Of a stretch of 64,000 bases of DNA, positions 1-64,000 are shown in pieces. Position 1 is the stretch's first letter; the number at the start of each line of letters is the position of its first letter. Both the position numbers and the translations under genes were made by a program. Under the pieces are notes generated by a model. It was given only the letters and a program-made list of their open reading frames with translations. It searched no databases and was not told where the DNA came from. Origin of the DNA: Alphaproteobacteria bacterium. Its GTDB lineage: Bacteria; Pseudomonadota; Alphaproteobacteria; Caulobacterales; Aquidulcibacteraceae. The stretch is taken from assembly GCA_016124655.1 (NCBI GenBank), contig WGNI01000002.1, forward strand, positions 310,001 through 374,000, written 5' to 3'.

Positions 1-2
1 TG

Positions 3-998
3 TCGCTGTTCGCGGCCGCTGGCGTGCTTGCCTTCTTTAGCGGGCCGTTGAGCGCGCGGTTCGCGCATGCGCTCACCGGCTATCTTGCGAACGCCGCCCA
101 TATCCCTGTCGACGGACCGTCTCTCATGCGCGTGGGCGCCGATGTCGCGTTGAACGCCATGGCGGCGTTGGCATTGGCCGCGTTGGGGTTCAGCTTTGCT
201 GCAATCGCTGCGCGTTATGTGCAGGATCAGCCGACATTCACCGCGCAGAAGCTCAAGCCCTCGATCGACAAGCTCGACCCGATCAAGGGTTTCTCGCGCG
301 TGTTCGGCGCGCAAGCCTTCGCGCAATTCCTCAAGACCTTGGCGAAGTTCGTTATTGTCGGCGCGGCGATGGCGTCGGCGTTGTGGCCGCATGACGCGAC
401 GTTTGAAATGCTGTCGATGGTCGACCCCGGCGCCTGGCTGCCCTTTGTGCGGGAACGGGCGCTTTCGCTGGTGCTGCTCTTGGCGTTCGCGGCGGCGGTC
501 ATCGCGGGCGTGGACTACATCTTTGCGCGGCAAAGCTACATCAAGCGCCAACGCATGACGCGGCGCGAGCTGAAAGAGGAATTCCGCCAGCAAGAAGGCG
601 ATCCGATGGTGCGCGCCAAGCTGCGCCAGATCCGCGCCGAGCGCTCGAAGAAGCGGATGCTGGCGAATATGCCGAACGCGACCGTCGTGGTGACGAACCC
701 GACGCACTATGCGGTCGCGCTGCGCTACGTGCAGGACGAAACGCCTGCGCCGATCTGTCTGGCCAAGGGCGTGGATGACGTCGCCATGCGCATTCGCGAG
801 GCGGCGGAGGCGCACGATGTGCCGATCGTGGAGGATCCGCCGCTGGCGCGCGCGCTGTTCGCGGCCGCCGACATCGATGCCCCAATCCCGCGCGAGCACT
901 ACGAGGCGGTGGCGAAAGTGATCGGCGTGGTCTTGCGGCTGGCGGCGCGGCGGCGGCGGCCTGCGCCAGGAAGCGTTCAACGGGACGCGAATCGGTGA
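3..998 (+). CDS. flhB: Flagellar export apparatus protein FlhB (5' truncated by window)
   Basis: FlhB is the substrate-specificity switch of the flagellar type III export gate in the inner membrane. The reading frame is open from base 3, so the true start lies upstream; about 38 residues appear to be missing compared with enteric FlhB. Hydrophobic segments fill the first 180 codons, followed by the basic linker KRQRMTRRELKEEFRQQEGD and the cytoplasmic domain with the self-cleavage motif NPTH (bases 696-707, codon 232 counted from base 3). The tail is basic and short. cckA starts 28 bases downstream; from memory the same flhB-cckA order occurs in Caulobacter. Paralogous secretion proteins (YscU type) share NPTH, but this neighbourhood favours the flagellar one. 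Confidence 0.93.
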   Translation, partial: SLFAAAGVLAFFSGPLSARFAHALTGYLANAAHIPVDGPSLMRVGADVALNAMAALALAALGFSFAAIAARYVQDQPTFTAQKLKPSIDKLDPIKGFSRVFGAQAFAQFLKTLAKFVIVGAAMASALWPHDATFEMLSMVDPGAWLPFVRERALSLVLLLAFAAAVIAGVDYIFARQSYIKRQRMTRRELKEEFRQQEGDPMVRAKLRQIRAERSKKRMLANMPNATVVVTNPTHYAVALRYVQDETPAPICLAKGVDDVAMRIREAAEAHDVPIVEDPPLARALFAAADIDAPIPREHYEAVAKVIGVVLRLAARRRRPAPGSVQRDANR

Positions 999-1026
999 AA
1001 ATGGCAATTGATCTCAGGCAAAGCAG

Positions 1027-3546
1027 ATGACCGACCAACCCCACGTGACCGGACGCAGACCCGACGTCCCGCAGATGGCGTTCTGGGCCGCTGTTGCGCT
1101 CGGCCTCGGCGCAGCCGGCGTAGCGATCACGGCGGGGCGAGAGGTCGGCCAGATCGGCGCGCTGCTGCTGATCCTGCTGTTTGCAGCCGGCATGGTGCTG
1201 TTTCTGTTCATGTCCCGCGGCGCGGGCCGGGTCTTGGGGCCTTTCCCTGAGCGCGGCGCCATGGAGACGTTGGCGCTGGCTGCCGGCAAGACCGACCTTG
1301 TGTTGCTGGAGGCGCTGGATGAGGCGGCGCTGGTCACGGACCGCAATCTCAGCCCGATCGCGGCCAATCACGCCTATTTGACGTTGGCGGAGATCGCCGG
1401 CGCCCTGGGCGAGAGCGATCGGCCGCCGGCCATGAGCCGGCTGTTCGGCGCCGACCCTATGCTGTCGGCGCCGGTGTTCCGACTGTCGCGGGCGGCGCAA
1501 TCGGGCTTGAGCCGCCGGGAGGAATTGCCGCAAACCGCCATCGGCCAGGGCGGCGTCAATGCACGGTATGAGGCGTCGGTCGGCGCGCTTCCGGGTGGTC
1601 GTGTGCTGTGGCGGCTCAGGGAATTGGGCGCCGGGGACGGACCTCCGGACGAAGAGACCCGTCCGCTGTTCCTGGACGATGCGCCCATCGGATTCTTCGT
1701 CGCCCGTCATGACGGGCAGATTGCGTACATGAACCGCGCGCTGCGTTCGGTGCTCGGCGTTGGCGACGCCAGCGCGCTGCGCGTGCGCGACATCCTGAAG
1801 GACGACTCCTCCAAGATATTGCGGCGGGACCGGCGCGGGTTCGGCGCCGCGCGTGCGGCCGTCACATTGCGGGCGCGCGACGGCGTGGAGACTCCCGCCC
1901 ATGCGCTGACCTTTCTGCCGCTTGGCTCAGAGGCTGATCGGGGCGTGCGTTGTCTGGTGTTTCTGTCGGACGACGAAGCGCCGGCGGCGCCTGCGCAGCC
2001 GTCCGGCGCGGCGCCCGCGCGCAGCGGCGCAGGCGACGCAGCATTTCAGAATGCGCCCTATGGCGCAGCCGTTCTCGACAGCGCCGATCCGGCCACTGCC
2101 TCGATCCTCGACGCCAATCCCGCGCTGATGGAAATGACGCACGGGCGCGCGACGCCCGGCGCGGCGTTCGTCGACCTGTTTGACGCTTCCGAAGGCGCGG
2201 CTGCGCTCGCCCAAAGGCTGCGCATGACTTCAACCGACGTCATCGAATTGCAATTGGCCGGCGCATCGTCGCCAGCCGTGCATGTGCAGTTTGCGCGCGG
2301 CGTCGAAGGCGGGGCCGTGGCGTATGTCGTCAACGTCACGGAGCAGCGCGAACTGGAGCAGCGCCTGGCGCAGAGTGAAAAGATGCGCGAGATCGGAGAA
2401 CTCGCCGCCGGCGTCGCGCATGACTTCAACAACATGTTGACGGTCGTGATGCAGACAAGCGACTCGCTCCTGCTGCGGCATCCGGTCGGCGATGCGGATT
2501 ATCCGCTCCTGCGGGAAATCCAGGACCACGCGACCAGCGCGCAGGAATTGTCGCAGATGCTGCGCGCCTATGCGCGGCAGCAGACGTTCAAGCGCGAAGT
2601 CGTGCGCGTCGCCGATTTCGTTGGCGAACGCCAGGAATTGATGCGACGCGTTGTCGGTGCGGCGATCAAGTTCGAGATGAAGCACGGCCGCGATCTGCCG
2701 TTCGTGAAGGTCGACAAAACCCAGATCGAGCGCGTGATCGTCAATCTCGCCACCAATGCGCGCGACGCGATGACGCCTAAGGGCGGGGCCATTCCGCGCG
2801 ACGGGCGGCTGACGATCCGCACCGCGCGCTCGACGGCGGCGGAAGCGCGCGCGCTGGGCCATACGCCGATCGAGGAAGGCGTGTATGCGCTGATCGAGGT
2901 GCAGGACACGGGCTCGGGCATCAAGCCGGAGCACCAGGCGAAAATCTTTCGTCCGTTCCACACCACCAAAGAGCAGGGCAAAGGCACCGGGCTTGGGCTG
3001 GCGTCGTGCTACGGCATCGTCAAGCAATCCGGCGGCTACATTTTCTTCGACAGCCGCGTGGGCGTCGGCACGACGTTCCGGATCTATCTGCCAGAGCATG
3101 AGCCAACGGCGGAAGAGACCGAAGAAATGGCCGCGCGCGAGCGCGCGGCGCTGTTCAGGACGTCGCGCGATGTCGCGGGGCGTGGGCGCATCCTGTTCGT
3201 GGAGGACCAGGCCGGCGTGCGCAAATCGATCGCGCGAAACCTTGTGGAGTGCGGCTACGAGGTGATCGAGGCCGAGCACGGCGAAGAAGCGCTGGAAATC
3301 CTGACGCGCTCGCCCGGCGGGTTCGACATGATCATTTCCGATGAATCCATGCCGATCATGTCGGGTTCGGAAATGATCGAGCAGGCTGGCGCGGAGATGA
3401 TCGGCGGCGCGCGCGTGCTGTTTCTGTCCGGCTACGCGCCGGAAGGCTTTTCCAAGGTGCTGGAGCAGTATCGGGTCAGCTACATGTCCAAGCCAGTGAC
3501 GATGCAACAGCTTGTCGCGCGGGTGAAGGAATTGATGGCGGCTTAA
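1027..3546 (+). CDS. cckA: Cell-cycle hybrid histidine kinase CckA
   Basis: CckA phosphorylates or dephosphorylates ChpT, and through it the master regulators CtrA and CpdR. The protein has 839 residues. It shows two membrane helices near residues 17-36 and 43-62, PAS-like regions at about 220-330 and 340-440, a HisKA helix with GVAHDFNN (phospho-acceptor His465), an ATPase domain with NLATNARDAM, DTGSGI and GTGLGLAS, and a C-terminal receiver whose acceptor is Asp772 in IISDESMP. The order TM-PAS-PAS-HisKA-HATPase-REC and the spacing match CckA. It begins 28 bases after flhB and may share its transcript. The DESMP receiver motif differs slightly from the usual D-x-x-MP spelling but keeps the Asp. 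Confidence 0.93.
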   Translation: MTDQPHVTGRRPDVPQMAFWAAVALGLGAAGVAITAGREVGQIGALLLILLFAAGMVLFLFMSRGAGRVLGPFPERGAMETLALAAGKTDLVLLEALDEAALVTDRNLSPIAANHAYLTLAEIAGALGESDRPPAMSRLFGADPMLSAPVFRLSRAAQSGLSRREELPQTAIGQGGVNARYEASVGALPGGRVLWRLRELGAGDGPPDEETRPLFLDDAPIGFFVARHDGQIAYMNRALRSVLGVGDASALRVRDILKDDSSKILRRDRRGFGAARAAVTLRARDGVETPAHALTFLPLGSEADRGVRCLVFLSDDEAPAAPAQPSGAAPARSGAGDAAFQNAPYGAAVLDSADPATASILDANPALMEMTHGRATPGAAFVDLFDASEGAAALAQRLRMTSTDVIELQLAGASSPAVHVQFARGVEGGAVAYVVNVTEQRELEQRLAQSEKMREIGELAAGVAHDFNNMLTVVMQTSDSLLLRHPVGDADYPLLREIQDHATSAQELSQMLRAYARQQTFKREVVRVADFVGERQELMRRVVGAAIKFEMKHGRDLPFVKVDKTQIERVIVNLATNARDAMTPKGGAIPRDGRLTIRTARSTAAEARALGHTPIEEGVYALIEVQDTGSGIKPEHQAKIFRPFHTTKEQGKGTGLGLASCYGIVKQSGGYIFFDSRVGVGTTFRIYLPEHEPTAEETEEMAARERAALFRTSRDVAGRGRILFVEDQAGVRKSIARNLVECGYEVIEAEHGEEALEILTRSPGGFDMIISDESMPIMSGSEMIEQAGAEMIGGARVLFLSGYAPEGFSKVLEQYRVSYMSKPVTMQQLVARVKELMAA

Positions 3547-3662
3547 ATCTCTGGGCGGGTGCGCTCGTTGGAGGACCCGGCCCTCAATGCGCGTTCGGAT
3601 CGCCCCAGCGCGCCGAATTTCGCCCACACGCATCCAGGCTCACGGCTTGCGCGTTCCGGAAG

Positions 3663-3688
3663 GGAACGCCCTTGTCTCCAAGGCGTAT
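3663..3688 (+). promoter_or_regulatory. EcfG-like (general stress sigma) promoter candidate
   Basis: GGAAC (3663-3667), a 16-base spacer, then CGTAT (3684-3688). The known alphaproteobacterial EcfG consensus is GGAAC-N16/17-CGTT, so this is a match with one -10 mismatch. It lies about 120 bases upstream of the lytic transglycosylase start. One such match by chance in a GC-rich genome is quite possible. Confidence 0.25.
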
Positions 3689-3806
3689 AGATAAGGCGCT
3701 CTAACCCGCCAGGGCGGCCGGGGTCATGGCGAGGCCGCATTCTTGCTTGACGAGATCGGCAGGAGCATGGACAGGCCCCGCCGGGGACGCCGCCGAGGAC
3801 CGCGCA

Positions 3807-5294
3807 ATGAAACGATCTTGGACGTTCGCCGCGCTGGCTGCGCTGGCCGTGACGGGTGCGCCGATGGCTGCGTGCGGTCAGTCCCAACCCGCAGCGGGCG
3901 CGCCGCTAACGTTTCAGTCCTCCGGCGATATCGGCTTTGACGCCTGGCGGGCTGGGTTTGCGGAGCGGGCGATTGCGCGCGGCCGGGACCCCGCCATCGT
4001 GTTTCGCTTGCTGAACGGCGTTTCCCCGGATCAGAGCGTGATCACCGCCGATCGTCGGCAGCCTGAGTTCGTCGCGCCGGTTTGGGATTATGTGACGCGC
4101 GCGGTTTCCGCCCGTCGGATCGAAGACGGGCGCGCCAAACGGGCGGCGCTCGGCGACGTGCTGGCGCGCGTGGGCGCGCAGTATCAGGTCGACACCGACA
4201 TCGTGCTCGGCATCTGGGCGCTGGAAAGCAATTTCGGACGCGCGGCCTTGCCGTACGACGCCGCCACTGCGCTGGCGACCTTGGCCTTTGAAGGCCGGCG
4301 GCGCGCCCAGTTCGAAACCTATCTTCTTGCGCTCATCGAAATGGTGGAGCGCGGCTATGCCGGTCCATCGGAATTGCGGTCATCCTGGGCCGGTGCGCTG
4401 GGTCAGCCGCAATTCATGCCCGATGTCTATCTCACCACGTCGGTGGACTGGAACAGCGATGGCCGGCGCGACATCTGGAACGACGACGGCGATGTCGCTG
4501 CCTCGATCGCAAATTATTTGCGCGACCGCGGCTGGCGCGCGAACGAACCGACGTTCCTGGAGGCGCGGCTGCCGCCGAACTTCGATTATGCGCTTTCCGA
4601 CGGCACGCGACGCACAATCGCCGGGTGGGCTGCACTTGGCGTTGCGCCAGTCGCGGGCCGCGCCTTTGACGCTTCCCAAGCCGCACTCGATGCGGAGCTG
4701 TTCCTGCCGGCGGGCGCGCAGGGCCCGGCGCTCTTGTTGCTGCCGAACTTTCAGGTCATCCGCCGCTACAACGCGTCGGATCGTTACGCGCTGGTGATCA
4801 GCCTTTTGGCGCGCGGCTTCGCTGGCGAAGGCGCGACGCTTTCAGCGCGGTGGCCGACGCATTTGGGCGCGTTGCAGCGCGACGACATCATTGAGCTGCA
4901 GACGCTGTTGAACGCGCTGGGGCACTCCGCGGGCGCGCCCGACGGCCTGTTCGGCTCCAACACGCGGCGCGCCGTGCGGGCGTTTCAGCAATCGCGCAAT
5001 CTGCCGGCTGACGGATTTCCGACGCCAGCGCTGTTGCGTGATCTGCGCCGCGCCGCAGGGCCTGGACTTGCCGCAACCGCCGCGCCGATTGCGACGGCGG
5101 ATTTGGATCAGGACGGCGTGCGCGCGCTGCAGCGCGAACTCAATCGGTTGGGTTTCAGCGCGGGTACGCCGGATGGCGCCGCGGGACCGCGCACGCGCGC
5201 AGCGATCCGTGAATTCGAGCGCAGCCAGGGCCGGGAAATCACGGGACGTCCCACGCAAGACATTCTCGCCGCCGCGCAGGAGGCGCGGCGCTGA
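3807..5294 (+). CDS. MltB-family lytic murein transglycosylase with two PG-binding domains
   Basis: Cleaves peptidoglycan glycan strands with formation of 1,6-anhydromuramic ends, in the periplasm or at the outer membrane. The ATG at 3807 was preferred over a longer in-frame start at 3726 because it begins a clean signal peptide (MKRSWTFAALAALAV) ending in AAC at residue 23, a possible lipobox. The SLT_2 domain carries GIWALESNFGR with the catalytic Glu at residue 140, and GALGQPQFMP. Two peptidoglycan-binding repeats follow (about 358-415 and 430-490), each with the G-x-PDG pattern (GAPDGLFG, GTPDGAAG). It has 495 residues. It stands alone; the gene after it is convergent. Confidence 0.92.
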   Translation: MKRSWTFAALAALAVTGAPMAACGQSQPAAGAPLTFQSSGDIGFDAWRAGFAERAIARGRDPAIVFRLLNGVSPDQSVITADRRQPEFVAPVWDYVTRAVSARRIEDGRAKRAALGDVLARVGAQYQVDTDIVLGIWALESNFGRAALPYDAATALATLAFEGRRRAQFETYLLALIEMVERGYAGPSELRSSWAGALGQPQFMPDVYLTTSVDWNSDGRRDIWNDDGDVAASIANYLRDRGWRANEPTFLEARLPPNFDYALSDGTRRTIAGWAALGVAPVAGRAFDASQAALDAELFLPAGAQGPALLLLPNFQVIRRYNASDRYALVISLLARGFAGEGATLSARWPTHLGALQRDDIIELQTLLNALGHSAGAPDGLFGSNTRRAVRAFQQSRNLPADGFPTPALLRDLRRAAGPGLAATAAPIATADLDQDGVRALQRELNRLGFSAGTPDGAAGPRTRAAIREFERSQGREITGRPTQDILAAAQEARR

Positions 5295-5357
5295 CTATTG
5301 CGAATTCAGTGCGAGTGGAGACCGGCCGGCTGCTCGGAACCGTAATCATCAATAAAT

Positions 5358-5409
5358 TAGACCGCGTTCAGACGGAAAACCGGCAGTCACTTTTCCTGAA
5401 CGCGGTCTA
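5358..5409. terminator. Long inverted repeat between convergent genes
   Basis: TAGACCGCGTTCAG (5358-5371) is exactly complementary to CTGAACGCGGTCTA (5396-5409); GAAAA/TTTTC inside extends the stem imperfectly. It lies between the transglycosylase and MFS genes and supplies the TAG stop of the MFS gene. On the minus strand it is followed by a T-rich run (ATTTATTG). It can act as a terminator for one or both genes, or be a copy of a dispersed palindromic element. Confidence 0.55.
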
Positions 5410-6684
5410 GTGGTGCGCGTCGACGCTTGAGATTGCGGAGGCTTCTAGGCTGCGCAGGCTCTTGCTGCGCCAGACGAACGCCGTCATCGCCAGAAGGATT
5501 GTCAGCGAGATCCAGAGCGGCGCGGTCGGGCCCAGGACGTCATAGGCGACGCCGCCGGTGAGCGGTGAAATGACAAAGCCCGCGCCATTTGAACCGACGA
5601 CCAGCCCTGCGACGGCGCCTTGCTCGTCGGGATGCACGGCCATGGATGCGCCGCCGGTGAAGCCTGGGCGCGCGAGCCCGAATCCCAATCCGCCCAGCAT
5701 TTGCGACAACAGAAGCGCGCTGAAGTTGGGAGCCCAGAGCTGGACCGCAACGCTGATGCACAGGATGGCGCATCCCACCAGCATCAGACTGCGCGACCCG
5801 AACCGCAGCATCGGCAGTATGGCCATTTGTGTGGTCAGCATGGCGAGCGCCGCCACGACGAATCCAGCAGCGGCGAGCTCTGCGCCGCGCGCGCCGGCGA
5901 CGTCGAGCCGGTCCATCACGTAGAGCGTGTAGACTTGGCCGAGGGTCCCGGTGATCACCGACAAAAACACGCCAAAGATGATGTAGGCGGCGACGCGGGG
6001 ATCGCCGGCGAGGCGCCAGGTGTCCATGAAATTGGGCGTTGGGCCCGCCGCTTCCCGCGGCCCGCGGCGCTCGGGAAGGAAGCGCATCAATACGGCCGCG
6101 GCGACAAACGCCAGCACCGCGGTGAGCGCGATCGGGAAGATCAACCCCATCTGCGCGGCGAGCACCGCGCAAGTCGCTGGACCGACCGCGCCGCCGACCG
6201 CGAAGGCGGAGGACAACAAGGCCAGCTCATGCGTGCGCTCGGCCATTGTGGTGCGATCGGCGACATAGGCCTGCGCGGCCGGATTGGCTGCGGAGCCGAC
6301 CATGCCGAAGATGGCGCGCGTCAGCATCAGACCGAAGAACACCGCTGCGCCCTGGATTACGGCGAAGACGCCGGCGGTGGCGACCAGCGCGAAGCCCGTC
6401 ATTGAGACGCCGTATGCAAACAGCCCAAGAGCAACGATCGGCTTACGGCCGAAGCGGTCGCTCATGCGGCCCCAGATCGGGCTCGCGAACACCCAGGCCA
6501 AGGCCGAGAGGGAGAAGATCCAGCCGACGGAGGCGTCGGGCAGATCCAGCCGCCGCACGAGCGGCGGCAGCAGCGGGAAGAGCATCGAATTGCCGAAGCC
6601 CACCACGAACAGCGAACCGTAAAGCAAATAGAAACGCTTGCGCCGCTCCTCGGGGGGCAGATCCGGCGCGGCGACGTCGGCCAT
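5407..6684 (-). CDS. MFS transporter, DHA1/TetA-like drug or metabolite exporter
   Basis: A 12-helix major facilitator of 425 residues. The N-terminal half shows the MFS loop motif as GRMSDRFGRKPIV between helices 2 and 3, and GSAANPAAQAYVADRT around helix 5, both typical of the TetA-like proton antiporters. The start at 6684 (MADVAAPDLPP) gives a normal short cytoplasmic tail; upstream in-frame ATGs would add a Cys/Arg-rich tail that looks non-coding. The substrate cannot be read from sequence. The gene faces the transglycosylase and shares its stop with the inverted repeat at 5358-5409; its promoter must lie in the 128 bases shared divergently with motA. Confidence 0.8.
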   Translation of the reverse strand: MADVAAPDLPPEERRKRFYLLYGSLFVVGFGNSMLFPLLPPLVRRLDLPDASVGWIFSLSALAWVFASPIWGRMSDRFGRKPIVALGLFAYGVSMTGFALVATAGVFAVIQGAAVFFGLMLTRAIFGMVGSAANPAAQAYVADRTTMAERTHELALLSSAFAVGGAVGPATCAVLAAQMGLIFPIALTAVLAFVAAAVLMRFLPERRGPREAAGPTPNFMDTWRLAGDPRVAAYIIFGVFLSVITGTLGQVYTLYVMDRLDVAGARGAELAAAGFVVAALAMLTTQMAILPMLRFGSRSLMLVGCAILCISVAVQLWAPNFSALLLSQMLGGLGFGLARPGFTGGASMAVHPDEQGAVAGLVVGSNGAGFVISPLTGGVAYDVLGPTAPLWISLTILLAMTAFVWRSKSLRSLEASAISSVDAHH

Positions 6685-6812
6685 GGGGCGACTCACTTGA
6701 TCTGGACGAAGCGGCATTTTGCAGCCGCGAAGGCCGGGCGCGCAACCGCGCGTTAAGCGGCGGCATGCCAAAAGCCCAAGTCTCTCCGGTCATTAGGGAT
6801 AATTGAGCCGAC

Positions 6813-7679
6813 ATGTTTCTGCTCATCGGCATCGCGGTGGTGTTTGGAATGGTGTTCGGCGGCTTCATGCTGGCGGGCGGCCATTTCGACGTCATCATCG
6901 AAGCCGCGCCGATGGAGTTCATGATGATCGGCGGCGCGGCGCTCGGCGCGCTGATCATCTCCAACGACGTCAGCACCTTGAAGGGCGTCGGCGGCGGCTT
7001 CGGAAAGGCGTTCTCCGGGCCCAAGTGGGGCAAGAAGGACTACGCCGACCTGTTGGCGCTGCTGTTCCAGCTGACCAAGCTGATGAAGTCCAAGGGCGTG
7101 GTGGCGCTGGAGCCGCACATCGAAAACCCCAAGGACAGCGCGATCTTTCAGAAGTATCCGAAAATCTCGAAGGATCATTTCGCTGTCGATTTTATCTGCG
7201 ACACGCTGCGCATGATGACCATGAACCTCGACGACCCCCACCAGGTCGAGGACGCGATGGAAAAGCAGCTGGAGAAGCATCATCACGAGGCGTTGAAGCC
7301 CGCGCATGCGCTGCAGAACACCGCCGACGCGCTGCCGGCGCTGGGGATCGTCGCGGCGGTGCTCGGCATTGTCAAAACGATGGGCGCGATCAACGAGCCG
7401 CCGGAAGTACTGGGCCTTTTGATCGGCAAGGCGCTGGTCGGCACCTTCCTGGGCGTGTTCCTGGCCTATGGCCTGGTTGGGCCGATCGCCCAGCGGCTGA
7501 ACGCCACGATCGAGCACGAGGGCCAGTTTTACCGAATTATTAGAGACGTCCTGGTTGCGCACCTGCACGGCAATGCGGCGCAGGTGTCGGTTGAGATTGG
7601 CCGCGGCTCGGTGCCGAGCGAGTTCCAGCCCTCCTTCGCCCAGATGGAGGAAGCGCTGACGGCGGCCGTCGAATCCTAA
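6813..7679 (+). CDS. motA: Flagellar motor stator protein MotA
   Basis: MotA forms, with MotB, the proton channel that powers flagellar rotation in the inner membrane. It has 288 residues with four hydrophobic segments: two at the N-terminus, a long cytoplasmic loop (about 55-165), and two late ones. The late pair contains the conserved prolines in ADALPALGIVAAVLGIVKTMG and LVGPIAQRL. Charged loop residues are abundant, as needed for FliG contact. No motB follows; the next gene is a small lipoprotein, so motB must be elsewhere, as in Caulobacter where motA and motB are unlinked. A GATAAT hexamer just upstream could be a -10 element. Confidence 0.95.
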   Translation: MFLLIGIAVVFGMVFGGFMLAGGHFDVIIEAAPMEFMMIGGAALGALIISNDVSTLKGVGGGFGKAFSGPKWGKKDYADLLALLFQLTKLMKSKGVVALEPHIENPKDSAIFQKYPKISKDHFAVDFICDTLRMMTMNLDDPHQVEDAMEKQLEKHHHEALKPAHALQNTADALPALGIVAAVLGIVKTMGAINEPPEVLGLLIGKALVGTFLGVFLAYGLVGPIAQRLNATIEHEGQFYRIIRDVLVAHLHGNAAQVSVEIGRGSVPSEFQPSFAQMEEALTAAVES

Positions 7680-7945
7680 ATCACCGCTTTGTAAAGCCTA
7701 TAGCGCTTGAGAAATGATCCGCTGGGGCTCAAGGTGGAACGCTTTCGGCCCGGTGACCGCCGAGGCGGGCAATCCTGGGGATCCGGCGCTCGAGGCGGGG
7801 AGAAGCGTCCCATCGGCGCTCCGAGGCTATGCAAATCCGCAAGCGTCTGCTTGGCGGGGCAGGCTTGCCTTTAAGGCTAATCCTTGTTTATTGCGCGTTT
7901 CAGGCGTCGTCTTTCACATGACGCTGGGACGAGAGGGTAACACCT

Positions 7946-8206
7946 ATGACGAAAATGAAACTGGCGATGGCGGCAGGTGTTGCAGCCGTTCTCGCGTTCG
8001 GCGTTGCGGCCTGCGGCCAAACCGCCACGACGACGGAAACCACCACCGAATCCACGACCACGGAAACCGCGACGCCGGAAGCGACCACGGAAGCCCCGGC
8101 TGCTGATCCGGCTGCTGCGACCGACCCGACGGCCGATCCGGCTGCGGCGGCGACGACCACTGAGTCGACCACCACGACCACCACGACGGAAACGCCGGCT
8201 CCGTAA
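7946..8206 (+). CDS. Small Thr/Ala/Pro/Glu-rich lipoprotein of unknown function
   Basis: An 86-residue protein with a signal peptide (MTKMKLAMAAGVAAVLAFG) and lipobox FGVAAC, so probably lipid-anchored. Everything after the Cys is low complexity: runs of Thr with scattered Glu/Ser, then Ala-Asp-Pro units and a final Thr run. Nothing suggests an enzyme; it resembles small Thr/Pro-rich surface lipoproteins or spacers. A GAGGG Shine-Dalgarno precedes the ATG and a strong terminator follows at 8235, so it is an independent single-gene unit. Composition is simple but GC content matches its neighbours. Function is not recognised. Confidence 0.75.
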   Translation: MTKMKLAMAAGVAAVLAFGVAACGQTATTTETTTESTTTETATPEATTEAPAADPAAATDPTADPAAAATTTESTTTTTTTETPAP

Positions 8207-8234
8207 GCCGCTCGCTTCGTTTGTGAGTTTTGCG

Positions 8235-8262
8235 CAGGCCGCCCGCAAGGGCGGCCTGTTTG
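8235..8262 (+). terminator. Intrinsic terminator after the Thr-rich lipoprotein gene
   Basis: CAGGCCGCCC (8235-8244), loop GCAA, GGGCGGCCTG (8249-8258), then TTTG. A perfect 10-bp stem with a 4-base loop, 28 bases past the stop codon. The T tract is short. Confidence 0.8.
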
Positions 8263-8293
8263 CATTTGCGCGCCGTCCAGAGCACTGAGCCAC

Positions 8294-10102
8294 ATGTCCC
8301 GCATGCCTCTGCTTGCTAGCCCGGTCTGGGAACCCGGGGGCGCGCCGGTTTCGACCGAGTTTGGGGATGTCTATTTTTCCCGAGACGGCGGCCTGGCGGA
8401 GACCGACGCCGTCTTTCTGCAAGGCTGCGGCCTGCCAGAGCGCTGGCGCGCGCGGACGCACTTCGCGATCGGCGAGCTGGGCTTTGGGTCAGGATTGAAC
8501 GCCCTGGCCGCCTGGCGGCGGTGGCGAAATACGCGCTGCGCCGGGGCGGTGCTGCACTTCGTTTCCATTGAGCGCGCACCCTGGGCCGTCGCCGACGCAC
8601 GACGCGCGCATGCGGCGTTTCCCGAGCTTGCGCCGCTGTCGGAGCGTTTGTGCGCACGCTGGCCCGTTCGCGCCTACGGCCCCCAGCGGATCTGGTTCGA
8701 CGAGGATGGTTTCTGCCTCACGGTGATCATCGCCGATGTGATGGACGCGCTGCGGCCGCTACGCGGCGCGTTCGATGCGTGGTTTCTCGACGGGTTCGCG
8801 CCGGCGCGAAACGGCGCGATGTGGGACAGCGCCGTGTTCAGCGAGGTTGCACGCCTCTCCGCCGCGGGCGCGCGTGCGGCCACTTACACCGTTGCGGGCG
8901 ACGTGCGGCGCGGCCTTGGCGCAGTTGGCTTCGCGGTGGAGAAGAAGCCTGGGTTCGGCGCCAAGCGCGAGCGGCTTGAGGCGGTGCTTGTGAACCCACC
9001 CGCCGAGGTGCGACGCGTAGCGCCGCAGCCGAGACGCGTCGGCATTGTCGGCGGCGGGATCGCTGCGGCGAGCGCTGCGCACGCAGTACGGCGGCGCGGC
9101 GCGCATGCCGTGATCGTGACCGATCGCAACGGGTTGGCTTCGGGTGCGAGCGGCAATCCCGCAGCGCTGGTGATGCCGCGTCTGGATCGCGGCGATACAG
9201 CGGAAGCCGCGCTGCACCGCGCGGCCTACTTGCACGCCATCGACTGGTATGGGCAGGCGCATTTGCTGGACGCTTGCGGCGCCCTGTACACACCGCGCGC
9301 GGCGCGTGCGCGCGAGGCGCTGGCCGATCTCGTTGCCGATCCGCCTTTACCGGAAGACTGGATGCACGGCGAAGGTGAGGGCGTTTTGCATCGACGCGCG
9401 GGCGTCGTGCGACCAACTGATGTGGTGCGCGCTTTCGCGCATGGCGCCGACATCGTGTTCAACACGCCCGTCACGCGGCTTGAGCGCTCCGCGGGCTGTT
9501 GGGCGTTGGTGGGCGACACCGCGCTCGATGGATTCGACGCGGTTGTTTTGGCGAATGGTCCACAGCTCGGCGCTTTTGCGCAGACCGCGTTCCTTCCTTT
9601 GGAATGGACGCAAGGCCAAATCGAATGGGGCGCCGGCGCTGGACTTTCCCGCGCACGCGCCGACGGCGCTTATGCGCTGCCGATCGAAGACGGCATCTTG
9701 TTTGGCGCGACGCATGATCGCTTATCGACGCTAGCGCAGCCGCAGACGAGCGAAGATGCGCGTGTGCGCAATATCGCGGCATTGCGCGCGCTTGATCCAT
9801 CGCTTGGCGACGACATTGCGATGGACAGCTTGCGTTCGCGCGCGAGCATTCGCACTGCAACGCCCGACCGATCGCCGATCGCAGGGCAGTGTCCGGACAC
9901 TGCGTCGTGGGACGCGCGCGCGCTGCGCCTTGCGGGGCTTTATGTGTTCGGAGGGCTCGGTTCGCGCGGCTTTACGCTTGCGCCGCTGTTGGCCGACAGC
10001 CTTGCGTCGGATTTATTCGACGAGCCTCAAGCGTTGCCGCAGCGCTGCCTGGCAGCGGTTGATCCTGCTCGGTTCTTGAAACGCTCGCGCGCTGCGCCAT
10101 GA
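8294..10102 (+). CDS. mnmC: Bifunctional tRNA mnm5s2U34 biosynthesis protein MnmC
   Basis: Completes the mnm5s2U modification at the wobble position of tRNAs. Two domains are visible. The N-terminal SAM methyltransferase (about 1-240) has GELGFGSGLNALAAW and WFLDGFAPARNGAMWD. The C-terminal FAD oxidoreductase starts with VGIVGGGIAAAS at residue 249. The late motif GLGSRGFTLAPLLAD is typical of the DAO part of MnmC. At 602 residues it is a little shorter than the E. coli fusion (about 670). It follows a terminator, so it probably has its own promoter, and it converges with the MFS gene with two bases between stop codons. Confidence 0.93.
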   Translation: MSRMPLLASPVWEPGGAPVSTEFGDVYFSRDGGLAETDAVFLQGCGLPERWRARTHFAIGELGFGSGLNALAAWRRWRNTRCAGAVLHFVSIERAPWAVADARRAHAAFPELAPLSERLCARWPVRAYGPQRIWFDEDGFCLTVIIADVMDALRPLRGAFDAWFLDGFAPARNGAMWDSAVFSEVARLSAAGARAATYTVAGDVRRGLGAVGFAVEKKPGFGAKRERLEAVLVNPPAEVRRVAPQPRRVGIVGGGIAAASAAHAVRRRGAHAVIVTDRNGLASGASGNPAALVMPRLDRGDTAEAALHRAAYLHAIDWYGQAHLLDACGALYTPRAARAREALADLVADPPLPEDWMHGEGEGVLHRRAGVVRPTDVVRAFAHGADIVFNTPVTRLERSAGCWALVGDTALDGFDAVVLANGPQLGAFAQTAFLPLEWTQGQIEWGAGAGLSRARADGAYALPIEDGILFGATHDRLSTLAQPQTSEDARVRNIAALRALDPSLGDDIAMDSLRSRASIRTATPDRSPIAGQCPDTASWDARALRLAGLYVFGGLGSRGFTLAPLLADSLASDLFDEPQALPQRCLAAVDPARFLKRSRAAP

Positions 10103-10104
10103 TT

Positions 10105-11463
10105 TCACTCTGCGGGCGAGGGCGCTTGCGCGCGGCGGGCGTCGATCTGCGCGCGCATGGCGCGCTGCATTTCCTCGGTCAACGGATAGCCGTGCAGGGT
10201 CCAGATGGTCGCGGCGAGCAAGACAATCGGCGCGCCGCAGAACAACATTTCGAGCGCAAGAAGCGCATCGGGATCATTAACCGCCCCTTCGCGCGCATCG
10301 AACCCAAAAGCGGACAAGAGCACCAAAGTCGCCGGGCCGATCGCCAGCCCCACCTTGCTGGTGGTCAGTAGCAGGCCGTAATAAAGGCCCGCGCGCGCCC
10401 GACCGGTGCGCAATTCGTCGTCGTCGACAACGTCGGCCATCATGGCCCTGACCAGCAGCGTGCTCGCTGCCGATGAAATGCCGGCGAACGCCATGCCGGC
10501 GACTGCGATGCGAAAATCGCCGGACGGCAGAAGGGGAAGCAGCGCGAACGCGATGGCCCATATGGCGCATGATGCAGACAATGCGGCGTGTTTGCCGACG
10601 CGTCGCGCCAGCGCCATCCAGAGCGGCGCGGCAAACAGGCCGGACAAGAAATATATCAAGATCAGGGCGGACGCGTTGCCGCGAATGCCCATGACGTGCG
10701 TGGCATAGAACACGAACAAAGTGCCAGCCACGCCTTGCGCCGCGCCGATCAGAAGGTCGGGCGCCAGCACGCGGCGCAGCAGCCGGTTGTTGATGACGGC
10801 GCGGATGGATTGCAGGAATCCCAACTCGGCTGTGTGACCTGCGGCCGGAGGCTCGGGCGCGGCGAGCACCGCGATCAGCACGCAAATGGGAAGCGCGATG
10901 AGTGCAGAGAGCCCCATGATCCGCACGCCGTCGTTGAAGTCGCCGAGGCCCGAGGCTTCTACGATTGCCGGCGTGGCCATCATCAAGATCTGACCCAACG
11001 CCGAGGCGATCTGCACAAAGCCCAGAATCCGCGTGCGGCCGTGATAGTCGGGCGAAAGCTCTCCGGCCCAGCCCAGGTGCGCGATCATCGCCGCGGCGAA
11101 ACTGATATAAAGGCCCATGATCACGAGCGTGAGCGCGATTGCGGGCGCGCCGGGCTCCAGCCCAATAAAGGCGAGCCAGATGAAACCCATCAGCACCGGC
11201 GTCGCGCCGATGAGCCAAGTGCGGCGGCGTCCGAAGGGCGAGCGCGTGCGATCCTGCAGGCCGCCGATCGTGGGGTTCACGAACACGTCCAACACGCGTG
11301 CGAACAGGAATGCGGCGCCGACAATGGCGGCGTCGAATCCCAGCGTGCTCGCATAATAGGGGGGAAGAAAAACAATCGGCGGCACTGACAGCGCCAGAAG
11401 CGGCGCGCCGGGCAAGGCGAACAATGCTGTGCGCCAAACGGGAAGCCGATCTCGATCGCTCAT
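10105..11463 (-). CDS. MFS carrier of the GPH (glycoside/sugar:cation symporter) type
   Basis: A 452-residue 12-helix protein. The early part (FLFARVLDVFVNPTIGGLQDRTRSPFGRRR) has the D-x-x-x-NP...G-x-L-x-DRTRS-x-x-GRRR signature of GPH/MelB-like symporters, which carry sugars or other organic solutes. Its ATG overlaps the TGA of the aldo/keto reductase gene by 4 bases (ATGA, 11460-11463), so translation is probably coupled; the pair may take up and reduce a carbonyl compound, but no substrate is evident. No regulator adjoins them. Confidence 0.87.
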   Translation of the reverse strand: MSDRDRLPVWRTALFALPGAPLLALSVPPIVFLPPYYASTLGFDAAIVGAAFLFARVLDVFVNPTIGGLQDRTRSPFGRRRTWLIGATPVLMGFIWLAFIGLEPGAPAIALTLVIMGLYISFAAAMIAHLGWAGELSPDYHGRTRILGFVQIASALGQILMMATPAIVEASGLGDFNDGVRIMGLSALIALPICVLIAVLAAPEPPAAGHTAELGFLQSIRAVINNRLLRRVLAPDLLIGAAQGVAGTLFVFYATHVMGIRGNASALILIYFLSGLFAAPLWMALARRVGKHAALSASCAIWAIAFALLPLLPSGDFRIAVAGMAFAGISSAASTLLVRAMMADVVDDDELRTGRARAGLYYGLLLTTSKVGLAIGPATLVLLSAFGFDAREGAVNDPDALLALEMLFCGAPIVLLAATIWTLHGYPLTEEMQRAMRAQIDARRAQAPSPAE

Positions 11464-12482
11464 GCGCGCCGCGCTCTGGCCATGAGCTCAGCGGCGTCGC
11501 CGTAGGAATGCCCGAGGACGGCGTGAGGCCGATAGGGCGCCTGAAGCAGGTTCAGCTCTTCCTCAGACAATTTGATGTCAGTGGCGGCGATCGCGTCATC
11601 GAGATGGGAGAGTTTGGTCGCGCCGAATATCGGCGCCGTCACGCCCGCTTGATGCATCACCCATGCAAGCGCGATCTGCGCGTTCGGCAAGCCGCGTTGC
11701 TTGGCGACGGCGCTGACGGCGTCCACGACATCGAAATCGTTCTCCGAGTACATCGATTGCGCGAGGCGATCGCCTTCGGTGCGCGCGGTTTGGCCGCCGC
11801 CGCCGCGGGTGCGCGAGCCGGTGAGGAAGCCGCGCGCCAATGGGCTCCAGGGAATGACGCCGACGCCTTCGGCGCGGCATAGCGGCAGCATTTCGCGCTC
11901 TTCCTCACGATAGATCAGATTGTAGTGGTTCTGCATGGACGCAAAGCGCGCCCAACCGTTCGCCTTCTGCGTCTCCAGCGCTTTCATGAATTGCCACGCA
12001 TACATGCTTGACGCGCCGACATGAATCGCCTTGCCGGCGCGCACGACGTCGTTGAACGCCTCCAAGGTTTCTTCAAACGGCGTGTGCACGTCAAAGCGAT
12101 GCATCTGGTACAGATCGATGTAGTCGACGCCCAGCCGTCTGAGCGAATCGTCAATGGCGTGGCGCATGTGCTTGCGCGAGAGGCCGCGCTCGTTGGCGCC
12201 GCCGCCCATTGGGAAATACAGTTTCGTGGCGATGACGACGTCTTCGCGGCGCACGCCGAGATCCTTCAGAACGCGGCCGACGATCTCTTCGCTCTTGCCG
12301 AAGGAGTAGATGTCCGCGGTGTCGAAGAAATTCACGCCGGCATCGAGCGCGCGCTTGATGTGGGCCTTGGCGTCGTCTTCGCCGAGCACCCAGGAGGCCC
12401 AGCTCGCATCGCCGTAGGACATGGTTCCCAGGCACAGGCGCGAAACGCGCAATCCAGAGCGGCCCAGATTGACATAGTCCAT
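11460..12482 (-). CDS. NADPH-dependent aldo/keto reductase
   Basis: A 340-residue (beta/alpha)8 oxidoreductase, cytoplasmic. The catalytic tetrad is readable: Asp and Tyr in FFDTADIYSFGKSEE, Lys in VVIATKLYFP, His in DLYQMHRFD. Cofactor-phase motifs IPWSPLARGFLTGSRTR and GATKLSHLDDAIAA are typical of the YakC/AKR11-13-like group that reduces aldehydes and ketones. It is the first gene of a two-gene minus-strand operon with the GPH carrier. The physiological substrate cannot be assigned. Confidence 0.93.
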   Translation of the reverse strand: MDYVNLGRSGLRVSRLCLGTMSYGDASWASWVLGEDDAKAHIKRALDAGVNFFDTADIYSFGKSEEIVGRVLKDLGVRREDVVIATKLYFPMGGGANERGLSRKHMRHAIDDSLRRLGVDYIDLYQMHRFDVHTPFEETLEAFNDVVRAGKAIHVGASSMYAWQFMKALETQKANGWARFASMQNHYNLIYREEEREMLPLCRAEGVGVIPWSPLARGFLTGSRTRGGGGQTARTEGDRLAQSMYSENDFDVVDAVSAVAKQRGLPNAQIALAWVMHQAGVTAPIFGATKLSHLDDAIAATDIKLSEEELNLLQAPYRPHAVLGHSYGDAAELMARARRA

Positions 12483-12594
12483 GACATCCTCCGATCCCGC
12501 CGGCTTCCTTCATCGCAAGCCCGCGCACGCCCGCCAAGCGGCATGCTCCCTCGTTGACGAAATTTTGAGAAAACGTCAGTTCGTCGGCCGCCAA

Positions 12595-13380
12595 TCAGCC
12601 GCGGACAGCATCCTGGAGGAGGCGGATCAAGCGCTCATTGGCGGCGAGGATGGCGCCGGACTTCATGAAATCGCCGCCGTCCACTTCGCGGGCGAAACCG
12701 CCAGCCTCACGGACCAGCACCGCGCCGGCGGCGAAATCCCAAGGCTTCAGGCCGCGTTCCCAAAAGCCGTCGAAACGGCCCGCAGCGACATAGGCCAGAT
12801 CGAGCGCAGCGGAGCCGAAGCGCCGGACGCCAGCGGTCGCGTCCATGACGCGGCCCAATTCGGCGAGCGCGAGGTCATGGCCTTCCTTGCCTTTGAAGGG
12901 CAGGCCGGTGGCGATCACAGCGTCGGTCAGGGTGGTGCGCGCGGCGACACGGAGCCTACGCTCGTTGAGATAGGCGCCGGCGCCTTTCTCCGCCCAGAAC
13001 AATTCATCCTTGCCGACATCGTAAACGACGCCCGCCACCAATTCGCCTTCGCGCTCCAAGGCCACGGAGATCGCGAAGTGCGGCAGGCCGTGCATGAAGT
13101 TCAGCGTTCCATCGAGCGGGTCGATGATGAAGCGGTGGGTCTTGTCGGTGCCTTGAACCTCGCCGCGCTCCTCCATCAGGAAGCCGTAGCCTGCGCGGGC
13201 GCGGGAGAGTTCTTCAAACAGCGTCTTTTCCGCCTTCAGGTCGGCGGCGGTGACGAAGTCGGCGGGGCCCTTGCGGGAGACCTGCAGGTTTTCGACCTCG
13301 CCAAAGTCGCGCGCCAGCGCGCGCCCGGTCTTGCGGACCGCGGCGATCATCACCGTCAGGAGGGCGGAGGTCTGAGGCAT
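12595..13380 (-). CDS. Inositol monophosphatase family phosphatase (SuhB/HisN-like)
   Basis: A 261-residue Mg2+-dependent, Li+-sensitive-type phosphatase. The metal site is complete: EERGE, IDPLDGTLNFMHGLPHF and WDFAAGAVLVREAGG. The start at 13380 (MPQTSALLTVM) gives the family length; the frame stays open upstream for 64 more codons but that stretch is Ala/Pro/Arg-rich filler. Members act on inositol-1-phosphate, histidinol phosphate or PAP; the sequence alone does not separate these. It is divergent from the TonB-dependent receptor, with a 255-base region between. Confidence 0.9.
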   Translation of the reverse strand: MPQTSALLTVMIAAVRKTGRALARDFGEVENLQVSRKGPADFVTAADLKAEKTLFEELSRARAGYGFLMEERGEVQGTDKTHRFIIDPLDGTLNFMHGLPHFAISVALEREGELVAGVVYDVGKDELFWAEKGAGAYLNERRLRVAARTTLTDAVIATGLPFKGKEGHDLALAELGRVMDATAGVRRFGSAALDLAYVAAGRFDGFWERGLKPWDFAAGAVLVREAGGFAREVDGGDFMKSGAILAANERLIRLLQDAVRG

Positions 13381-13635
13381 GGGGCCGGGCTTGCTATCAG
13401 CGGGGCCACGGGCAGGCAAGGCGGCGCCTCCCCCGGTGGTGAGAGGCGATCCGGCTGCGGATGAATTTTCCGCCATCCGAGACGCAAAATCGACTGCCGG
13501 GGTGGCCCGGAACGCCTTGAAATGTGGCCTTTTCGCATCGTCGCGGGCTGCGCGCGCGCCGCCGGGCGTCACATTGTTGCAATGGGCGGAATCGCGCCTA
13601 TAGCCTTGTCGCAGAGTTCAGCGGCGGGGCGATTC

Positions 13636-15831
13636 ATGCGCGGCTTCAGAAAATTTTCCAGATTCGGCTTGATGATAGCGGCTGCGATTCCCGCGGCGGC
13701 GTCGGTGTTTTGGGCGCCTAACGCGGCAGCTCAGGACAGCGCTTCGGTCACCGAAATCTACGTGGTCGCCCAGCGGCGCAGCGAAAATCTGCAGGACGTG
13801 CCGATCGCGGTATCTGCCGTTACGGCCGAGCGCATCTCGGATTTGCTGAGCGGCGGCGCCGACGTGCTGGCGCTGTCAGCGCGCGCGCCGGGCCTCAATA
13901 TCGAATCCTCCAACGGCCGTGTGGCGCCGCGGTTCTACATTCGCGGCCTTGGCAACACCGATTTCGATCTCGCCGCGTCGCAGCCCGTCTCCGTCGTCAT
14001 CGATGACGTCGTCATGGAAAACGTCGTTCTGAAAAGTTTTCCGATCTTTGATGTTTCTCAAGTCGAAGTGCTGCGCGGCCCGCAGGGGACGCTTTATGGA
14101 CGCAACACGCCCGCGGGCATCGTGCACTTCCGATCCGTTCGGCCTTCGGAAGATTTCGATGCGTATGGCAGCTTGAGCTACGGCTCTTATGGCACGGCGG
14201 CGTTTGAATCCGCGGTCGGCGGCGCGCTCATGCCTGGCGTATCCGCGCGCGCGTCGCTGATGTACCGGCGCCGCGACGATTGGGTTGACAACCGCTTCAC
14301 TGGCCAGGACGAGGCGCTCGGCGGATACGAAGACTTCGCCGGCCGGCTGCAAGTTCTGTGGGACGTGACGGACAATTTCAGCGCGCTGTTCAACGTGCAT
14401 GGCCGCACGCTTGACGGCACGTCGACCTTGTTCCGCGCGAACATCTTTACGACCGGAAGCAACGATCTGAACGGCAATTTCGATCGCGACAGCGTGTCCT
14501 ACAATCAGGGCGGCGGCAATCAGCAGGAATACGACACGTTCGGCGGCTCGGCGACGCTTGAGTACGATTTCGGCGGCATGACGCTGACGTCCATCACCGC
14601 GTACGAAACCGCAGACGGCTCCAGCCGCGGCGATATTGATGGCGGCGTCGCGGGCGTTGGTCCCGGGTTCATTCCGTTCGATTCCGATACGCAGGATTCG
14701 GTCGACGATCTCGATCAGTTCACGCAGGAAGTGCGGCTGGCGAGCGGGGAAGGTCCGCTGAACTGGCAGGTCGGGGCGTATTATTTCGACAGCGATCTGA
14801 CGATCACGACGGTTGGTCCCCTCGGTTTTCCGCCGTCTACGACGCTCAATCACACCAACGAGTCCTGGGCGGTGTTCGGGCAGCTGGGGTATGACGTGAC
14901 CGAAGCGCTGACCGTCACCGGGGGCTTGCGCTATACGGACGACGAAAAGGAGCTGGTGGGCATCTCCGCTCCGGTTCCGTTCGCGCCGATCTCGCTGTCG
15001 GGCGATCATTTGAGCTGGGATCTGAGCGCGGTGTATGCGTGGTCGCCCGACCTCAATCTCTACGCGCGTGTGGCTAACGGCTTCCGTGCGCCGTCGATCC
15101 AAGGCCGCGACGTGGCGTTCTTCGGGGCGCCGTCGACGGCGTCGGAAGAAACGATCCTGTCCTACGAAGCCGGTTTCAAGAGCGACCTGCTTGAAGGGCG
15201 GGCGCGGCTAAATGCGGCGGTGTTCTATTACACGACTGAAGACCAGCAATTCAGCGCCATCGGCGGCGCCGGCAACCTGACGCAGCTCGTGAATGCGGAA
15301 GAGGGCGAAGCCTACGGGCTGGAAGTGGAAGGCGAGTGGGCGGTGACGGAAAATCTTCTGCTCACGGCGTCCTACGCTTACGCGAACACCGAAATTCAGG
15401 ACTCCAATCTCGTGGTTGCGCCCTGCGGTTCGGGCCAGTGCACGGTTACCGATTCGCTGGACGGCAACGGCAATGCGCGTGTGAGCGGCAACCCGTTTCC
15501 GAATGCGCCGGAATACACGTTCGACTTCACGGCGCGCTATGAGCATCCTCTCGCCAATGGCGGGTCGGTGTTTGCGGCGACGGATTGGACCGTTCGCGGT
15601 CCGCTGAACTTCTTCCTCTATGAAGCGGTGGAGTTCGAGACCGACGCGCAATACGAAGGCGGTCTGCAGGTCGGCTATCTGAGCCCGGGCGGTCGGTACG
15701 AATTCGCGGTGTTTGGGCGCAACATCACCGATGAGGAAAACGCTCTCGGCGGGATCGACTTCAACAACAATACGGGCTTCGTGAACGAGCCGCGCGTGAT
15801 CGGGGTTTCGGTGAAGCTGCGCGCGAGTTAA
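13636..15831 (+). CDS. TonB-dependent outer-membrane receptor
   Basis: An energised outer-membrane importer of 731 residues. A signal peptide (residues about 1-33) is followed by a TonB-box-like EIYVVAQRR, a plug domain (RFYIRGLGNTDFD, VEVLRGPQGTLYGRNTPAG) and a 22-strand barrel. The plug spelling is that of the large receptor family abundant in Caulobacterales and Sphingomonadales, whose ligands range from iron chelates to oligosaccharides. The ATG at 13636 was chosen for the signal peptide. A weak TTGTTG-N18-CTATAG promoter may lie at 13574-13603. The protein ends VKLRAS, without the terminal aromatic residue normal for barrels. Its TAA overlaps the stop of the convergent regulator gene (TTAA, 15828-15831). 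Confidence 0.93.
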   Translation: MRGFRKFSRFGLMIAAAIPAAASVFWAPNAAAQDSASVTEIYVVAQRRSENLQDVPIAVSAVTAERISDLLSGGADVLALSARAPGLNIESSNGRVAPRFYIRGLGNTDFDLAASQPVSVVIDDVVMENVVLKSFPIFDVSQVEVLRGPQGTLYGRNTPAGIVHFRSVRPSEDFDAYGSLSYGSYGTAAFESAVGGALMPGVSARASLMYRRRDDWVDNRFTGQDEALGGYEDFAGRLQVLWDVTDNFSALFNVHGRTLDGTSTLFRANIFTTGSNDLNGNFDRDSVSYNQGGGNQQEYDTFGGSATLEYDFGGMTLTSITAYETADGSSRGDIDGGVAGVGPGFIPFDSDTQDSVDDLDQFTQEVRLASGEGPLNWQVGAYYFDSDLTITTVGPLGFPPSTTLNHTNESWAVFGQLGYDVTEALTVTGGLRYTDDEKELVGISAPVPFAPISLSGDHLSWDLSAVYAWSPDLNLYARVANGFRAPSIQGRDVAFFGAPSTASEETILSYEAGFKSDLLEGRARLNAAVFYYTTEDQQFSAIGGAGNLTQLVNAEEGEAYGLEVEGEWAVTENLLLTASYAYANTEIQDSNLVVAPCGSGQCTVTDSLDGNGNARVSGNPFPNAPEYTFDFTARYEHPLANGGSVFAATDWTVRGPLNFFLYEAVEFETDAQYEGGLQVGYLSPGGRYEFAVFGRNITDEENALGGIDFNNNTGFVNEPRVIGVSVKLRAS

Positions 15832-16655
15832 AGCGCGCGCATCGCTTCGGCGGTAACGTCGTCGGCTGGAAACAGAAGCTCCAGGCGCAGGTCGCGCACG
15901 GTGACGTCCTCGCTGGTGCCGAAATGCGCGATCGCGGAGAGGAACCGCAACTCGCCGGCGGGCGCGCGCACAATGATCGGCACGATGGGACTGCGCGGAC
16001 TGGCGCCGCGCGGCGGCGGAAATTGCGCCGACGCTTGCTCCAAAAGCCGAAGAAGCGCCGTCAGCACAGGATCGGGGCCGGCCTCGAGCGCTTCGAGGCG
16101 AATGCGGCCGGTCATTTCTTCCAGAACTTCGGAATAATTGACGATGAATTCGGGCGCGAGCGGGCTTTGGGCGAGCATGCGCACGATGTTCATTTCGCGC
16201 TCTTCGCCGTGCAGTGGGGAGAGCAGTGCGCGGGCGGTGTCGTTCGCGTCGAGGATGGTCCAGTGCCGGTCGCAGATCATTGCGGGATTGGGCGCGTGTC
16301 GCGCCATCATCTCCTGCAGCATGGCGCGGAACGGCTTGAGATTGTCGGCGGCCAGAGGCGAAGCGGGATAGACGGGCGCAAAGCCGGCCTTGGAGAGAAG
16401 TCCATTGCGCGCCGCGCGAGGCAGGAGCAGCGCCTCCGAGAGAAGATGCACCATGTCGCGGCTTGGCCTGGCGCGCCCCGTCTCCAGGAACGAGAGATGG
16501 CGTGCGGAAATGTCGATCGACAGCGCGAGATCGAGCTGACTCAAACCGCGCGCGCGGCGCCACTGGCGCAAGGCTGCCGCGAAATCATGGTCGCCGCTTC
16601 GGAGGTCTTGCATCGCCATGGGCGCAGGGTCGCGCGCGCGTGCGCGCGTGTCCAT
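15828..16655 (-). CDS. XRE-family regulator with MmyB-like ligand-binding domain
   Basis: A 275-residue transcription factor. A helix-turn-helix occupies about residues 27-85 (FAAALRQWRRARGLSQLDLA, SIDISARHLSFLETGRARPS), followed by the MmyB-like region with MICDRHWTILDANDTARALL, in which a fatty acid binds in the solved relatives. The start is uncertain: ATG at 16655, or 16619/16613 nearer the HTH; the N-terminal extra is Arg-rich. It is divergent from a small membrane-protein gene, a pairing compatible with local control, and tail-to-tail with the TonB receptor. Confidence 0.88.
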   Translation of the reverse strand: MDTRARARDPAPMAMQDLRSGDHDFAAALRQWRRARGLSQLDLALSIDISARHLSFLETGRARPSRDMVHLLSEALLLPRAARNGLLSKAGFAPVYPASPLAADNLKPFRAMLQEMMARHAPNPAMICDRHWTILDANDTARALLSPLHGEEREMNIVRMLAQSPLAPEFIVNYSEVLEEMTGRIRLEALEAGPDPVLTALLRLLEQASAQFPPPRGASPRSPIVPIIVRAPAGELRFLSAIAHFGTSEDVTVRDLRLELLFPADDVTAEAMRAL

Positions 16656-16727
16656 GACCTTTGAGGTAATTGCTCTGCTTACCTGCCACGGCGCAGCATC
16701 GCGCCGAAGACGAGACAGGAGCCGAAC

Positions 16728-17162
16728 ATGACGGGCGTTTGGAAGATTTGGATGCGGGTATGGTGCTGGGCGACGCTGGCGCTGGGCGCACTCTTCGTTG
16801 GCGCTGCGATCCCTGGCGCCGATGCGGGCGCGCTTTTGTTCTATGACGCGATCTATTGGCCGCTGGACGGCGAGAGCGGGTTCGCAGAGCCGACGCGGTT
16901 CACCGCCGGGGTGCTGGGCGCCATCATGATTGGCTGGGCGATGTGCATTTTCACCGCCGTGGACGCGGCCGAGCGGCTGGGCGCGCCGGTATGGCGTGGG
17001 CTCACAGCCGCGATGCTGACCTGGTATGTCATTGACGGCGCGGTTTCGATTTCGAGCGGCGTGCCGATGAACGCCGCATCCAACACGGTGTTCATGGCAA
17101 CGTATCTGATCCCCGTGCTGGCGAGCGGCGTGCTCGGCGCTGCACGGCCGCAGACTGCGTAG
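16728..17162 (+). CDS. Small four-helix membrane protein of unknown function
   Basis: A 144-residue protein with four predicted hydrophobic helices (about 12-32, 60-80, 88-108, 120-138) and short loops; the first loop contains YWPLDGE. It has no cysteines or charged motifs suggesting catalysis. It starts 72 bases from the start of the divergent XRE/MmyB-like regulator, so it is the most obvious candidate target. It ends 9 bases from the stop of cysS on the other strand. No family name recognised with confidence. Confidence 0.72.
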   Translation: MTGVWKIWMRVWCWATLALGALFVGAAIPGADAGALLFYDAIYWPLDGESGFAEPTRFTAGVLGAIMIGWAMCIFTAVDAAERLGAPVWRGLTAAMLTWYVIDGAVSISSGVPMNAASNTVFMATYLIPVLASGVLGAARPQTA

Positions 17163-17171
17163 CGGAAGCGG

Positions 17172-18533
17172 CTAGGCGCGGCGCCAGGCGGAGCCTTCCG
17201 GCCCGTCCATGACGATGACGCCGCGCGCATCAAGCGCTGCGCGCAAGCGATCGGCTTCGGCGAAGTCCTTCGCCTTGCGCGCGGCGACGCGTTGGGCCAC
17301 CAGCGCGTCAATCTCCGCGTCATCGGCGCCGCCCTTGAACCAGGCGTCGGGTTCGGCCTGCAACAGCCCAATCAGATCGCCGGCGGCGCGCAGAGCGCCA
17401 GCCAGGCGCGCTTTTTCCTCTGCCGTGTCGGATGCGTTGATCTGTGTGGCGAGCGTAAACAGTTCCGCGACGGCGCGCGGCGTGTTGAGATCGTCTGACA
17501 GCGCTTCGAGGAATGCCGCGGGCGGCTCGGCTCGTTCTGCAGCAGTCGCGCGCTGCAATGCGCCGTACAGCCGATCGAGGCTCGCCTTCGCTTGCTCCAA
17601 GAGCTGATCGGTCCAATCGAGCGGTGCGCGATAGTGCGCGGAGAGCAGCGCAAAGCGCAGAGTCTCGCCGCGATGACCGGCCGCCAGGAGGTCATGTACG
17701 GTGACGATGTTGCCAAGGCTCTTCGACATTTTCTCCGACGCCATCGTCAGGAAGCCGTTGTGCAGCCAATAGCGCGCGAGCGGCGCGCCGTTCGCGGTCT
17801 CGCTTTGCGCGATTTCGTTTTCGTGATGAGGAAAGATCAGATCGTGCCCGCCGGCATGGATGTCGATGGTCTCGCCCAGCGCCGACTTGATCATCGCAGA
17901 GCATTCCAGGTGCCAGCCGGGGCGGCCTTGCCCATAAGGGCTGTTCCAGAACGGTTCACCGGGCTTGGCGGTTTTCCAGAGCGCGAAGTCGGACGGATCG
18001 CGCTTATCGTCCTCGCCTTCCACGCGCGCGCCGGCGCGCAGATCCTCTTGCGCGCGCCCGGACAACCGCCCGTAGTCGGCGTCGGCGGCGACGGAGAAGT
18101 ACACGCCCGAGGCCGCCCGATAGGCCGCGCCGTTGGCGACGAGCAGGTCGATCAGGTCGAGCATGGCGTCAATGGCGCCGGTTGCGTGCGGCTCGAAACT
18201 TGGCGTCAACACGTTTAGCGCGGCCATGTCTTCGCGGAATACGGCGGCGTACCGCTCCGTTATCGCGGTGAAGGGTTCGCGCGCCTCCTGGGCCTTGGCG
18301 ATGATGCGGTCGTCAATGTCAGTGATGTTGCGCGCATAGCGGACAGCGTCATCGCCATAGGCGCGGCGCAACAGGCGAAACAGCACGTCGAAGACGACGA
18401 AGGGCCGCGCATTGCCGATATGGGCGTAGTTGTAAACGGTGGGGCCGCACACATACATGGTGATGCGGTTCGGGTCGGCAGGCTCGAACCGACGCTTGCG
18501 CCGGGTCATGGTGTCGTGGAGGTGCAGGTCCAT
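17172..18533 (-). CDS. cysS: Cysteine--tRNA ligase
   Basis: Charges tRNA-Cys in the cytoplasm. It is a class I synthetase of 453 residues with YVCGPTVYNYAHIGNARPF (HIGH-like HIGN, zinc ligand Cys), the second zinc region WHLECSAM, and EKMSKSLGN (KMSKS loop). The C-terminal DALR-like region contains the expected LNTPRAVAELF. Length is normal. It is divergent from folE; its promoter and the folE leader share the 123 bases between them. Confidence 0.97.
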   Translation of the reverse strand: MDLHLHDTMTRRKRRFEPADPNRITMYVCGPTVYNYAHIGNARPFVVFDVLFRLLRRAYGDDAVRYARNITDIDDRIIAKAQEAREPFTAITERYAAVFREDMAALNVLTPSFEPHATGAIDAMLDLIDLLVANGAAYRAASGVYFSVAADADYGRLSGRAQEDLRAGARVEGEDDKRDPSDFALWKTAKPGEPFWNSPYGQGRPGWHLECSAMIKSALGETIDIHAGGHDLIFPHHENEIAQSETANGAPLARYWLHNGFLTMASEKMSKSLGNIVTVHDLLAAGHRGETLRFALLSAHYRAPLDWTDQLLEQAKASLDRLYGALQRATAAERAEPPAAFLEALSDDLNTPRAVAELFTLATQINASDTAEEKARLAGALRAAGDLIGLLQAEPDAWFKGGADDAEIDALVAQRVAARKAKDFAEADRLRAALDARGVIVMDGPEGSAWRRA

Positions 18534-18566
18534 GGCGGGTGTCCGAGCGGCAGGGGAGACGATGGC

Positions 18567-18648
18567 GCCGCCTGCGTGGTATGGTGCGTGAAAGCCGGTA
18601 ACGGCGAAGGGTTAAGAACGGGCGGCGATGTCCCGCCCATGTAAGGGC
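18567..18648 (+). promoter_or_regulatory. Probable tetrahydrofolate riboswitch (THF-II / folE motif) in the folE leader
   Basis: P1: GCCGCC (18567-18572) pairs with GGCGGC (18621-18626), extended by CGT (18575-18577) with ACG (18618-18620). P2: GCCG-GTAA-CGGC (18594-18605), a GNRA tetraloop. Between them lie the purine-rich strands GGTATGGTGCGTGAAA and GAAGGGTTAAGA. A competing helix joins GGGCGG (18620-18625) to CCGCCC (18633-18638). A third hairpin, GCCC (18635-18638) with GGGC (18645-18648), hides the AAGGG ribosome-binding site. If ligand stabilises P1, GCCC is freed to mask the RBS, an OFF switch. THF-II riboswitches are known upstream of folE in alphaproteobacteria; the match to the published consensus was not checked. 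Confidence 0.65.
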
Positions 18649-18656
18649 TTTAACGG

Positions 18657-19268
18657 ATGGATGGAATGGCGAAGCCGCGCGCCGCTGCCGAGAAGCCGAC
18701 GCGTCCGACGCGGGAGGAAGCGAAAGCTGCGGTGCGCACGCTGCTGGCGTGGGCCGGCGACGATCCCGACCGCGAGGGCCTGATCGACACGCCGGACCGC
18801 GTGGTCGACGCGTACACCGAATGGTTCGGCGGCTACGACATGGACCCGGTCGATGAACTGAGCCGCGTGTTCGGCGAGGTGGGCGGCTATGACGACATCG
18901 TCATGCTGCGCAATATCGAGGTGGAGAGCCATTGCGAACATCATATCGCGCCGTTCCTCGGCCGGGCGTTCGTGGCGTATTTCCCAACCGAAAAGGTTGT
19001 TGGAATCTCCAAGATCGCGCGCGTGGTGGAGATTTTCTCCAAGCGCCTGCAGACGCAGGAAACGCTGACCGCGCAAATCTGTGACGCCATCACCGATTCG
19101 CTGCGGCCGCTCGGCGTCGCCGTTCTGATCGATGCGGAGCACGAGTGCATGTCCACGCGCGGCGTGCACCACAAAGAGGTGACGACGATTACCACCCAGT
19201 TCACCGGCGTGTTCAAGAATGATCGCGCGCTGCAGGACCGGTTCCTGAAGTTGGCGGGTTACGGGTGA
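18657..19268 (+). CDS. folE: GTP cyclohydrolase I
   Basis: Converts GTP to 7,8-dihydroneopterin triphosphate, the first step of folate synthesis. It has 203 residues. The Zn site is readable as [12 protein letters not shown] (Cys, His) and the second Cys in [32 protein letters not shown] is a family hallmark. Two starts are possible (18657, 18666); AAGGG at 18643-18647 sits 9 bases before the first. The gene is preceded by the probable THF-II riboswitch, which fits end-product control by folate. Its last 10 bases overlap the end of the convergent gene. Confidence 0.97.
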
Positions 19269-19999
19269 GGCACACCGGCTGGGACAACCTGCAGTCTGTG
19301 CGGGATGTACAGCGTTAGCTCAAGATCGGCAGAGCGAAACCAAGCGATCCGGTTCTCGAGCCCTTCAATTCTCAAGCTGTGTCCAGGTCCGACCGCGCTG
19401 AGAATTTGACGGCCGTCTGCCGCGATGGCGGCGATTGTAGCGGCGCGATACTGGCTCGGATTGATCACGGTAAGGTCGATGCTTGAAGCGCCAACCGTGA
19501 CGCGCCCGGGTTTGGGAACGCCACGAATGAAGGCATCCAGCCGCTCTTCAACGCTTGCAAGCGTGTCGTTTTCGGATACCGGCGTGCGCAAGAGAATAGA
19601 AAGGCGCGACGTGTCGGGCCGCGTCCCGCCCGTGATCTGATTTTGCGCCGCCTCCAGTGTGAAGGGCTTGACGCGTGTCTCGCCGGACTCGATCTCACTT
19701 TCCTCTAACAGCGCGACGGTGACGGCGCTTGCGTTGCGTGTGCGCCGTTCGACTTCCCGCAGGGTCTCGGTCAACTCTGATCGACGAAGCGCCAAGTCGC
19801 GGGTGTCGGATTCAATGGAGACGCTGGTCACCGCGAAGTCGGCGCGGTGCACAATGGCGATTTGGGGAATCTGCGTGCGCTCATATCGATCGACATAACG
19901 GCTTGCGGTCACGACAATTTCATCTGTCTGCGCCATTGCTGAGACGGGCGCTATCGCCAATGCCATCGCCAGCAGCGCCGCGTTCAACTGCGCTCTCAT
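19259..19999 (-). CDS. Secreted SIMPL-like protein with a TonB-box-like N-terminus
   Basis: About 246 residues. A signal peptide ([24 protein letters not shown]) is followed by [13 protein letters not shown], the sequence that opens many TonB-dependent receptors, but no plug or barrel follows. The rest is compact alpha/beta, with [20 protein letters not shown] and a Ser/Thr-rich middle, weakly resembling SIMPL (DUF541) periplasmic proteins. The start at 19999 is preferred because GGAGA lies 9 bases before it; ATGs at 20014 and 20005 are alternatives. It overlaps folE tail to tail by 10 bases. Function unknown. Confidence 0.75.
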
Positions 20000-20076
20000 G
20001 TCCATCTTCTCCATTGGCGTGGACGATACCGACCACGCGAGGATAGAGTAAACGCATTCTCCTTCCGGTATGGGTC

Positions 20077-20445
20077 ATGGCCGATACACACATCGAAACT
20101 TCATTGACGCTCACCCCGCGCTTCGACGCCAACGGTCTCGTGGCCGCGGTGGCCCAGGATGCGGAGACCGGCGAAGTGCTGATGCTCGCCTGGATGAACG
20201 AAGAGGCGCTGCGGCTGACGCTGGAGACCGGGCGGGCGACGTACTGGTCAAGGTCGCGCCAGAAGCTGTGGCGCAAGGGCGAGGAGAGCGGCCATATCCA
20301 GGAAGTGGTCGAAGCGCGCATCGATTGCGATCAGGACGCAGTGCTGCTGCGCGTGCGTCAGACCGGCGCTGCATGCCATACCGGGGCGCGGTCGTGTTTC
20401 TACCGGATCGTTGGCGCCGACGGCGCGCTGCGCCGCGCCGACTGA
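20077..20445 (+). CDS. hisI: Phosphoribosyl-AMP cyclohydrolase
   Basis: Third step of histidine biosynthesis: opens the adenine ring of phosphoribosyl-AMP. A 122-residue stand-alone enzyme without the HisE pyrophosphohydrolase domain. Key sites are the Mg/Zn motif [11 protein letters not shown] and the Cys pair in [25 protein letters not shown] and [15 protein letters not shown] are conserved. No other his gene is nearby, which is common for hisI in this class. Convergent with phoD; only four bases separate the stop codons. Confidence 0.97.
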
Positions 20446-20449
20446 AAGA

Positions 20450-22312
20450 TCACTCGGTTACCTGAAGGTCTGAAATCGGCCCAATCGCGCCGTCAACGTC
20501 GGCCGCAATTGCGAACGCCTGCGCACGCGTGGTTTCAAAGTCCTTGGACGTGATGCTGGATACGGTGAAATATTCCGCCTTGGCCTGGCGGCGCTCAAGC
20601 GTGAGCAGCAGAAAGCCGCGATGGGTCTGGTCGGTCCAGACGACAGCCTGATTTCGCGCCTTTACAGCGTCCGCAAAGTCGAGCCCTGCAGGCGCAAACA
20701 GATCGCCGATCGAGGGCGATGTGATTGAGGTTGCGCCCAGTTCGACCGCGGCGCGCGCATCGCCCGATTTCAGTTCATTGGCCCAAGCGGCGTGGGAATC
20801 GCCGGTCAGCACCAGCGCGTTCAGTCCGAGCTGCTTGAAGAGCGCGAGGAGTTGCGCGCGTTGTCTGGGATAGCCGTCCCATGAATCGGTGGAGAGCGGC
20901 AGCGGGAAGCGGGACAATTGCATCAGTCGGCCGGCGCCGGGCTGTGCGGCCTCTGCGGCTTCGACAGCTTGTTGCGGCGCGCGCGACAGATTGGGCGCGG
21001 TGATCGAGGCCATCAGCGTCTGATTGCCGATGGCGTGCCAGACGACGCCTTGGCTTTTCGATTGCTGCAGCGTTTGGCTCAGCCAATCCCATTGCGCTTG
21101 GCCGATCATGCCCCGCCCCGGCGCGTTCAGCGCGCTGCGGAGGCGATCCATATCCGGGATGAATCGCATGCCCTCAGGCGGGTTTTGTGGGCTTTGCAGC
21201 GCGGCTTGCACGCGGCGCCACTCGAAGACAGGTTTGAGTTCGCCGTCGCGTTCTTCGAACGGCAAAGGCAGAACGCGCACGTTCGGTCCATAGGAGTCGG
21301 CCGGCGCGATGGCGCGCGGCGCGTTGGGATTGGTGAAATCCCATGGCGTTTGATAGAGCGGCAATTCAGTTGCGTAATCCAGGGGCTTGGAGCGCGTGAG
21401 CAGCCGCGTCTCCAGCATGGCTAGCGTCAACAGATCGCCGAACTGAAAGCTTCGATAAATGGCGTCCTGCGGCTTGCCGGCTTCGGGATCGCGGATCGGC
21501 ATCCATTCGAAATAGGCCTGCAGCGCGGCCGCCTTGCGGTCTGACCAGCGGCCTTCGCTTTGCTGATGGTTTTCCGCGCCGCCGAACCAACAATCGTTGG
21601 CGATCTCGTGATCGTCCCACGCCACGATCCAGGGGCAGGCGGCGTGCGCGGCCTGCAATTCCGGCTCGGCCTTATATTGCGCGTGGCGCTGGCGATAATC
21701 CGCCAAGGACAGGCATTCAATATCGGGTTGAGGAATGCGTCCCAGCGCAACGGCGGCGTCGCCGCCGAAGCCGGACAAGCCGTACTCATAGAGGTAGTCG
21801 CCCAGATGAATGACTGCATCCACATCGTCGCGTTCGGCGATGGCTTCGTAGGCGTTGAAAAATCCATGCGGATACGACGCGCATGACGTCACTGCGAGCT
21901 TCAACTCGTTCAGACGGCCCTCCGGCAGCGTGCGCGTGCGTCCGACCGGCGAGGCCTGATCGCCCGCGAGAAAGCCATAGAAGTATGGCGCGCCCGCGCG
22001 CAGGCCTGGGACGTCGATCTTGACGGTGTAGTCGCGCTCCGGCGTCGCGTGGACGACTTCGGATTGCACCACTTCGCTCAGCCCGCGATTGCGCGCCACG
22101 ATCCATCGGACAGGCACAGAGCCTTCTGTTTGCGGCGTCACGCGCGTCCAGATGATGACGCGATCGGTCTGAGGATCGCCGCTGGCGACGCCATGGGCGA
22201 AGCGCACTTGGCCGATATAGCGCGGGGCCTCGGGGCGCTGTCCGCAGGCTGCGGCGGATGCCGCGGTGAGGCTCGCCAGCGCGCCGCGGCGGGTCATGGA
22301 ATGCATGGGCAT
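20450..22312 (-). CDS. phoD: PhoD-family alkaline phosphatase/phosphodiesterase
   Basis: A secreted Ca2+/Fe3+-dependent phosphatase releasing phosphate from mono- and diesters. It has 620 residues. The N-terminus has a Tat-like twin arginine (TRRGALAS) and AAACG at residue 23, a possible lipobox. The PhoD core reads FAHGVASGDPQTDRVIIWTRV, HLGDYLYEYG, AWDDHEIANDCW and LTGDSHAAWANEL. GGAAAAG precedes the ATG at a proper distance. A perfect 18-bp palindrome (22354-22371) lies about 42 bases upstream. Pho control would be expected, but no clear Pho box was identified. Confidence 0.93.
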   Translation of the reverse strand: MPMHSMTRRGALASLTAASAAACGQRPEAPRYIGQVRFAHGVASGDPQTDRVIIWTRVTPQTEGSVPVRWIVARNRGLSEVVQSEVVHATPERDYTVKIDVPGLRAGAPYFYGFLAGDQASPVGRTRTLPEGRLNELKLAVTSCASYPHGFFNAYEAIAERDDVDAVIHLGDYLYEYGLSGFGGDAAVALGRIPQPDIECLSLADYRQRHAQYKAEPELQAAHAACPWIVAWDDHEIANDCWFGGAENHQQSEGRWSDRKAAALQAYFEWMPIRDPEAGKPQDAIYRSFQFGDLLTLAMLETRLLTRSKPLDYATELPLYQTPWDFTNPNAPRAIAPADSYGPNVRVLPLPFEERDGELKPVFEWRRVQAALQSPQNPPEGMRFIPDMDRLRSALNAPGRGMIGQAQWDWLSQTLQQSKSQGVVWHAIGNQTLMASITAPNLSRAPQQAVEAAEAAQPGAGRLMQLSRFPLPLSTDSWDGYPRQRAQLLALFKQLGLNALVLTGDSHAAWANELKSGDARAAVELGATSITSPSIGDLFAPAGLDFADAVKARNQAVVWTDQTHRGFLLLTLERRQAKAEYFTVSSITSKDFETTRAQAFAIAADVDGAIGPISDLQVTE

Positions 22313-22353
22313 ATGTCTTTTCCACGTGCGGCGGGGCCGCGCCCTCGGGTCGT

Positions 22354-22371
22354 CCGTATAGGCCTATACGG
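22354..22371. promoter_or_regulatory. Perfect 18-bp palindrome upstream of phoD
   Basis: CCGTATAGGCCTATACGG reads the same on both strands. It lies between the thiE stop (22375) and the phoD start (22312), both on the minus strand. Flanking T content is low on the minus strand, so a dimeric repressor or activator site is more likely than a terminator; a role as a small hairpin between the two genes remains possible. Confidence 0.45.
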
Positions 22372-22374
22372 TCT

Positions 22375-23025
22375 TTAAGTCTGCGCCCGATCGAACGCCG
22401 CGTTAAACGCGCGCACGGCGGCGGCTGGGCCTTCCGGGAAGCTCCAGACGCCGGCGGAGACCGCCAGGAAGTCAGCCCCGGCGCGCGCCAGCATTTCCGC
22501 CTCAGCGACTGTGACGCCGCCGATGGCGACGCAGGGGATTTCCATAAGTTCCTGCCACCAGCTGAGAAGCTCTGGATCGGCGCGCGTCTTGGCGTCCTTG
22601 GTGACAGTGGGGAAGAACGCGCCGAAGGCGACGTAATCGGCGCCGGCTTCGGCGGCCTGCATGGCGAGGTGGCGCGAGTTGTGGCACGTCACGCCGATCT
22701 GTTTGTCTGTACCCATCAATCGGCGCGCTTCGGCGTAGGGCGCGTCTTCCTGACCGATGTGCACGCCGTCGGCGCCGAGCCGGGCGGCGAGATCTGGGCG
22801 GTCATTGAGAATGAAAGCACAGCCGGCGTCCTGCACGATCGGCAGGAGACGCGCGGCTGCCTCCAATATCGGTCCGTCGCCAAGGGGCGTGTCGTCCTTG
22901 CCCTTCATGCGCAGCTGAAACGCCGCCACGTCGCCGGCCGACAAGGCGCTGGCGAGTTCGGCCGCGAAGCCTTCAAGCGCAAATCGGGGCGGCGAGATCA
23001 GGTAAAGGCGCGTCTTGTGCGTCAT
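22375..23025 (-). CDS. thiE: Thiamine phosphate synthase
   Basis: Joins HMP-PP and the thiazole phosphate to thiamine monophosphate. It is a 216-residue TIM barrel. Motifs: FQLRMKGKD (substrate Arg/Lys), [24 protein letters not shown] (Asp and Gln of the active site), [27 protein letters not shown] and CVAIGGV. The start at 23025 gives the family length; the frame is open further upstream but that is an overlap with the DUF805 gene region. No thi-box (TPP riboswitch) is possible in the 31-base gap, so it is probably cotranscribed with the gene before it. Confidence 0.95.
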
Positions 23026-23056
23026 GCCGTCAGTGTAAAGGAGATGGCGCGCGAGG

Positions 23057-23722
23057 TCATACAGCCTTGCGCTTGCCGAAGCCTGGCGTGCCGACGCTTG
23101 GCCGCGGAGGCGATTGCGGCGTCTGCTCGGCAGCCGTTCGCTCGGCGATGGCGCGCGAGAGCGCTGCTTCAACGCCTTGAAAAGCCATGGAAGGCGCGGG
23201 CGTGGCATCGGGCTCTTGGCTTGCGGGGCGGTTGGGCTTGCGTGGCGGCGGGCGGGGGCTGAGGGGAGGATCGCCGAACCGGTTGGGCGCGGCTTCTCCG
23301 GGCAGCATGCCGAGTTCCACAGCGAACCAACAATTCACCAAGAACGCAATCAATTGCGCAGGTCCTGCAAAGGCCAGTGCGGACCAGACCGAGCCTCCTG
23401 TGAGTAGCGCATGCGCGGCGAGCGAAAGGGGGATCATCGGCGCGAACAGAAGAAGCGCCCAATATCCGCTCTTGCCGCGATCGTGCAGGCGCTTTGAATG
23501 CAGCGCCATGCTGGACCATGCGCAGACCAGCCAGATGGGGACAACAAGCGCCATCGCCAGCGCCGCGCCGGCGGCGTCGCTCTGCTGCATCATGACGCCG
23601 CTCATGATCGGCGCGAACGCAGCCGTCAGCGCAACAATCACGACCATGACGATCAGCGTCGCGCCCAGCCAATACTGGCCGCGGCTGATGCGGCCGCGAA
23701 AGCTGAACAGGAGATTGACCAT
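23057..23722 (-). CDS. DUF805 family membrane protein
   Basis: A 221-residue protein whose first 150 residues form about four membrane helices. The DUF805 signatures [15 protein letters not shown] and [17 protein letters not shown] are clear. A Pro/Arg-rich cytoplasmic tail of about 75 residues follows ([15 protein letters not shown]), unusual for the family and possibly a protein-interaction segment. The start at 23722 begins directly with the first motif. It sits 31 bases upstream of thiE on the same strand. Function of DUF805 proteins is unknown. Confidence 0.85.
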
Positions 23723-23773
23723 ACCACATGCCCCGCGCTTTGCGCGCTTTGAAGCCAAATTACAGGGGCGCGC

Positions 23774-25603
23774 TTAAGATGGCGTTAGGCCGTTGGGCGC
23801 CGCGACCATGCGGCGATCAATCTCCGCCAGCAACTGGGCGGTGACCATCGGCTTGGCGAGAAAAGGGGCATCGGCGAACGCAATTGGTTGTTGGTCGCGC
23901 GCGTAGCCGGACACCACGATGAAGGGCACGTGGTTGCGCGTCAGACGCTCTGCAACAGGGGCCGCATTCTCCGCACCGAGATTGATGTCCAACACCGCGA
24001 AATCGCAGGCGTTCGCGTCCAACAGCTCCATGGCGCGGGCGACGGTAGAGGCTGGGCCGATCACGGTGAAGCCTGCGCCTTCCAGCGCGGTCATGACGTC
24101 GAGGGCCACCAATGCTTCATCCTCGACGACGAGCACGTTGCGGCCGGTGCATGGAAGGCTGTGATGGGCGCCATTGACGGCGCCTGCGCGCGTGAGCGCG
24201 CCTTCGACTACCCGCGCGTCGTCACACGCCAATCGCCAATGCAGGCCCGCCTCGCCAAAGGTCAACTCGACCTCGGCGTTGAGCGCCATTTTTGCCATGC
24301 CTTCGATGACGATCGTACCGAAGCCGCGCCGCGTCGGCGCCGCGATCGGCGGCCCGCCACTTTCGGTCCAGTCCAGAGCAAACCGACGCGCGCCATCTTC
24401 GGCGTCGATCAAGGACCAGGCGATGTCAATGCAGCCGTTGTCGGTAGAGAGCGCGCCGTACTTTCCGGCGTTGGTGCCCAATTCGTGCAGCGCCATCCCG
24501 AGCGCCTGCGCGGCGGCGGCCACCAGCCGAACGGGCGGACCATCAATGCTGATGCGCGCGCCGATCAGGTCCTTGAAATGGCCAAGCTGCGAGCGCACCA
24601 AATCATCCAGAGACACGCCGCGCCAATGGCCGTGGATCAAAAGATCCTGGCTGGCGGCCAGCGCCTGGATGCGCTCGCCGAATTTCTGCGTGAAGTCCTG
24701 TGGATCGCTTGCCGCTGTACGCCGCGCGATCGCCTGCACGAGCGCCAGCATGTTTTTCGAGCGATGGTTCACTTCACCCATCAACAGCTTGATGCGTTCT
24801 TCACGCTCCATCTGATCGGTGATGTCGGTGTTGGTGCCGAACCAGCGGACGATCTCGCCGCGCGCGTCGCGAATGGGCAGGGCGCGAGACAGGAACCAGC
24901 GGTATTCGCCATTGGCGCCGCGCAGGGGGAAAGTGTCTTCCCAGGGTTCGCCGGTGTCCCAGGAGTGCTGGATGCGCGACACCACGCCGTCGATGTGATC
25001 GGGATGGTGCACGCCGCGCCAGCCCCAGCCCTGCATCTCTTCCAGCGTCGTGCCGGTGTAATCGAACCAGCGCTTGTTGTACCAGAAGATCCAGCCTTTC
25101 TTGTCGGCCATCCAGGCAAGCTGGGAGATGTTGTCGGCGAGGGTGCGGAAATTCTCCTCGCTCTCGCGCAATTGTTGTTCCTGACGTTTACGATCGGTGA
25201 TCTCGCGGGCGATCTTGGAGGCGCCGACGATGGCGCCGTTTTCATCGAGCACTGGCGAAACCGTCACTGCGATATCGACCGGCGAGCCGTCCTTGCGCAG
25301 GCGGATGGTTTCGAAATTGTCCACGCGTTCGCCGCGACGGATGCGGGCGAGGAATTCATCTTCTTCGGCCTGGCGATCGGCGGGGATGAGGCGGCGGATC
25401 GACGCCCCGATCATCTCTTCGGCCGAGTAGCCAAACATGCGTTCTGCTGCTCGATTCCAGGTGACGACCACGCCGTCGAGCGTCTTGCTGACGATGGCGT
25501 CATTCGAGGATTCAATGATCGAAGACAGCAACCCGGCCGCAGGCCCATCCGCCTGCGTTTTGTCCCTGCTGAACAGGGATCGACCGTTCCGGGGCCTCGA
25601 CAT
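23774..25603 (-). CDS. HWE-family PAS sensor histidine kinase with C-terminal receiver
   Basis: A soluble sensor of 609 residues with no membrane helix. Two PAS domains (about 25-145 and 150-275) contain WNRAAERMFGYSAEEMIG and WFDYTGTTLEEMQGWGW, the latter PAC-rich. The HWE/HisKA_2 kinase has EVNHRSKNMLALVQA (His280) and HELGTNAGKYGALS. The receiver (about 490-600) has VVEDEALVALDV and Asp in FAVLDINLG. Such kinases commonly feed the alphaproteobacterial PhyR/general-stress pathway or single-domain regulators, but no partner lies nearby. The start at 25603 has AAGGA just upstream. Confidence 0.9.
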   Translation of the reverse strand: MSRPRNGRSLFSRDKTQADGPAAGLLSSIIESSNDAIVSKTLDGVVVTWNRAAERMFGYSAEEMIGASIRRLIPADRQAEEDEFLARIRRGERVDNFETIRLRKDGSPVDIAVTVSPVLDENGAIVGASKIAREITDRKRQEQQLRESEENFRTLADNISQLAWMADKKGWIFWYNKRWFDYTGTTLEEMQGWGWRGVHHPDHIDGVVSRIQHSWDTGEPWEDTFPLRGANGEYRWFLSRALPIRDARGEIVRWFGTNTDITDQMEREERIKLLMGEVNHRSKNMLALVQAIARRTAASDPQDFTQKFGERIQALAASQDLLIHGHWRGVSLDDLVRSQLGHFKDLIGARISIDGPPVRLVAAAAQALGMALHELGTNAGKYGALSTDNGCIDIAWSLIDAEDGARRFALDWTESGGPPIAAPTRRGFGTIVIEGMAKMALNAEVELTFGEAGLHWRLACDDARVVEGALTRAGAVNGAHHSLPCTGRNVLVVEDEALVALDVMTALEGAGFTVIGPASTVARAMELLDANACDFAVLDINLGAENAAPVAERLTRNHVPFIVVSGYARDQQPIAFADAPFLAKPMVTAQLLAEIDRRMVAAPNGLTPS

Positions 25604-25735
25604 CGATCCTTCGTCGCACACCCCGGGCGCACGACTGCCCGCGATGCGTAGCCCGCGTTCTGCCCGCATATTCGGGCATGGGCGCCCAATTGTCCACCGC
25701 TTGTTCCCGTTGCGGCGGCGCGTGCGGCCTATGGT

Positions 25736-26824
25736 TTATTCTGCAGCAACGCGGGCGGCGTCGCCGATCTTGGGGTCGAGCTCGCCTTTGGCGTAGCGCT
25801 TGGCCATTGCCGATAGCGGCAGCGGCTTGATCTTGCCGGCCATGCCTTCGCACCCGAATTCCTGGAAGCGCTGTTTGCACACTTTGCGCATGGCTTCTTT
25901 CGCCGGCTTCAAATATTTGCGCGGATCGAATTCCTGGGGGTTCTCGGCGAACACTTTGCGGATGGCGCCGGTGATGGCCATGCGATTGTCGGTATCGATG
26001 TTGATCTTGCGCACGCCGTGCTTGATGCCGCGCTGGATTTCCTCCACCGGCACGCCCCAGGTCTGCGGCATGGTTCCGCCGTACTGATTGATGATGTCCT
26101 GCAGGTCCTGCGGCACGGAGGAGGAGCCGTGCATGACAAGGTGCGTGTTCGGCAGGCGGTGATGAATCTCTTCGATGACGTTCATCGCCAGCACGGCGCC
26201 GTCGGGCTTGCGGGAGAATTTGTAGGCGCCGTGAGAGGTGCCCATCGCGATGGCCAGCGCATCGACATGCGTCTTGGCGACGAAATCCACGGCCTGGTCA
26301 GGGTCGGTCAGCAATTGGGAATGGTCCAACACGCCTTCGGCGCCGTGGCCGTCTTCCTTTTCGCCCATGCCGGTTTCGAGCGAGCCCAGCACGCCCAATT
26401 CGCCTTCGACCGATGCGCCGACCCAATGCGCCATATCGACGACTTTGCGCGTCACGTTGACGTTGTAGTCGTAGTCGGCCGGCGTCTTGGCGTCTTCCTT
26501 CAGCGAGCCGTCCATCATCACCGACGTAAAGCCGTACTGAATGGCGGTGGCGCAGGTGGCGGGGCCGTTGCCGTGATCCTGGTGCATGCAGATCGGGATG
26601 TGGGGATACATCTCGACGAGCGCATCGATGAGATATTTCAGAACGATATCGTTGGCGTAGTCGCGCGCGCCGCGGCTGGCCTGGATGATCACCGGCGCGT
26701 TGACTTCATGGGCCGCTTCCAGGATCGCGAGGCCCTGCTCCATATTGTTGATGTTGTAGGCGGGCAGGCCGTAATCGTACTCGGCCGCATGATCGAGCAA
26801 TTGCCGCAAAGTGATGCGCGCCAT
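25736..26824 (-). CDS. fba: Class II fructose-bisphosphate aldolase
   Basis: Reversible cleavage of fructose-1,6-bisphosphate to triose phosphates; Zn-dependent. 362 residues. Visible are the zinc/catalytic region [46 protein letters not shown] and [12 protein letters not shown]. The longer class II (Calvin-cycle subtype) pattern with a C-terminal [15 protein letters not shown] is present. The start at 26824 is fixed by AGGGGA 7 bases upstream. It belongs to a minus-strand glycolytic cluster with gap and pgk but is separated from the zinc-ribbon gene by 115 bases, so it may have its own promoter. Confidence 0.96.
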
Positions 26825-26939
26825 GTGGTTTTCCCCTGGTCCCAAACGTCTCGAAGTGATGCTGCTGCGGGCGAAGGCCTAGCATTGCCGGGCTGACATT
26901 CAAACCCTGGGCCCCAGCGCTGCGGGCCCCCAGAGCGCG

Positions 26940-27263
26940 CTATCCCAAAGTTTCGCCGCCGCACGGGCAGTTGCGGCCGTGGCGGTAGCAGAACGCGGAA
27001 AAACAGTTCGGGCACACGGAGAGGTTCTCCAGCTTGCTGCTTTCGCCGCAGGCGTCGCATGTCATGCGCGCCGCCAGGGCGTCCCAATATGGGTCAGGTC
27101 CCGGCAGCGCCGCCCAGTAGGCGGCGATGGCCTTGTTTACCGCGCCGTCGACGTCCTCAAGCGCCGCGGCCGGGGTATTGAGCCAAAGCTTGCCTGCAAC
27201 CGCCTGCACATCATCCAGGGTCGCGCCCTCGCGGCACAAGACGACGATGCGGGGCGGGTTCAC
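26940..27263 (-). CDS. Small zinc-ribbon-like protein following pgk
   Basis: A 107-residue protein starting at a GTG (27263) five bases after the pgk stop; no ATG fits without a long overlap with pgk. The C-terminal 45 residues hold seven Cys and one His in the order CDAC...CPNCFSAFCYRHGRNCPCGG, which could hold one or two zinc ions. The N-terminal 60 residues (VVLCREGATLDDVQAVAGKL) look globular. Probably cotranscribed with pgk. No function known to me. Confidence 0.72.
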   Translation of the reverse strand: MNPPRIVVLCREGATLDDVQAVAGKLWLNTPAAALEDVDGAVNKAIAAYWAALPGPDPYWDALAARMTCDACGESSKLENLSVCPNCFSAFCYRHGRNCPCGGETLG

Positions 27264-27268
27264 GAGCG

Positions 27269-28459
27269 CTAAGCCTGCAGCGCTTCCACGCCGGGCAGGG
27301 GCTTGCCCTCCATCCATTCCAGGAATGCGCCGCCGGCGGTGGAGACGAACGTGAAATGTTTGGCGACGCCGGCGTGGTTGAGCGCTGACACCGTGTCGCC
27401 GCCGCCGGCGACCGCGATCAGTTTCTTCTCGCGCGCAAGGAACGCGGCGTGCTGCGCGGCCTCCACTGTGCCGCGATCGAACGGCGGAATTTCAAACACG
27501 CCGAGCGGGCCATTCCAGATCAGCGTTTTGGAATTGCTCATGGCGCGTTTCAGGCGATGGATCGTATCGGGCCCCGCATCGAGGATGCGTTCGTGTTCGT
27601 CCACTTCGCCGAGGCTGCGTACGCGTGCGGGGGCGCCTTGCGCCATTTGTTCGGCGACGACGATGTCGATCGGCAGGAACAGCTTGCAATTGCTGCGGCT
27701 GGCCAGCCCGATGATTTCGCGCGCGGTTTCGGCCAGGTCCTTCTCGCAATAGGACGCGCCGACGTCATACCCTTGCGCGTAGAGAAATGTGTTCGCCATG
27801 CCGCCGCCGATGGCGAGCTTGTCGAGCTTGGTGACGAGGTTCTTCAATAGATCGAGCTTGGTCGACACTTTCGAGCCGCCGACGATGCCGAGGACGGGCC
27901 GCTCCGGATGGCCGAGCGCTGCGTCGAGCGCGTTGAGCTCAGTCTCCATGCTCTTGCCGGCATAGGCCGGCAGCAGGTGCGCCAAGCCTTCGGTAGACAC
28001 GTGGGCGCGATGTGCGGCGGAGAATGCGTCATTAACGTAGACGTCGCCAAGGGCTGCGATCGCTTTGGCCAGCGCTGGATCATTGGCTTCCTCGCCGACG
28101 TGATAGCGCGTGTTCTCCAACAGGATGACGCCGCCATCGGGCAGCGCCTCAATGCACTTCGCCGCCGTCTCGCCAACGCAATCGTCGGCGAACGCGACCT
28201 CGGCGTTCAGAAGCTTCGCTAAAGGCGCAACGACCGGCTTGAGCGACATCTCCGGCACGCGCTTGCCTTTTGGCCGATCGAAATGCGCGAGCAGAACGGT
28301 CTTTGCGCCGGCTTTGCGCAGGAGTTCAATCGTCGGCAGCGCTGCGCGCAGGCGGGTGTCGTCCGACACGGCGCCATCGTGCATCGGCACGTTGAAATCG
28401 ACGCGCACCAGCGCACGTTTGCCCTTCAGCGCTGCATCTTCGAGGCGGCGAAATGTCAT
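27269..28459 (-). CDS. pgk: Phosphoglycerate kinase
   Basis: Transfers phosphate between 1,3-bisphosphoglycerate and ADP in glycolysis. 396 residues. Conserved: RVDFNVPMHDG (substrate Asp/Asn), LLAHFDRPKGKR, FSAAHRAHVSTEGL, VLGIVGGSKVSTKLDLL, NGPLGVFE, and the C-terminal GGGDTVSAL nucleotide loop. Its ATG overlaps the TGA of the preceding small membrane-protein gene (ATGA, 28456-28459). Part of the gap-to-fba minus-strand cluster. Confidence 0.98.
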   Translation of the reverse strand: MTFRRLEDAALKGKRALVRVDFNVPMHDGAVSDDTRLRAALPTIELLRKAGAKTVLLAHFDRPKGKRVPEMSLKPVVAPLAKLLNAEVAFADDCVGETAAKCIEALPDGGVILLENTRYHVGEEANDPALAKAIAALGDVYVNDAFSAAHRAHVSTEGLAHLLPAYAGKSMETELNALDAALGHPERPVLGIVGGSKVSTKLDLLKNLVTKLDKLAIGGGMANTFLYAQGYDVGASYCEKDLAETAREIIGLASRSNCKLFLPIDIVVAEQMAQGAPARVRSLGEVDEHERILDAGPDTIHRLKRAMSNSKTLIWNGPLGVFEIPPFDRGTVEAAQHAAFLAREKKLIAVAGGGDTVSALNHAGVAKHFTFVSTAGGAFLEWMEGKPLPGVEALQA

Positions 28460-28731
28460 GGCCCTCTTCCCCCAACCATCAAGCCGACCGCGTAGGCGGC
28501 GAGATCAACGCCCAGGATCATGATGAAACTCACGGCGATGACGCCGGCCCGGTGCTGTTGCGGGGTTTGCGCCAGCGTGCCGCGCCGCGACACGATCCAA
28601 TAGATCACGTGCGCGCCGACGATGCCCGCAATCGCCAGGAACGGCGCGCCGAATCCGCCCGCGACGCCGGCGGCCACCGCGAACCCTAGGTCCGCGAGCG
28701 CGGAGTGCAGATTGGGTTTGCGCGCCGCCAT
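28456..28731 (-). CDS. Small membrane protein coupled to pgk
   Basis: A 91-residue protein with two or three hydrophobic helices (about 12-50 and 65-87) and basic ends. It overlaps pgk by 4 bases and lies between gap/DUF1993 and pgk, so it is expressed with glycolytic genes. No motif suggests a catalytic role, and no family is recognised. It is real rather than a shadow: codon GC pattern and the ATGA overlap agree with its neighbours. Confidence 0.65.
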   Translation of the reverse strand: MAARKPNLHSALADLGFAVAAGVAGGFGAPFLAIAGIVGAHVIYWIVSRRGTLAQTPQQHRAGVIAVSFIMILGVDLAAYAVGLMVGGRGP

Positions 28732-28748
28732 CGCCGCAATCCTTGGCC

Positions 28749-29273
28749 CTATTTGGGCAGGGCCATCGGGCCGAACACGTCGCGCTTGCCGAGCGGCACG
28801 CCGTTGTGGCGCAGAATCGCGTACGCCATCGACACGTGAAAATAGAAGTTTGTCAGCGCGAAGACGGTGAGATAGGCCGCGCCGGTCATCGTGGTTTGCG
28901 TGTCGGGGCCGGTGCGAATGGTGAGGCTGCGTTCGCCTGCGCCTTCCAGCGCGCCAGCCGGCGTCGCGCGGACGATGTCAAGCGCGCGGGCGATGCGCGC
29001 TTTCAATTCCGGCAGCGTGGTTTCGGTGTCGGGGAACGGCGGCGGCTCCTTGCCGGCAAGACGCGAGCAGGCGTTCTTGGCGAAGTCCGTCGCCATCTGC
29101 ACTTGGCCAATCAGGCCGAACATGTCCGGCGCAAGTCGGGCATTGAGCAGCACGGCGAAGTCGAACTTGCGGGCTTCGGCGTCCGCGACCGCCTTGTTGA
29201 GCATGGCGTCGAGCGCGACGAGCATGCGCTCGAAGGTTTGCGGTCCAATCGCGTGGAGAGTTGCGGCGTCCAT
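28749..29273 (-). CDS. DUF1993 family protein
   Basis: A 174-residue soluble protein; the C-terminal FYFHVSMAYAILRHNGVPLGKRDVFG is the DUF1993 signature and GLIGQVQMATDFAKN is a second conserved block. These proteins are DinB-like helical bundles with unknown function. It starts 13 bases after the gap stop codon and ends 17 bases before the next gene, so it is inside the glycolytic operon. Confidence 0.88.
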   Translation of the reverse strand: MDAATLHAIGPQTFERMLVALDAMLNKAVADAEARKFDFAVLLNARLAPDMFGLIGQVQMATDFAKNACSRLAGKEPPPFPDTETTLPELKARIARALDIVRATPAGALEGAGERSLTIRTGPDTQTTMTGAAYLTVFALTNFYFHVSMAYAILRHNGVPLGKRDVFGPMALPK

Positions 29274-29286
29274 CGTGACCTCGCGT

Positions 29287-30294
29287 CTAGATCAGCTTGG
29301 CCAGCGCAACAGCGGTGTCGGCCATGCGGTTGGAGAAGCCCCATTCGTTGTCGTACCAGGACAGCACTGACGCCATGGTCCCGCCCATGACTTTCGTCTG
29401 ATCGATATGGAAGATCGACGAGTGCGGATCGTGGTTGAAGTCCATCGAAACGTTCGGCGCATCGGTATAGCCCAGCACGCCCTTGAGCTGGCCGTTGGCC
29501 GCAGCCTTGATCGCGGCGTTGATTTCCTTGGCGTCGGTGGCGCGCTTGGCGATGAACTTAAAGTCGACGACCGACACGTTCGGCGTCGGCACGCGAACGG
29601 AAATGCCGTCGAGCTTGCCCTTGAGTTCGGGAATGACGAGGCCGATCGCTTTGGCGGCGCCGGTCGAGGTCGGGATCATGTTCAGGCCGGCGGCGCGCGC
29701 GCGATAGAGATCCTTGTGCATCTGGTCGAGGGTCGGCTGATCATTCGTGTACGAATGGATCGTCGTCATCATGCCGTGTTCGATGCCGATGGCGTCATGC
29801 AGCACCTTCACCACGGGCGCGAGGCAATTGGTTGTGCATGAGGCGTTGGAGACGACGATGTGGTCCTTCGTCAGCTGATGATGGTTCACGCCATAGACAA
29901 CCGTCAGGTCAGCGCCGTCCGCTGGGGCTGAGACGAGGACGCGCTTGGCGCCGGCGTCGAGGTGGGCGGCCGCCTTGTCGCGGGCGGTGAAGATGCCCGT
30001 GCACTCCAACGCGACATCGACGCCGAGTTCGCGGTGGGGCAATTCGCCGGGGCTGCGGATCGCGGTGACCTTGATGGCCTTGCCGTTGACCGTGATCACG
30101 TCGCCGTCGACTGAGACTTCGCCCGGGAACCGGCCATGGACACTGTCGAAGCGCAGAAGGTGGGCGTTGGTTTCCACCGGCCCAAGATCGTTGAGGGCCA
30201 CGACTTCGATGTCGGTGCGCCCGGCCTCGACGATGGCGCGCAACACGTTGCGTCCAATGCGTCCAAACCCGTTAATCGCGACCCGCACCGCCAT
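29287..30294 (-). CDS. gap: Glyceraldehyde-3-phosphate dehydrogenase, type I
   Basis: Oxidises glyceraldehyde-3-phosphate with NAD+. 335 residues. NAD-binding [14 protein letters not shown] at the N-terminus, active-site Cys in [12 protein letters not shown], and [12 protein letters not shown] near the end. The second of two adjacent ATGs (30294) is preferred since GGAG sits 7 bases before it; 30297 is also possible. It is the first gene of the minus-strand cluster gap-DUF1993-membrane protein-pgk-zinc ribbon. The 150 bases upstream are shared with the divergent small coiled-coil gene. Confidence 0.97.
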
Positions 30295-30444
30295 CATCCG
30301 CTCCGTCTTTTCTGCGCTGCAACAAAGTGGCCGTGTCCTACAGGCTCCGCGCGGGAGCGTCCAGGCGACGCCCCGCCCCAGGGGAGGGCAGCAGGGTTGC
30401 ACAGGGCGCCGAGTCACAGTGATCTTACGGCCAAGGAGACGCCG

Positions 30445-30687
30445 ATGGCCGAGGCCGCTTTGCACGTCGCCGCCCGCGCGGCGCGCCTGAACGCAACGCT
30501 CGATGCGCTGGAGCAGTCGCTCGACAGTCTGAATGAGGGCTGGCTAGAGCTTCTGGAGCAGGACGCGGCCGTGTTGGATCAGCCCGAGACGCTGGAGCAG
30601 GCGCATATCGCCGCCAGAGCGTCGGCGCAGCTCAACGCGGCGATTTCAGCCTTGCGCGCGGCCGCGCAGGCGGAGCTGCGCGCCTAA
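30445..30687 (+). CDS. Small coiled-coil protein, possible ZauP-like
   Basis: An 80-residue, almost fully helical Ala/Leu/Glu-rich protein without signal peptide ([23 protein letters not shown]). AAGGAG sits 7 bases before the ATG at 30445. In many alphaproteobacteria a short coiled-coil gene precedes zapA, the 6S RNA and the cyclo-ligase gene; in Caulobacter it is ZauP, which works with ZapA at the Z-ring. The position next to gap and upstream of 6S RNA fits, but zapA is not here, and length and composition alone cannot prove the identity. Confidence 0.6.
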
Positions 30688-30717
30688 AAAACAAGGGCGG
30701 GCCTTTTGGACCCGCCC
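30685..30717 (-). terminator. Intrinsic terminator of the VWA-autotransporter gene
   Basis: Read on the minus strand: GGGCGGG (30717-30711), a small inner loop with CCAAAAGG, CCCGCCC (30701-30695), then TTGTTTTTT. It is 30 bases past the autotransporter stop. The T run overlaps the stop codon of the small coiled-coil gene on the other strand. Confidence 0.8.
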
Positions 30718-30746
30718 CCGCTGGCGTTCTCGCCCCCGCTTTTTGC

Positions 30747-32525
30747 TCAGAACACCCAGCGTCCCCGGATCGAGACGGAATGCGCCTCGACCTGTTCGCC
30801 GATGCGCGCCTCATAGCCCAGCCGGCCGGTGAAGCCATCCCGGATGAGAGCTGCGCCGACGCCCACAACGTTGGTCCAGTCCGAAAGCGCGGGAACGAGT
30901 TGATCAAACCCGCCGCCGCTGGCCGTGGTGATGCGGGCGATGTCGTCGTCATTGGCGAAGGCCCATTCGCCCCCCAATTGCAGCGATGGCCGCACCAGAC
31001 CCCATTGGGTGGTCCAATTGCCCTGGATGTCGACGCCGAGATCGGCGGTCGACACGTCGCTGGCAAAGCCGCCGACCGTGACCGCGCCCGGTCCCGTCTC
31101 GGTATAAGAATCGATCTTCACGTGGGTGTAGGTCGCGCCGACATGCGGCGTGACGTCCAGCTCGTCCGGGATCAACGCGAAGGTGCGGCTGGCCCGAACG
31201 CGCGCGGCGTACACATGGCCCTCAGGCTCGGCCGACGCTCTGTTCGGCGCGCCGGGGGTCAGGGCCACGACTGGACGGCTGGTGGTGTAGTCGGCCATGC
31301 CGGCGCTGATCACGCCATCGAGATGTACGGCGTGGGGCAGCTTCTTGGATGCGTAGCCGGCGATGGTGATGACTTCGTGGTCCCACGATTCATTGGTCCC
31401 GTCGGCGCTGCTTTCGCCATCGGAATAGGCGAGCGCAAAGCCAGCGAGCGTGGTGTCATTGACGTCGGCGTCCATGCCCACGATGAGCTGGTAGCCGTCG
31501 AAGTCGAAATTGGGCTGATCGGCGATCGCGTCGACATTGCCGTCCATGTAGGACGCGATGGCGAAGCCGCGCCGCGTGCCCGCGGCGTTTGACACTGTAA
31601 CCGGGGCGCCTTCGCCGCCGGCGCCGTCAAAGCCGCCGAACCGGCCGGACAGGCGGAACATCAGCGAGTCGGCGACGTGCAACGCCGCGATGCGTGATGC
31701 CACGGTGGGCGCGATGAGGAATTGACCGCGGCCGCTGCCGCCGAGCGCCTGTTGGATGAGGCAGCGTGCGAGCGTCTCCGCGAAGGCCTGCGCAATGGTT
31801 CCGCCGGCTCGCAATTGATTGAGGTCGGCCACGCAGCCGTCGGAGAACGACAAGACGAGTTGAGTGTAGTCCTCGAAGGTCGTGCCGGATGCAAAGCCGA
31901 AGGTCGGCGCGCCGAGTTCTTCGGGGACGCCGTCATTGTTGGCGTCGACATACGTGATCGTGCCGTCCGTCGCGATGCCGACTTCGCCGCCGGGACCATT
32001 GATCTCCTGATTGATGATGGCGCTGAGCGATGCGTTGGCGCTTTGCAGATTGGTGAGGATGACCTGGAAGGTCAGCGCATTGTCGGTGTTGTCGCGGTCT
32101 TCGTCGGTCACCAGGACGATCACCGCTGTGCTGGCGCCGCCAGAGAACGCGTAATTGTCCAACACGTATTGAATGCCGGCGTACCCGTCTTCGGTGCCGC
32201 CGCTGACTTCCAACGCGCCAGCGGCGGTCGCGAAATCGGTTGCGGATCCGAATGGCTGGCCGCCGATCAAGAACTGGCGCGGGACGACGGCGGAGTTGCC
32301 GTAACCCACAAGACCAAATTTGGCGATCTGCAGTCCGGCGGCCTGGAGTTGCTGCTCAAGGCTCGGCACGAAGGCCTGCAGGAATTGCTGTTCGCCCGAC
32401 ATGGAGCCGGACTCGTCGACGACAAAAACGATTTCCGCGCTGCGCTGCGCAAACGCGGCGGGCGCGCACGCCACCATCGCAAGAGCGCACACAAGCGCGC
32501 GCCATGCGGTCTTTACCAAAACCAT
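30747..32525 (-). CDS. VWA-domain autotransporter (type V secreted)
   Basis: A 592-residue protein. A signal peptide (about 1-27) is followed by a von Willebrand A domain (about 30-230) with an intact MIDAS DESGSMS (Asp37, Ser39, Ser41) and VIVLVTDEDRDN. A Ca-binding-like loop, VDANNDGVPEELG, comes next. From about residue 310 the protein is amphipathic beta with GFAIASYMDGN, TFALIPDELDVTPHVGATYT and FTGRLGYEARIGEQ, ending in an aromatic Phe (GRWVF) as outer-membrane barrels do. So the VWA part is probably exported through or displayed by its own barrel. It has its own terminator. Binding partner unknown. Confidence 0.83.
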   Translation of the reverse strand: MVLVKTAWRALVCALAMVACAPAAFAQRSAEIVFVVDESGSMSGEQQFLQAFVPSLEQQLQAAGLQIAKFGLVGYGNSAVVPRQFLIGGQPFGSATDFATAAGALEVSGGTEDGYAGIQYVLDNYAFSGGASTAVIVLVTDEDRDNTDNALTFQVILTNLQSANASLSAIINQEINGPGGEVGIATDGTITYVDANNDGVPEELGAPTFGFASGTTFEDYTQLVLSFSDGCVADLNQLRAGGTIAQAFAETLARCLIQQALGGSGRGQFLIAPTVASRIAALHVADSLMFRLSGRFGGFDGAGGEGAPVTVSNAAGTRRGFAIASYMDGNVDAIADQPNFDFDGYQLIVGMDADVNDTTLAGFALAYSDGESSADGTNESWDHEVITIAGYASKKLPHAVHLDGVISAGMADYTTSRPVVALTPGAPNRASAEPEGHVYAARVRASRTFALIPDELDVTPHVGATYTHVKIDSYTETGPGAVTVGGFASDVSTADLGVDIQGNWTTQWGLVRPSLQLGGEWAFANDDDIARITTASGGGFDQLVPALSDWTNVVGVGAALIRDGFTGRLGYEARIGEQVEAHSVSIRGRWVF

Positions 32526-32635
32526 GAGAGCCTCTCCCCTTGAGCAGGGGAAAGGCTCGCATGCATTTGACGAATTGAGAAACTATTCAGCGCGTAGGGC
32601 GAATGCAGATGCGCCCGGTTCGCGCCGAGGGGGAG

Positions 32636-32665
32636 AAAACCGGCCGGAGCGGGCGCTCCGGCCGG
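32636..32665 (-). terminator. Intrinsic terminator of the second TonB-dependent receptor
   Basis: CCGGCCGGAGC (32640-32650), loop GGGC, GCTCCGGCCGG (32655-32665): a perfect 11-bp stem. On the minus strand it is followed by TTTT (32639-32636) and lies 9 bases after the receptor stop codon. Confidence 0.85.
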
Positions 32666-32673
32666 ATAAACGC

Positions 32674-35148
32674 CTACCAGTTGTAGCTGATGCGGCCGTA
32701 CACGTACCGGCCCGAGCGGCCGAACGGGGAGTAGTTCGAGAACGGCGTGTTGGAGGTGGTGTTCAGGCTCGGAGGGGTTTGGGTGGGATATTCGTCGGTC
32801 ACGTTATCCGCCCCCACCGCGATGCGGATCGCATCGGTGATGTTCACGCGGCCTTCGAGATCGATCAGCACCTTTGGATCAAGGATCAGGTCGTTGGGCG
32901 CTGTCGTGCCGGGCGAGAGCACTTCGCCATAGCGCGTGGCGCGCGCAGTGGCGCCAAAACGGCCGAGCTCCCAGTCCACGCCGAAGGTATACTTGTCCTT
33001 GGGCGTGCCTTCTTCAAAGGTCAGAACGTTGATGCGATCGAACAGAACGGGCGCCGGGCTCAGCGCCGCCAATTGTTGCGTCGCTGGAACGCGCGTCACG
33101 TCGGTTTCGTTGAAGTTTGCGCCGAACGTGAAATCGAAATCGCCGAACGTGTCGGTGTTCAGCGCATAATTCGCCACCACATCGACGCCGTTGGTTTCGG
33201 TGTCGACGCCGTTGATGAAGAACCGGCCGCCGCCAATACCGACGAAGCCTTGGGCGATGAGGAAGTTGCGCACCGCCGTGGACGTCAGATTTTCCGAAAG
33301 AACAATGCGATTGGTGACGTCGATCCAGTAGGCGTCGACGGTGACGTTGAGGTCGCCGAAACGCAGAACTGCGCCAACCGCGTAGTTCACCGATTCTTCC
33401 GGCTCCAACGGCTGAGCGCCGAGCGCCGCGGCGACGGGATCGGTCGCCGGGAAGGTGGTGATGTCGAAGGGCACGCCGTTGATGAAGTTCGTCGAGGTGG
33501 CCGTGAAGAATTGCTGCTGCAGCGATGGGGCGCGGAAGCCGTTCTGCACCGATCCGCGCAAGGCGAAATTGTCGGTGAAGTCGTACCGCAGCGAAGCCTT
33601 GCCAGTCATTGTGTCGCCGAAGTCAGAATAGTGCTCGGCGCGCACCGCAAGCGAGGCCAGCAATTGCTCAGTCAGATTCGCTTCGACATCGACATAGGCG
33701 CCGATGGACTCGCGGTCTTCGTCGACCTCGTTCGAAGGCTGGAAGCCTGGGAACACCTGGGCGCCTGCCGCCGCGGGCGCGCCGCTTTGGGCCAGTCCGC
33801 CGCCATTGCGATAGGAATCCGGCTCCCCGGCAGTGATGGAATAGTTTTCCTGCCGCGCTTCCAGACCCATCGAGAGGTTCAGCGGGGACGCAAGCCCTGC
33901 GTCGAAGCTGCGCGTGCCGGAGAAGTTCAGCACGAGCTGGTCGTAGTCAAAGCCGCCGGCGTCAAACACCGTCTTGCTGGTCGCGCCGATGGAGGCGTTC
34001 AGCGTGTTGCGGATCGTGAAGTCCATGGAATTGTAGCCGTAGACGAGCGAGGTATCCATGTCCCACGCGCCCCATTGCCAGCGCGCGCCGCCGGCGGCGG
34101 AGTAATCCTCTACTTCGGGATTGATCAGCGGCAGGAAGCCGTCGGGATAGATCGAGGGGATGTTGCGGTCGTCGAGCGAACGGCGGAAGAAGCCCGCGGA
34201 CGTGGAATCGCGGTTCTGGTAGCTGGCCCAGCCGTACAATTCGACGCCGCTGGAGAGGTCATAACCAGCGTTGGCGAAGACCGTGTACTGCTCGATGCGC
34301 GGCTCGCCGTACCAGGCGTTGAGACGGTTGAATGTCGCTTCGCGCGGATCGAAATTGCCGGAGATGAGCGGATATTGCTGACGCCAATCCGGCGCGGTGC
34401 GGATGGTTTCTTCCTGGTCGAGATAGTCGCCGGAGATCGTGACGAAGCCGCGCTCCCCGATCGGCAGACCGATCCAGCCCGATACGTTGATCGTCTCGCC
34501 GTCATTCACGTCGCGCGACGCAAGATTGGCGACGCTCCAATTCGCGCCTGTGGGAACGGGCGCGACCAACGTGTCAACCGTGGTGATGCGTTCGCCGTAG
34601 GTCACATTCACGCCGCCGCCGGAATTGTTCTCGCGCAGCAGCACGTTGATGACGCCGGCGATGGCGTCGGAGCCATATTGCGCCGACGCGCCGTCGCGCA
34701 GCACCTGCACGGAGCGCACGGCCGTGTTGGGGATCGTGTTGAGGTCGACCGCGGCGGAGCCCCGGCCGATCGTGCCGTTAAGATTGACCAACGACGCGCT
34801 GTGCCGGCGCTTGGAATTCACCAGCACCAGCGTTTGATCCGGCCCGAGGCCGCGCAGGGTCGCGGGACGGATCGTGTCGGTGCCGTCCGCGAGGCCCGGA
34901 CGCGGGAAATTGAACGAGGGCAGCGCGACGGAGAGCGCCTGGCTCACTTCGTTAACGCCAGAGTTCGACAGCGTCTCGGCGCTGATCACGTCCACTGGCG
35001 CTGCGGTCGACAATGCAGAGCGATTTGCGACGCGCGTGCCGGTGACGACAATTTCGGTGTCATCGGTCTGCGCGAAGGCCGGCGCCAGGCCCACAACCGT
35101 CAATCCAGCGAGAAGCGCCGCCGGCGCCGTCTTCATCTTTTCGAACAT
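32674..35148 (-). CDS. TonB-dependent outer-membrane receptor
   Basis: An 824-residue receptor. A signal peptide (about 1-27) precedes the TonB box TEIVVTGTRV. The plug contains RPATLRGLGPDQTLVLVNSKRRH and VQVLRDGASAQYGSDAIAGVINV, of the subgroup that carries an Asn/Leu-Val-Asn-S-K-R-R signature and often imports organic substrates rather than siderophores. The barrel ends in YGRISYNW with a terminal aromatic residue. The ATG at 35148 was chosen; a TTG at 35157 is in frame but weaker. No regulator, sigma/anti-sigma pair or periplasmic enzyme adjoins, so the ligand is unknown. Confidence 0.94.
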   Translation of the reverse strand: MFEKMKTAPAALLAGLTVVGLAPAFAQTDDTEIVVTGTRVANRSALSTAAPVDVISAETLSNSGVNEVSQALSVALPSFNFPRPGLADGTDTIRPATLRGLGPDQTLVLVNSKRRHSASLVNLNGTIGRGSAAVDLNTIPNTAVRSVQVLRDGASAQYGSDAIAGVINVLLRENNSGGGVNVTYGERITTVDTLVAPVPTGANWSVANLASRDVNDGETINVSGWIGLPIGERGFVTISGDYLDQEETIRTAPDWRQQYPLISGNFDPREATFNRLNAWYGEPRIEQYTVFANAGYDLSSGVELYGWASYQNRDSTSAGFFRRSLDDRNIPSIYPDGFLPLINPEVEDYSAAGGARWQWGAWDMDTSLVYGYNSMDFTIRNTLNASIGATSKTVFDAGGFDYDQLVLNFSGTRSFDAGLASPLNLSMGLEARQENYSITAGEPDSYRNGGGLAQSGAPAAAGAQVFPGFQPSNEVDEDRESIGAYVDVEANLTEQLLASLAVRAEHYSDFGDTMTGKASLRYDFTDNFALRGSVQNGFRAPSLQQQFFTATSTNFINGVPFDITTFPATDPVAAALGAQPLEPEESVNYAVGAVLRFGDLNVTVDAYWIDVTNRIVLSENLTSTAVRNFLIAQGFVGIGGGRFFINGVDTETNGVDVVANYALNTDTFGDFDFTFGANFNETDVTRVPATQQLAALSPAPVLFDRINVLTFEEGTPKDKYTFGVDWELGRFGATARATRYGEVLSPGTTAPNDLILDPKVLIDLEGRVNITDAIRIAVGADNVTDEYPTQTPPSLNTTSNTPFSNYSPFGRSGRYVYGRISYNW

Positions 35149-35373
35149 CAGCAACAATCCTCTTCCGCCATCATTCGGGCTTGGCCCGGTTCGATTTCCC
35201 GAGGATTAACATTGACCCCGAGGCGGGAAGCTCAAGGGTCGCCATCGTCGCGATCCGGGTTTTATCTGGCAGTGTGGCCATGGCGCCGCAAAAAAGCCCT
35301 CAGACTGCGGAGCATTTGCGCAGAGCCGCTCGTTCTGCCTTTCCAATCGTTCAGGTTTGCGCGGGAAGCGCGC

Positions 35374-35401
35374 TTGCGGGCTCGGGCGGCGCATCCTAGA
35401 T
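35374..35401 (+). promoter_or_regulatory. Promoter candidate of the 6S RNA
   Basis: TTGCGG (35374-35379), 16-base spacer, CTAGAT (35396-35401). Transcription would start near 35407, exactly where the RNA's closing helix begins. Housekeeping-type promoter with two -10 mismatches. Confidence 0.5.
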
Positions 35402-35406
35402 TCCGA

Positions 35407-35540
35407 TCCGGACGGCTGCTGCGGCGTTCGAGAGGCGCTTGCATCCCGGGGACCGTACATTCTCTCTCGGGAGCTGGCTCTGTTCCGGGCCGTGGCCTGG
35501 AACACCTGGCGCCCACCTAGCTTGCTAGGGTCCGAGGGGA
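35407..35540 (+). ncRNA. ssrS: 6S RNA (RNA polymerase-binding regulatory RNA)
   Basis: 6S RNA mimics an open promoter and traps housekeeping RNA polymerase. Support: location directly upstream of the 5-formyltetrahydrofolate cyclo-ligase gene, the conserved ssrS position; a closing pair CGGAC (35409-35413) with GTCCG (35530-35534); the 5' arm TGCGGCGTTCG; a 3' hairpin GTTCCGGGC-CGTG-GCCTGGAAC (35482-35503) followed by ACCTGGCGCCCACCT, as in other 6S RNAs. Ends are approximate. The 225 bases before its promoter (35149-35373) show nothing I can name. Confidence 0.72.
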
Positions 35541-35554
35541 TGAGCTGGCCTTAC

Positions 35555-35595
35555 GGCGCATGCGGCGCCGTCCAACAGTTTTGGCGCCGTGCGCC
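35555..35595 (+). terminator. Inverted repeat between 6S RNA and the cyclo-ligase gene
   Basis: GGCGCA-TG-CGGCGCC (35555-35569) faces GGCGCCGTGCGCC (35583-35595) across a 13-base loop ending in TTTT. It ends 9 bases before the cyclo-ligase ATG. It could end or process the 6S transcript, or limit read-through and translation initiation of the downstream gene. Confidence 0.4.
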
Positions 35596-35604
35596 GGGCT
35601 TGGC

Positions 35605-36177
35605 ATGATCGATGACGCGAAATCGGCGCTGCGTGACCGCTTGGCGCAAGTCCGGGCTGACGCGGAGCGCGCCACTCCGGACGCGGCTGAGCGGATTGCA
35701 GCGGGGCTGATCGCTGCGCTTGCGCCCAAGCCCGCGTTCGTTGCCGGCTATGTGAAGTTTCGCACCGAAATCGATCCGCTGCCTGCGATGCGTCAACTGG
35801 CGTCTCGGGGTGCGCGGCTATGTCTGCCGCGCACGCCCGCACGGGCAACAGACGCGCCGCTCGATTTTCGCGCATGGTCCGAAGGCGACGCCTTGGAGCG
35901 CAGCGCATTCGGCGTGATGCAGCCCTTGCCGACGGCGCCAGCGTGTTCGCCGGACGTCGTGCTTGCGCCGCTGTTGGGATTTGACCGCAGCGGCGCGCGG
36001 CTTGGTTATGGCCAAGGCCACTATGACCGCACGCTTGCGTCTCTCCGTCAGGCGCGATCCATCGTCGCCGTCGGCCTTGCCTACGCCGCGCAGGAATTGC
36101 CTTCCGCGCCGCGCGAGCCCCACGACGAAGCGTTGGACTGGATCGTTACGGAGAACGAAGCGATCCGCTGCGCCTAG
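35605..36177 (+). CDS. 5-formyltetrahydrofolate cyclo-ligase
   Basis: ATP-dependent conversion of 5-formyl-THF to 5,10-methenyl-THF (MTHFS; often called fau/ygfA). 190 residues. The signature GYGQGHYDRTLASL is intact, with VLAPLLGFDRSGARLGYG and the N-terminal KSALRDRLAQVRA. The start at 35605 matches family N-termini. It follows the 6S RNA as in most proteobacteria. Its TAG overlaps the stop codon of the convergent AHSA1-family gene (CTAG, 36174-36177). Confidence 0.93.
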   Translation: MIDDAKSALRDRLAQVRADAERATPDAAERIAAGLIAALAPKPAFVAGYVKFRTEIDPLPAMRQLASRGARLCLPRTPARATDAPLDFRAWSEGDALERSAFGVMQPLPTAPACSPDVVLAPLLGFDRSGARLGYGQGHYDRTLASLRQARSIVAVGLAYAAQELPSAPREPHDEALDWIVTENEAIRCA

Positions 36178-36659
36178 TCTTTCAGCGCCTTCGCGAACTC
36201 TTCAAGCTGCGAAATCATGAGGCCCCAGCCATGCTCGAACCCCATGTCGAGGTGCTGTTGTCGCGCATCTGACGTCATGTGAATGACGTGTGCGCGGTAG
36301 CGTGTGCCGCCAGCTTCGTCCTTGAAGGAGTGAATCGAGGTCATTGGCATCCAGGAAACGACAGGCCGCCAACCGCCGACCATTGCGGATGTGCCAACGA
36401 TGCGTTCTTGCGGCACTATCTCCAGGAAACATCCGGGATTGTCGCTTTCGCCGGTTCCGCCCTGACCGTCGGGGCCGGTCATGTAGGTGTGGAAACTGCC
36501 GCCGGGATAAAACTCGAACGCCTTCACTTCTGTGACCCAGGGCTTGGGGCACCACCATTCTTTGAGATTGTTGGGGTCCGACCAGGCGCGCCACAGCTTT
36601 GCGCGCGGCGCGGCGAGAAAGCGGGAAATCTCCAGATCGGTTTCAGGATTGAACGTCAT
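36174..36659 (-). CDS. SRPBCC/AHSA1-domain protein
   Basis: A 161-residue START-like fold protein. WRAWSDPNNLKEWWCPKPW and the terminal HGWGLMISQLEEFAKAL are hallmarks of the bacterial AHSA1 (Aha1-C-like) group, which bind small hydrophobic ligands. It overlaps the ArsR-family regulator upstream by 17 bases, a very common two-gene operon. Ligand unknown. Convergent with the cyclo-ligase gene, sharing the tetranucleotide CTAG for both stops. Confidence 0.9.
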   Translation of the reverse strand: MTFNPETDLEISRFLAAPRAKLWRAWSDPNNLKEWWCPKPWVTEVKAFEFYPGGSFHTYMTGPDGQGGTGESDNPGCFLEIVPQERIVGTSAMVGGWRPVVSWMPMTSIHSFKDEAGGTRYRAHVIHMTSDARQQHLDMGFEHGWGLMISQLEEFAKALKD

Positions 36660-36990
36660 CGCTGTCTCCTAGCGCCAGGACAAAAGCGTCCATGCGGTCA
36701 AAACGCGCCTCCCAGACCGAGCGTTGCTCGGCCAGCCAGGTCTGGGCGGCTTCCAATTGTTTGGGATCGATGCGGCAGGTGCGAACCCGGCCAACCTTCT
36801 CACTGACGACGAAGCCGCTTTGCTCCAGCGCCTTCAGGTGCGGGGCGATGGCCGGAAGCGACATCTTCAGCGGCTTGGCGAGTTCGCTCACGCTGGCGGG
36901 GCCGCGCGCCAGGCGGGCGATCACGGCCCGCCGTGTCGGGTCCGCGAGGGCTGCGAAAACGCGGTCGAGACTCTCCGATCGGTTAAGCAT
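36643..36990 (-). CDS. ArsR-family transcriptional regulator
   Basis: A 115-residue winged-helix repressor: VFAALADPTRRAVIARLARG, then VSELAKPLKMSLPAIAPHLKALEQSGFV. There is no Cys in the metal-binding helix, so it is a non-metal member of the SdpR-like kind that partners AHSA1 proteins. It overlaps the AHSA1 gene by 17 bases. An inverted repeat AAAACTT-N12-AAGTTTT at 37027-37052 lies 37-62 bases upstream and is a likely operator. Confidence 0.9.
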   Translation of the reverse strand: MLNRSESLDRVFAALADPTRRAVIARLARGPASVSELAKPLKMSLPAIAPHLKALEQSGFVVSEKVGRVRTCRIDPKQLEAAQTWLAEQRSVWEARFDRMDAFVLALGDSDDVQS

Positions 36991-37026
36991 GCTCTTAAGT
37001 ATTGGGCGTGGGGCTCTGCTTCAAGC

Positions 37027-37052
37027 AAAACTTAAGGTGTGGCTGAAGTTTT
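37027..37052. promoter_or_regulatory. Inverted-repeat operator candidate for the ArsR-family gene
   Basis: AAAACTT (37027-37033) and AAGTTTT (37046-37052) are exact inverted repeats with a 12-base spacer. It is AT-rich against a GC-rich background and lies between the divergent ArsR-family gene and yebC, so it could affect both. ACTTAAG also occurs near 36994. Confidence 0.45.
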
Positions 37053-37068
37053 AGGACTCGACCTGTGC

Positions 37069-37097
37069 TTGAGCCGTCTCCCGACGCCCGCTAGAAG
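37069..37097 (+). promoter_or_regulatory. Sigma-70 promoter candidate for yebC
   Basis: TTGAGC (37069-37074), 17-base spacer, TAGAAG (37092-37097). The predicted start is about 33 bases before the yebC ATG. Confidence 0.45.
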
Positions 37098-37136
37098 GCC
37101 GCCTTTCCGCCACACGCAGCTGACAAGCGAAGGCCC

Positions 37137-37880
37137 ATGGCCGGTCACTCCAAGTTCGCCAACATCATGCACCGCAAGGGCGCGCAGGACAAAAAGCGCG
37201 CCCAGGCCTTCACAAAGCTGGCGCGGGAAATCCAGGCGGCCGTGCGCGTGGGCGGGGCGGACCCGGCAGGCAATCCACGGCTGCAGCGCGCAGTCGCGAT
37301 GGCGCGCGCGCAATCCATGCCGAAAGACAATATCCAGCGCGCGATCGACCGCGGGTCGGGCGTCGGCGGCGAAGATCTCGTGGAAATCCGCTACGAAGGC
37401 TTTGGGCCGGGCGGTGTGGGCGTGATCGTTGAGTGCCTGACCGACAACCGCAATCGCACCGCGGGCGATGTGCGCGCGGCGTTTGCGAAGAATGGCGGGA
37501 ACTTGGGCGAGACCAATTCCGTGACCTTTGGCTGGGACCGCGTGGGCGAGGTGCGTTATCCGCTCGCCAAGGCGGACGAGGATTCCATGCTTGAAGCGGC
37601 CATCGAGGCCGGCGCCGACGATTGCCAAGCGGAGGACGAAGATCACGTCATCACCTGCGCCATGGACGGGCTGTCGGAGGTTGCGTCGGCGCTGGAAGCG
37701 CGGTTTGGCGAAGCGGCGTCAGCGAAGATCGTATGGCGGCCGCAGATGACTTTGCCGGTTGAAGGGGATGCTGCGGCGTCGCTGGTGAAGCTGATCAGCA
37801 CGCTCGACGATCATGACGACGTGCAGACGGTGTACGCCAATTTCGACATGAGCGACGCGGAGATGGAGCGCCTGGCGTGA
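37137..37880 (+). CDS. yebC: YebC/PmpR-family protein (TACO1-like)
   Basis: Family members act as DNA-binding regulators or, as shown for TACO1 and YebC, assist ribosomes through proline stretches. 247 residues. MAGHSKFANIMHRKGAQDKK and MARAQSMPKDNIQRAIDRG are hallmarks, followed by YEGFGPGGVGVIVECLTDNRNRT. GAAGG precedes the ATG. The common partner ruvC does not follow; instead the next gene begins at an overlapping GTGA (37877-37880). Confidence 0.96.
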   Translation: MAGHSKFANIMHRKGAQDKKRAQAFTKLAREIQAAVRVGGADPAGNPRLQRAVAMARAQSMPKDNIQRAIDRGSGVGGEDLVEIRYEGFGPGGVGVIVECLTDNRNRTAGDVRAAFAKNGGNLGETNSVTFGWDRVGEVRYPLAKADEDSMLEAAIEAGADDCQAEDEDHVITCAMDGLSEVASALEARFGEAASAKIVWRPQMTLPVEGDAAASLVKLISTLDDHDDVQTVYANFDMSDAEMERLA

Positions 37881-38263
37881 GGCGCGCCGCGCTGATAATT
37901 GCCGCTCTGTTCTTTTCCTGGGGACTATCGCCTGCGCGTGGGCAAACCGTCACCGAGGCGGGATTGCGTTGGGAGCAGACGCCAGCGCCGGCGGACTTTG
38001 CGCGCTTTTATCCTCAGGCGGCGCTGGAGAGGGGTATAAGCGGTCGCGTCGTCCTGGATTGCCGTGTGGTGACCGGCGCAAAAGTCGCGTGCGGCATTCT
38101 TGAAGAAGACCCCGCGGGATTTGGTTTCGGGGCCTCCGCGCTCCGTATTTCGCCGAGATTTCAGGTTGGACTTGAAGCCGCTGACGGCGGCCCTGTTCTT
38201 GGAAGGCGTTTGCGCATTCCGATATCGTTTCGCGTGGAAGACGCGCCGGCGCTAGCCCACTGA
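37877..38263 (+). CDS. Small secreted protein with a TonB C-terminal-like domain
   Basis: A 128-residue protein beginning with GTG at 37877 (GTGA overlap with yebC). A signal peptide (MRRAALIIAALFFSWGLSPA) is followed by one domain with FARFYPQAALERGISGRVVLDCRV, the pattern of the TonB/TolA C-terminal domain. There is no N-terminal membrane anchor of the TonB kind after cleavage, so it is a free periplasmic domain. Coupling to yebC looks incidental. Function unknown. Confidence 0.8.
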   Translation: MRRAALIIAALFFSWGLSPARGQTVTEAGLRWEQTPAPADFARFYPQAALERGISGRVVLDCRVVTGAKVACGILEEDPAGFGFGASALRISPRFQVGLEAADGGPVLGRRLRIPISFRVEDAPALAH

Positions 38264-38266
38264 GCG

Positions 38267-38548
38267 CTACACCGGCGCGCTTTGGGCCATGCCCGAAACG
38301 ATCGCCATGGCCGCGAGCACGACAAAGCCCGCGCTGAACGCTGAAAGCAGCACGAATTTCAGCACGCCGCCGCGTTTCTTGGCCTTGCGACGGGATTGCG
38401 CCTTCGCGCGCCGCTTCGGCGGCGCGCTCCGCCGCGGGCTGGGCGTGAGATCGATGAACGGCACGTCGATCGCGGCTGCGCCACCGGACGGCGCCTGACC
38501 GGGCTGATCGGGCAGCGCGCGCAGGCGGATCGTCTTTTGTCGGGCCAT
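38267..38548 (-). CDS. Small basic single-pass membrane protein, unknown
   Basis: A 93-residue protein: a hydrophilic N-terminal half ending in a strongly basic stretch (PKRRAKAQSRRKAKKRGG) and a single membrane helix near residues 62-85. Topology would be N-in. Convergent with the TonB-C-like gene with three bases between stop codons. No family recognised. The basic stretch could contact nucleic acid or lipid head groups. Confidence 0.62.
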   Translation of the reverse strand: MARQKTIRLRALPDQPGQAPSGGAAAIDVPFIDLTPSPRRSAPPKRRAKAQSRRKAKKRGGVLKFVLLSAFSAGFVVLAAMAIVSGMAQSAPV

Positions 38549-38669
38549 TCGATCACCTTACACTGAATCGCTCGGGCCCTGAAAACCCCGTGCAGGGGCA
38601 TAGGCCGCATGGACAATGCCGGCGCACCACACCATAGGCACACGACACTTTTCGGCGCGGGAAGCGAAA

Positions 38670-39641
38670 ATGCAAGGCGAAGTGATCGTCGTTTTCGGCG
38701 GATCGGGGTTCATAGGCAAGCATGTCGTGCGCGCGCTGGCCAAGCGCGGCGCCCGCGTGCGCGCAGCGGTGCGTCGGCCGCATCTGGCGCATCATCTACG
38801 CCCGCTCGGCGATGTAGGCCAGATTCAGGTGGTCCAGGCCAATGTCCGTTCCGAGGAGATGGTTGCGCGCGCGGTTGATGGCGCGGACGTGGTCATCAAT
38901 CTTGTGGGGCTGTTGTCCGAAACCGGATCTCAGACGTTCGCTGACGTTCAGGCCGAGGGCGCGCGGCGCATTGCGGAGGCCGCGGCGGCGGCTGGCGTTG
39001 ACCGTGTCGTGCATGTATCCGCCATCGGCGCCGACTTGCGATCGAAATCGAAATACGCCCGCGCCAAGGCAGAGGCGGAAGCAGCGGTGCGCAAGGCTGT
39101 TCCTGGCGCGGTCATCTTGCGGCCATCGATCGTGTTCGGGCCGGAGGACGGGTTCTTCAATCGTTTCGGGGAGATGGCGTCGCTGGCGCCGGCTCTGCCG
39201 CTGATTGGCGCTGCGACGAAGTTTCAGCCCGTGTTTGTCGGCGATGTCGCGGAGGCGGTCGCGAACGCGGTGGATCGCGCGGATGCACGCGGGCGCACTT
39301 ATGAATTGGGCGGGCCGCGCGTTTATACGATGAAGCAGCTGCTGCGCTATATTTTGCAGGAGACGCAACGGTCGCGGGCGCTTGTTCCGCTGCCGTTTTT
39401 CATCGCCGAGCCGTTGGGCGCGGTGTTGTCGCTGATCTTCAAGATTCCGCTGTTGGGCGCGCCGCCTCTGACGGCGGATCAGGTGGTTCTGTTGAAGCGG
39501 GACAATGTCGTCGCGACCGACGCTCTGACGCTGAAGGATTTGGGCGTGACGGATCTGGAGACCGTGGAAGCGATCGCGCCGTCCTATCTGTGGCGATTTC
39601 GCCCGTATGGGCAATTCCAGCAGGGTCCGCAATCGAGCTAG
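38670..39641 (+). CDS. NDUFA9-like atypical short-chain dehydrogenase
   Basis: A 323-residue NAD(P)-binding protein of the complex I NDUFA9-subunit family. The Rossmann motif VFGGSGFIGKHVVRALAKRG lies at the N-terminus, then VVINLVGLL and RVVHVSAIGADLRSKSKYARAKAEAE, with ILRPSIVFGPEDGFFNRF. In bacteria such proteins are not always bound to complex I. The start at 38670 has GGAAG before it. Its TAG overlaps the stop of the convergent DUF488 gene (CTAG, 39638-39641). Confidence 0.92.
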   Translation: MQGEVIVVFGGSGFIGKHVVRALAKRGARVRAAVRRPHLAHHLRPLGDVGQIQVVQANVRSEEMVARAVDGADVVINLVGLLSETGSQTFADVQAEGARRIAEAAAAAGVDRVVHVSAIGADLRSKSKYARAKAEAEAAVRKAVPGAVILRPSIVFGPEDGFFNRFGEMASLAPALPLIGAATKFQPVFVGDVAEAVANAVDRADARGRTYELGGPRVYTMKQLLRYILQETQRSRALVPLPFFIAEPLGAVLSLIFKIPLLGAPPLTADQVVLLKRDNVVATDALTLKDLGVTDLETVEAIAPSYLWRFRPYGQFQQGPQSS

Positions 39642-40072
39642 ATCGGTACCAAGTGCGTGGCTTGCACGCCATGTTCGGCAAGCGCGTCGCAAATGCGCGC
39701 GCGGTGGCACACGCGCCAGTCATGCTCCAGACATAACAGACAGACGCGCTTGGACTGCGCCATGTCTTTGAGCGCGCGCAACGCGAGTTGCGCCTCCGGC
39801 TGTGCGATCGCAATTTCGTAGATGGCGCGAAATGTCGCCAAGTCGCCGCGCTTTGACGCGTCGCGGCCAGCCCTCGGCGTGCCCAGCGCTTTGATATGCG
39901 TGTAGCCAATGCCGGCTTCTTCAAGGCTTGCGGAGAGTTGGCGTTTGGCGAAGCCGGCGCGGCGCGAGTTCGGCAATTCGCGCACATCGGCAAGCACCTC
40001 AATGCCGGCGGCGCGCAAAGCGGCGACCAGCTCCGCCTGGCCGGCGCGTTCGTAGCCGATGGTCCAGATCAC
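39638..40072 (-). CDS. DUF488 family protein
   Basis: A 144-residue protein with a GTG start at 40072 overlapping the uppP stop (GTGA). TIGYERAG, DVRELPNSRRAGFAK and the C-terminal VCLLCLEHDWRVCHR are DUF488 hallmarks; the Cys-rich tail may bind metal. Function unknown. Translationally coupled to uppP, which may be only positional. An upstream ATG (40105) would need a longer overlap with uppP. Confidence 0.88.
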   Translation of the reverse strand: MIWTIGYERAGQAELVAALRAAGIEVLADVRELPNSRRAGFAKRQLSASLEEAGIGYTHIKALGTPRAGRDASKRGDLATFRAIYEIAIAQPEAQLALRALKDMAQSKRVCLLCLEHDWRVCHRARICDALAEHGVQATHLVPI

Positions 40073-40899
40073 GCGCCCAAGCGGGCAAAGGCGCCGCTCT
40101 CCCACGCCAGCACCGCCAGGATCACGCCGCCTGCAACAATGCGGTACCAGGCGAACGGCGCAAAACCGACGCGCGTCACATAGTCCAAGAACGGCTTCAC
40201 GACGATCAAGGCGGAGATGAACGCCATGATGAAGCCGACGGCGATTTCGGCGGTGCGCTCCGGCGAGATGGCGTCTCTCACATCGAGAAAATCATGCACG
40301 AACGCAGCAAACATCGTCGGCATGGCGAGGAAGAAGGAAAACTCCGCCGCGGCCCGCCGGTTCAGGCCGAGAAGCAATCCGCCGAAAATGGTTGCGCCGG
40401 AGCGCGACACGCCGGGGATCATGGCGATGCATTGCATGAAGCCAATGCCGATGGCGCGTCCGATCGGCGTCTTCGCCGCGTCATCGACGGTCGGCGTCGG
40501 CGCGAAGCGTTCGATCACGAGCATAAGCACGCCGCCGATGATCAACGCCCATGCGATCACAACGAGGCTGTCATACAGCACGGTCTTGACGTAGTCGGCG
40601 GCGAACAGCCCGATCCCGACGGCGGGCAGGAACGCCAGGACGACCATCAGGGCGAACCGGCGCGCCTCAGGGCGCGTCGGCAGGCCGGTGATGGTGTCGA
40701 GGATGCGCTGTCGATAGAGCCACATCACGGCGAGGATTGAGCCCAGCTGGATCATCACCGTGAAGGCGCCGCCCTCGTCATGGTAGCCGATCAACCGTTC
40801 GCTTATGAGCAGGTGCGCGGTGGACGAGACGGGTAGAAACTCAGTGAGCCCCTGAATGACGCCCAGAAGCGCTGCCTTGAGCAGATTGGCGATGTCCAT
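40069..40899 (-). CDS. uppP: Undecaprenyl-diphosphatase (BacA type)
   Basis: Recycles undecaprenyl pyrophosphate to the monophosphate carrier for cell-wall synthesis; inner membrane. 276 residues with about eight helices. GVIQGLTEFLPVSSTAHLLI (catalytic Glu-rich motif) and MIPGVSRSGATIFGGLL (second motif) are intact. Its overproduction gives bacitracin resistance in other bacteria. It lies 173 bases from the divergent gltD start. Confidence 0.96.
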   Translation of the reverse strand: MDIANLLKAALLGVIQGLTEFLPVSSTAHLLISERLIGYHDEGGAFTVMIQLGSILAVMWLYRQRILDTITGLPTRPEARRFALMVVLAFLPAVGIGLFAADYVKTVLYDSLVVIAWALIIGGVLMLVIERFAPTPTVDDAAKTPIGRAIGIGFMQCIAMIPGVSRSGATIFGGLLLGLNRRAAAEFSFFLAMPTMFAAFVHDFLDVRDAISPERTAEIAVGFIMAFISALIVVKPFLDYVTRVGFAPFAWYRIVAGGVILAVLAWESGAFARLGA

Positions 40900-40966
40900 G
40901 CGTCCCCCGGCGTGTTGAGCGGCGACGCCTTGTAGGCGAGGTCATCTCCGGGGTCCAAGTCGCTCA

Positions 40967-40994
40967 TTGAGACAATAATACTGACTTATATGGT
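40967..40994 (+). promoter_or_regulatory. Promoter candidate of gltDB in an AT-rich island
   Basis: TTGAGA (40967-40972), 16-base spacer, TATGGT (40989-40994). The stretch 40965-41003 is strikingly AT-rich between the divergent uppP and gltD genes and may hold promoters for both; TATTAT on the minus strand (40980-40975) could serve uppP. Confidence 0.4.
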
Positions 40995-41071
40995 GTATTT
41001 TGCTTGTGAGAAGGCGCCGGATCGCGGTATTGCGGTTGCGAACACATGGTTTTTGCCCGGAGGCGCGCCGC

Positions 41072-42520
41072 ATGGCGGAGCGGATGTTGAAGTTTGTGTC
41101 CGTTCCCATGGCGCAGCCCGACAAGCGGGCTGTCGCGGACAGGGCAGACGATTTCTCTGAAATTTATAGAGAATTTTCCATCGCGAAGGCGGAGGAACAA
41201 GCTGCGCGCTGTTCGCAATGCGGCGTGCCGTTCTGTCAGTATCACTGCCCTTTACAGAACAATATCCCGGATTGGCTGCGCCTCACGGCGGAGAACCGGC
41301 TGCAGGAGGCCTATGAGGTTTCCGCAGCGACGAATTCCATGCCGGAGATTTGCGGGCGCATCTGCCCGCAGGACAGGCTGTGCGAAGGCAATTGCGTGAT
41401 CGAGCAGTCCGCGCATGGCACCGTTACAATCGGGGCGGTCGAGACGTTCCTCACCGAAACGGCTTGGGACCAGGGCTGGGTTGCGCCGATCCGGCCGCCG
41501 GTGGAGCTGGATCAAAGCGTGGGGATCATTGGCGCGGGTCCCGGCGGTTTGGCGGCGGCGGAGCGTCTGCGCCGTCGCGGTTATCGCGTGACGGTGTATG
41601 ATCGCTACGACCGCATCGGAGGACTGCTGGTTTACGGCATTCCCAATTTCAAGCTGGAGAAGTCGGTCGTTGAACGCCGCGCGCAGCATTTGCGCGATGG
41701 CGGGATCGAGTTCGTGCTCAATTGCGATGTGGGCGCTGATCTGTCGTTTGATGATTTGCGCGCGCGGCATGATGCGGTGTTGATCAGCACGGGCGTGTAT
41801 CGTGCGCGTTCGCTCGGCGATGTTCCAGGGCCCGCCAAGCATCTGATCCCCGCCATGGACTTTCTGATCGCGGCCAATAGGACCGGCCTCGGCGATGCGG
41901 TTCCGGAGTTTCAGAGCGGCGCGCTCGACGCAAAGGGCAAGCGCGTGATCGTTATCGGCGGCGGCGACACGGCGATGGATTGCGTGCGCACCGCCGTGCG
42001 GCAAGGCGCGAAGAGCGTGACGTGCCTTTATCGCCGCGATCGCGCGAACATGCCGGGCTCGCAACGCGAAGTGGCGAACGCGGAAGAAGAAGGCGTGGTG
42101 TTTGAGTGGCTTGCTGCGCCGAAAGCGCTCGTCGGCACGGCGCGCAAGATCACTGGCGTGCAGGCGGTGCGCATGCGGTTGGGCGCGCCGGACGCGAGCG
42201 GGCGGCAGAGTCCGGAAGAAACGCCCGGCTCGGCGTTCGAGGCGGCGGCGGACATGGTGATCTTGGCCTTGGGCTTCGACGCGGAAGACTTGCCGGAAGC
42301 GTTCGCGCAGCCGGAATTGAAGGCGACGCGCTGGGGAACGTTGCGGGTCGACTCCAAGACCATGCAGACAAGTCTGCCGGGCGTGTACGGCGCGGGCGAT
42401 ATCGTGCGCGGCGCTTCGCTCGTGGTGTGGGCGATCCGCGAAGGGCGCGACGCCGCCGACGCCATCCATGACGATTTGAAGCAACGCGCCGCGGACGCCG
42501 CGCGCGTGGCCGCCGAATGA
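41072..42520 (+). CDS. gltD: Glutamate synthase (NADPH) small subunit
   Basis: Passes electrons from NADPH through FAD and Fe-S clusters to GltB. 482 residues. The two N-terminal 4Fe-4S motifs read CSQCGVPFCQYHCPLQNNIPDW and ICGRICPQDRLCEGNC; then GIIGAGPGGLAAAERLRRRG (FAD) and VIGGGDTAMDCVRTA (NADPH); the end has GAGDIVRGASLVVWAI. The ATG at 41072 (MAERMLKF) has GGAGG nearby; 41084 is an alternative. It overlaps gltB by 4 bases (ATGA, 42517-42520). The order gltD-gltB is the reverse of E. coli. Confidence 0.96.
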   Translation: MAERMLKFVSVPMAQPDKRAVADRADDFSEIYREFSIAKAEEQAARCSQCGVPFCQYHCPLQNNIPDWLRLTAENRLQEAYEVSAATNSMPEICGRICPQDRLCEGNCVIEQSAHGTVTIGAVETFLTETAWDQGWVAPIRPPVELDQSVGIIGAGPGGLAAAERLRRRGYRVTVYDRYDRIGGLLVYGIPNFKLEKSVVERRAQHLRDGGIEFVLNCDVGADLSFDDLRARHDAVLISTGVYRARSLGDVPGPAKHLIPAMDFLIAANRTGLGDAVPEFQSGALDAKGKRVIVIGGGDTAMDCVRTAVRQGAKSVTCLYRRDRANMPGSQREVANAEEEGVVFEWLAAPKALVGTARKITGVQAVRMRLGAPDASGRQSPEETPGSAFEAAADMVILALGFDAEDLPEAFAQPELKATRWGTLRVDSKTMQTSLPGVYGAGDIVRGASLVVWAIREGRDAADAIHDDLKQRAADAARVAAE

Positions 42521-45500
42521 AAGACCGTTCTATGCACGACGACGACAGCGCAGCGGATGTGCGCCGCTACCAGCAAGAGCGCGCGCGCCTGGAGGCGCAC
42601 GGGCTCTATCGCCGCGAGGACGAACGCGACGCGTGCGGCGTCGGCCTTATCGTCGCGATCGACGGGAAGCCGCGGCGCGATGTCGTGACCATGGCTCTGA
42701 CGGCGCTGAAGGCGCTGTGGCACCGCGGCGCGGTGGACGCCGACGGCAAGACGGGCGACGGCGCGGGCATTCTCATCGATGCGCCGCAAGATTTCTTCCG
42801 CGAGGTCGTTGCGCGCACCGGCCATGCGCCGCAGCCGGGACCAATCTTTGTAGGGCAGGTGTTTCTGCCGCGCACGGATTTCGCGGCGCAGGAGCGCGCG
42901 CGCGCGATCGTGGAATCGGAAGTGCTGCGCTCGGGCTTCGTGCTTTACGGTTGGCGCCAGGTGCCGGTCGATATCTCCACGATTGGCGACAAAGCGATCG
43001 CCACGCGTCCAGAGATCGAGCAGGTGCTGTTCCATGACCCGTTGGGGCGCGATGAAGAAACGGTCGACCGGGACTTGTTCCTGTGCCGGCGGCGCATCGA
43101 AAAGCGCGCGCTTGGGCAGAACATTTCAGAGCTGTATGTGTGTTCGCTGTCGGCGCAGACGCTGGTCTATAAGGGGATGTTTCTCGCCGAACAGATCGAT
43201 GCGTTCTATCCCGACTTGAAGGACGATCGCTTTGTTTCGTCCGTGGCGATCTATCACCAGCGCTATTCCACCAACACGTTCCCCGAATGGCGGCTGGCGC
43301 AACCTTTCCGCATGCTCGCGCACAATGGCGAAATCAACACGCTCAAGGGCAACGTGAATTGGATGAAGAGCCATGAAATCCGCATGGCTTCGGATGCGTT
43401 CGGCCGTGCGCAGGAAGACGTGAAGCCGATCATCCAACCGGATTGTTCGGATTCTTCAGCGCTCGACAACGTGTTCGAAGTGCTGGTGCGCGCGGGCCGC
43501 ACCGCGCCGATGGCGAAGGCGCTGCTTGTGCCCGAGGCCTGGGCGAAGGCGCACACGATGGATCCGCGCCATCGCGCGCTTTATGCGTATTGCAACGCGG
43601 TGATGGAGCCATGGGACGGACCGGCGGCGCTGGCGATGTTCGACGGGCGCTGGGCGGTGGCCGGGCTTGACCGCAACGGTCTGCGCCCGATGCGCTATGC
43701 GATCACGCGCGACGGCGTTTTGGTTGTGGGCTCCGAGACTGGCATGTGCGCGTTGGAAGACACCGCCGTCATCGAACGCGGACGCATCGGCGCTGGCCGC
43801 ATGATCGGCGTCGATACGCACGAAGGCGTGCTCTACCGGCACAACGAGATCGTCGATCTTCTCGCGGATGCGCACCCATACGAACAATGGCTGGAAAATG
43901 TCATCGATCTCGACGAGGCTCTGAAAGGCGACGAACCACGGCTTTACAATTCGCGCGAGGAATTGCTGCGTCGGCAATACGCCGCGGGCCTCACGCTTGA
44001 AGACATGGAGCTGTTGCTCGCGCCGATGATGGAGGACGGCAAGGAAGCCGTCGGCTCCATGGGCGATGACACGCCGCTGGCAGTGCTCTCCGAGTCCTAT
44101 CGCCCGCTGTCGCATTACTTCCGGCAGAACTTCAGCCAGGTCACTAACCCGCCGATCGATCCGCTGCGCGAAGAGCGGGTGATGAGCCTGACGACGCGGT
44201 TTAAGAATCTCGGCAATATCCTGGCGCAGGATTCTACGCAGACAAACGTGTTTGCGCTGCGCTCGCCCGTGATCACCAATGGCATGTATGCGCGCATGAT
44301 CGCGCAGCTGGATGAGGCGGTGTCCATTGTCGACTGCACGTTCGATGCGCCCGATGGCGACAGCCAACACGGCGCAACGCTGCGCCGGGCGATGGATGAC
44401 ATTCGGCGTCAGGCGGAAGAAGCGGTGTTATCGGGCCGTACGCATGTCGTTCTGACCGATGAACGCCAAGGTCCTGGCCGGGTGGCGTGCCCGATGGTGC
44501 TGGCTGCATCTGGCGTGCACGCGCATCTCGTTGCGCAGGGCCTGCGCTCATATTGTTCGATCTCAGTGCGTTCGGCGGAATGCCTCGACACGCATGCGTT
44601 CGCGGTGCTGATCGGATGCGGGGCGACGACGGTTAATCCGTATCTTGCGCTTGAGTCCGTGGCGGACCGCGTGGCGCGCGGGATCGGCGGCGTGCAGAGC
44701 GTTGAGGTCGCTGTGCAGAACTATCGCGCCGCGGTGGAGGCGGGCCTCTACAAGATCATGTCCAAGATGGGCATCTCGGTGGTCTCGTCGTATCGCGGCG
44801 GATTGAATTTCGAAGCGATCGGGTTGTCGCGCGCGCTGGTGGACGAATTCTTTCCCGGGCTGACCAGCCGCATTTCCGGCATCGGCCTCTCCGGCATCGC
44901 GCAGGAAGCGTCGGAGCAGAATGCGCGCGCGTTCAACGAGCAGGTTCTGGCGCTGCCCGTTGGCGGGCTCTATCGCGTGCGGTCGCGCGGCGAACGCCAT
45001 GCGCTGGAAGCGCGGCACATTCATAAGTTGCAGCTTGCCTGCGATACCGGCTCGTACGAAGCCTACAAGGCATATGCGGATGAGGTGCGCGAACGCCGGC
45101 TGGCGGAGCCGATCCAGCTGCGCGATCTGTTGGAGATACGGGAAAACACCGACGCCATCGGCATACACGAAGTCGAAAGCGTCAATGAAATCCGCAAGCG
45201 GTTCGTGACGCCGGGCATGAGCCTCGGCGCGTTGTCGCCGGAAGCGCACGGCACGCTGAACATTGCGATGAACCGGATCGGCGCGAAGTCGGTGTCCGGC
45301 GAAGGCGGGGAATCGCCGGACCGCTACAAGCCGTTGCCGAATGGCGACAACGCCAATTCCGCGGTGAAGCAGATCGCGTCGGGACGGTTCGGCGTCACGG
45401 CGGAATATCTCAATCAATGCCGTGAGATTGAAATCAAGGTCGCGCAGGGCGCCAAGCCCGGCGAAGGCGGGCAGCTGCCAGGCTTTAAAGTCACCGAGCT

Positions 45501-47082
45501 GATCGCGCGGCTGCGTCACGCCACGCCCGGCGTGATGCTGATCTCGCCGCCGCCGCACCACGATATCTATTCCATCGAGGATCTGGCGCAGCTGATCTAT
45601 GATCTGAAGCAGATCAACCCGACCGCCAAAGTGTGCGTGAAGCTGGTCGCGCAGTCGGGCATCGGCGCGGTCGCGGCTGGCGTCGCAAAGGCGAAGGCCG
45701 ATGTGATCTTGATCTCCGGCAATGTCGGCGGCACCGGCGCGAGCCCGCAGACGTCGATAAAATATGCGGGCATTCCGTGGGAAATGGGTTTGGCGGAAGC
45801 GCATCAAGTGCTGACGCTGAACAATCTGCGCCACCGCGTGCGGCTGCGCACGGATGGCGGATTGCGCACGGGCCGGGACATCGTGGTTGCAGCGTTGCTT
45901 GGCGCGGAGGAGTTCGGCATCGGCACAGCTTCGCTGGTGGCGATGGGTTGCCTGATGGTGCGCCAGTGTCATTCCAATACGTGCCCCGTGGGCGTGTGCG
46001 TGCAGGATGAGCGGTTGCGCGAGAAATTCACCGGCACGCCGGAGAAAGTCGTCAATCTGATGACGTTCATCGCCACGGAAGTGCGTGCGCTGTTGTCCGA
46101 TATCGGGTTCCGTAGCCTGGATGAAATCATCGGGCGCACGGACCTCTTGGAGCAAATCAGCCGCGGCGCGGAACATCTCGATGATCTCGATCTCAATCCA
46201 TTGCTCGTGCGCGTCGACAGTCCTCATCCGCCGCGCTGCATGATTTCAGGACGCAACGAGGTAGAGGACACGCTTGATGCGCACATGTTGCGCGACGGCG
46301 CGGCGTTCTTCGAGCGCGGCGAAAAACTGCAGCTCGATTACAGCGTGCGCAACACGCAGCGCGCGATCGGCGCGCGTGCGTCTTCTGTTGTCGTGCGAAC
46401 ATTCGGCATGCATGCGCTGCCGGAGCGGCGCCTGTATGTGCGCTTGACGGGCTCTGCGGGCCAATCGCTGGGCGCGTTCATGGCGCAAGGCATTGCCATC
46501 GAAGTGACCGGCGATGCGAACGATTATGTCGGCAAGGGACTTTCGGGCGGACTGATCGCGCTGAGACCCGCTGCGTCTGGTTCTGCGCGCGCGCGCGACA
46601 ACGCCATCATCGGCAATACGTGTCTTTACGGAGCGACCAGCGGAAAGCTGTTCGCGGCGGGGCTCGCGGGCGAACGTTTCGCAGTGCGCAATTCCGGCGC
46701 CTCCGCGGTAGTAGAAGGCTGCGGCGCAAACGGATGCGAATACATGACGGGCGGCGCGGTCGTGATCCTCGGCCCGGTGGACGCCAATTTCGGCGCCGGC
46801 ATGACCGGCGGCATTGCCTTTGTTTATGACCCCGAAGCGCACTTCGCCGACAACGCCAATCCGGACACGATCGTTTGGGCGCCGGTGCAGGCTGCGTATT
46901 GGGACGCGATGCTGCGCGGAATGGTCGAAGAGCATTACGCCAACACGCAATCGGCGCTTGCCGCTGAACTCTTGGGAGATTGGGGCGCCGCGCTCAGAGA
47001 CTTTGTCCAGATCACGCCCAAAGAATTGCTGAACCGGCTGCCGCACCCGCTTTCGGACGCCGACGTGGTCGCTGCGCAATAA
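42517..47082 (+). CDS. gltB: Glutamate synthase (NADPH) large subunit
   Basis: Makes two glutamates from glutamine and 2-oxoglutarate. 1521 residues, normal length. The class II amidotransferase nucleophile is Cys40 (DACGVGLIVAIDG), so a propeptide of about 39 residues must be removed. The FMN synthase part contains GEGGQLPGFKVTELIARLRH, and the 3Fe-4S cluster Cys1145, Cys1151 and Cys1156 in CLMVRQCHSNTC. The C-terminal beta-helix has the glycine-rich GXGXG repeats (YVGKGLSGG, GANGCEYMTGG). Translation is coupled to gltD. Confidence 0.97.
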   Translation: MKDRSMHDDDSAADVRRYQQERARLEAHGLYRREDERDACGVGLIVAIDGKPRRDVVTMALTALKALWHRGAVDADGKTGDGAGILIDAPQDFFREVVARTGHAPQPGPIFVGQVFLPRTDFAAQERARAIVESEVLRSGFVLYGWRQVPVDISTIGDKAIATRPEIEQVLFHDPLGRDEETVDRDLFLCRRRIEKRALGQNISELYVCSLSAQTLVYKGMFLAEQIDAFYPDLKDDRFVSSVAIYHQRYSTNTFPEWRLAQPFRMLAHNGEINTLKGNVNWMKSHEIRMASDAFGRAQEDVKPIIQPDCSDSSALDNVFEVLVRAGRTAPMAKALLVPEAWAKAHTMDPRHRALYAYCNAVMEPWDGPAALAMFDGRWAVAGLDRNGLRPMRYAITRDGVLVVGSETGMCALEDTAVIERGRIGAGRMIGVDTHEGVLYRHNEIVDLLADAHPYEQWLENVIDLDEALKGDEPRLYNSREELLRRQYAAGLTLEDMELLLAPMMEDGKEAVGSMGDDTPLAVLSESYRPLSHYFRQNFSQVTNPPIDPLREERVMSLTTRFKNLGNILAQDSTQTNVFALRSPVITNGMYARMIAQLDEAVSIVDCTFDAPDGDSQHGATLRRAMDDIRRQAEEAVLSGRTHVVLTDERQGPGRVACPMVLAASGVHAHLVAQGLRSYCSISVRSAECLDTHAFAVLIGCGATTVNPYLALESVADRVARGIGGVQSVEVAVQNYRAAVEAGLYKIMSKMGISVVSSYRGGLNFEAIGLSRALVDEFFPGLTSRISGIGLSGIAQEASEQNARAFNEQVLALPVGGLYRVRSRGERHALEARHIHKLQLACDTGSYEAYKAYADEVRERRLAEPIQLRDLLEIRENTDAIGIHEVESVNEIRKRFVTPGMSLGALSPEAHGTLNIAMNRIGAKSVSGEGGESPDRYKPLPNGDNANSAVKQIASGRFGVTAEYLNQCREIEIKVAQGAKPGEGGQLPGFKVTELIARLRHATPGVMLISPPPHHDIYSIEDLAQLIYDLKQINPTAKVCVKLVAQSGIGAVAAGVAKAKADVILISGNVGGTGASPQTSIKYAGIPWEMGLAEAHQVLTLNNLRHRVRLRTDGGLRTGRDIVVAALLGAEEFGIGTASLVAMGCLMVRQCHSNTCPVGVCVQDERLREKFTGTPEKVVNLMTFIATEVRALLSDIGFRSLDEIIGRTDLLEQISRGAEHLDDLDLNPLLVRVDSPHPPRCMISGRNEVEDTLDAHMLRDGAAFFERGEKLQLDYSVRNTQRAIGARASSVVVRTFGMHALPERRLYVRLTGSAGQSLGAFMAQGIAIEVTGDANDYVGKGLSGGLIALRPAASGSARARDNAIIGNTCLYGATSGKLFAAGLAGERFAVRNSGASAVVEGCGANGCEYMTGGAVVILGPVDANFGAGMTGGIAFVYDPEAHFADNANPDTIVWAPVQAAYWDAMLRGMVEEHYANTQSALAAELLGDWGAALRDFVQITPKELLNRLPHPLSDADVVAAQ

Positions 47083-47122
47083 GCCGCTTGACGGCGCGCG
47101 GGGATCGGGTCATTTGGGCGTG

Positions 47123-47524
47123 ATGTTACAACATAACACACCCGGTTCCGGCTCGGCCGCGCGTCTGACGCACGGTCTGCATGCCGCGGTCGTGGCGCTG
47201 CACGCCCTTTGCTGCGGCGCGCCGATCGCGGTGATGCTCTTGGCTGCCGGGCTCGGCGCCGGCACGGGCATCCTGGCCGCCCAGGGATGGGTTGGGCAGG
47301 CGCACGCCGCGCTGCATGGCCATGAGGGGCTCGTGCTTGCGGTGTCGGCGGTGCTTGTGACGCTTGGGGGGATCGCTGAGTTTCAGATCCGCAAAAAGCA
47401 TCGCCTGCGCGGCGCGCCGGTGCTGTTCGCCGTGTCGGTGGCGTGCCTGCTGCTCAATGTCAGCCTCGTCGCTGCGCACCGCATGGAAGCGCCCGCGGCG
47501 ATCGCCGTTCAGCACGCGGTCTGA
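47123..47524 (+). CDS. Small membrane protein, MerC-like
   Basis: A 133-residue protein with three hydrophobic segments. Near the N-terminus LHALCCGAPIAVMLLAAGLG carries adjacent cysteines at the start of a helix, as in MerC-like membrane proteins, but the second cysteine pair of true MerC is missing. Start uncertain: ATG 47123 or TTG 47114, no good ribosome-binding site. Convergent with the RND permease, three bases between stop codons. Function unknown. Confidence 0.6.
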   Translation: MLQHNTPGSGSAARLTHGLHAAVVALHALCCGAPIAVMLLAAGLGAGTGILAAQGWVGQAHAALHGHEGLVLAVSAVLVTLGGIAEFQIRKKHRLRGAPVLFAVSVACLLLNVSLVAAHRMEAPAAIAVQHAV

Positions 47525-47527
47525 CGA

Positions 47528-50500
47528 TTACTCCGCCGGGTGGGTTTGAGCCCGCTCGCCGCGCGTGGTCAGCCGGCCGGCAAGCGGCGCGATGGTGCGC
47601 TCGAGCCGATCGATCAGCACAAACATGGCGGGCACGAACACCAGGCTGAGCAGCGTCGACAAAAGCAGGCCGCCGATCACGGCAACGCCCATGCCCTGAC
47701 GCAACGAGCCGTCGACGCCCCAACCGGCGGCGGCGGGGATCATGCCGCCCGACATCGCCAGCGTCGTCATGATGATCGGACGCGAGCGTTTCATGCCGGC
47801 GTCCATCAGCGCCTTGTTGCGGCTGACGCCGGCGTGCATCTGCTCCACAGCGAAGTCGACGAGCAGAATGGAGTTCTTCGTGACCAGGCCCATCAGCATG
47901 AGAAGGCCGATCAACGCGAACAGAGAGAGCGGCTGATTGGTCAGCATCAGGCCCGCAAACGCGCCGCCGATTGATAGCGGCAACGCCGTCATGATGGTGA
48001 TCGGCTGGAAGAAGTCGCGGAACAAGAGCACCAGCACGCCGTAGATCAGGATGATGCCCCACAGCATGGCGGTTCCGAAATTCTGGAACATTTCCTGCGC
48101 GTTTTCGGTGTCGCCGCTCGGCACCAGACGCACGCCGGGCGGCGGGCTGCGCGCTTCCGGCAGCGAGAGCACGGCGCGCTGCGATTCACTCAACACGCCG
48201 GACGTCACATTGGCGGAAACGGTGACCGCGCGTTCGCGGTCGCGGCGTTCGATGGCCGCCTGACCCAGGGCGAAATCGACATCAGCGACGGCGTCGAGCC
48301 GCACCGGCGCGCCGTTTGAGGATTGCACCGGAAGCGCGCGCAAAGCGCCGAGATCGGTGCGCTGGTCAGGCCGGATCAAGACTCGAATGGGCACCTGGCG
48401 ATCGGCGAGATCGAACTTCGCAAGGTTCTGGTCGACGTCGCCGCTGGTGGCGATGCGGACGGCGGATGCGATGTTGGCGGAGGACACGCCGAGCCTGGCG
48501 GCGTCTTCATTGCGTGGGTGGATTACGATTTCGGGGCGCTGCATCGCCGCTGACGAGCGCACGTCCGCGAGCGACGAGACATTGCGCATCGAGGCCACAA
48601 GCGCGTCGGCGGCGCGGTTTACCGCCGCGGGATCCTGGCCGACAAATTGGACCGTGATGTCCGCGCCGGATTCGCCGCCCTGAAAATTGATGAAGGAGCT
48701 GCGGTAGTCCGGAAACTCGGCCAGGACGGGCCGCATCTGTTGCTGGATTTCATACGATGACAGCCGGCGCTCATCGCGCGGCACGAGCTGAATATAGATG
48801 AGGCCAGAGGTCGCCGCGCCATCGGAGCCGTTCACGTCAGTGTAGATGCCTTCCACCTCAACGCGGTCGGACAGGCGCAGCGCCATGGCCTGAAACACGC
48901 GATCGGCTTCCAGAAGCGGCGTGCCGGGCGGCACTTCGACATTTGCGCGCACGGTGCCGTTGTCGAGGCGCGGGATGGTCACGAACGGCACCTGCATCGC
49001 CATCACCAGCGACAGCGCGAACACGGCGACGCCGCTCATCACCGTGACCCAGGGCCGGCGAATGGCCCAGCCCAGAATGGCGCGGTAGGTGTCGGTGAGC
49101 AGGCCTGGCTTTTCTTCGTGCGTGTGCGGTTTCAGGAAGAAGGCGGCGAGCATTGGCGTGATCAGCCGCGCGACAAGCAGCGAGAAGAACGCCGCAATCG
49201 CCACGGTCAGGCCGAATTCCTTGAAGAACTGGCCCATTTCTCCGGTCATGAAGCTGACAGGCACGAACACGGCGATGATTGTGGCGGTCGTTGCGACGAC
49301 GGCGAGGCCGATTTCGTCGGCGGCCTCGAGCGCGGCTTCGTAGGGTCCTTTGCCCATGCGCATGTGACGCACGATGTTTTCGATCTCCACGATCGCATCG
49401 TCGACGAGCACGCCCGACACCAGCGCAAGCGCGATGAGCGTGATCATGTTCAAGGTGAAGTCGAGCGGTTCGATGGCCGCGAAGGTGGGGATCACCGAAA
49501 GCGGGATCGCCATGGCGGCGATGATGGTGGCGCGCCAGTCGCGCAGAATGAAGAACACCACAAGGCAGGCCAGCAGCGCGCCCTCAAATAACGCGGCCAG
49601 CGAGCTTTCGTGCATGCCTTTGACGAATTCGACCGGCGTGCCGATCAGGCGAAACTCGAGACGCTCATCGGCCTCCTTCATCGCCTCCAGCTTGGCTTCG
49701 ATCGCATCGAAGACGTCGACTTCGCTGGAGCCCTTGGCGCGGAGAATGAGAAACCCGACGACGGGCTGCCCATTGTAGCGGGAGATGGAGGAGAGCTCCG
49801 AGGCGCTGTCGCGCACGACGCCCAGATCGGCAAGGCGCACGGCGCCGCCATCGGCGGTGCGGATCCGCGTTTCCGCCAACTCCTCCACCGACACGGCGCC
49901 GCCGAGCGTGCGGATGGATTGGGCTTGGCCTCCAACTTCGGCTTGTCCGCCGGGAAGGTCGGCGTTCAAGGCGCGCAGTTGCGCGCTCACCTGGTCTGCG
50001 GACACGCCGTACGCGTTCAATCGCGCGGGATCGATCTCGACACGAATTTCCCGATCGACGCCGCCGAGACGCTGCAGCTGGCTGACGCCTGGCACGGACA
50101 GCAATTCGCGCTGCAATTCATTATCGATGAACCAGGAAATATCCTGTGGCGTGTCGCCGGACCGCTCCACCGCGAAATAGGCGACGGGCTCGGCCGCCGC
50201 TTCAAGCCGGGTGATGACGGGTTCAGTGATGTCGCCGGGCAAATCCTGACGGATGCGTTGCAGCGCATCGCGTGCATCATCAACGGCGCGGCCGAGATCG
50301 GCGTTGGATTCCAATTCGACAAACGTCGTCGATACGCCCGAAGTGATGTTCGTCGTCGCGCGCTTGACGCCTTCGACCACTGACAGCGCGGCTTCGACGC
50401 GCTGCGCGATCGTCGTCTCCATGTCTTCCGGCGATGCGCCGGGTTGGGCGACGGTCACCTGGAAGGCGCCGAATTCGATGTTCGGCAATTGGTTGACGGG

Positions 50501-50602
50501 CAGACGGAAATACGCGGTGAGCCCGGCGAACACGAGCGCCAGAATGAGCACGATCGGCGGGATCGGGTTGCGGATCGCGCCGGCGGAGATGTTCATCGCC
50601 AT
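47528..50602 (-). CDS. RND-family efflux permease (HAE1/AcrB type)
   Basis: Inner-membrane proton-driven pump subunit of 1024 residues, with two repeats of six helices and large periplasmic loops. The proton-relay pair is present in [18 protein letters not shown], and the second half has [19 protein letters not shown]. It begins [20 protein letters not shown] and has the pore-domain [19 protein letters not shown]. It lies 15 bases after the adaptor gene in the same operon. Likely substrates are drugs, solvents or bile-like compounds. Confidence 0.95.
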
Positions 50603-50617
50603 GCTGGTCTCGCGCCG

Positions 50618-51835
50618 TCAGGCCGCACGGCCGCGCAAGCTGTCGCTTGCGGCGCGCTCTCGCGTGGGCGGTTCGACGGGCCGAACTTCGTCGCCGTCCT
50701 GGATAAAGGCGGCGCCCGGTCCGGCAATGCGCGCGCCGACTTCGAGGCCCTGGCGAATTTCGACCATGCCGTCCTGACGCGCGCCGAGCAGCACTGGCGT
50801 GCGGCGCGCGCGATTGTTCTGATCGAGTTCATACACGAACGGCTCGCCGTTGGCGTACAGGATGGAATCCTGCGGCGCGGCGACGCCTTCGCGGGCCTCC
50901 AGCACCGCTGCGCCGCGCAGATACATGCCGGCGCGTACTTTGGTGTCGCGCGGCAACGTGAACAGGACTTCGCCCGTGCGCGTCCGCTCATCGATCGAAG
51001 CCGCGCCGCGGCTCATGCGGCCGGTGACTTCTGAGCCGTCGGCGAGGCGGAACGTCGCGTCCTGGCCGACGCGCAACGCCAAAATATCGGCCTCGGCGAT
51101 CTCGGCGGCCACTTCGAGGCGATTGTCGCCGGCGATGCGAAACAGAACCTGGCCATCCACCGGCCGGCCGACTTCCACCGTGCGATCGATGATCAGGCCG
51201 CCTGCCGGCGCGCGGATAAACCCGCCCTGCAGGCGCGCGTTCACCTCCGCAAGCTGCGCTTGGGCGGCGGCAAGGCGTGCATCGGCTGCTTCGGCGGCAG
51301 CGCGGCGGCTTTCGATCTGCTCCGCCGACAGCGCCCCGGAATCGCGGATGGAGTTGGCGCGCTCATATTCATCGCGGGCGCGGACCGCGGATGCGCGCGC
51401 TTCAGCGACCGTGGCTTGGGCTGCGCGCGACTGGGCGGCTGACACGGCCTGGTCGAGTCTTGCGAGCGGTTGGCCCGCGCGAACGGTCTGGCCCTCGTCG
51501 GCAAGAATTTCTAGCACGCGCACGCCGCTTGCCGGAGCGTAGACGTGGATGTCGTTCACCGGCCGGGCCACGCCGGACAAGAGCACTTCCGGCGAGAATG
51601 ACATCGTTTTCGCTTCAACCGCAGTGACTGCTAGGCGTGGATCGATTGCAGTCGCGTCGGCGGGCGAAGGGCGATGTGTGATTGCGTACAGACCTCCAGC
51701 CGCGACCACGAGGACGCCGCCCACGATCATGGCGAAGCGGCGGCGGCGCGCCTTTTGGGCGGCGTCGTCGATCGGCGCATCCACGGTCGCCGTTTCGTTT
51801 TCAGCCAGGTCCTCTGGCCGGAATGGTGCGTTCAT
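50618..51835 (-). CDS. RND efflux periplasmic adaptor (MFP/HlyD family)
   Basis: Links the permease to an outer-membrane channel. 405 residues. One membrane anchor (RRRRFAMIVGGVLVVAAGGLY), then a barrel-sandwich lipoyl part (VYAPASGVRVLEILADEGQ, GGFIRAPAGGLIIDRTVEVG) flanking an Ala/Glu-rich coiled coil (about 140-200). ATG at 51835 chosen; upstream frame is non-coding in character. It is transcribed before the permease and after, or with, the TetR gene. Confidence 0.93.
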   Translation of the reverse strand: MNAPFRPEDLAENETATVDAPIDDAAQKARRRRFAMIVGGVLVVAAGGLYAITHRPSPADATAIDPRLAVTAVEAKTMSFSPEVLLSGVARPVNDIHVYAPASGVRVLEILADEGQTVRAGQPLARLDQAVSAAQSRAAQATVAEARASAVRARDEYERANSIRDSGALSAEQIESRRAAAEAADARLAAAQAQLAEVNARLQGGFIRAPAGGLIIDRTVEVGRPVDGQVLFRIAGDNRLEVAAEIAEADILALRVGQDATFRLADGSEVTGRMSRGAASIDERTRTGEVLFTLPRDTKVRAGMYLRGAAVLEAREGVAAPQDSILYANGEPFVYELDQNNRARRTPVLLGARQDGMVEIRQGLEVGARIAGPGAAFIQDGDEVRPVEPPTRERAASDSLRGRAA

Positions 51836-51899
51836 GCTGCGCCCCCTCGCGTCGCGCGTGCGCATCGAGAAAAATTTTGCAGGTGCGAAATAGCAGGCT

Positions 51900-52502
51900 T
51901 CATGGCGTGGCCGCCAGATACCGTTTCGCAACGCTCTTGAACCGGTCCGTGAGTGCGACGCTTGATATACGCTTGGAGATGGCGTGGCGGATGCCGAGCC
52001 CTTCAATCATAGCGAACAGCGTCTCAGCAGCGAGATCGGGATCGAGTGCGGGATCGATCTCGCCGCGCGTCTGGGCTGCTTCGATGGCCGCGGCCAGGCG
52101 CTGGCGGCTGGCGTGATCGATCTCAGCTAGGCGTTGGGACAAGAGCGGGTCGCGGCCGGCTTCAGCCAGCACGTCGCAGATGAGCGGGCCGTCGCCGGCT
52201 TCGTCGAACTTCTCGAAAAACTTTCTAGAAACAATTGTTAACGCCTCGATCAGGCTGGCGCCGCGCTTCACGTCATCCAGCAGCGCTTCGGTTTCCCGGC
52301 GATTGTCCTCGGCGATGGCGGCGATGATGTCAGCCTTGGAGGGGAAATAGCGATAGAGCGCGCCGGCGCTGATGCCGGCTTCGGCGCAGATCTCCTGCAC
52401 CGTCGCCTGGTGGAAGCCGCGGCGGCGGAAGCACACCAGGGCGGCGTCCAGGATCTGGCGCCGGCGGCGGAGCGCAAGGTCGGGATCGGCGAGACGCGCC
52501 AT
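51900..52502 (-). CDS. TetR-family transcriptional repressor of the efflux genes
   Basis: A 200-residue regulator. The HTH (about 15-60) reads RQILDAALVCFRRRGFHQAT and ICAEAGISAGALYRYFPSKAD; the C-terminal ligand domain has ICDVLAEAGRDP and LFAMIEGLGIR. The start at 52502 is standard for the family. It is divergent from the NodT-type gene, and CGAACGTTCG at 52567-52576 lies between them, a typical TetR operator. It is followed by the adaptor and permease genes, so it probably represses the whole pump. Confidence 0.93.
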   Translation of the reverse strand: MARLADPDLALRRRRQILDAALVCFRRRGFHQATVQEICAEAGISAGALYRYFPSKADIIAAIAEDNRRETEALLDDVKRGASLIEALTIVSRKFFEKFDEAGDGPLICDVLAEAGRDPLLSQRLAEIDHASRQRLAAAIEAAQTRGEIDPALDPDLAAETLFAMIEGLGIRHAISKRISSVALTDRFKSVAKRYLAATP

Positions 52503-52566
52503 CTTCGCAGGTGTCCTTGATCTGGTGGAAGCGCCTTGAAAGCGCCCCTGTGCGCCGCATATAAAG

Positions 52567-52576
52567 CGAACGTTCG
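52567..52576. promoter_or_regulatory. TetR-type operator between divergent efflux genes
   Basis: CGAACGTTCG is a perfect 10-bp palindrome within AAAGCGAACGTTCGTTCTTA, the usual style of TetR-family operators (GAACG/CGTTC arms). It lies 65 bases from the tetR start and 70 bases from the NodT-type start, in an AT-richer patch likely to hold both promoters. Confidence 0.7.
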
Positions 52577-52645
52577 TTCTTAAAAAGGAAACGCAGGGCG
52601 GTTCGTCAAGGCGCGCCCCGCGATTTCTCACTGTGCGGGGCGCAA

Positions 52646-54139
52646 GTGACGAGATTTTCGCGACGTTGGAGCGCGCTTTCGGCCGCTACGGCGCTCTGTC
52701 TGGTTCTGGGCGCTTGCTCGACGATGCCGGACCGTCGCGCCGAGGCAGGGACCCTGCCGGAGGTGTGGCGCGACGCCCCGCCCCCGGGCGCGCTGAATGA
52801 GCAGGAGCTGGCCGCCTGGTGGCGTGGGTTCAATGACCCGCTGCTTGACCAATTGGTGGATGAGGCCCTGGCGGAGGGCCCAAGCCTGCAGCTTGCCATG
52901 CTGCGGGTGCAGGAAGCGCGTGCGCTGTCGCGGAACACGTTGTCCCGGTACCTGCCGCAAATCATCGCCAGCGGGCAGGTGCAGTACACCCAGAGCGTGG
53001 ACGGTCCCGACCTGCGCACCTCCACCCAGGCCCTGGCGGGCCAGGGCGGGGAAAGCGAACAGGCCATCGGCGCGTATGGGCCGCAGGTGTCGTGGGAAAT
53101 CCCGCTCTATGCCCGGATTGAGGCTGCTGCGGTGGGCGCGCGCGCCAATGAGCGCTCCAGCGCAGCGGATTTGCGCGGCGCGCGAGCCGCTCTGATCGCC
53201 GACGTCGCCCAGGCCTATGTCGATTTGCGCGCAGCGCAGAACAGCCGCGACGGGCTGGCCGAACTGGTGGACTGGACCGACCAGCTGGCCCAGGTGGTGG
53301 CGCGCAGCGCTGAAGCCGGATTCGCCTCCGAGGCGGATGCGGCGGACTCGCGGCGACTGGCGGAGTCGAATCGCGCGCGGCTACCAGGCTTGGTGATCGA
53401 GGCGCGGCGGGCGGAGAACGCGCTGGCGGTGTTGCGCGGCAAGGCGCCGGGTACCGAAGCGGATGCGATCGCGCAAGCGCTAAACGCGGTTGGACCGACG
53501 CCGAGCCCGGCGCTTGAGGCGGCCCCAGCCGCGCCGGCGGATTTGCTGCGCTTGCGCCCGGACGTCGCCCGGGCCGAGGCGCAGACGATTATCGCTGCGG
53601 CCGAACTCGGCATCGCCCGGGCTGATCTTCTGCCGCAGTTGTCGCTCGGCGGCGGCCTCAGCGTGACCGACAACATTATCGGCGGGGCGCTGATCGAACG
53701 CGGGGCCAGTTTGCAGCTAACGCCCGTGGTCACCATGCCGCTGTTCGATTGGGGGCAGCGCCTGGCGGCAGTGCGGGTGCGCGACGCACGGTTCGAGCAG
53801 GCGCTGGTTTCCTACCGCGATACGGTCAACCAGGGCGTGGCGGACGCGGCCAATGCGCTTGTCGCGCTGGACCAGGGCCGCCTGCGGGCCAATTCCGCGC
53901 GCGCGGCGGAAGACGCCGCGCTGCGCACGGCTGAGGGCGCGCGGGCGGCCTACGGCGCGGGCATCCAGAGCCTGGCGGACCGCATTCGCGCCGAACAGCA
54001 ATTGATCGATGCACGCCTGACGCGCATCGATGCGGAAGCCGCCTATGCGCGCGCCGCCATCCAAGTTTACCGCGCTTTCGGGGGCGGCGCGGCGCCTATC
54101 GCGTCGGCGCAGGGCTCCGTTCCGTCTTCAGGAATGTGA
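52646..54139 (+). CDS. NodT-family outer-membrane efflux lipoprotein
   Basis: TolC-like outer-membrane factor of 497 residues. The N-terminus has a lipoprotein signal with LGAC (Cys24), so the mature protein is lipid-anchored. It continues with LAAWWRGFNDPLLDQLVDEAL, a NodT hallmark, and two long coiled-coil repeats, each with ADLLPQLSLGGGLS-like motifs. The GTG at 52646 is preferred. It is divergent from the TetR gene with the operator between them, so it forms the third part of the RND pump though transcribed separately. Confidence 0.93.
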   Translation: MTRFSRRWSALSAATALCLVLGACSTMPDRRAEAGTLPEVWRDAPPPGALNEQELAAWWRGFNDPLLDQLVDEALAEGPSLQLAMLRVQEARALSRNTLSRYLPQIIASGQVQYTQSVDGPDLRTSTQALAGQGGESEQAIGAYGPQVSWEIPLYARIEAAAVGARANERSSAADLRGARAALIADVAQAYVDLRAAQNSRDGLAELVDWTDQLAQVVARSAEAGFASEADAADSRRLAESNRARLPGLVIEARRAENALAVLRGKAPGTEADAIAQALNAVGPTPSPALEAAPAAPADLLRLRPDVARAEAQTIIAAAELGIARADLLPQLSLGGGLSVTDNIIGGALIERGASLQLTPVVTMPLFDWGQRLAAVRVRDARFEQALVSYRDTVNQGVADAANALVALDQGRLRANSARAAEDAALRTAEGARAAYGAGIQSLADRIRAEQQLIDARLTRIDAEAAYARAAIQVYRAFGGGAAPIASAQGSVPSSGM

Positions 54140-54253
54140 CGCAGGACAATTCTTTGTCAGGCCAATGGGGTAAGGTTCGCGCCGCGGCCTGGACCTTGCT
54201 AAGCACGTCTAGGTCAGCGGGTGCGCGTTTCGCGTGCGGGGCGAACGTCCGGC

Positions 54254-55405
54254 ATGAGCCAGAAGTACCTCTTCGATTTTTCTCTAGGCGTGGTTAACCG
54301 CACCGGCGCCTTCATGATCGTGCGCGACGTTCTGGAGAAGCTGCCCCGCTACATCGCCGACGTTCGGTTCTGGCGGCTGATCCAGCGCGATCCGCCGGAC
54401 GGCCTATGGCGCAAGTGCCTGGCCCGTCTGATGATGCTGGAATTGACGCTGCTTGGAGACTCTCGCGTCCTGCCGTGGCCCGACAGTAAAGCCGCGCCCG
54501 GACGGCGCCGGGTCTATTTCGATCCCCTCTATGTGCTGCGCGGCGAGCTGGAGCGCGGCGATATCGTGCAATGCCACGACATCGGGCCAATCTCTCACCC
54601 TGAGCTCTTCTCCTGGAACATCGCGCGGCTTTACCGCATGGCGTACGCCAAAATTCAGCGCGTGGGCCCGGGGATGGTGTTTGTCTCTGACGCCACGCAT
54701 CAGGCGTTCCGAGCGCATTTCGGCGATCAGTTTCGCTTCATGCAAACCATCATTCAGTATGTTCGGCCCGGCGTCACCGACGGCGACATGGAGCCGGTGC
54801 ACGGCCTGCCGCCGACGTTCCTGCTCACCGTGGGCGCGCTGGAGCGGCGGAAGAACCATGTGCGGGTGATGGAGGCGTATCAGCGCTCTGGCCTGTGCGA
54901 GCGCGGCGTGCCGTACGTGTTCTGCGGCGCGCGCGGTCTGGATTCCACGGAGATCATGCGCGTGGCGCGGCGCATTCCCGGCGTCATACCGCTTGGATAT
55001 GTCAGCGAGAAGCAATTGCGCTGGCTTTACGCGCATGCGCGGGGGTTCGTTCTGCCGAGCCTTCTGGAAGGTTTTGGGCTGCCGGCGCTGGAAGCGGCGC
55101 ACAAGGGATTGGTGTCGCTTGTGTCTGCGGGCGGCGCGCAGGAGGAGTGCGTCGGCGGCGGCGCGGTTCTCGTCGATCCGACCAATGTACGCTCGATCGC
55201 GGACGGGCTGATCAAGCTTGTCGACATGAGCGATGACGAGCGCGCCACGCTCTTGCGCCGGGTGCAGGCGCATGCGGACAAACTCACATACGACGCCTAT
55301 GTCGAGAGCTGGGATACGCTGTTGTCGCGCAACGACGCGTTTCCCGAGAGCGACGGCTGGGGCCAAACATTGCTCTCTCAACGCACGCCGTGTCCGGCTT
55401 CATAG
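54254..55405 (+). CDS. GT4-family glycosyltransferase
   Basis: A 383-residue retaining glycosyltransferase with a GT-B fold. LTVGALERRKNHVRVMEAY and PSLLEGFGLPALEAAHKG (the E-x7-E motif) are diagnostic of GT4, along with IPLGYVSEKQLRWLYAHAR. The acceptor is not known; the sugar would be transferred to a polysaccharide or lipid intermediate. It stands alone on the plus strand. No export or polymerase genes are adjacent. Confidence 0.88.
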   Translation: MSQKYLFDFSLGVVNRTGAFMIVRDVLEKLPRYIADVRFWRLIQRDPPDGLWRKCLARLMMLELTLLGDSRVLPWPDSKAAPGRRRVYFDPLYVLRGELERGDIVQCHDIGPISHPELFSWNIARLYRMAYAKIQRVGPGMVFVSDATHQAFRAHFGDQFRFMQTIIQYVRPGVTDGDMEPVHGLPPTFLLTVGALERRKNHVRVMEAYQRSGLCERGVPYVFCGARGLDSTEIMRVARRIPGVIPLGYVSEKQLRWLYAHARGFVLPSLLEGFGLPALEAAHKGLVSLVSAGGAQEECVGGGAVLVDPTNVRSIADGLIKLVDMSDDERATLLRRVQAHADKLTYDAYVESWDTLLSRNDAFPESDGWGQTLLSQRTPCPAS

Positions 55406-55551
55406 CTTGTCAACCAATCCGCGCGACAAAAGCGATGCGGGCGGGCTCGTGCGTATTGGGGCGCATGCTTCGCCAAAGACGTGATGCGGGACAAAGTCTT
55501 CGCTTGTCGCCATGAGCATCGCTGCTGCCGATCGCGCGCTCGTCCGCACCT

Positions 55552-57141
55552 TCACTGAAAGCTGAGCCGCAGGTCACGCGCGACTTCGCGTGCGGCGTTG
55601 CGGCCGGGCCGGCCCGATACGCCGCCGCCGGGATGGGCGCCGGCGCCGCATAGATAAAGCCGCTTGATCGGCATGCGGTAATCGCCATGCCCGAGCACGG
55701 GGCGCGCAGCCCAAAGCTGATCGAGCGACATGCGACCGTGCATGATGTCGCCGCGCGGGAGCGCGAAGGTGCGCTCCAGGTCGAGCGGCGTGTTGATCTG
55801 GCGGGCGATGACGCTCTGCTTGAAGCCAGGCGCGAGCGCATCGACGGCGCCGATCGCCAGTTCGGCTGCCTCCTCGCGCGCGTCGTCCCATGTGCGGCCT
55901 GGAAGCGTCGGCGCGAAGTGCTGACAGAACAAGCTCGCCACGTGCGCGCCTTCCGGCGCCAGCGTCTCGTCGATAGTAGAGGGGATCAGCATCTCCACGA
56001 TCGGCGCCTTGGACCAGCCGGACGCTTTCGCATCGAGGAACGCCTGATCCATGTACGCCAGAGACGGCGCGATGATGATGCCGCTTTGCAGATGCTCGCC
56101 GGGTTCGGGAAGACATGCGAAGCGCGGCGGGGCGCTCAGCGCCACGTTCATGCGCAACGTGGCTGAGCCGCTTTGAAAGCCCGCGATGCGCGTGTGGAAT
56201 TCGGCGTCCAGATCGGCAGCGTCGACCAGCCGTTCAAACAAGACTTGCGGCGCGGCGTTGGAGATGACGCAGCGCGCGCGTTCTTCTTGACCGTTGGCGA
56301 GGCGCACGCCGACGGCTTTTCCCCCATCAACGAGCACGCGATCGACGGCGCTGTCGATCACGATCTCCACGCCTTTTTCCGCACACGCCATGGCCATCGC
56401 TTGCGTGATTGCGCCCATGCCGCCGACCGCGTGGCCCCACGCGCCCTTTTCACCATTGGCTTCGCCAAACACGTGATGCAGCAGTACATAGGCCGAGCCC
56501 GGCGTGTCGGGGCTCGCGAAATTGCCGACGACGGCGTCGAACCCGAACGCGGCCTTGATCGGATCGCTTTCGAACCAGGCGTCCAAGACTTCGCGCGCGC
56601 TTTTGGTGAACAGTGCGAGCGCGTCGCGGCGTTGCGCCGTTGTGAGTTTCGCCGCGCGCGCGCCGTGATCGATGAGGCGCAACAGATCGAAGGGTTCGTC
56701 GCGCAAGCCGGGCGGCGTTTTGTCGGCCAGCGTGCGCAAGAGGTCGGCCACCGCTTCCAGCATCGCGTAATAGTTCGGTAGCGCTTCGGCGTCGTTGGTT
56801 GAGAATTTGGCGACTTCGGCTTGCGTGCGTGCAATGCCGCCGCCGACTTTGAGGAATTGCGTTTGATTCAGGGGTAGAAAATTCGCGATCGGCCGGTTGA
56901 TGACGCGCAGGCCGCGCTCGGTAAGGCGCATATCCGCGATGATGCGCGGATCGAGCAGAGAGACTGTGTAGCTGGCGGTAGAGTTGCGGAAACCGGGATG
57001 GAATTCTTCCGTCACCGCTGCACCGCCGACAATGCCGCGCCGCTCCAGCACGCGCACTTTGAAGCCGGCGCGTGCTAGGTAGAATGCGCAGACCAGGCCG
57101 TTGTGGCCCGCGCCGATGATGATGGCGTCATAGGGTTTCAT
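55552..57141 (-). CDS. FAD-dependent oxidoreductase, phytoene-dehydrogenase-like (PYROXD2 type)
   Basis: A 529-residue flavoprotein. The dinucleotide motif IIIGAGHNGLVCAFYLARAG opens the protein, then VLERRGIVGGAAVTEEF; the C-terminal motif LYLCGAGAHPGGGVSG completes the FAD site. It resembles the bacterial relatives of human PYROXD2 rather than crtI carotenoid desaturases. Its ATG overlaps the thrB stop (ATGA, 57138-57141), so it is the last gene of the ispH operon. Substrate unknown. Confidence 0.88.
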   Translation of the reverse strand: MKPYDAIIIGAGHNGLVCAFYLARAGFKVRVLERRGIVGGAAVTEEFHPGFRNSTASYTVSLLDPRIIADMRLTERGLRVINRPIANFLPLNQTQFLKVGGGIARTQAEVAKFSTNDAEALPNYYAMLEAVADLLRTLADKTPPGLRDEPFDLLRLIDHGARAAKLTTAQRRDALALFTKSAREVLDAWFESDPIKAAFGFDAVVGNFASPDTPGSAYVLLHHVFGEANGEKGAWGHAVGGMGAITQAMAMACAEKGVEIVIDSAVDRVLVDGGKAVGVRLANGQEERARCVISNAAPQVLFERLVDAADLDAEFHTRIAGFQSGSATLRMNVALSAPPRFACLPEPGEHLQSGIIIAPSLAYMDQAFLDAKASGWSKAPIVEMLIPSTIDETLAPEGAHVASLFCQHFAPTLPGRTWDDAREEAAELAIGAVDALAPGFKQSVIARQINTPLDLERTFALPRGDIMHGRMSLDQLWAARPVLGHGDYRMPIKRLYLCGAGAHPGGGVSGRPGRNAAREVARDLRLSFQ

Positions 57142-58097
57142 GCGCCGTAGTCCGCCGCTCCCGTCGCGGTCCGGTGAAAGGCGAGTTTGTCGGCGTACTC
57201 CAGCGGATCCTTTGGGCGCACGAGCGCGCCGGGCGGGGTCTCGGCCCAATCGGCGAGGCGCGTCGCGAAGAAGCGCAAGGCCGCGCCGCGCGAGAGAATT
57301 GGAAGTGCGTCGCGCTCTTCGGCGGAGAGCGGACGCAAGCTTTGGTATCCCGCGATGAGATGCTGACCCTTTGTGATGTTGTAGGCGCCGCGCGGCTCAA
57401 AGCACCAGGCGTTCAGGCAAACGGCGAGATCGTAGGCCAGCAGATCCGTGCAGGCGAAATAGAAATCAATCGCTCCAGAAATTGCATCGCCGAGAAACAG
57501 CGAATTGTCAGGGAAGAGATCGGCGTGAATGACGCCGCGCGGCAATCCGTTTGGCCAGGCGCGTGCAACATCGTGCAGATCGGCTTCGACATCGGCTGCG
57601 AGACCTGCGCGCAAGGTTTCCGCGAGCGCATAGCGCGGCTCAATCAGGGGCGCCCAAGCCGAGGGTCCAAGGCTGTTGTCGCGCGCGCCGGAAAAGCCCT
57701 CGAGCGCTACATGCATCTGCGCAAGCGTTTCACCGATGGCGCGGCACTGCGCGACATTCGGCTTCTTCGGCGAAACGCCGCGCAGAAACGCAATTAAGGC
57801 GCACGCCTTGCCGCGCACCTCCGACAACAGCGCGCCATCCTTGCGCCGCATCGGGCGCGGTGCGGGAAAGCCCTTGTTCGCGAGCGTTTCGGTGACGTCC
57901 ATGAAGAAGGGCAAGTCCGCGCGGGCGACGCGTTTTTCGTATACTGTGAGGATGAAGCGGCCTTTCTCCGTTTCGAGCAGGAAATTGGAATTCTCCACAC
58001 CTTCCGCGATGCCTTTGAAGCTCAACGCCGCGCCGAGATCGTAATCGGCGAGCAGTGTGGTTAATTCTTCATCGGACAGGTCGGTGTAGACGGCCAT
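57138..58097 (-). CDS. thrB: Homoserine kinase (APH-fold, ThrB type II)
   Basis: Phosphorylates homoserine in threonine synthesis. 319 residues. Like other alphaproteobacterial ThrB it has an aminoglycoside-phosphotransferase fold rather than GHMP: GVENSNFLLETEKGRFILTV, catalytic GVIHADLFPDNSLFL and metal site GAIDFYFACTD. It lies in an operon after ispH and a glycerate kinase-like gene; ispH-thrB linkage is typical of the class. The usual third member rnhA is missing and an oxidoreductase follows instead. Confidence 0.93.
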   Translation of the reverse strand: MAVYTDLSDEELTTLLADYDLGAALSFKGIAEGVENSNFLLETEKGRFILTVYEKRVARADLPFFMDVTETLANKGFPAPRPMRRKDGALLSEVRGKACALIAFLRGVSPKKPNVAQCRAIGETLAQMHVALEGFSGARDNSLGPSAWAPLIEPRYALAETLRAGLAADVEADLHDVARAWPNGLPRGVIHADLFPDNSLFLGDAISGAIDFYFACTDLLAYDLAVCLNAWCFEPRGAYNITKGQHLIAGYQSLRPLSAEERDALPILSRGAALRFFATRLADWAETPPGALVRPKDPLEYADKLAFHRTATGAADYGA

Positions 58098-58100
58098 GGC

Positions 58101-58919
58101 TTACAGGCCCTCGCGGATTTCCATCGGGCTGCGATCGTCGTCGAGCGCGATGGTGAAATCGCTGCGCCGGCCGCCGTCGATCATATGGCGCGTGATTCGC
58201 TCGAAATGCTGAACGAAACGGGCGATTTTCGTTTTTACTTCCGGTTGCAGCGCGGCCACGTCCATGCCGCGTAAGCTCGCCTCCTGCTCAAGTCGCCAGC
58301 GGGGGACCACGTCGAAGCTGTCGGGCAGAAGCGTGATGAAGGCGTCAAAGCGCGCAAAAAAATCCTGATAGGCGCCGGCCAGCGCAGCATTGGAATAGGC
58401 GCGCGCGCTGGCGGAGGAATCCTCTTCAGCCTCCAGATCGTTCACCGGATCGGCAAGCGCTGCGGCGTCCTGCGGCAGCGCGCCCATGCACCAGCCGTCC
58501 ACCAGAATGATGTTCGGCGTGCCGACGAAGCGCGGCCAAAGCGCTGGCTTCACCGGGGCGTCCGCCAGCTTGTCGTAACGCGGCAGCGCGGTGGCGTCGC
58601 GCGCGCGGGCGCCGGTCAGATTGAGCATGACGCGCTTGGCGAGGTCGAGATCATGCGTGCCCGGCGGTCCGCGCGTCTTCAAGAGCGCGCCGTGAGCGGC
58701 CGCCAGCTCTTTGCGCGCCTGCGTGGTGAGGTAGACATCGTCGAGCGAGAAATGCGCGACGCGCGGATCCGCCTTGGCCCACGCCGCGCACAGCGTGGAT
58801 TTCCCGCACCCTTGCGGTCCGGCGAGGGCGATGCGCACGACGCGGCGATGCGTCTGGATCAGATCCAGGGCCGTCTTCTGCAGGAACGCCAGAACTTCGG
58901 GGTCGGCCTGACCGCTCAT
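58101..58919 (-). CDS. P-loop kinase of the glycerate 3-kinase/YggC family
   Basis: A 272-residue kinase with Walker [10 protein letters not shown] near residue 34, FSLDDVYLT (Walker-B-like) and the family motif [29 protein letters not shown] lies in the core. Relatives phosphorylate D-glycerate or are related to uridine/pantothenate kinases. Its ATG overlaps the ispH stop (ATGA, 58916-58919) and it ends 3 bases before thrB. It is an unusual insert between ispH and thrB. Confidence 0.85.
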
Positions 58920-59875
58920 GCGTCGGCCAGAATGCGCGGCAGCTTGAACACCACGCCCTCATCGCCGAGCGAGACTTCCTCCACGCGCGCATCGAAACGG
59001 CGTTCCAGCGCCGCGATGAGGCTTTCGACCAAATCCTCCGGCGCGCTGGCGCCGGCAGTGACGCCTACTGTGGACACCCCATCAAGCCAAGTCCAGTCGA
59101 TGTCGGCGGCTTCGGCGACCAGCCGCGCATCCTTCGCGCCCCAGCGCTTGGCGACCTCCACGAGGCGCACCGAGTTCGACGAATTCGGCGCGCCGATGAC
59201 CAGCACCAGATCGGCGTCCTGCGCGATCGCTTTCACGGCGTCCTGGCGATTGGTGGTCGCGTAGCAGATGTCTTCCTTGTGCGGGGCGGAGATGGCGGGA
59301 AAGCGTTTCTGCAAAACAGAAACGATATCGGCGGTGTCGTCCACCGAGAGCGTCGTCTGCGTGGCGAAGGCGACGTTGGCGGGATCGCGCGGCGCAAAGC
59401 GCGCGGCGTCTTCCACCGTTTCAATCAGCGTGATCGCGCCGTCCGGCAATTGCCCCATGGTGCCGACCACTTCGGGGTGCCCGGCGTGGCCGATCAAAAC
59501 AATCTCGCGGCCGGCGTCGAAATGGCGCTGCGCTTCAACATGGACTTTCGAAACCAGCGGGCAGGTGGCGTCGACATAGATCATCTTACGCGCGCGCGCC
59601 GCGGCAGGCACGGCTTTGGGCACGCCGTGCGCTGAAAAGACGACCGGGCGATCCACCGGGCATTCGTCGAGCTCCTCCACAAAAACGGCGCCAAGCCGCT
59701 CCAGCCTCTCCACCACATGCCGGTTGTGGACAATCTCATGGCGCACATAGACGGGCGCGCCCCATTTCGCGATCGCGCGCTCCACGATCTGGATGGCGCG
59801 ATCGACGCCCGCGCAGAAGCCGCGCGGTCGCGCGAGCAGGATGTTGAGCGGGCGGGCGTGGGATTGCGGCATCAT
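58916..59875 (-). CDS. ispH: 4-hydroxy-3-methylbut-2-enyl diphosphate reductase
   Basis: Last step of the MEP isoprenoid pathway, a 4Fe-4S enzyme producing IPP and DMAPP. 319 residues. The three cluster Cys are in [24 protein letters not shown] and [11 protein letters not shown]; the catalytic Glu-Thr area reads [11 protein letters not shown]. Two adjacent ATGs (59875, 59872) are possible. First gene of the four-gene minus-strand operon. Confidence 0.97.
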
Positions 59876-60010
59876 TCTCTCATCAGGCGCCGGGGCTTAT
59901 TGCGGGTCCCGGATGGGGCCTGTATCAGCGACGAGCTAGCCTTCCTGGCGCGGCGGCGTCCAGGGCCGCGGCGCATGCCGGGGGCGGCGGGACACTCTTA
60001 AGGGGATTTT

Positions 60011-60691
60011 ATGCAGGTCAAATACGCGCTCGCCGCCGCTCTTCTGCTTGCCCCGGGTCTTGCCGGCTGCGCCTCCAGCGGCGGGCGTACGGCAGAGCTG
60101 CCGGGCGGCGGGCCGACGGACGCCGAGCGCCGCGCGGCCGAGCGCGCCGCCGACGCCCCGAACATGTTCGAGCGCGCCTTCGGCGTGGACAATCGCCCCA
60201 ATGCCGGGCCGTGCCCGCTGATGGGCGTTCTGTCGGACAGCGCCCGGATGGTGGAGTTCCAGAATCCGGCGGAAGAGCGTTACGCCAATATCGCCTTCAC
60301 CGGCGAAGTGCGCGGCGTCAGCGGGTTGTGCCGGTATGTCGAGACCAATCCGATCGAGATGTCGATGTCGATCGATTTCGCGTTCGGGCGCGGGCCGGCG
60401 GCGGCGAGCGATCGCAAGACGTATCGCTATTGGGTGGCGGTGACGCGTCGCGGCGTCGCCCCGATCGCCAAGCAGTGGTACGATATCGATGTGCGGTTTC
60501 CGCGCGGCGAGCCGGTGATGGTGGCGCGCGAAGAGATCGATCGCATCATCATTCCGCGCGCTACGGAAGAAACGTCGGGCGAAAATTTTGAAGTGCTGGT
60601 CGGCTTCGAGCTGACGCCGGCGCAATTGCAGTTCAATCGCGACGGCAAGCGGTTCCGGGTGGATGCGGCGACGACGCAGCGCGGGCAATAG
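60011..60691 (+). CDS. Lipoprotein of unknown function
   Basis: A 226-residue lipoprotein: signal peptide MQVKYALAAALLLAPG with lipobox LAGC. The mature part has PCPLMGVLSDSARM, then RYANIAFTGEVRGVSGLCRY and SIDFAFGRGP, a beta-rich region that appears conserved in alphaproteobacteria but has no name I know. AAGGGG precedes the ATG. It is divergent from ispH and is followed by a T-tract terminator. Confidence 0.78.
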   Translation: MQVKYALAAALLLAPGLAGCASSGGRTAELPGGGPTDAERRAAERAADAPNMFERAFGVDNRPNAGPCPLMGVLSDSARMVEFQNPAEERYANIAFTGEVRGVSGLCRYVETNPIEMSMSIDFAFGRGPAAASDRKTYRYWVAVTRRGVAPIAKQWYDIDVRFPRGEPVMVAREEIDRIIIPRATEETSGENFEVLVGFELTPAQLQFNRDGKRFRVDAATTQRGQ

Positions 60692-60747
60692 GGCGAGTCG
60701 ACTTGAGCGCACGATTGCTCTGACGCCTGCGCCCGCCCTGTTTTTTT
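60683..60747 (+). terminator. Intrinsic terminator after the lipoprotein gene
   Basis: GGGC (60683-60686) and GGGCG (60691-60695) can pair with GCCC (60735-60738) and CGCCC (60730-60734), with an internal GAGC/GCTC hairpin; TTTTTTT follows at 60741-60747. The stem overlaps the stop codon. Confidence 0.55.
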
Positions 60748-60805
60748 ACCGAACATAGAGCGGGTTTGCTCGGGCGGCGCCTTCGCCGCTGCCAAGCAAT
60801 GCCGG

Positions 60806-61072
60806 CTACGCTCCGGTTTCCTCCGGCGTGCGCATTTTGGCCCACATGCGCAATTGCGGCGCGCCGAAATCGATGCCGCACGGCCATTCAATCGACCAGC
60901 CGTCATCCGCCTGACGGACGCGCGCAAACTCCGCCGGATCCAAGAGCGGCGCCAAATTGTCGTGTGCACGGATAATGGGCTCAAGATCGACGGCGCCTGA
61001 TTGGCCGTCGTCCCAGCGAATTTCCAGTGTCTTTTCATCCGCGACGCGGACAGCAGCAATTTTTCCGATCAT
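60806..61072 (-). CDS. DUF2442 family protein
   Basis: An 88-residue protein; LEIRWDDGQSGAVDLEPII and FARVRQADDGWSIEWPCGIDFG are DUF2442 hallmarks. The start at 61072 overlaps the DUF4160 stop (ATGA, 61069-61072). DUF4160 and DUF2442 genes are commonly paired and are suspected toxin-antitoxin-like modules, with DUF2442 the likely partner, but no activity is known to me. It is the last gene of the lepA transcript. Confidence 0.88.
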   Translation of the reverse strand: MIGKIAAVRVADEKTLEIRWDDGQSGAVDLEPIIRAHDNLAPLLDPAEFARVRQADDGWSIEWPCGIDFGAPQLRMWAKMRTPEETGA

Positions 61073-61302
61073 GCCACGGTTCCGCTCAATTCGTTCCACT
61101 TGGCTTCCAACAGGTCTTTGTTCTGCTCAGCCCAGCGAAGCGCGTCTCTCAAATCAATTCTACCGGAAAGAGCGATCACGTTCAAACTCGCGATCTCAAT
61201 CTGCGCGGCTCCTTCCCGGCCAAGGACATGGAAATGGGGCGGCGGGTGGTCCGCAAAATACATGGCGATCTCTGTGTTCGCGAACCGCATGAGGCGGGGC
61301 AC
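61069..61302 (-). CDS. DUF4160 family protein
   Basis: A 77-residue protein: MYFADHPPPHFHV is the unmistakable DUF4160 motif (His-rich), followed by AQIEIASLNVIALSG and AEQNKDLLEAKWNEL. A GTG at 61302 gives the usual N-terminus (P-R-L-M-R-F); the ATG at 61290 would remove four residues. It starts 5 bases after the lepA stop and overlaps DUF2442 by 4 bases. Confidence 0.88.
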   Translation of the reverse strand: MPRLMRFANTEIAMYFADHPPPHFHVLGREGAAQIEIASLNVIALSGRIDLRDALRWAEQNKDLLEAKWNELSGTVA

Positions 61303-61307
61303 GCCGG

Positions 61308-63113
61308 TCAATCCCCATCCATCTTGAGGGCGGCGATGAACGCTTCCTGGGGAATCTCGACCTTCCCGAACTGGCGCATCTTCTTTTTGCCCTCCTTCTG
61401 CTTGTCCAGAAGTTTGCGTTTGCGGGAGATGTCGCCGCCGTAGCATTTCGCGGTCACGTCCTTGCGCAAGGCCGAAATTGTTTCGCGCGCGATGATGCGC
61501 CCGCCAATCGCGGCCTGGATCGGAATCTTGAACAGGTGCTGTGGGATCAGCTCCTTCAGCTTCTCGCACATGGCGCGGCCGCGGCTTTCCGCACGCGCGC
61601 GGTGCACCAGCATGGAGAGCGCGTCGACGGGTTCGTCGTTGACGAGGATCGCCATCTTCACGAGGTCGCCGGCGCGATAGTCCTCGATCTGATAGTCGAA
61701 GCTGGCGTAGCCCTTCGAGACGCTTTTCAAGCGGTCGTAAAAGTCGAACACGACTTCATTGAGCGGCAGATCATAGACCACCATTGCCCGCGAGCCGACA
61801 TAGGATAGCTCGCGCTGCAGGCCGCGGCGGTCCTGGCAAAGCTTCAGGATCGCGCCGAGATATTCGTCCGGCGTCAGGATCGTGGCCTTGATCCAGGGTT
61901 CTTCGATCTCTTCGATCTTCATCACGTCGGGCATGTCGGCGGGATTGTGCAGATCGAGCACGGTCCCATCACGCAGGCGGATCTTGTAGATCACCGATGG
62001 CGCAGTCGCGATGAGGTCGAGATTGAATTCGCGAGTCAGCCGCTCCTGAATGATCTCCAGGTGCAGCAGGCCCAGAAAGCCGCAGCGGAAGCCGAAACCC
62101 AGCGCAGCGGAGGTCTCCATTTCGTAGGAGAAACTCGCATCGTTGAGGCGCAGGCGACCCATGGCGGCGCGCAAATCCTCGAAATTCGCTGCGTCCACAG
62201 GAAACAGGCCGCAGAACACGACCGGCTGCGCGGGCTTGAAGCCCGGCAGCGCGACCGCCGTGGGTCTACGTTCTTCGGTGATGGTGTCGCCGACGCGCGC
62301 ATCGGCGACTTCCTTGATCGAGGCGGTGAAAAAGCCGATCTCGCCGGGGCCGAGATCGGCGACGTCGGTGGGCTTCGGCTTAAACACGCCGACGCGATCG
62401 ACGCCGTAGGCTGCATCGGCCTGCATCAGCTTGATGCGCATGCCCTTCTTCATCACGCCGTCGATGACGCGGAACAGCACGACGACGCCCATGTACGGAT
62501 CGTACCAGGCGTCCACCAGCATGGCTTTCAACGGCTTGTCCGCGTCGCCCGATTTCGGCGGGGGCAGGCGCGTGACGATCGCCTCCAGCACGGAATTAAT
62601 GTTCAGGCCGGTCTTGGCGGAGATCTCCACCGCGGCGGACGCATCGAGGCCGATGACGTCTTCGATCTGCTGTTTGACGCGCTCGGGCTCCGCGGCGGGC
62701 AGGTCGATCTTGTTGAGGACGGTGACGATCTCGAGATCATTGTCTAGCGCCTGATAGACATTGGCGAGGGTCTGCGCCTCCACACCTTGCGAAGCGTCCA
62801 CCACGAGGAGAGCGCCCTCGCAAGCCGCCAGCGAGCGGGAGACTTCATAGGCGAAGTCCACGTGGCCGGGCGTGTCCATCAGGTTGAGGACGTAGGTCTC
62901 GCCGTCGGCCGCCTTGTAATCGAGACGAACAGTCTGAGCCTTGATGGTGATGCCGCGCTCGCGCTCGATGTCCATGTTGTCGAGCACCTGCTCCTTCATC
63001 TCGCGGTCGCTCAGGCCACCCGTGGCCTGGATGAGCCGGTCGGACAGGGTGGACTTGCCGTGGTCGATATGGGCCACGATGGAGAAATTGCGGATGCGGT
63101 CGCGGGGCGTCAT
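61308..63113 (-). CDS. lepA: Elongation factor 4 (back-translocase LepA)
   Basis: Ribosome-associated GTPase that aids translation under stress. 601 residues, the family standard. G motifs: [32 protein letters not shown] and NKIDLPAAE. The LepA-specific C-terminus is present: [30 protein letters not shown], and [20 protein letters not shown]. It is followed by DUF4160-DUF2442 on the same strand. Confidence 0.98.
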
Positions 63114-63164
63114 GGGGGCGCTCCCTTAGCAGAGTTCGCCGGGCCGTGCGCTAGCCCGCACTGC

Positions 63165-63410
63165 TCAGGCGTCGTCCTTGATCTCGACTTCGGGCCGGTC
63201 GCCGCCCTCGGCGATCTCCTCGTGCCAGCGGCCATTGGCGTCTTCCCAGGAGATGGCGCGGGTCTGACCGGCCACCTGCTGCTCGGCGGCGACGCGGCGG
63301 GCGGCCGCCAAGGCGGCGTCATGGCTGGCGAACGGTTCGGAGAAGGTGTCGCCAAGCTTGAACGCCCAGCCTCCATCGTGGCGGACGATATGATAGGTGA
63401 TCTTGGTCAT
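63165..63410 (-). CDS. DUF2188 family protein
   Basis: An 81-residue protein with YHIVRHDGGWAFKLGDTFSE, then SHDAALAAARRVAAEQQ and a final WEDANGRWHEEI, the DUF2188 pattern. Starting at 63410 gives a clean N-terminus (MTKITYHIV). It lies 52 bases before lepA on the same strand and could be its upstream gene. Function unknown. Confidence 0.85.
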   Translation of the reverse strand: MTKITYHIVRHDGGWAFKLGDTFSEPFASHDAALAAARRVAAEQQVAGQTRAISWEDANGRWHEEIAEGGDRPEVEIKDDA

Positions 63411-63550
63411 GGGCGGCTCGCTCCGGGGCGTTGAACTAGACATAGGCGCACGCGCACAAAAGCCCAGGCCGCGACACCAAGCGCACTAACCACGTGGCCC
63501 CGCCCCCCGTTTCCTCCTAAACTCTCGTCCATAAAAATCGGGAGGCGGCG

Positions 63551-64000
63551 ATGATGTGGCGGTGGGCGATCGCGGCGTTGGCGCTTGCGGTTTCGGGTTG
63601 CGTTGGCGTGGACACGAGCTGGGAGCCGGCGATGCGGGCGCGGCTGTCGGCGCGCGCGGCGATCCCGGTGGAGCCCGCTTATGCCGCGGCCCGCCCTTCC
63701 TATGCGATTGGCGCGCCGGGGTTGGACGCGTCCTCGTTCGCCGAGGCCGTGCCTGCGTCTGCGACGAACCAGCGATTTGCTTGTGACGACGGCGCTGCGC
63801 TTCAGCTCGATCGCGCACAGGATGGCGCTGCGCTGCAGGCGACATGGAGCGACACCGGCGATCGCGCATTGCTGCGGCGCACGAGCGACGCCGCGACGTG
63901 GGAAAACAATTCAGTGCAATTGCGTACTGCCGGTGCGCGCGCGGTCTGGATCAGCCGTAGCGGCGGCGCTGTGACGGTGGCGCACGGCGACACGCTCAGC
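63551..64000 (+). CDS. Lipoprotein, possible MliC-like lysozyme inhibitor (cut by window end)
   Basis: A frame open to the last base, 150 codons visible. MMWRWAIAALALAVSGC is a lipoprotein signal with VSGC (Cys17). GGAGG lies 5-8 bases before the two adjacent ATGs (63551, 63554). After an Ala-rich linker, the part FACDDGAALQLDRAQ...ATWSDTGDRALLRRT resembles the beta-barrel of MliC/PliC C-type lysozyme inhibitors, but the final conserved Cys lies beyond the window. If so it protects peptidoglycan in the periplasm. The assignment is tentative. Confidence 0.6.
   Translation, partial: MMWRWAIAALALAVSGCVGVDTSWEPAMRARLSARAAIPVEPAYAAARPSYAIGAPGLDASSFAEAVPASATNQRFACDDGAALQLDRAQDGAALQATWSDTGDRALLRRTSDAATWENNSVQLRTAGARAVWISRSGGAVTVAHGDTLS

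Follow-up and report, generated by a model that had tools for sequence, protein, structure and literature searches.

An autotransporter barrel bearing an integrin-like VWA head in an alphaproteobacterium: a candidate surface-displayed adhesin

The closest described system to the protein studied here is EstA of Pseudomonas aeruginosa (3kvn), in which, as in our protein, a globular alpha/beta passenger immediately precedes a 12-strand PF03797 barrel; EstA was the top match both by Foldseek and by sequence against the PDB, but its passenger is a GDSL esterase, unlike the MIDAS-bearing VWA domain found here. The NalP translocator (1uyn) likewise shares the barrel and pore helix (Z 33.9), though the NalP passenger is a protease and not a VWA domain. 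For the head alone, the nearest PDB relative by profile is the integrin alpha-2 I domain, which has the VWA fold and the MIDAS residues but is eukaryotic, is inserted in an integrin chain and lacks the TDEDRDNTD extension. Among bacteria, VWA proteins with PEP-CTERM tails from Gammaproteobacteria and other groups (L029, L031, L036, L048-L050 and L052) belong to the same VWA subfamily, have a signal peptide and are presumed to be surface displayed, but they rely on an exosortase anchor rather than a barrel and lack the Cys231-Cys255 pair described below. Giant proteins of Lysobacter and Gynuella also contain this subfamily, but with the VWA embedded among Ig/cadherin-like repeats. VWA is widespread as an adhesive domain in bacterial fibrillar adhesins (PMC8286594), and a large survey of autotransporters never mentions it in its main text (PMC3419190); our keyword searches of the non-subscription literature found no description of an autotransporter with a VWA passenger. 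Within that main text and those searches, the view of the initial annotation that compact VWA-autotransporters are not a well-described group holds, and a VWA head on an autotransporter barrel is apparently a rare, undescribed pairing of two well-known parts.

We analysed a window of 64,000 nucleotides from an Alphaproteobacteria bacterium (Aquidulcibacteraceae), in which the VWA-autotransporter gene occupies positions 30747..32525 of the minus strand, as do all features of the gene given below. This open reading frame encodes 592 residues and a stop, with no internal stop, and is present as a single copy in the genome. Its Pfam domains place a VWA N-terminal to a PF03797 barrel, bearing out the earlier claims that one polypeptide joins the two and that the passenger stands at the N-terminus of its own barrel, an order on which the structural model agrees. 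The architecture is far above chance and is retained in two full-length relatives with 58-59% identity, found in 2 of 100 related genomes; in all, eight members share it. Residues 1-26 (MVLVKTAWRALVCALAMVACAPAAFA; 32448..32525) look by eye like a signal peptide, with a basic n-region, a hydrophobic core and an AFA-Q cleavage site. AlphaFold2, run on an alignment of the protein with ten relatives (11 sequences), gave a model with mean pLDDT 75 and pTM 0.57, in which the relative placing of the two domains is uncertain, and in which a VWA fold covering 29-260 is followed by a helix at 271-299 and then by about 12 long strands from 318 to 591. A Foldseek search with this model ranked EstA first (E 3.5e-16), followed by the autotransporters AaaA (9oqa), EspP and NalP, and the list for the full model also included integrin alpha-2 I domains; by VIA-align, full-length EstA matched the model at Z 33.6 (5.9 A over 447 residues).

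The barrel spans residues 318-592 (30750..31574). Pfam Autotransporter PF03797 covered residues 327-572 (profile positions 8-255 of 255, E 1.8e-37), NCBIfam autotrans_barl matched residues 327-592, and the best match in the PDB sequence search, EstA, spanned residues 319-585. Structure prediction had been proposed as the check on a barrel in residues 310-592, and one is present there; the PF03797 match, the roughly 12 modelled strands and the alignment of NalP with barrel and helix (266-592; Z 33.9, 1.7 A, 277 residues, VIA-align) agree with the 12 strands originally put forward, and the last residue is indeed an aromatic Phe, F592. Ahead of the barrel, a linker or pore helix is predicted at residues 271-299 (31629..31715), within the NalP alignment, and pLDDT is below 50 over 294-313. 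By its barrel and modelled pore helix, the protein is predicted to be a monomeric classical (type Va) autotransporter. A barrel this large can form a channel, and FapF and COG4313 channels also align, but we consider an outer-membrane channel with its VWA kept in the periplasm very improbable, given the full PF03797 match, the pore helix and the ranking of NalP and EstA far above the channels (Z 34 versus about 20 or less).

An Asn-Asn cleavage site of the EspP/SPATE type was not found in the pore helix; the sole NN of the protein is at residue 196, inside the VWA, and the initial annotation had likewise reported no evident cleavage motif. Many autotransporters release their passenger, and a VWA cut from its barrel after export would act as a soluble protein, for which the low-confidence segments at 264-269 or 294-313 of the model could be cut by an outside protease. 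We think this unlikely to be what happens here: besides the missing Asn-Asn, the best full-length structural kin is EstA, an uncleaved autotransporter, and sister lineages tether the same head via PEP-CTERM.

The VWA domain itself (residues 28-262; 31740..32444) has a predicted integrin I-domain fold. Pfam VWA PF00092 covers residues 32-167 (E 6.7e-8, passing the cut-off), the model carries the domain past this Pfam core to about residue 260, and no NCBIfam family covers the head. Integrin I and VWF A1 domains matched the VWA part at Z of about 17 (VIA-align), and the best PDB match to a profile of the head was the integrin alpha-2 I domain (E 1.5e-4), in an alignment that spans the MIDAS region. 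MIDAS motif 1, D37-E-S39-G-S41 (32403..32417), is near-invariant across 12 relatives (90% or more), apart from a fragment that lacks the region; motif 2, T111 of GGTEDG (32193..32195), is invariant in the alignment; and motif 3, D141, lies at the start of the subfamily signature DEDRDNTD (141-148; 32082..32105), T140-D145 and T147 being invariant in the same alignment. The MIDAS earlier called intact from DESGSMS (37-43) is thus conserved across the subfamily at D37, S39, S41, T111 and D141. GGTEDG and TDEDRD(N)T form the signature of this subfamily in the alignment, and by its sequence the head is a member of an unnamed VWA subfamily with TDEDRDNTD as hallmark. The calcium-like loop also pointed out in the initial annotation is there, as DANNDGVPEE at residues 194-203 (31917..31946), but it is common only to the two nearest relatives, L002 and L003 (75%-identical heads), and is replaced in all others. 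We regard a calcium-loop function as doubtful, because the loop is not conserved beyond these two.

We suggest that the protein is, with somewhat better than even probability, an uncleaved EstA-like type Va autotransporter that displays a metal-dependent, adhesive, integrin-I-like VWA head. The signal peptide would direct Sec export, the C-terminal barrel, predicted to have 12 strands, would enter the outer membrane, presumably by BAM, and the VWA would pass outside while residues 271-299 stay behind as the predicted pore helix, a topology drawn from NalP and EstA. The passenger would remain attached to the barrel, because the pore helix lacks Asn-Asn. The MIDAS of the displayed head would then bind a divalent metal and, via the metal, an acidic group of a ligand, and such metal-mediated binding would let the protein work as an adhesin or capture receptor that is short and has no stalk. 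Display of the head at the cell surface is well supported by the domain matches and the model, and a barrel tail combined with an integrin-like head suggests that the head is probably carried on the surface to grip something; from the intact MIDAS and the integrin-like fold, we infer that adhesion is its likeliest use. Two points speak against an adhesin: bacteria have many VWA proteins with no adhesive role, and, lacking a stalk, the head would lie near the LPS layer, an uncommon position for an adhesin acting between cells. Should the adhesive reading be right, a short, integrin-like head without a stalk would be added to the autotransporter repertoire.

Relatives of the head were detected on three kinds of anchor. 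A survey of the same class, with a threshold of E 1e-15, found the head in 5 of 385 genomes: the window's, three that encode further autotransporters (L038, L039 and L040), and a fifth whose two VWA proteins, L041 and L042, are more distant, the first with a Pfam PEP-CTERM tail. Genome contigs gave two more autotransporters, L026 and L027; in L027, from Salibaculum, the VWA of the deposited record is interrupted by a single in-frame TAG (around 6196-6198), with the remaining frame well preserved. The head was present in 8 of 321 genomes of Photobacterium's class, where PEP-CTERM tails were confirmed by Pfam in L036, L048, L049, L050 and L052, the tail of L051 (IPLPTAW) resembles PEP-CTERM and was matched by no family model, L053 is a giant and L054 is distant. 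The Photobacterium relative L036 is split across two frames in its deposited contig, around 6264-6342. PEP-CTERM ends were found too in L029 and L031, and Pfam-confirmed PEP-CTERM relatives with the same head number seven. The giants of Lysobacter and Gynuella (L028, L032-L034 and L053) hold this head among Ig/cadherin-like repeats in frames of more than 2,300 residues, and in L028 and L032-L034 Rhs-like repeats come after the VWA. A scan of viral_contigs for a phage link yielded no relative, and a plasmid search returned only barrels.

Exosortase PF09721 was detected in all seven genomes scored with the PEP-CTERM-type form (that of L051 and the distant G157 included) and in one of the two giant-bearing genomes; it was absent from seven of the eight genomes with the autotransporter form, being present in G827. 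Across the window's class exosortase occurs in just 18 of 142 genomes, so only its presence is informative, and that is confounded with taxonomy. The window protein has no PEP-CTERM tail by Pfam, and no exosortase was found in its genome (G000, 85% complete). Occurrence of the same head on PEP-CTERM anchors, with exosortase in 7/7, or in giants is as expected of a surface-destined head, and the three anchor kinds offer a natural comparison of anchoring routes. In a tree of heads, the eight autotransporter heads formed one clade (support 100/99) and the giants another with weaker support (89/87); in a tree of barrels, the VWA barrels were not recovered as one clade and a single clade was not rejected (p-AU 0.30). 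The simplest reading is that the head joined the barrel once, a single join on which the barrel tree does not decide. The nearest non-VWA barrels sampled, on weak branches and with passengers assigned by eye, include GDSL-esterase (L021, L071) and phytase-like autotransporters, and the GDSL-esterase passengers are also globular. The window's genome contains a second, larger autotransporter (L067, G000:C5:450638-451354), with an open frame of 1165 aa and a non-VWA passenger.

Signal peptide aside, each of the eight autotransporter members has just two cysteines, separated by 24 or 25 residues (in the L027 fragment, counted only downstream of its in-frame stop). In the window protein these are Cys231 (31833..31835), at the start of the last VWA strand, and Cys255 (31761..31763), in the last VWA helix, and both positions are present in 8/8 members; the non-autotransporter members examined lack this pair, and several have a different one. 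Because the two cysteines strictly co-occur, they are predicted to form a disulfide, which probably ties the head's last strand to its last helix. The last helix of integrin I domains shifts with affinity, so such a bond could be a natural lock of the VWA head. The pair sits in the passenger part nearest the barrel, expected to be the first to emerge, and its 24-residue loop could hinder export if closed in the periplasm. The spacing is notable because T5SS cysteines usually lie just a few residues apart, according to the review from which we took the usual spacing in autotransporter passengers (PMC8151025), and being wider than usual it counts against our reading. A broader and more speculative proposal, which we hold only tentatively, is that the TDEDRDNTD VWA may be a portable surface head, re-anchored by exosortase, barrel or giant, which gained its disulfide in the autotransporter lineage and would there be a naturally locked I domain that is exported in spite of the wide loop. 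This strictly conserved wide pair offers a native case for asking which folded or cross-linked passengers autotransporters can export.

Directly upstream on the same strand lies a gene for a TonB-dependent receptor (32674-35157, minus strand) with its own terminator. That terminator-like hairpin was predicted at 32640..32665, also on the minus strand, and since it follows the receptor gene, the VWA gene is probably a separate unit; no neighbour was common to the window and any relative locus examined, and an operon with the receptor was rejected on account of the unshared neighbours and the intervening terminator. VWA domains often assemble complexes, and with a TonB receptor gene just upstream and no stalk on the protein, the displayed head could be a non-adhesin, either a docking or sensing platform for an envelope component or a means of metal or polysaccharide capture, for example with that receptor. 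We see this as possible but rather unlikely, in view of the terminator between the genes, the absence of the receptor beside relatives and the very different anchors of the subfamily, because of which no fixed partner is apparent. The uncleaved, adhesive autotransporter is our preferred reading.

The 5' leader contains a 13-bp hairpin (32528..32558, minus strand; z -4.5) directly upstream of the ATG, covering the Shine-Dalgarno-like AAGGGGAGAGG, which may restrain translation of the VWA gene. The leaders of L002, L003 and L026 showed no such hairpin, and its single genomic copy rules out a repeated palindrome. Away from the window, which has no such neighbours, L039 and L040 share neighbouring genes that by eye resemble pyridoxine synthesis (pdxJ) and holo-ACP synthase.
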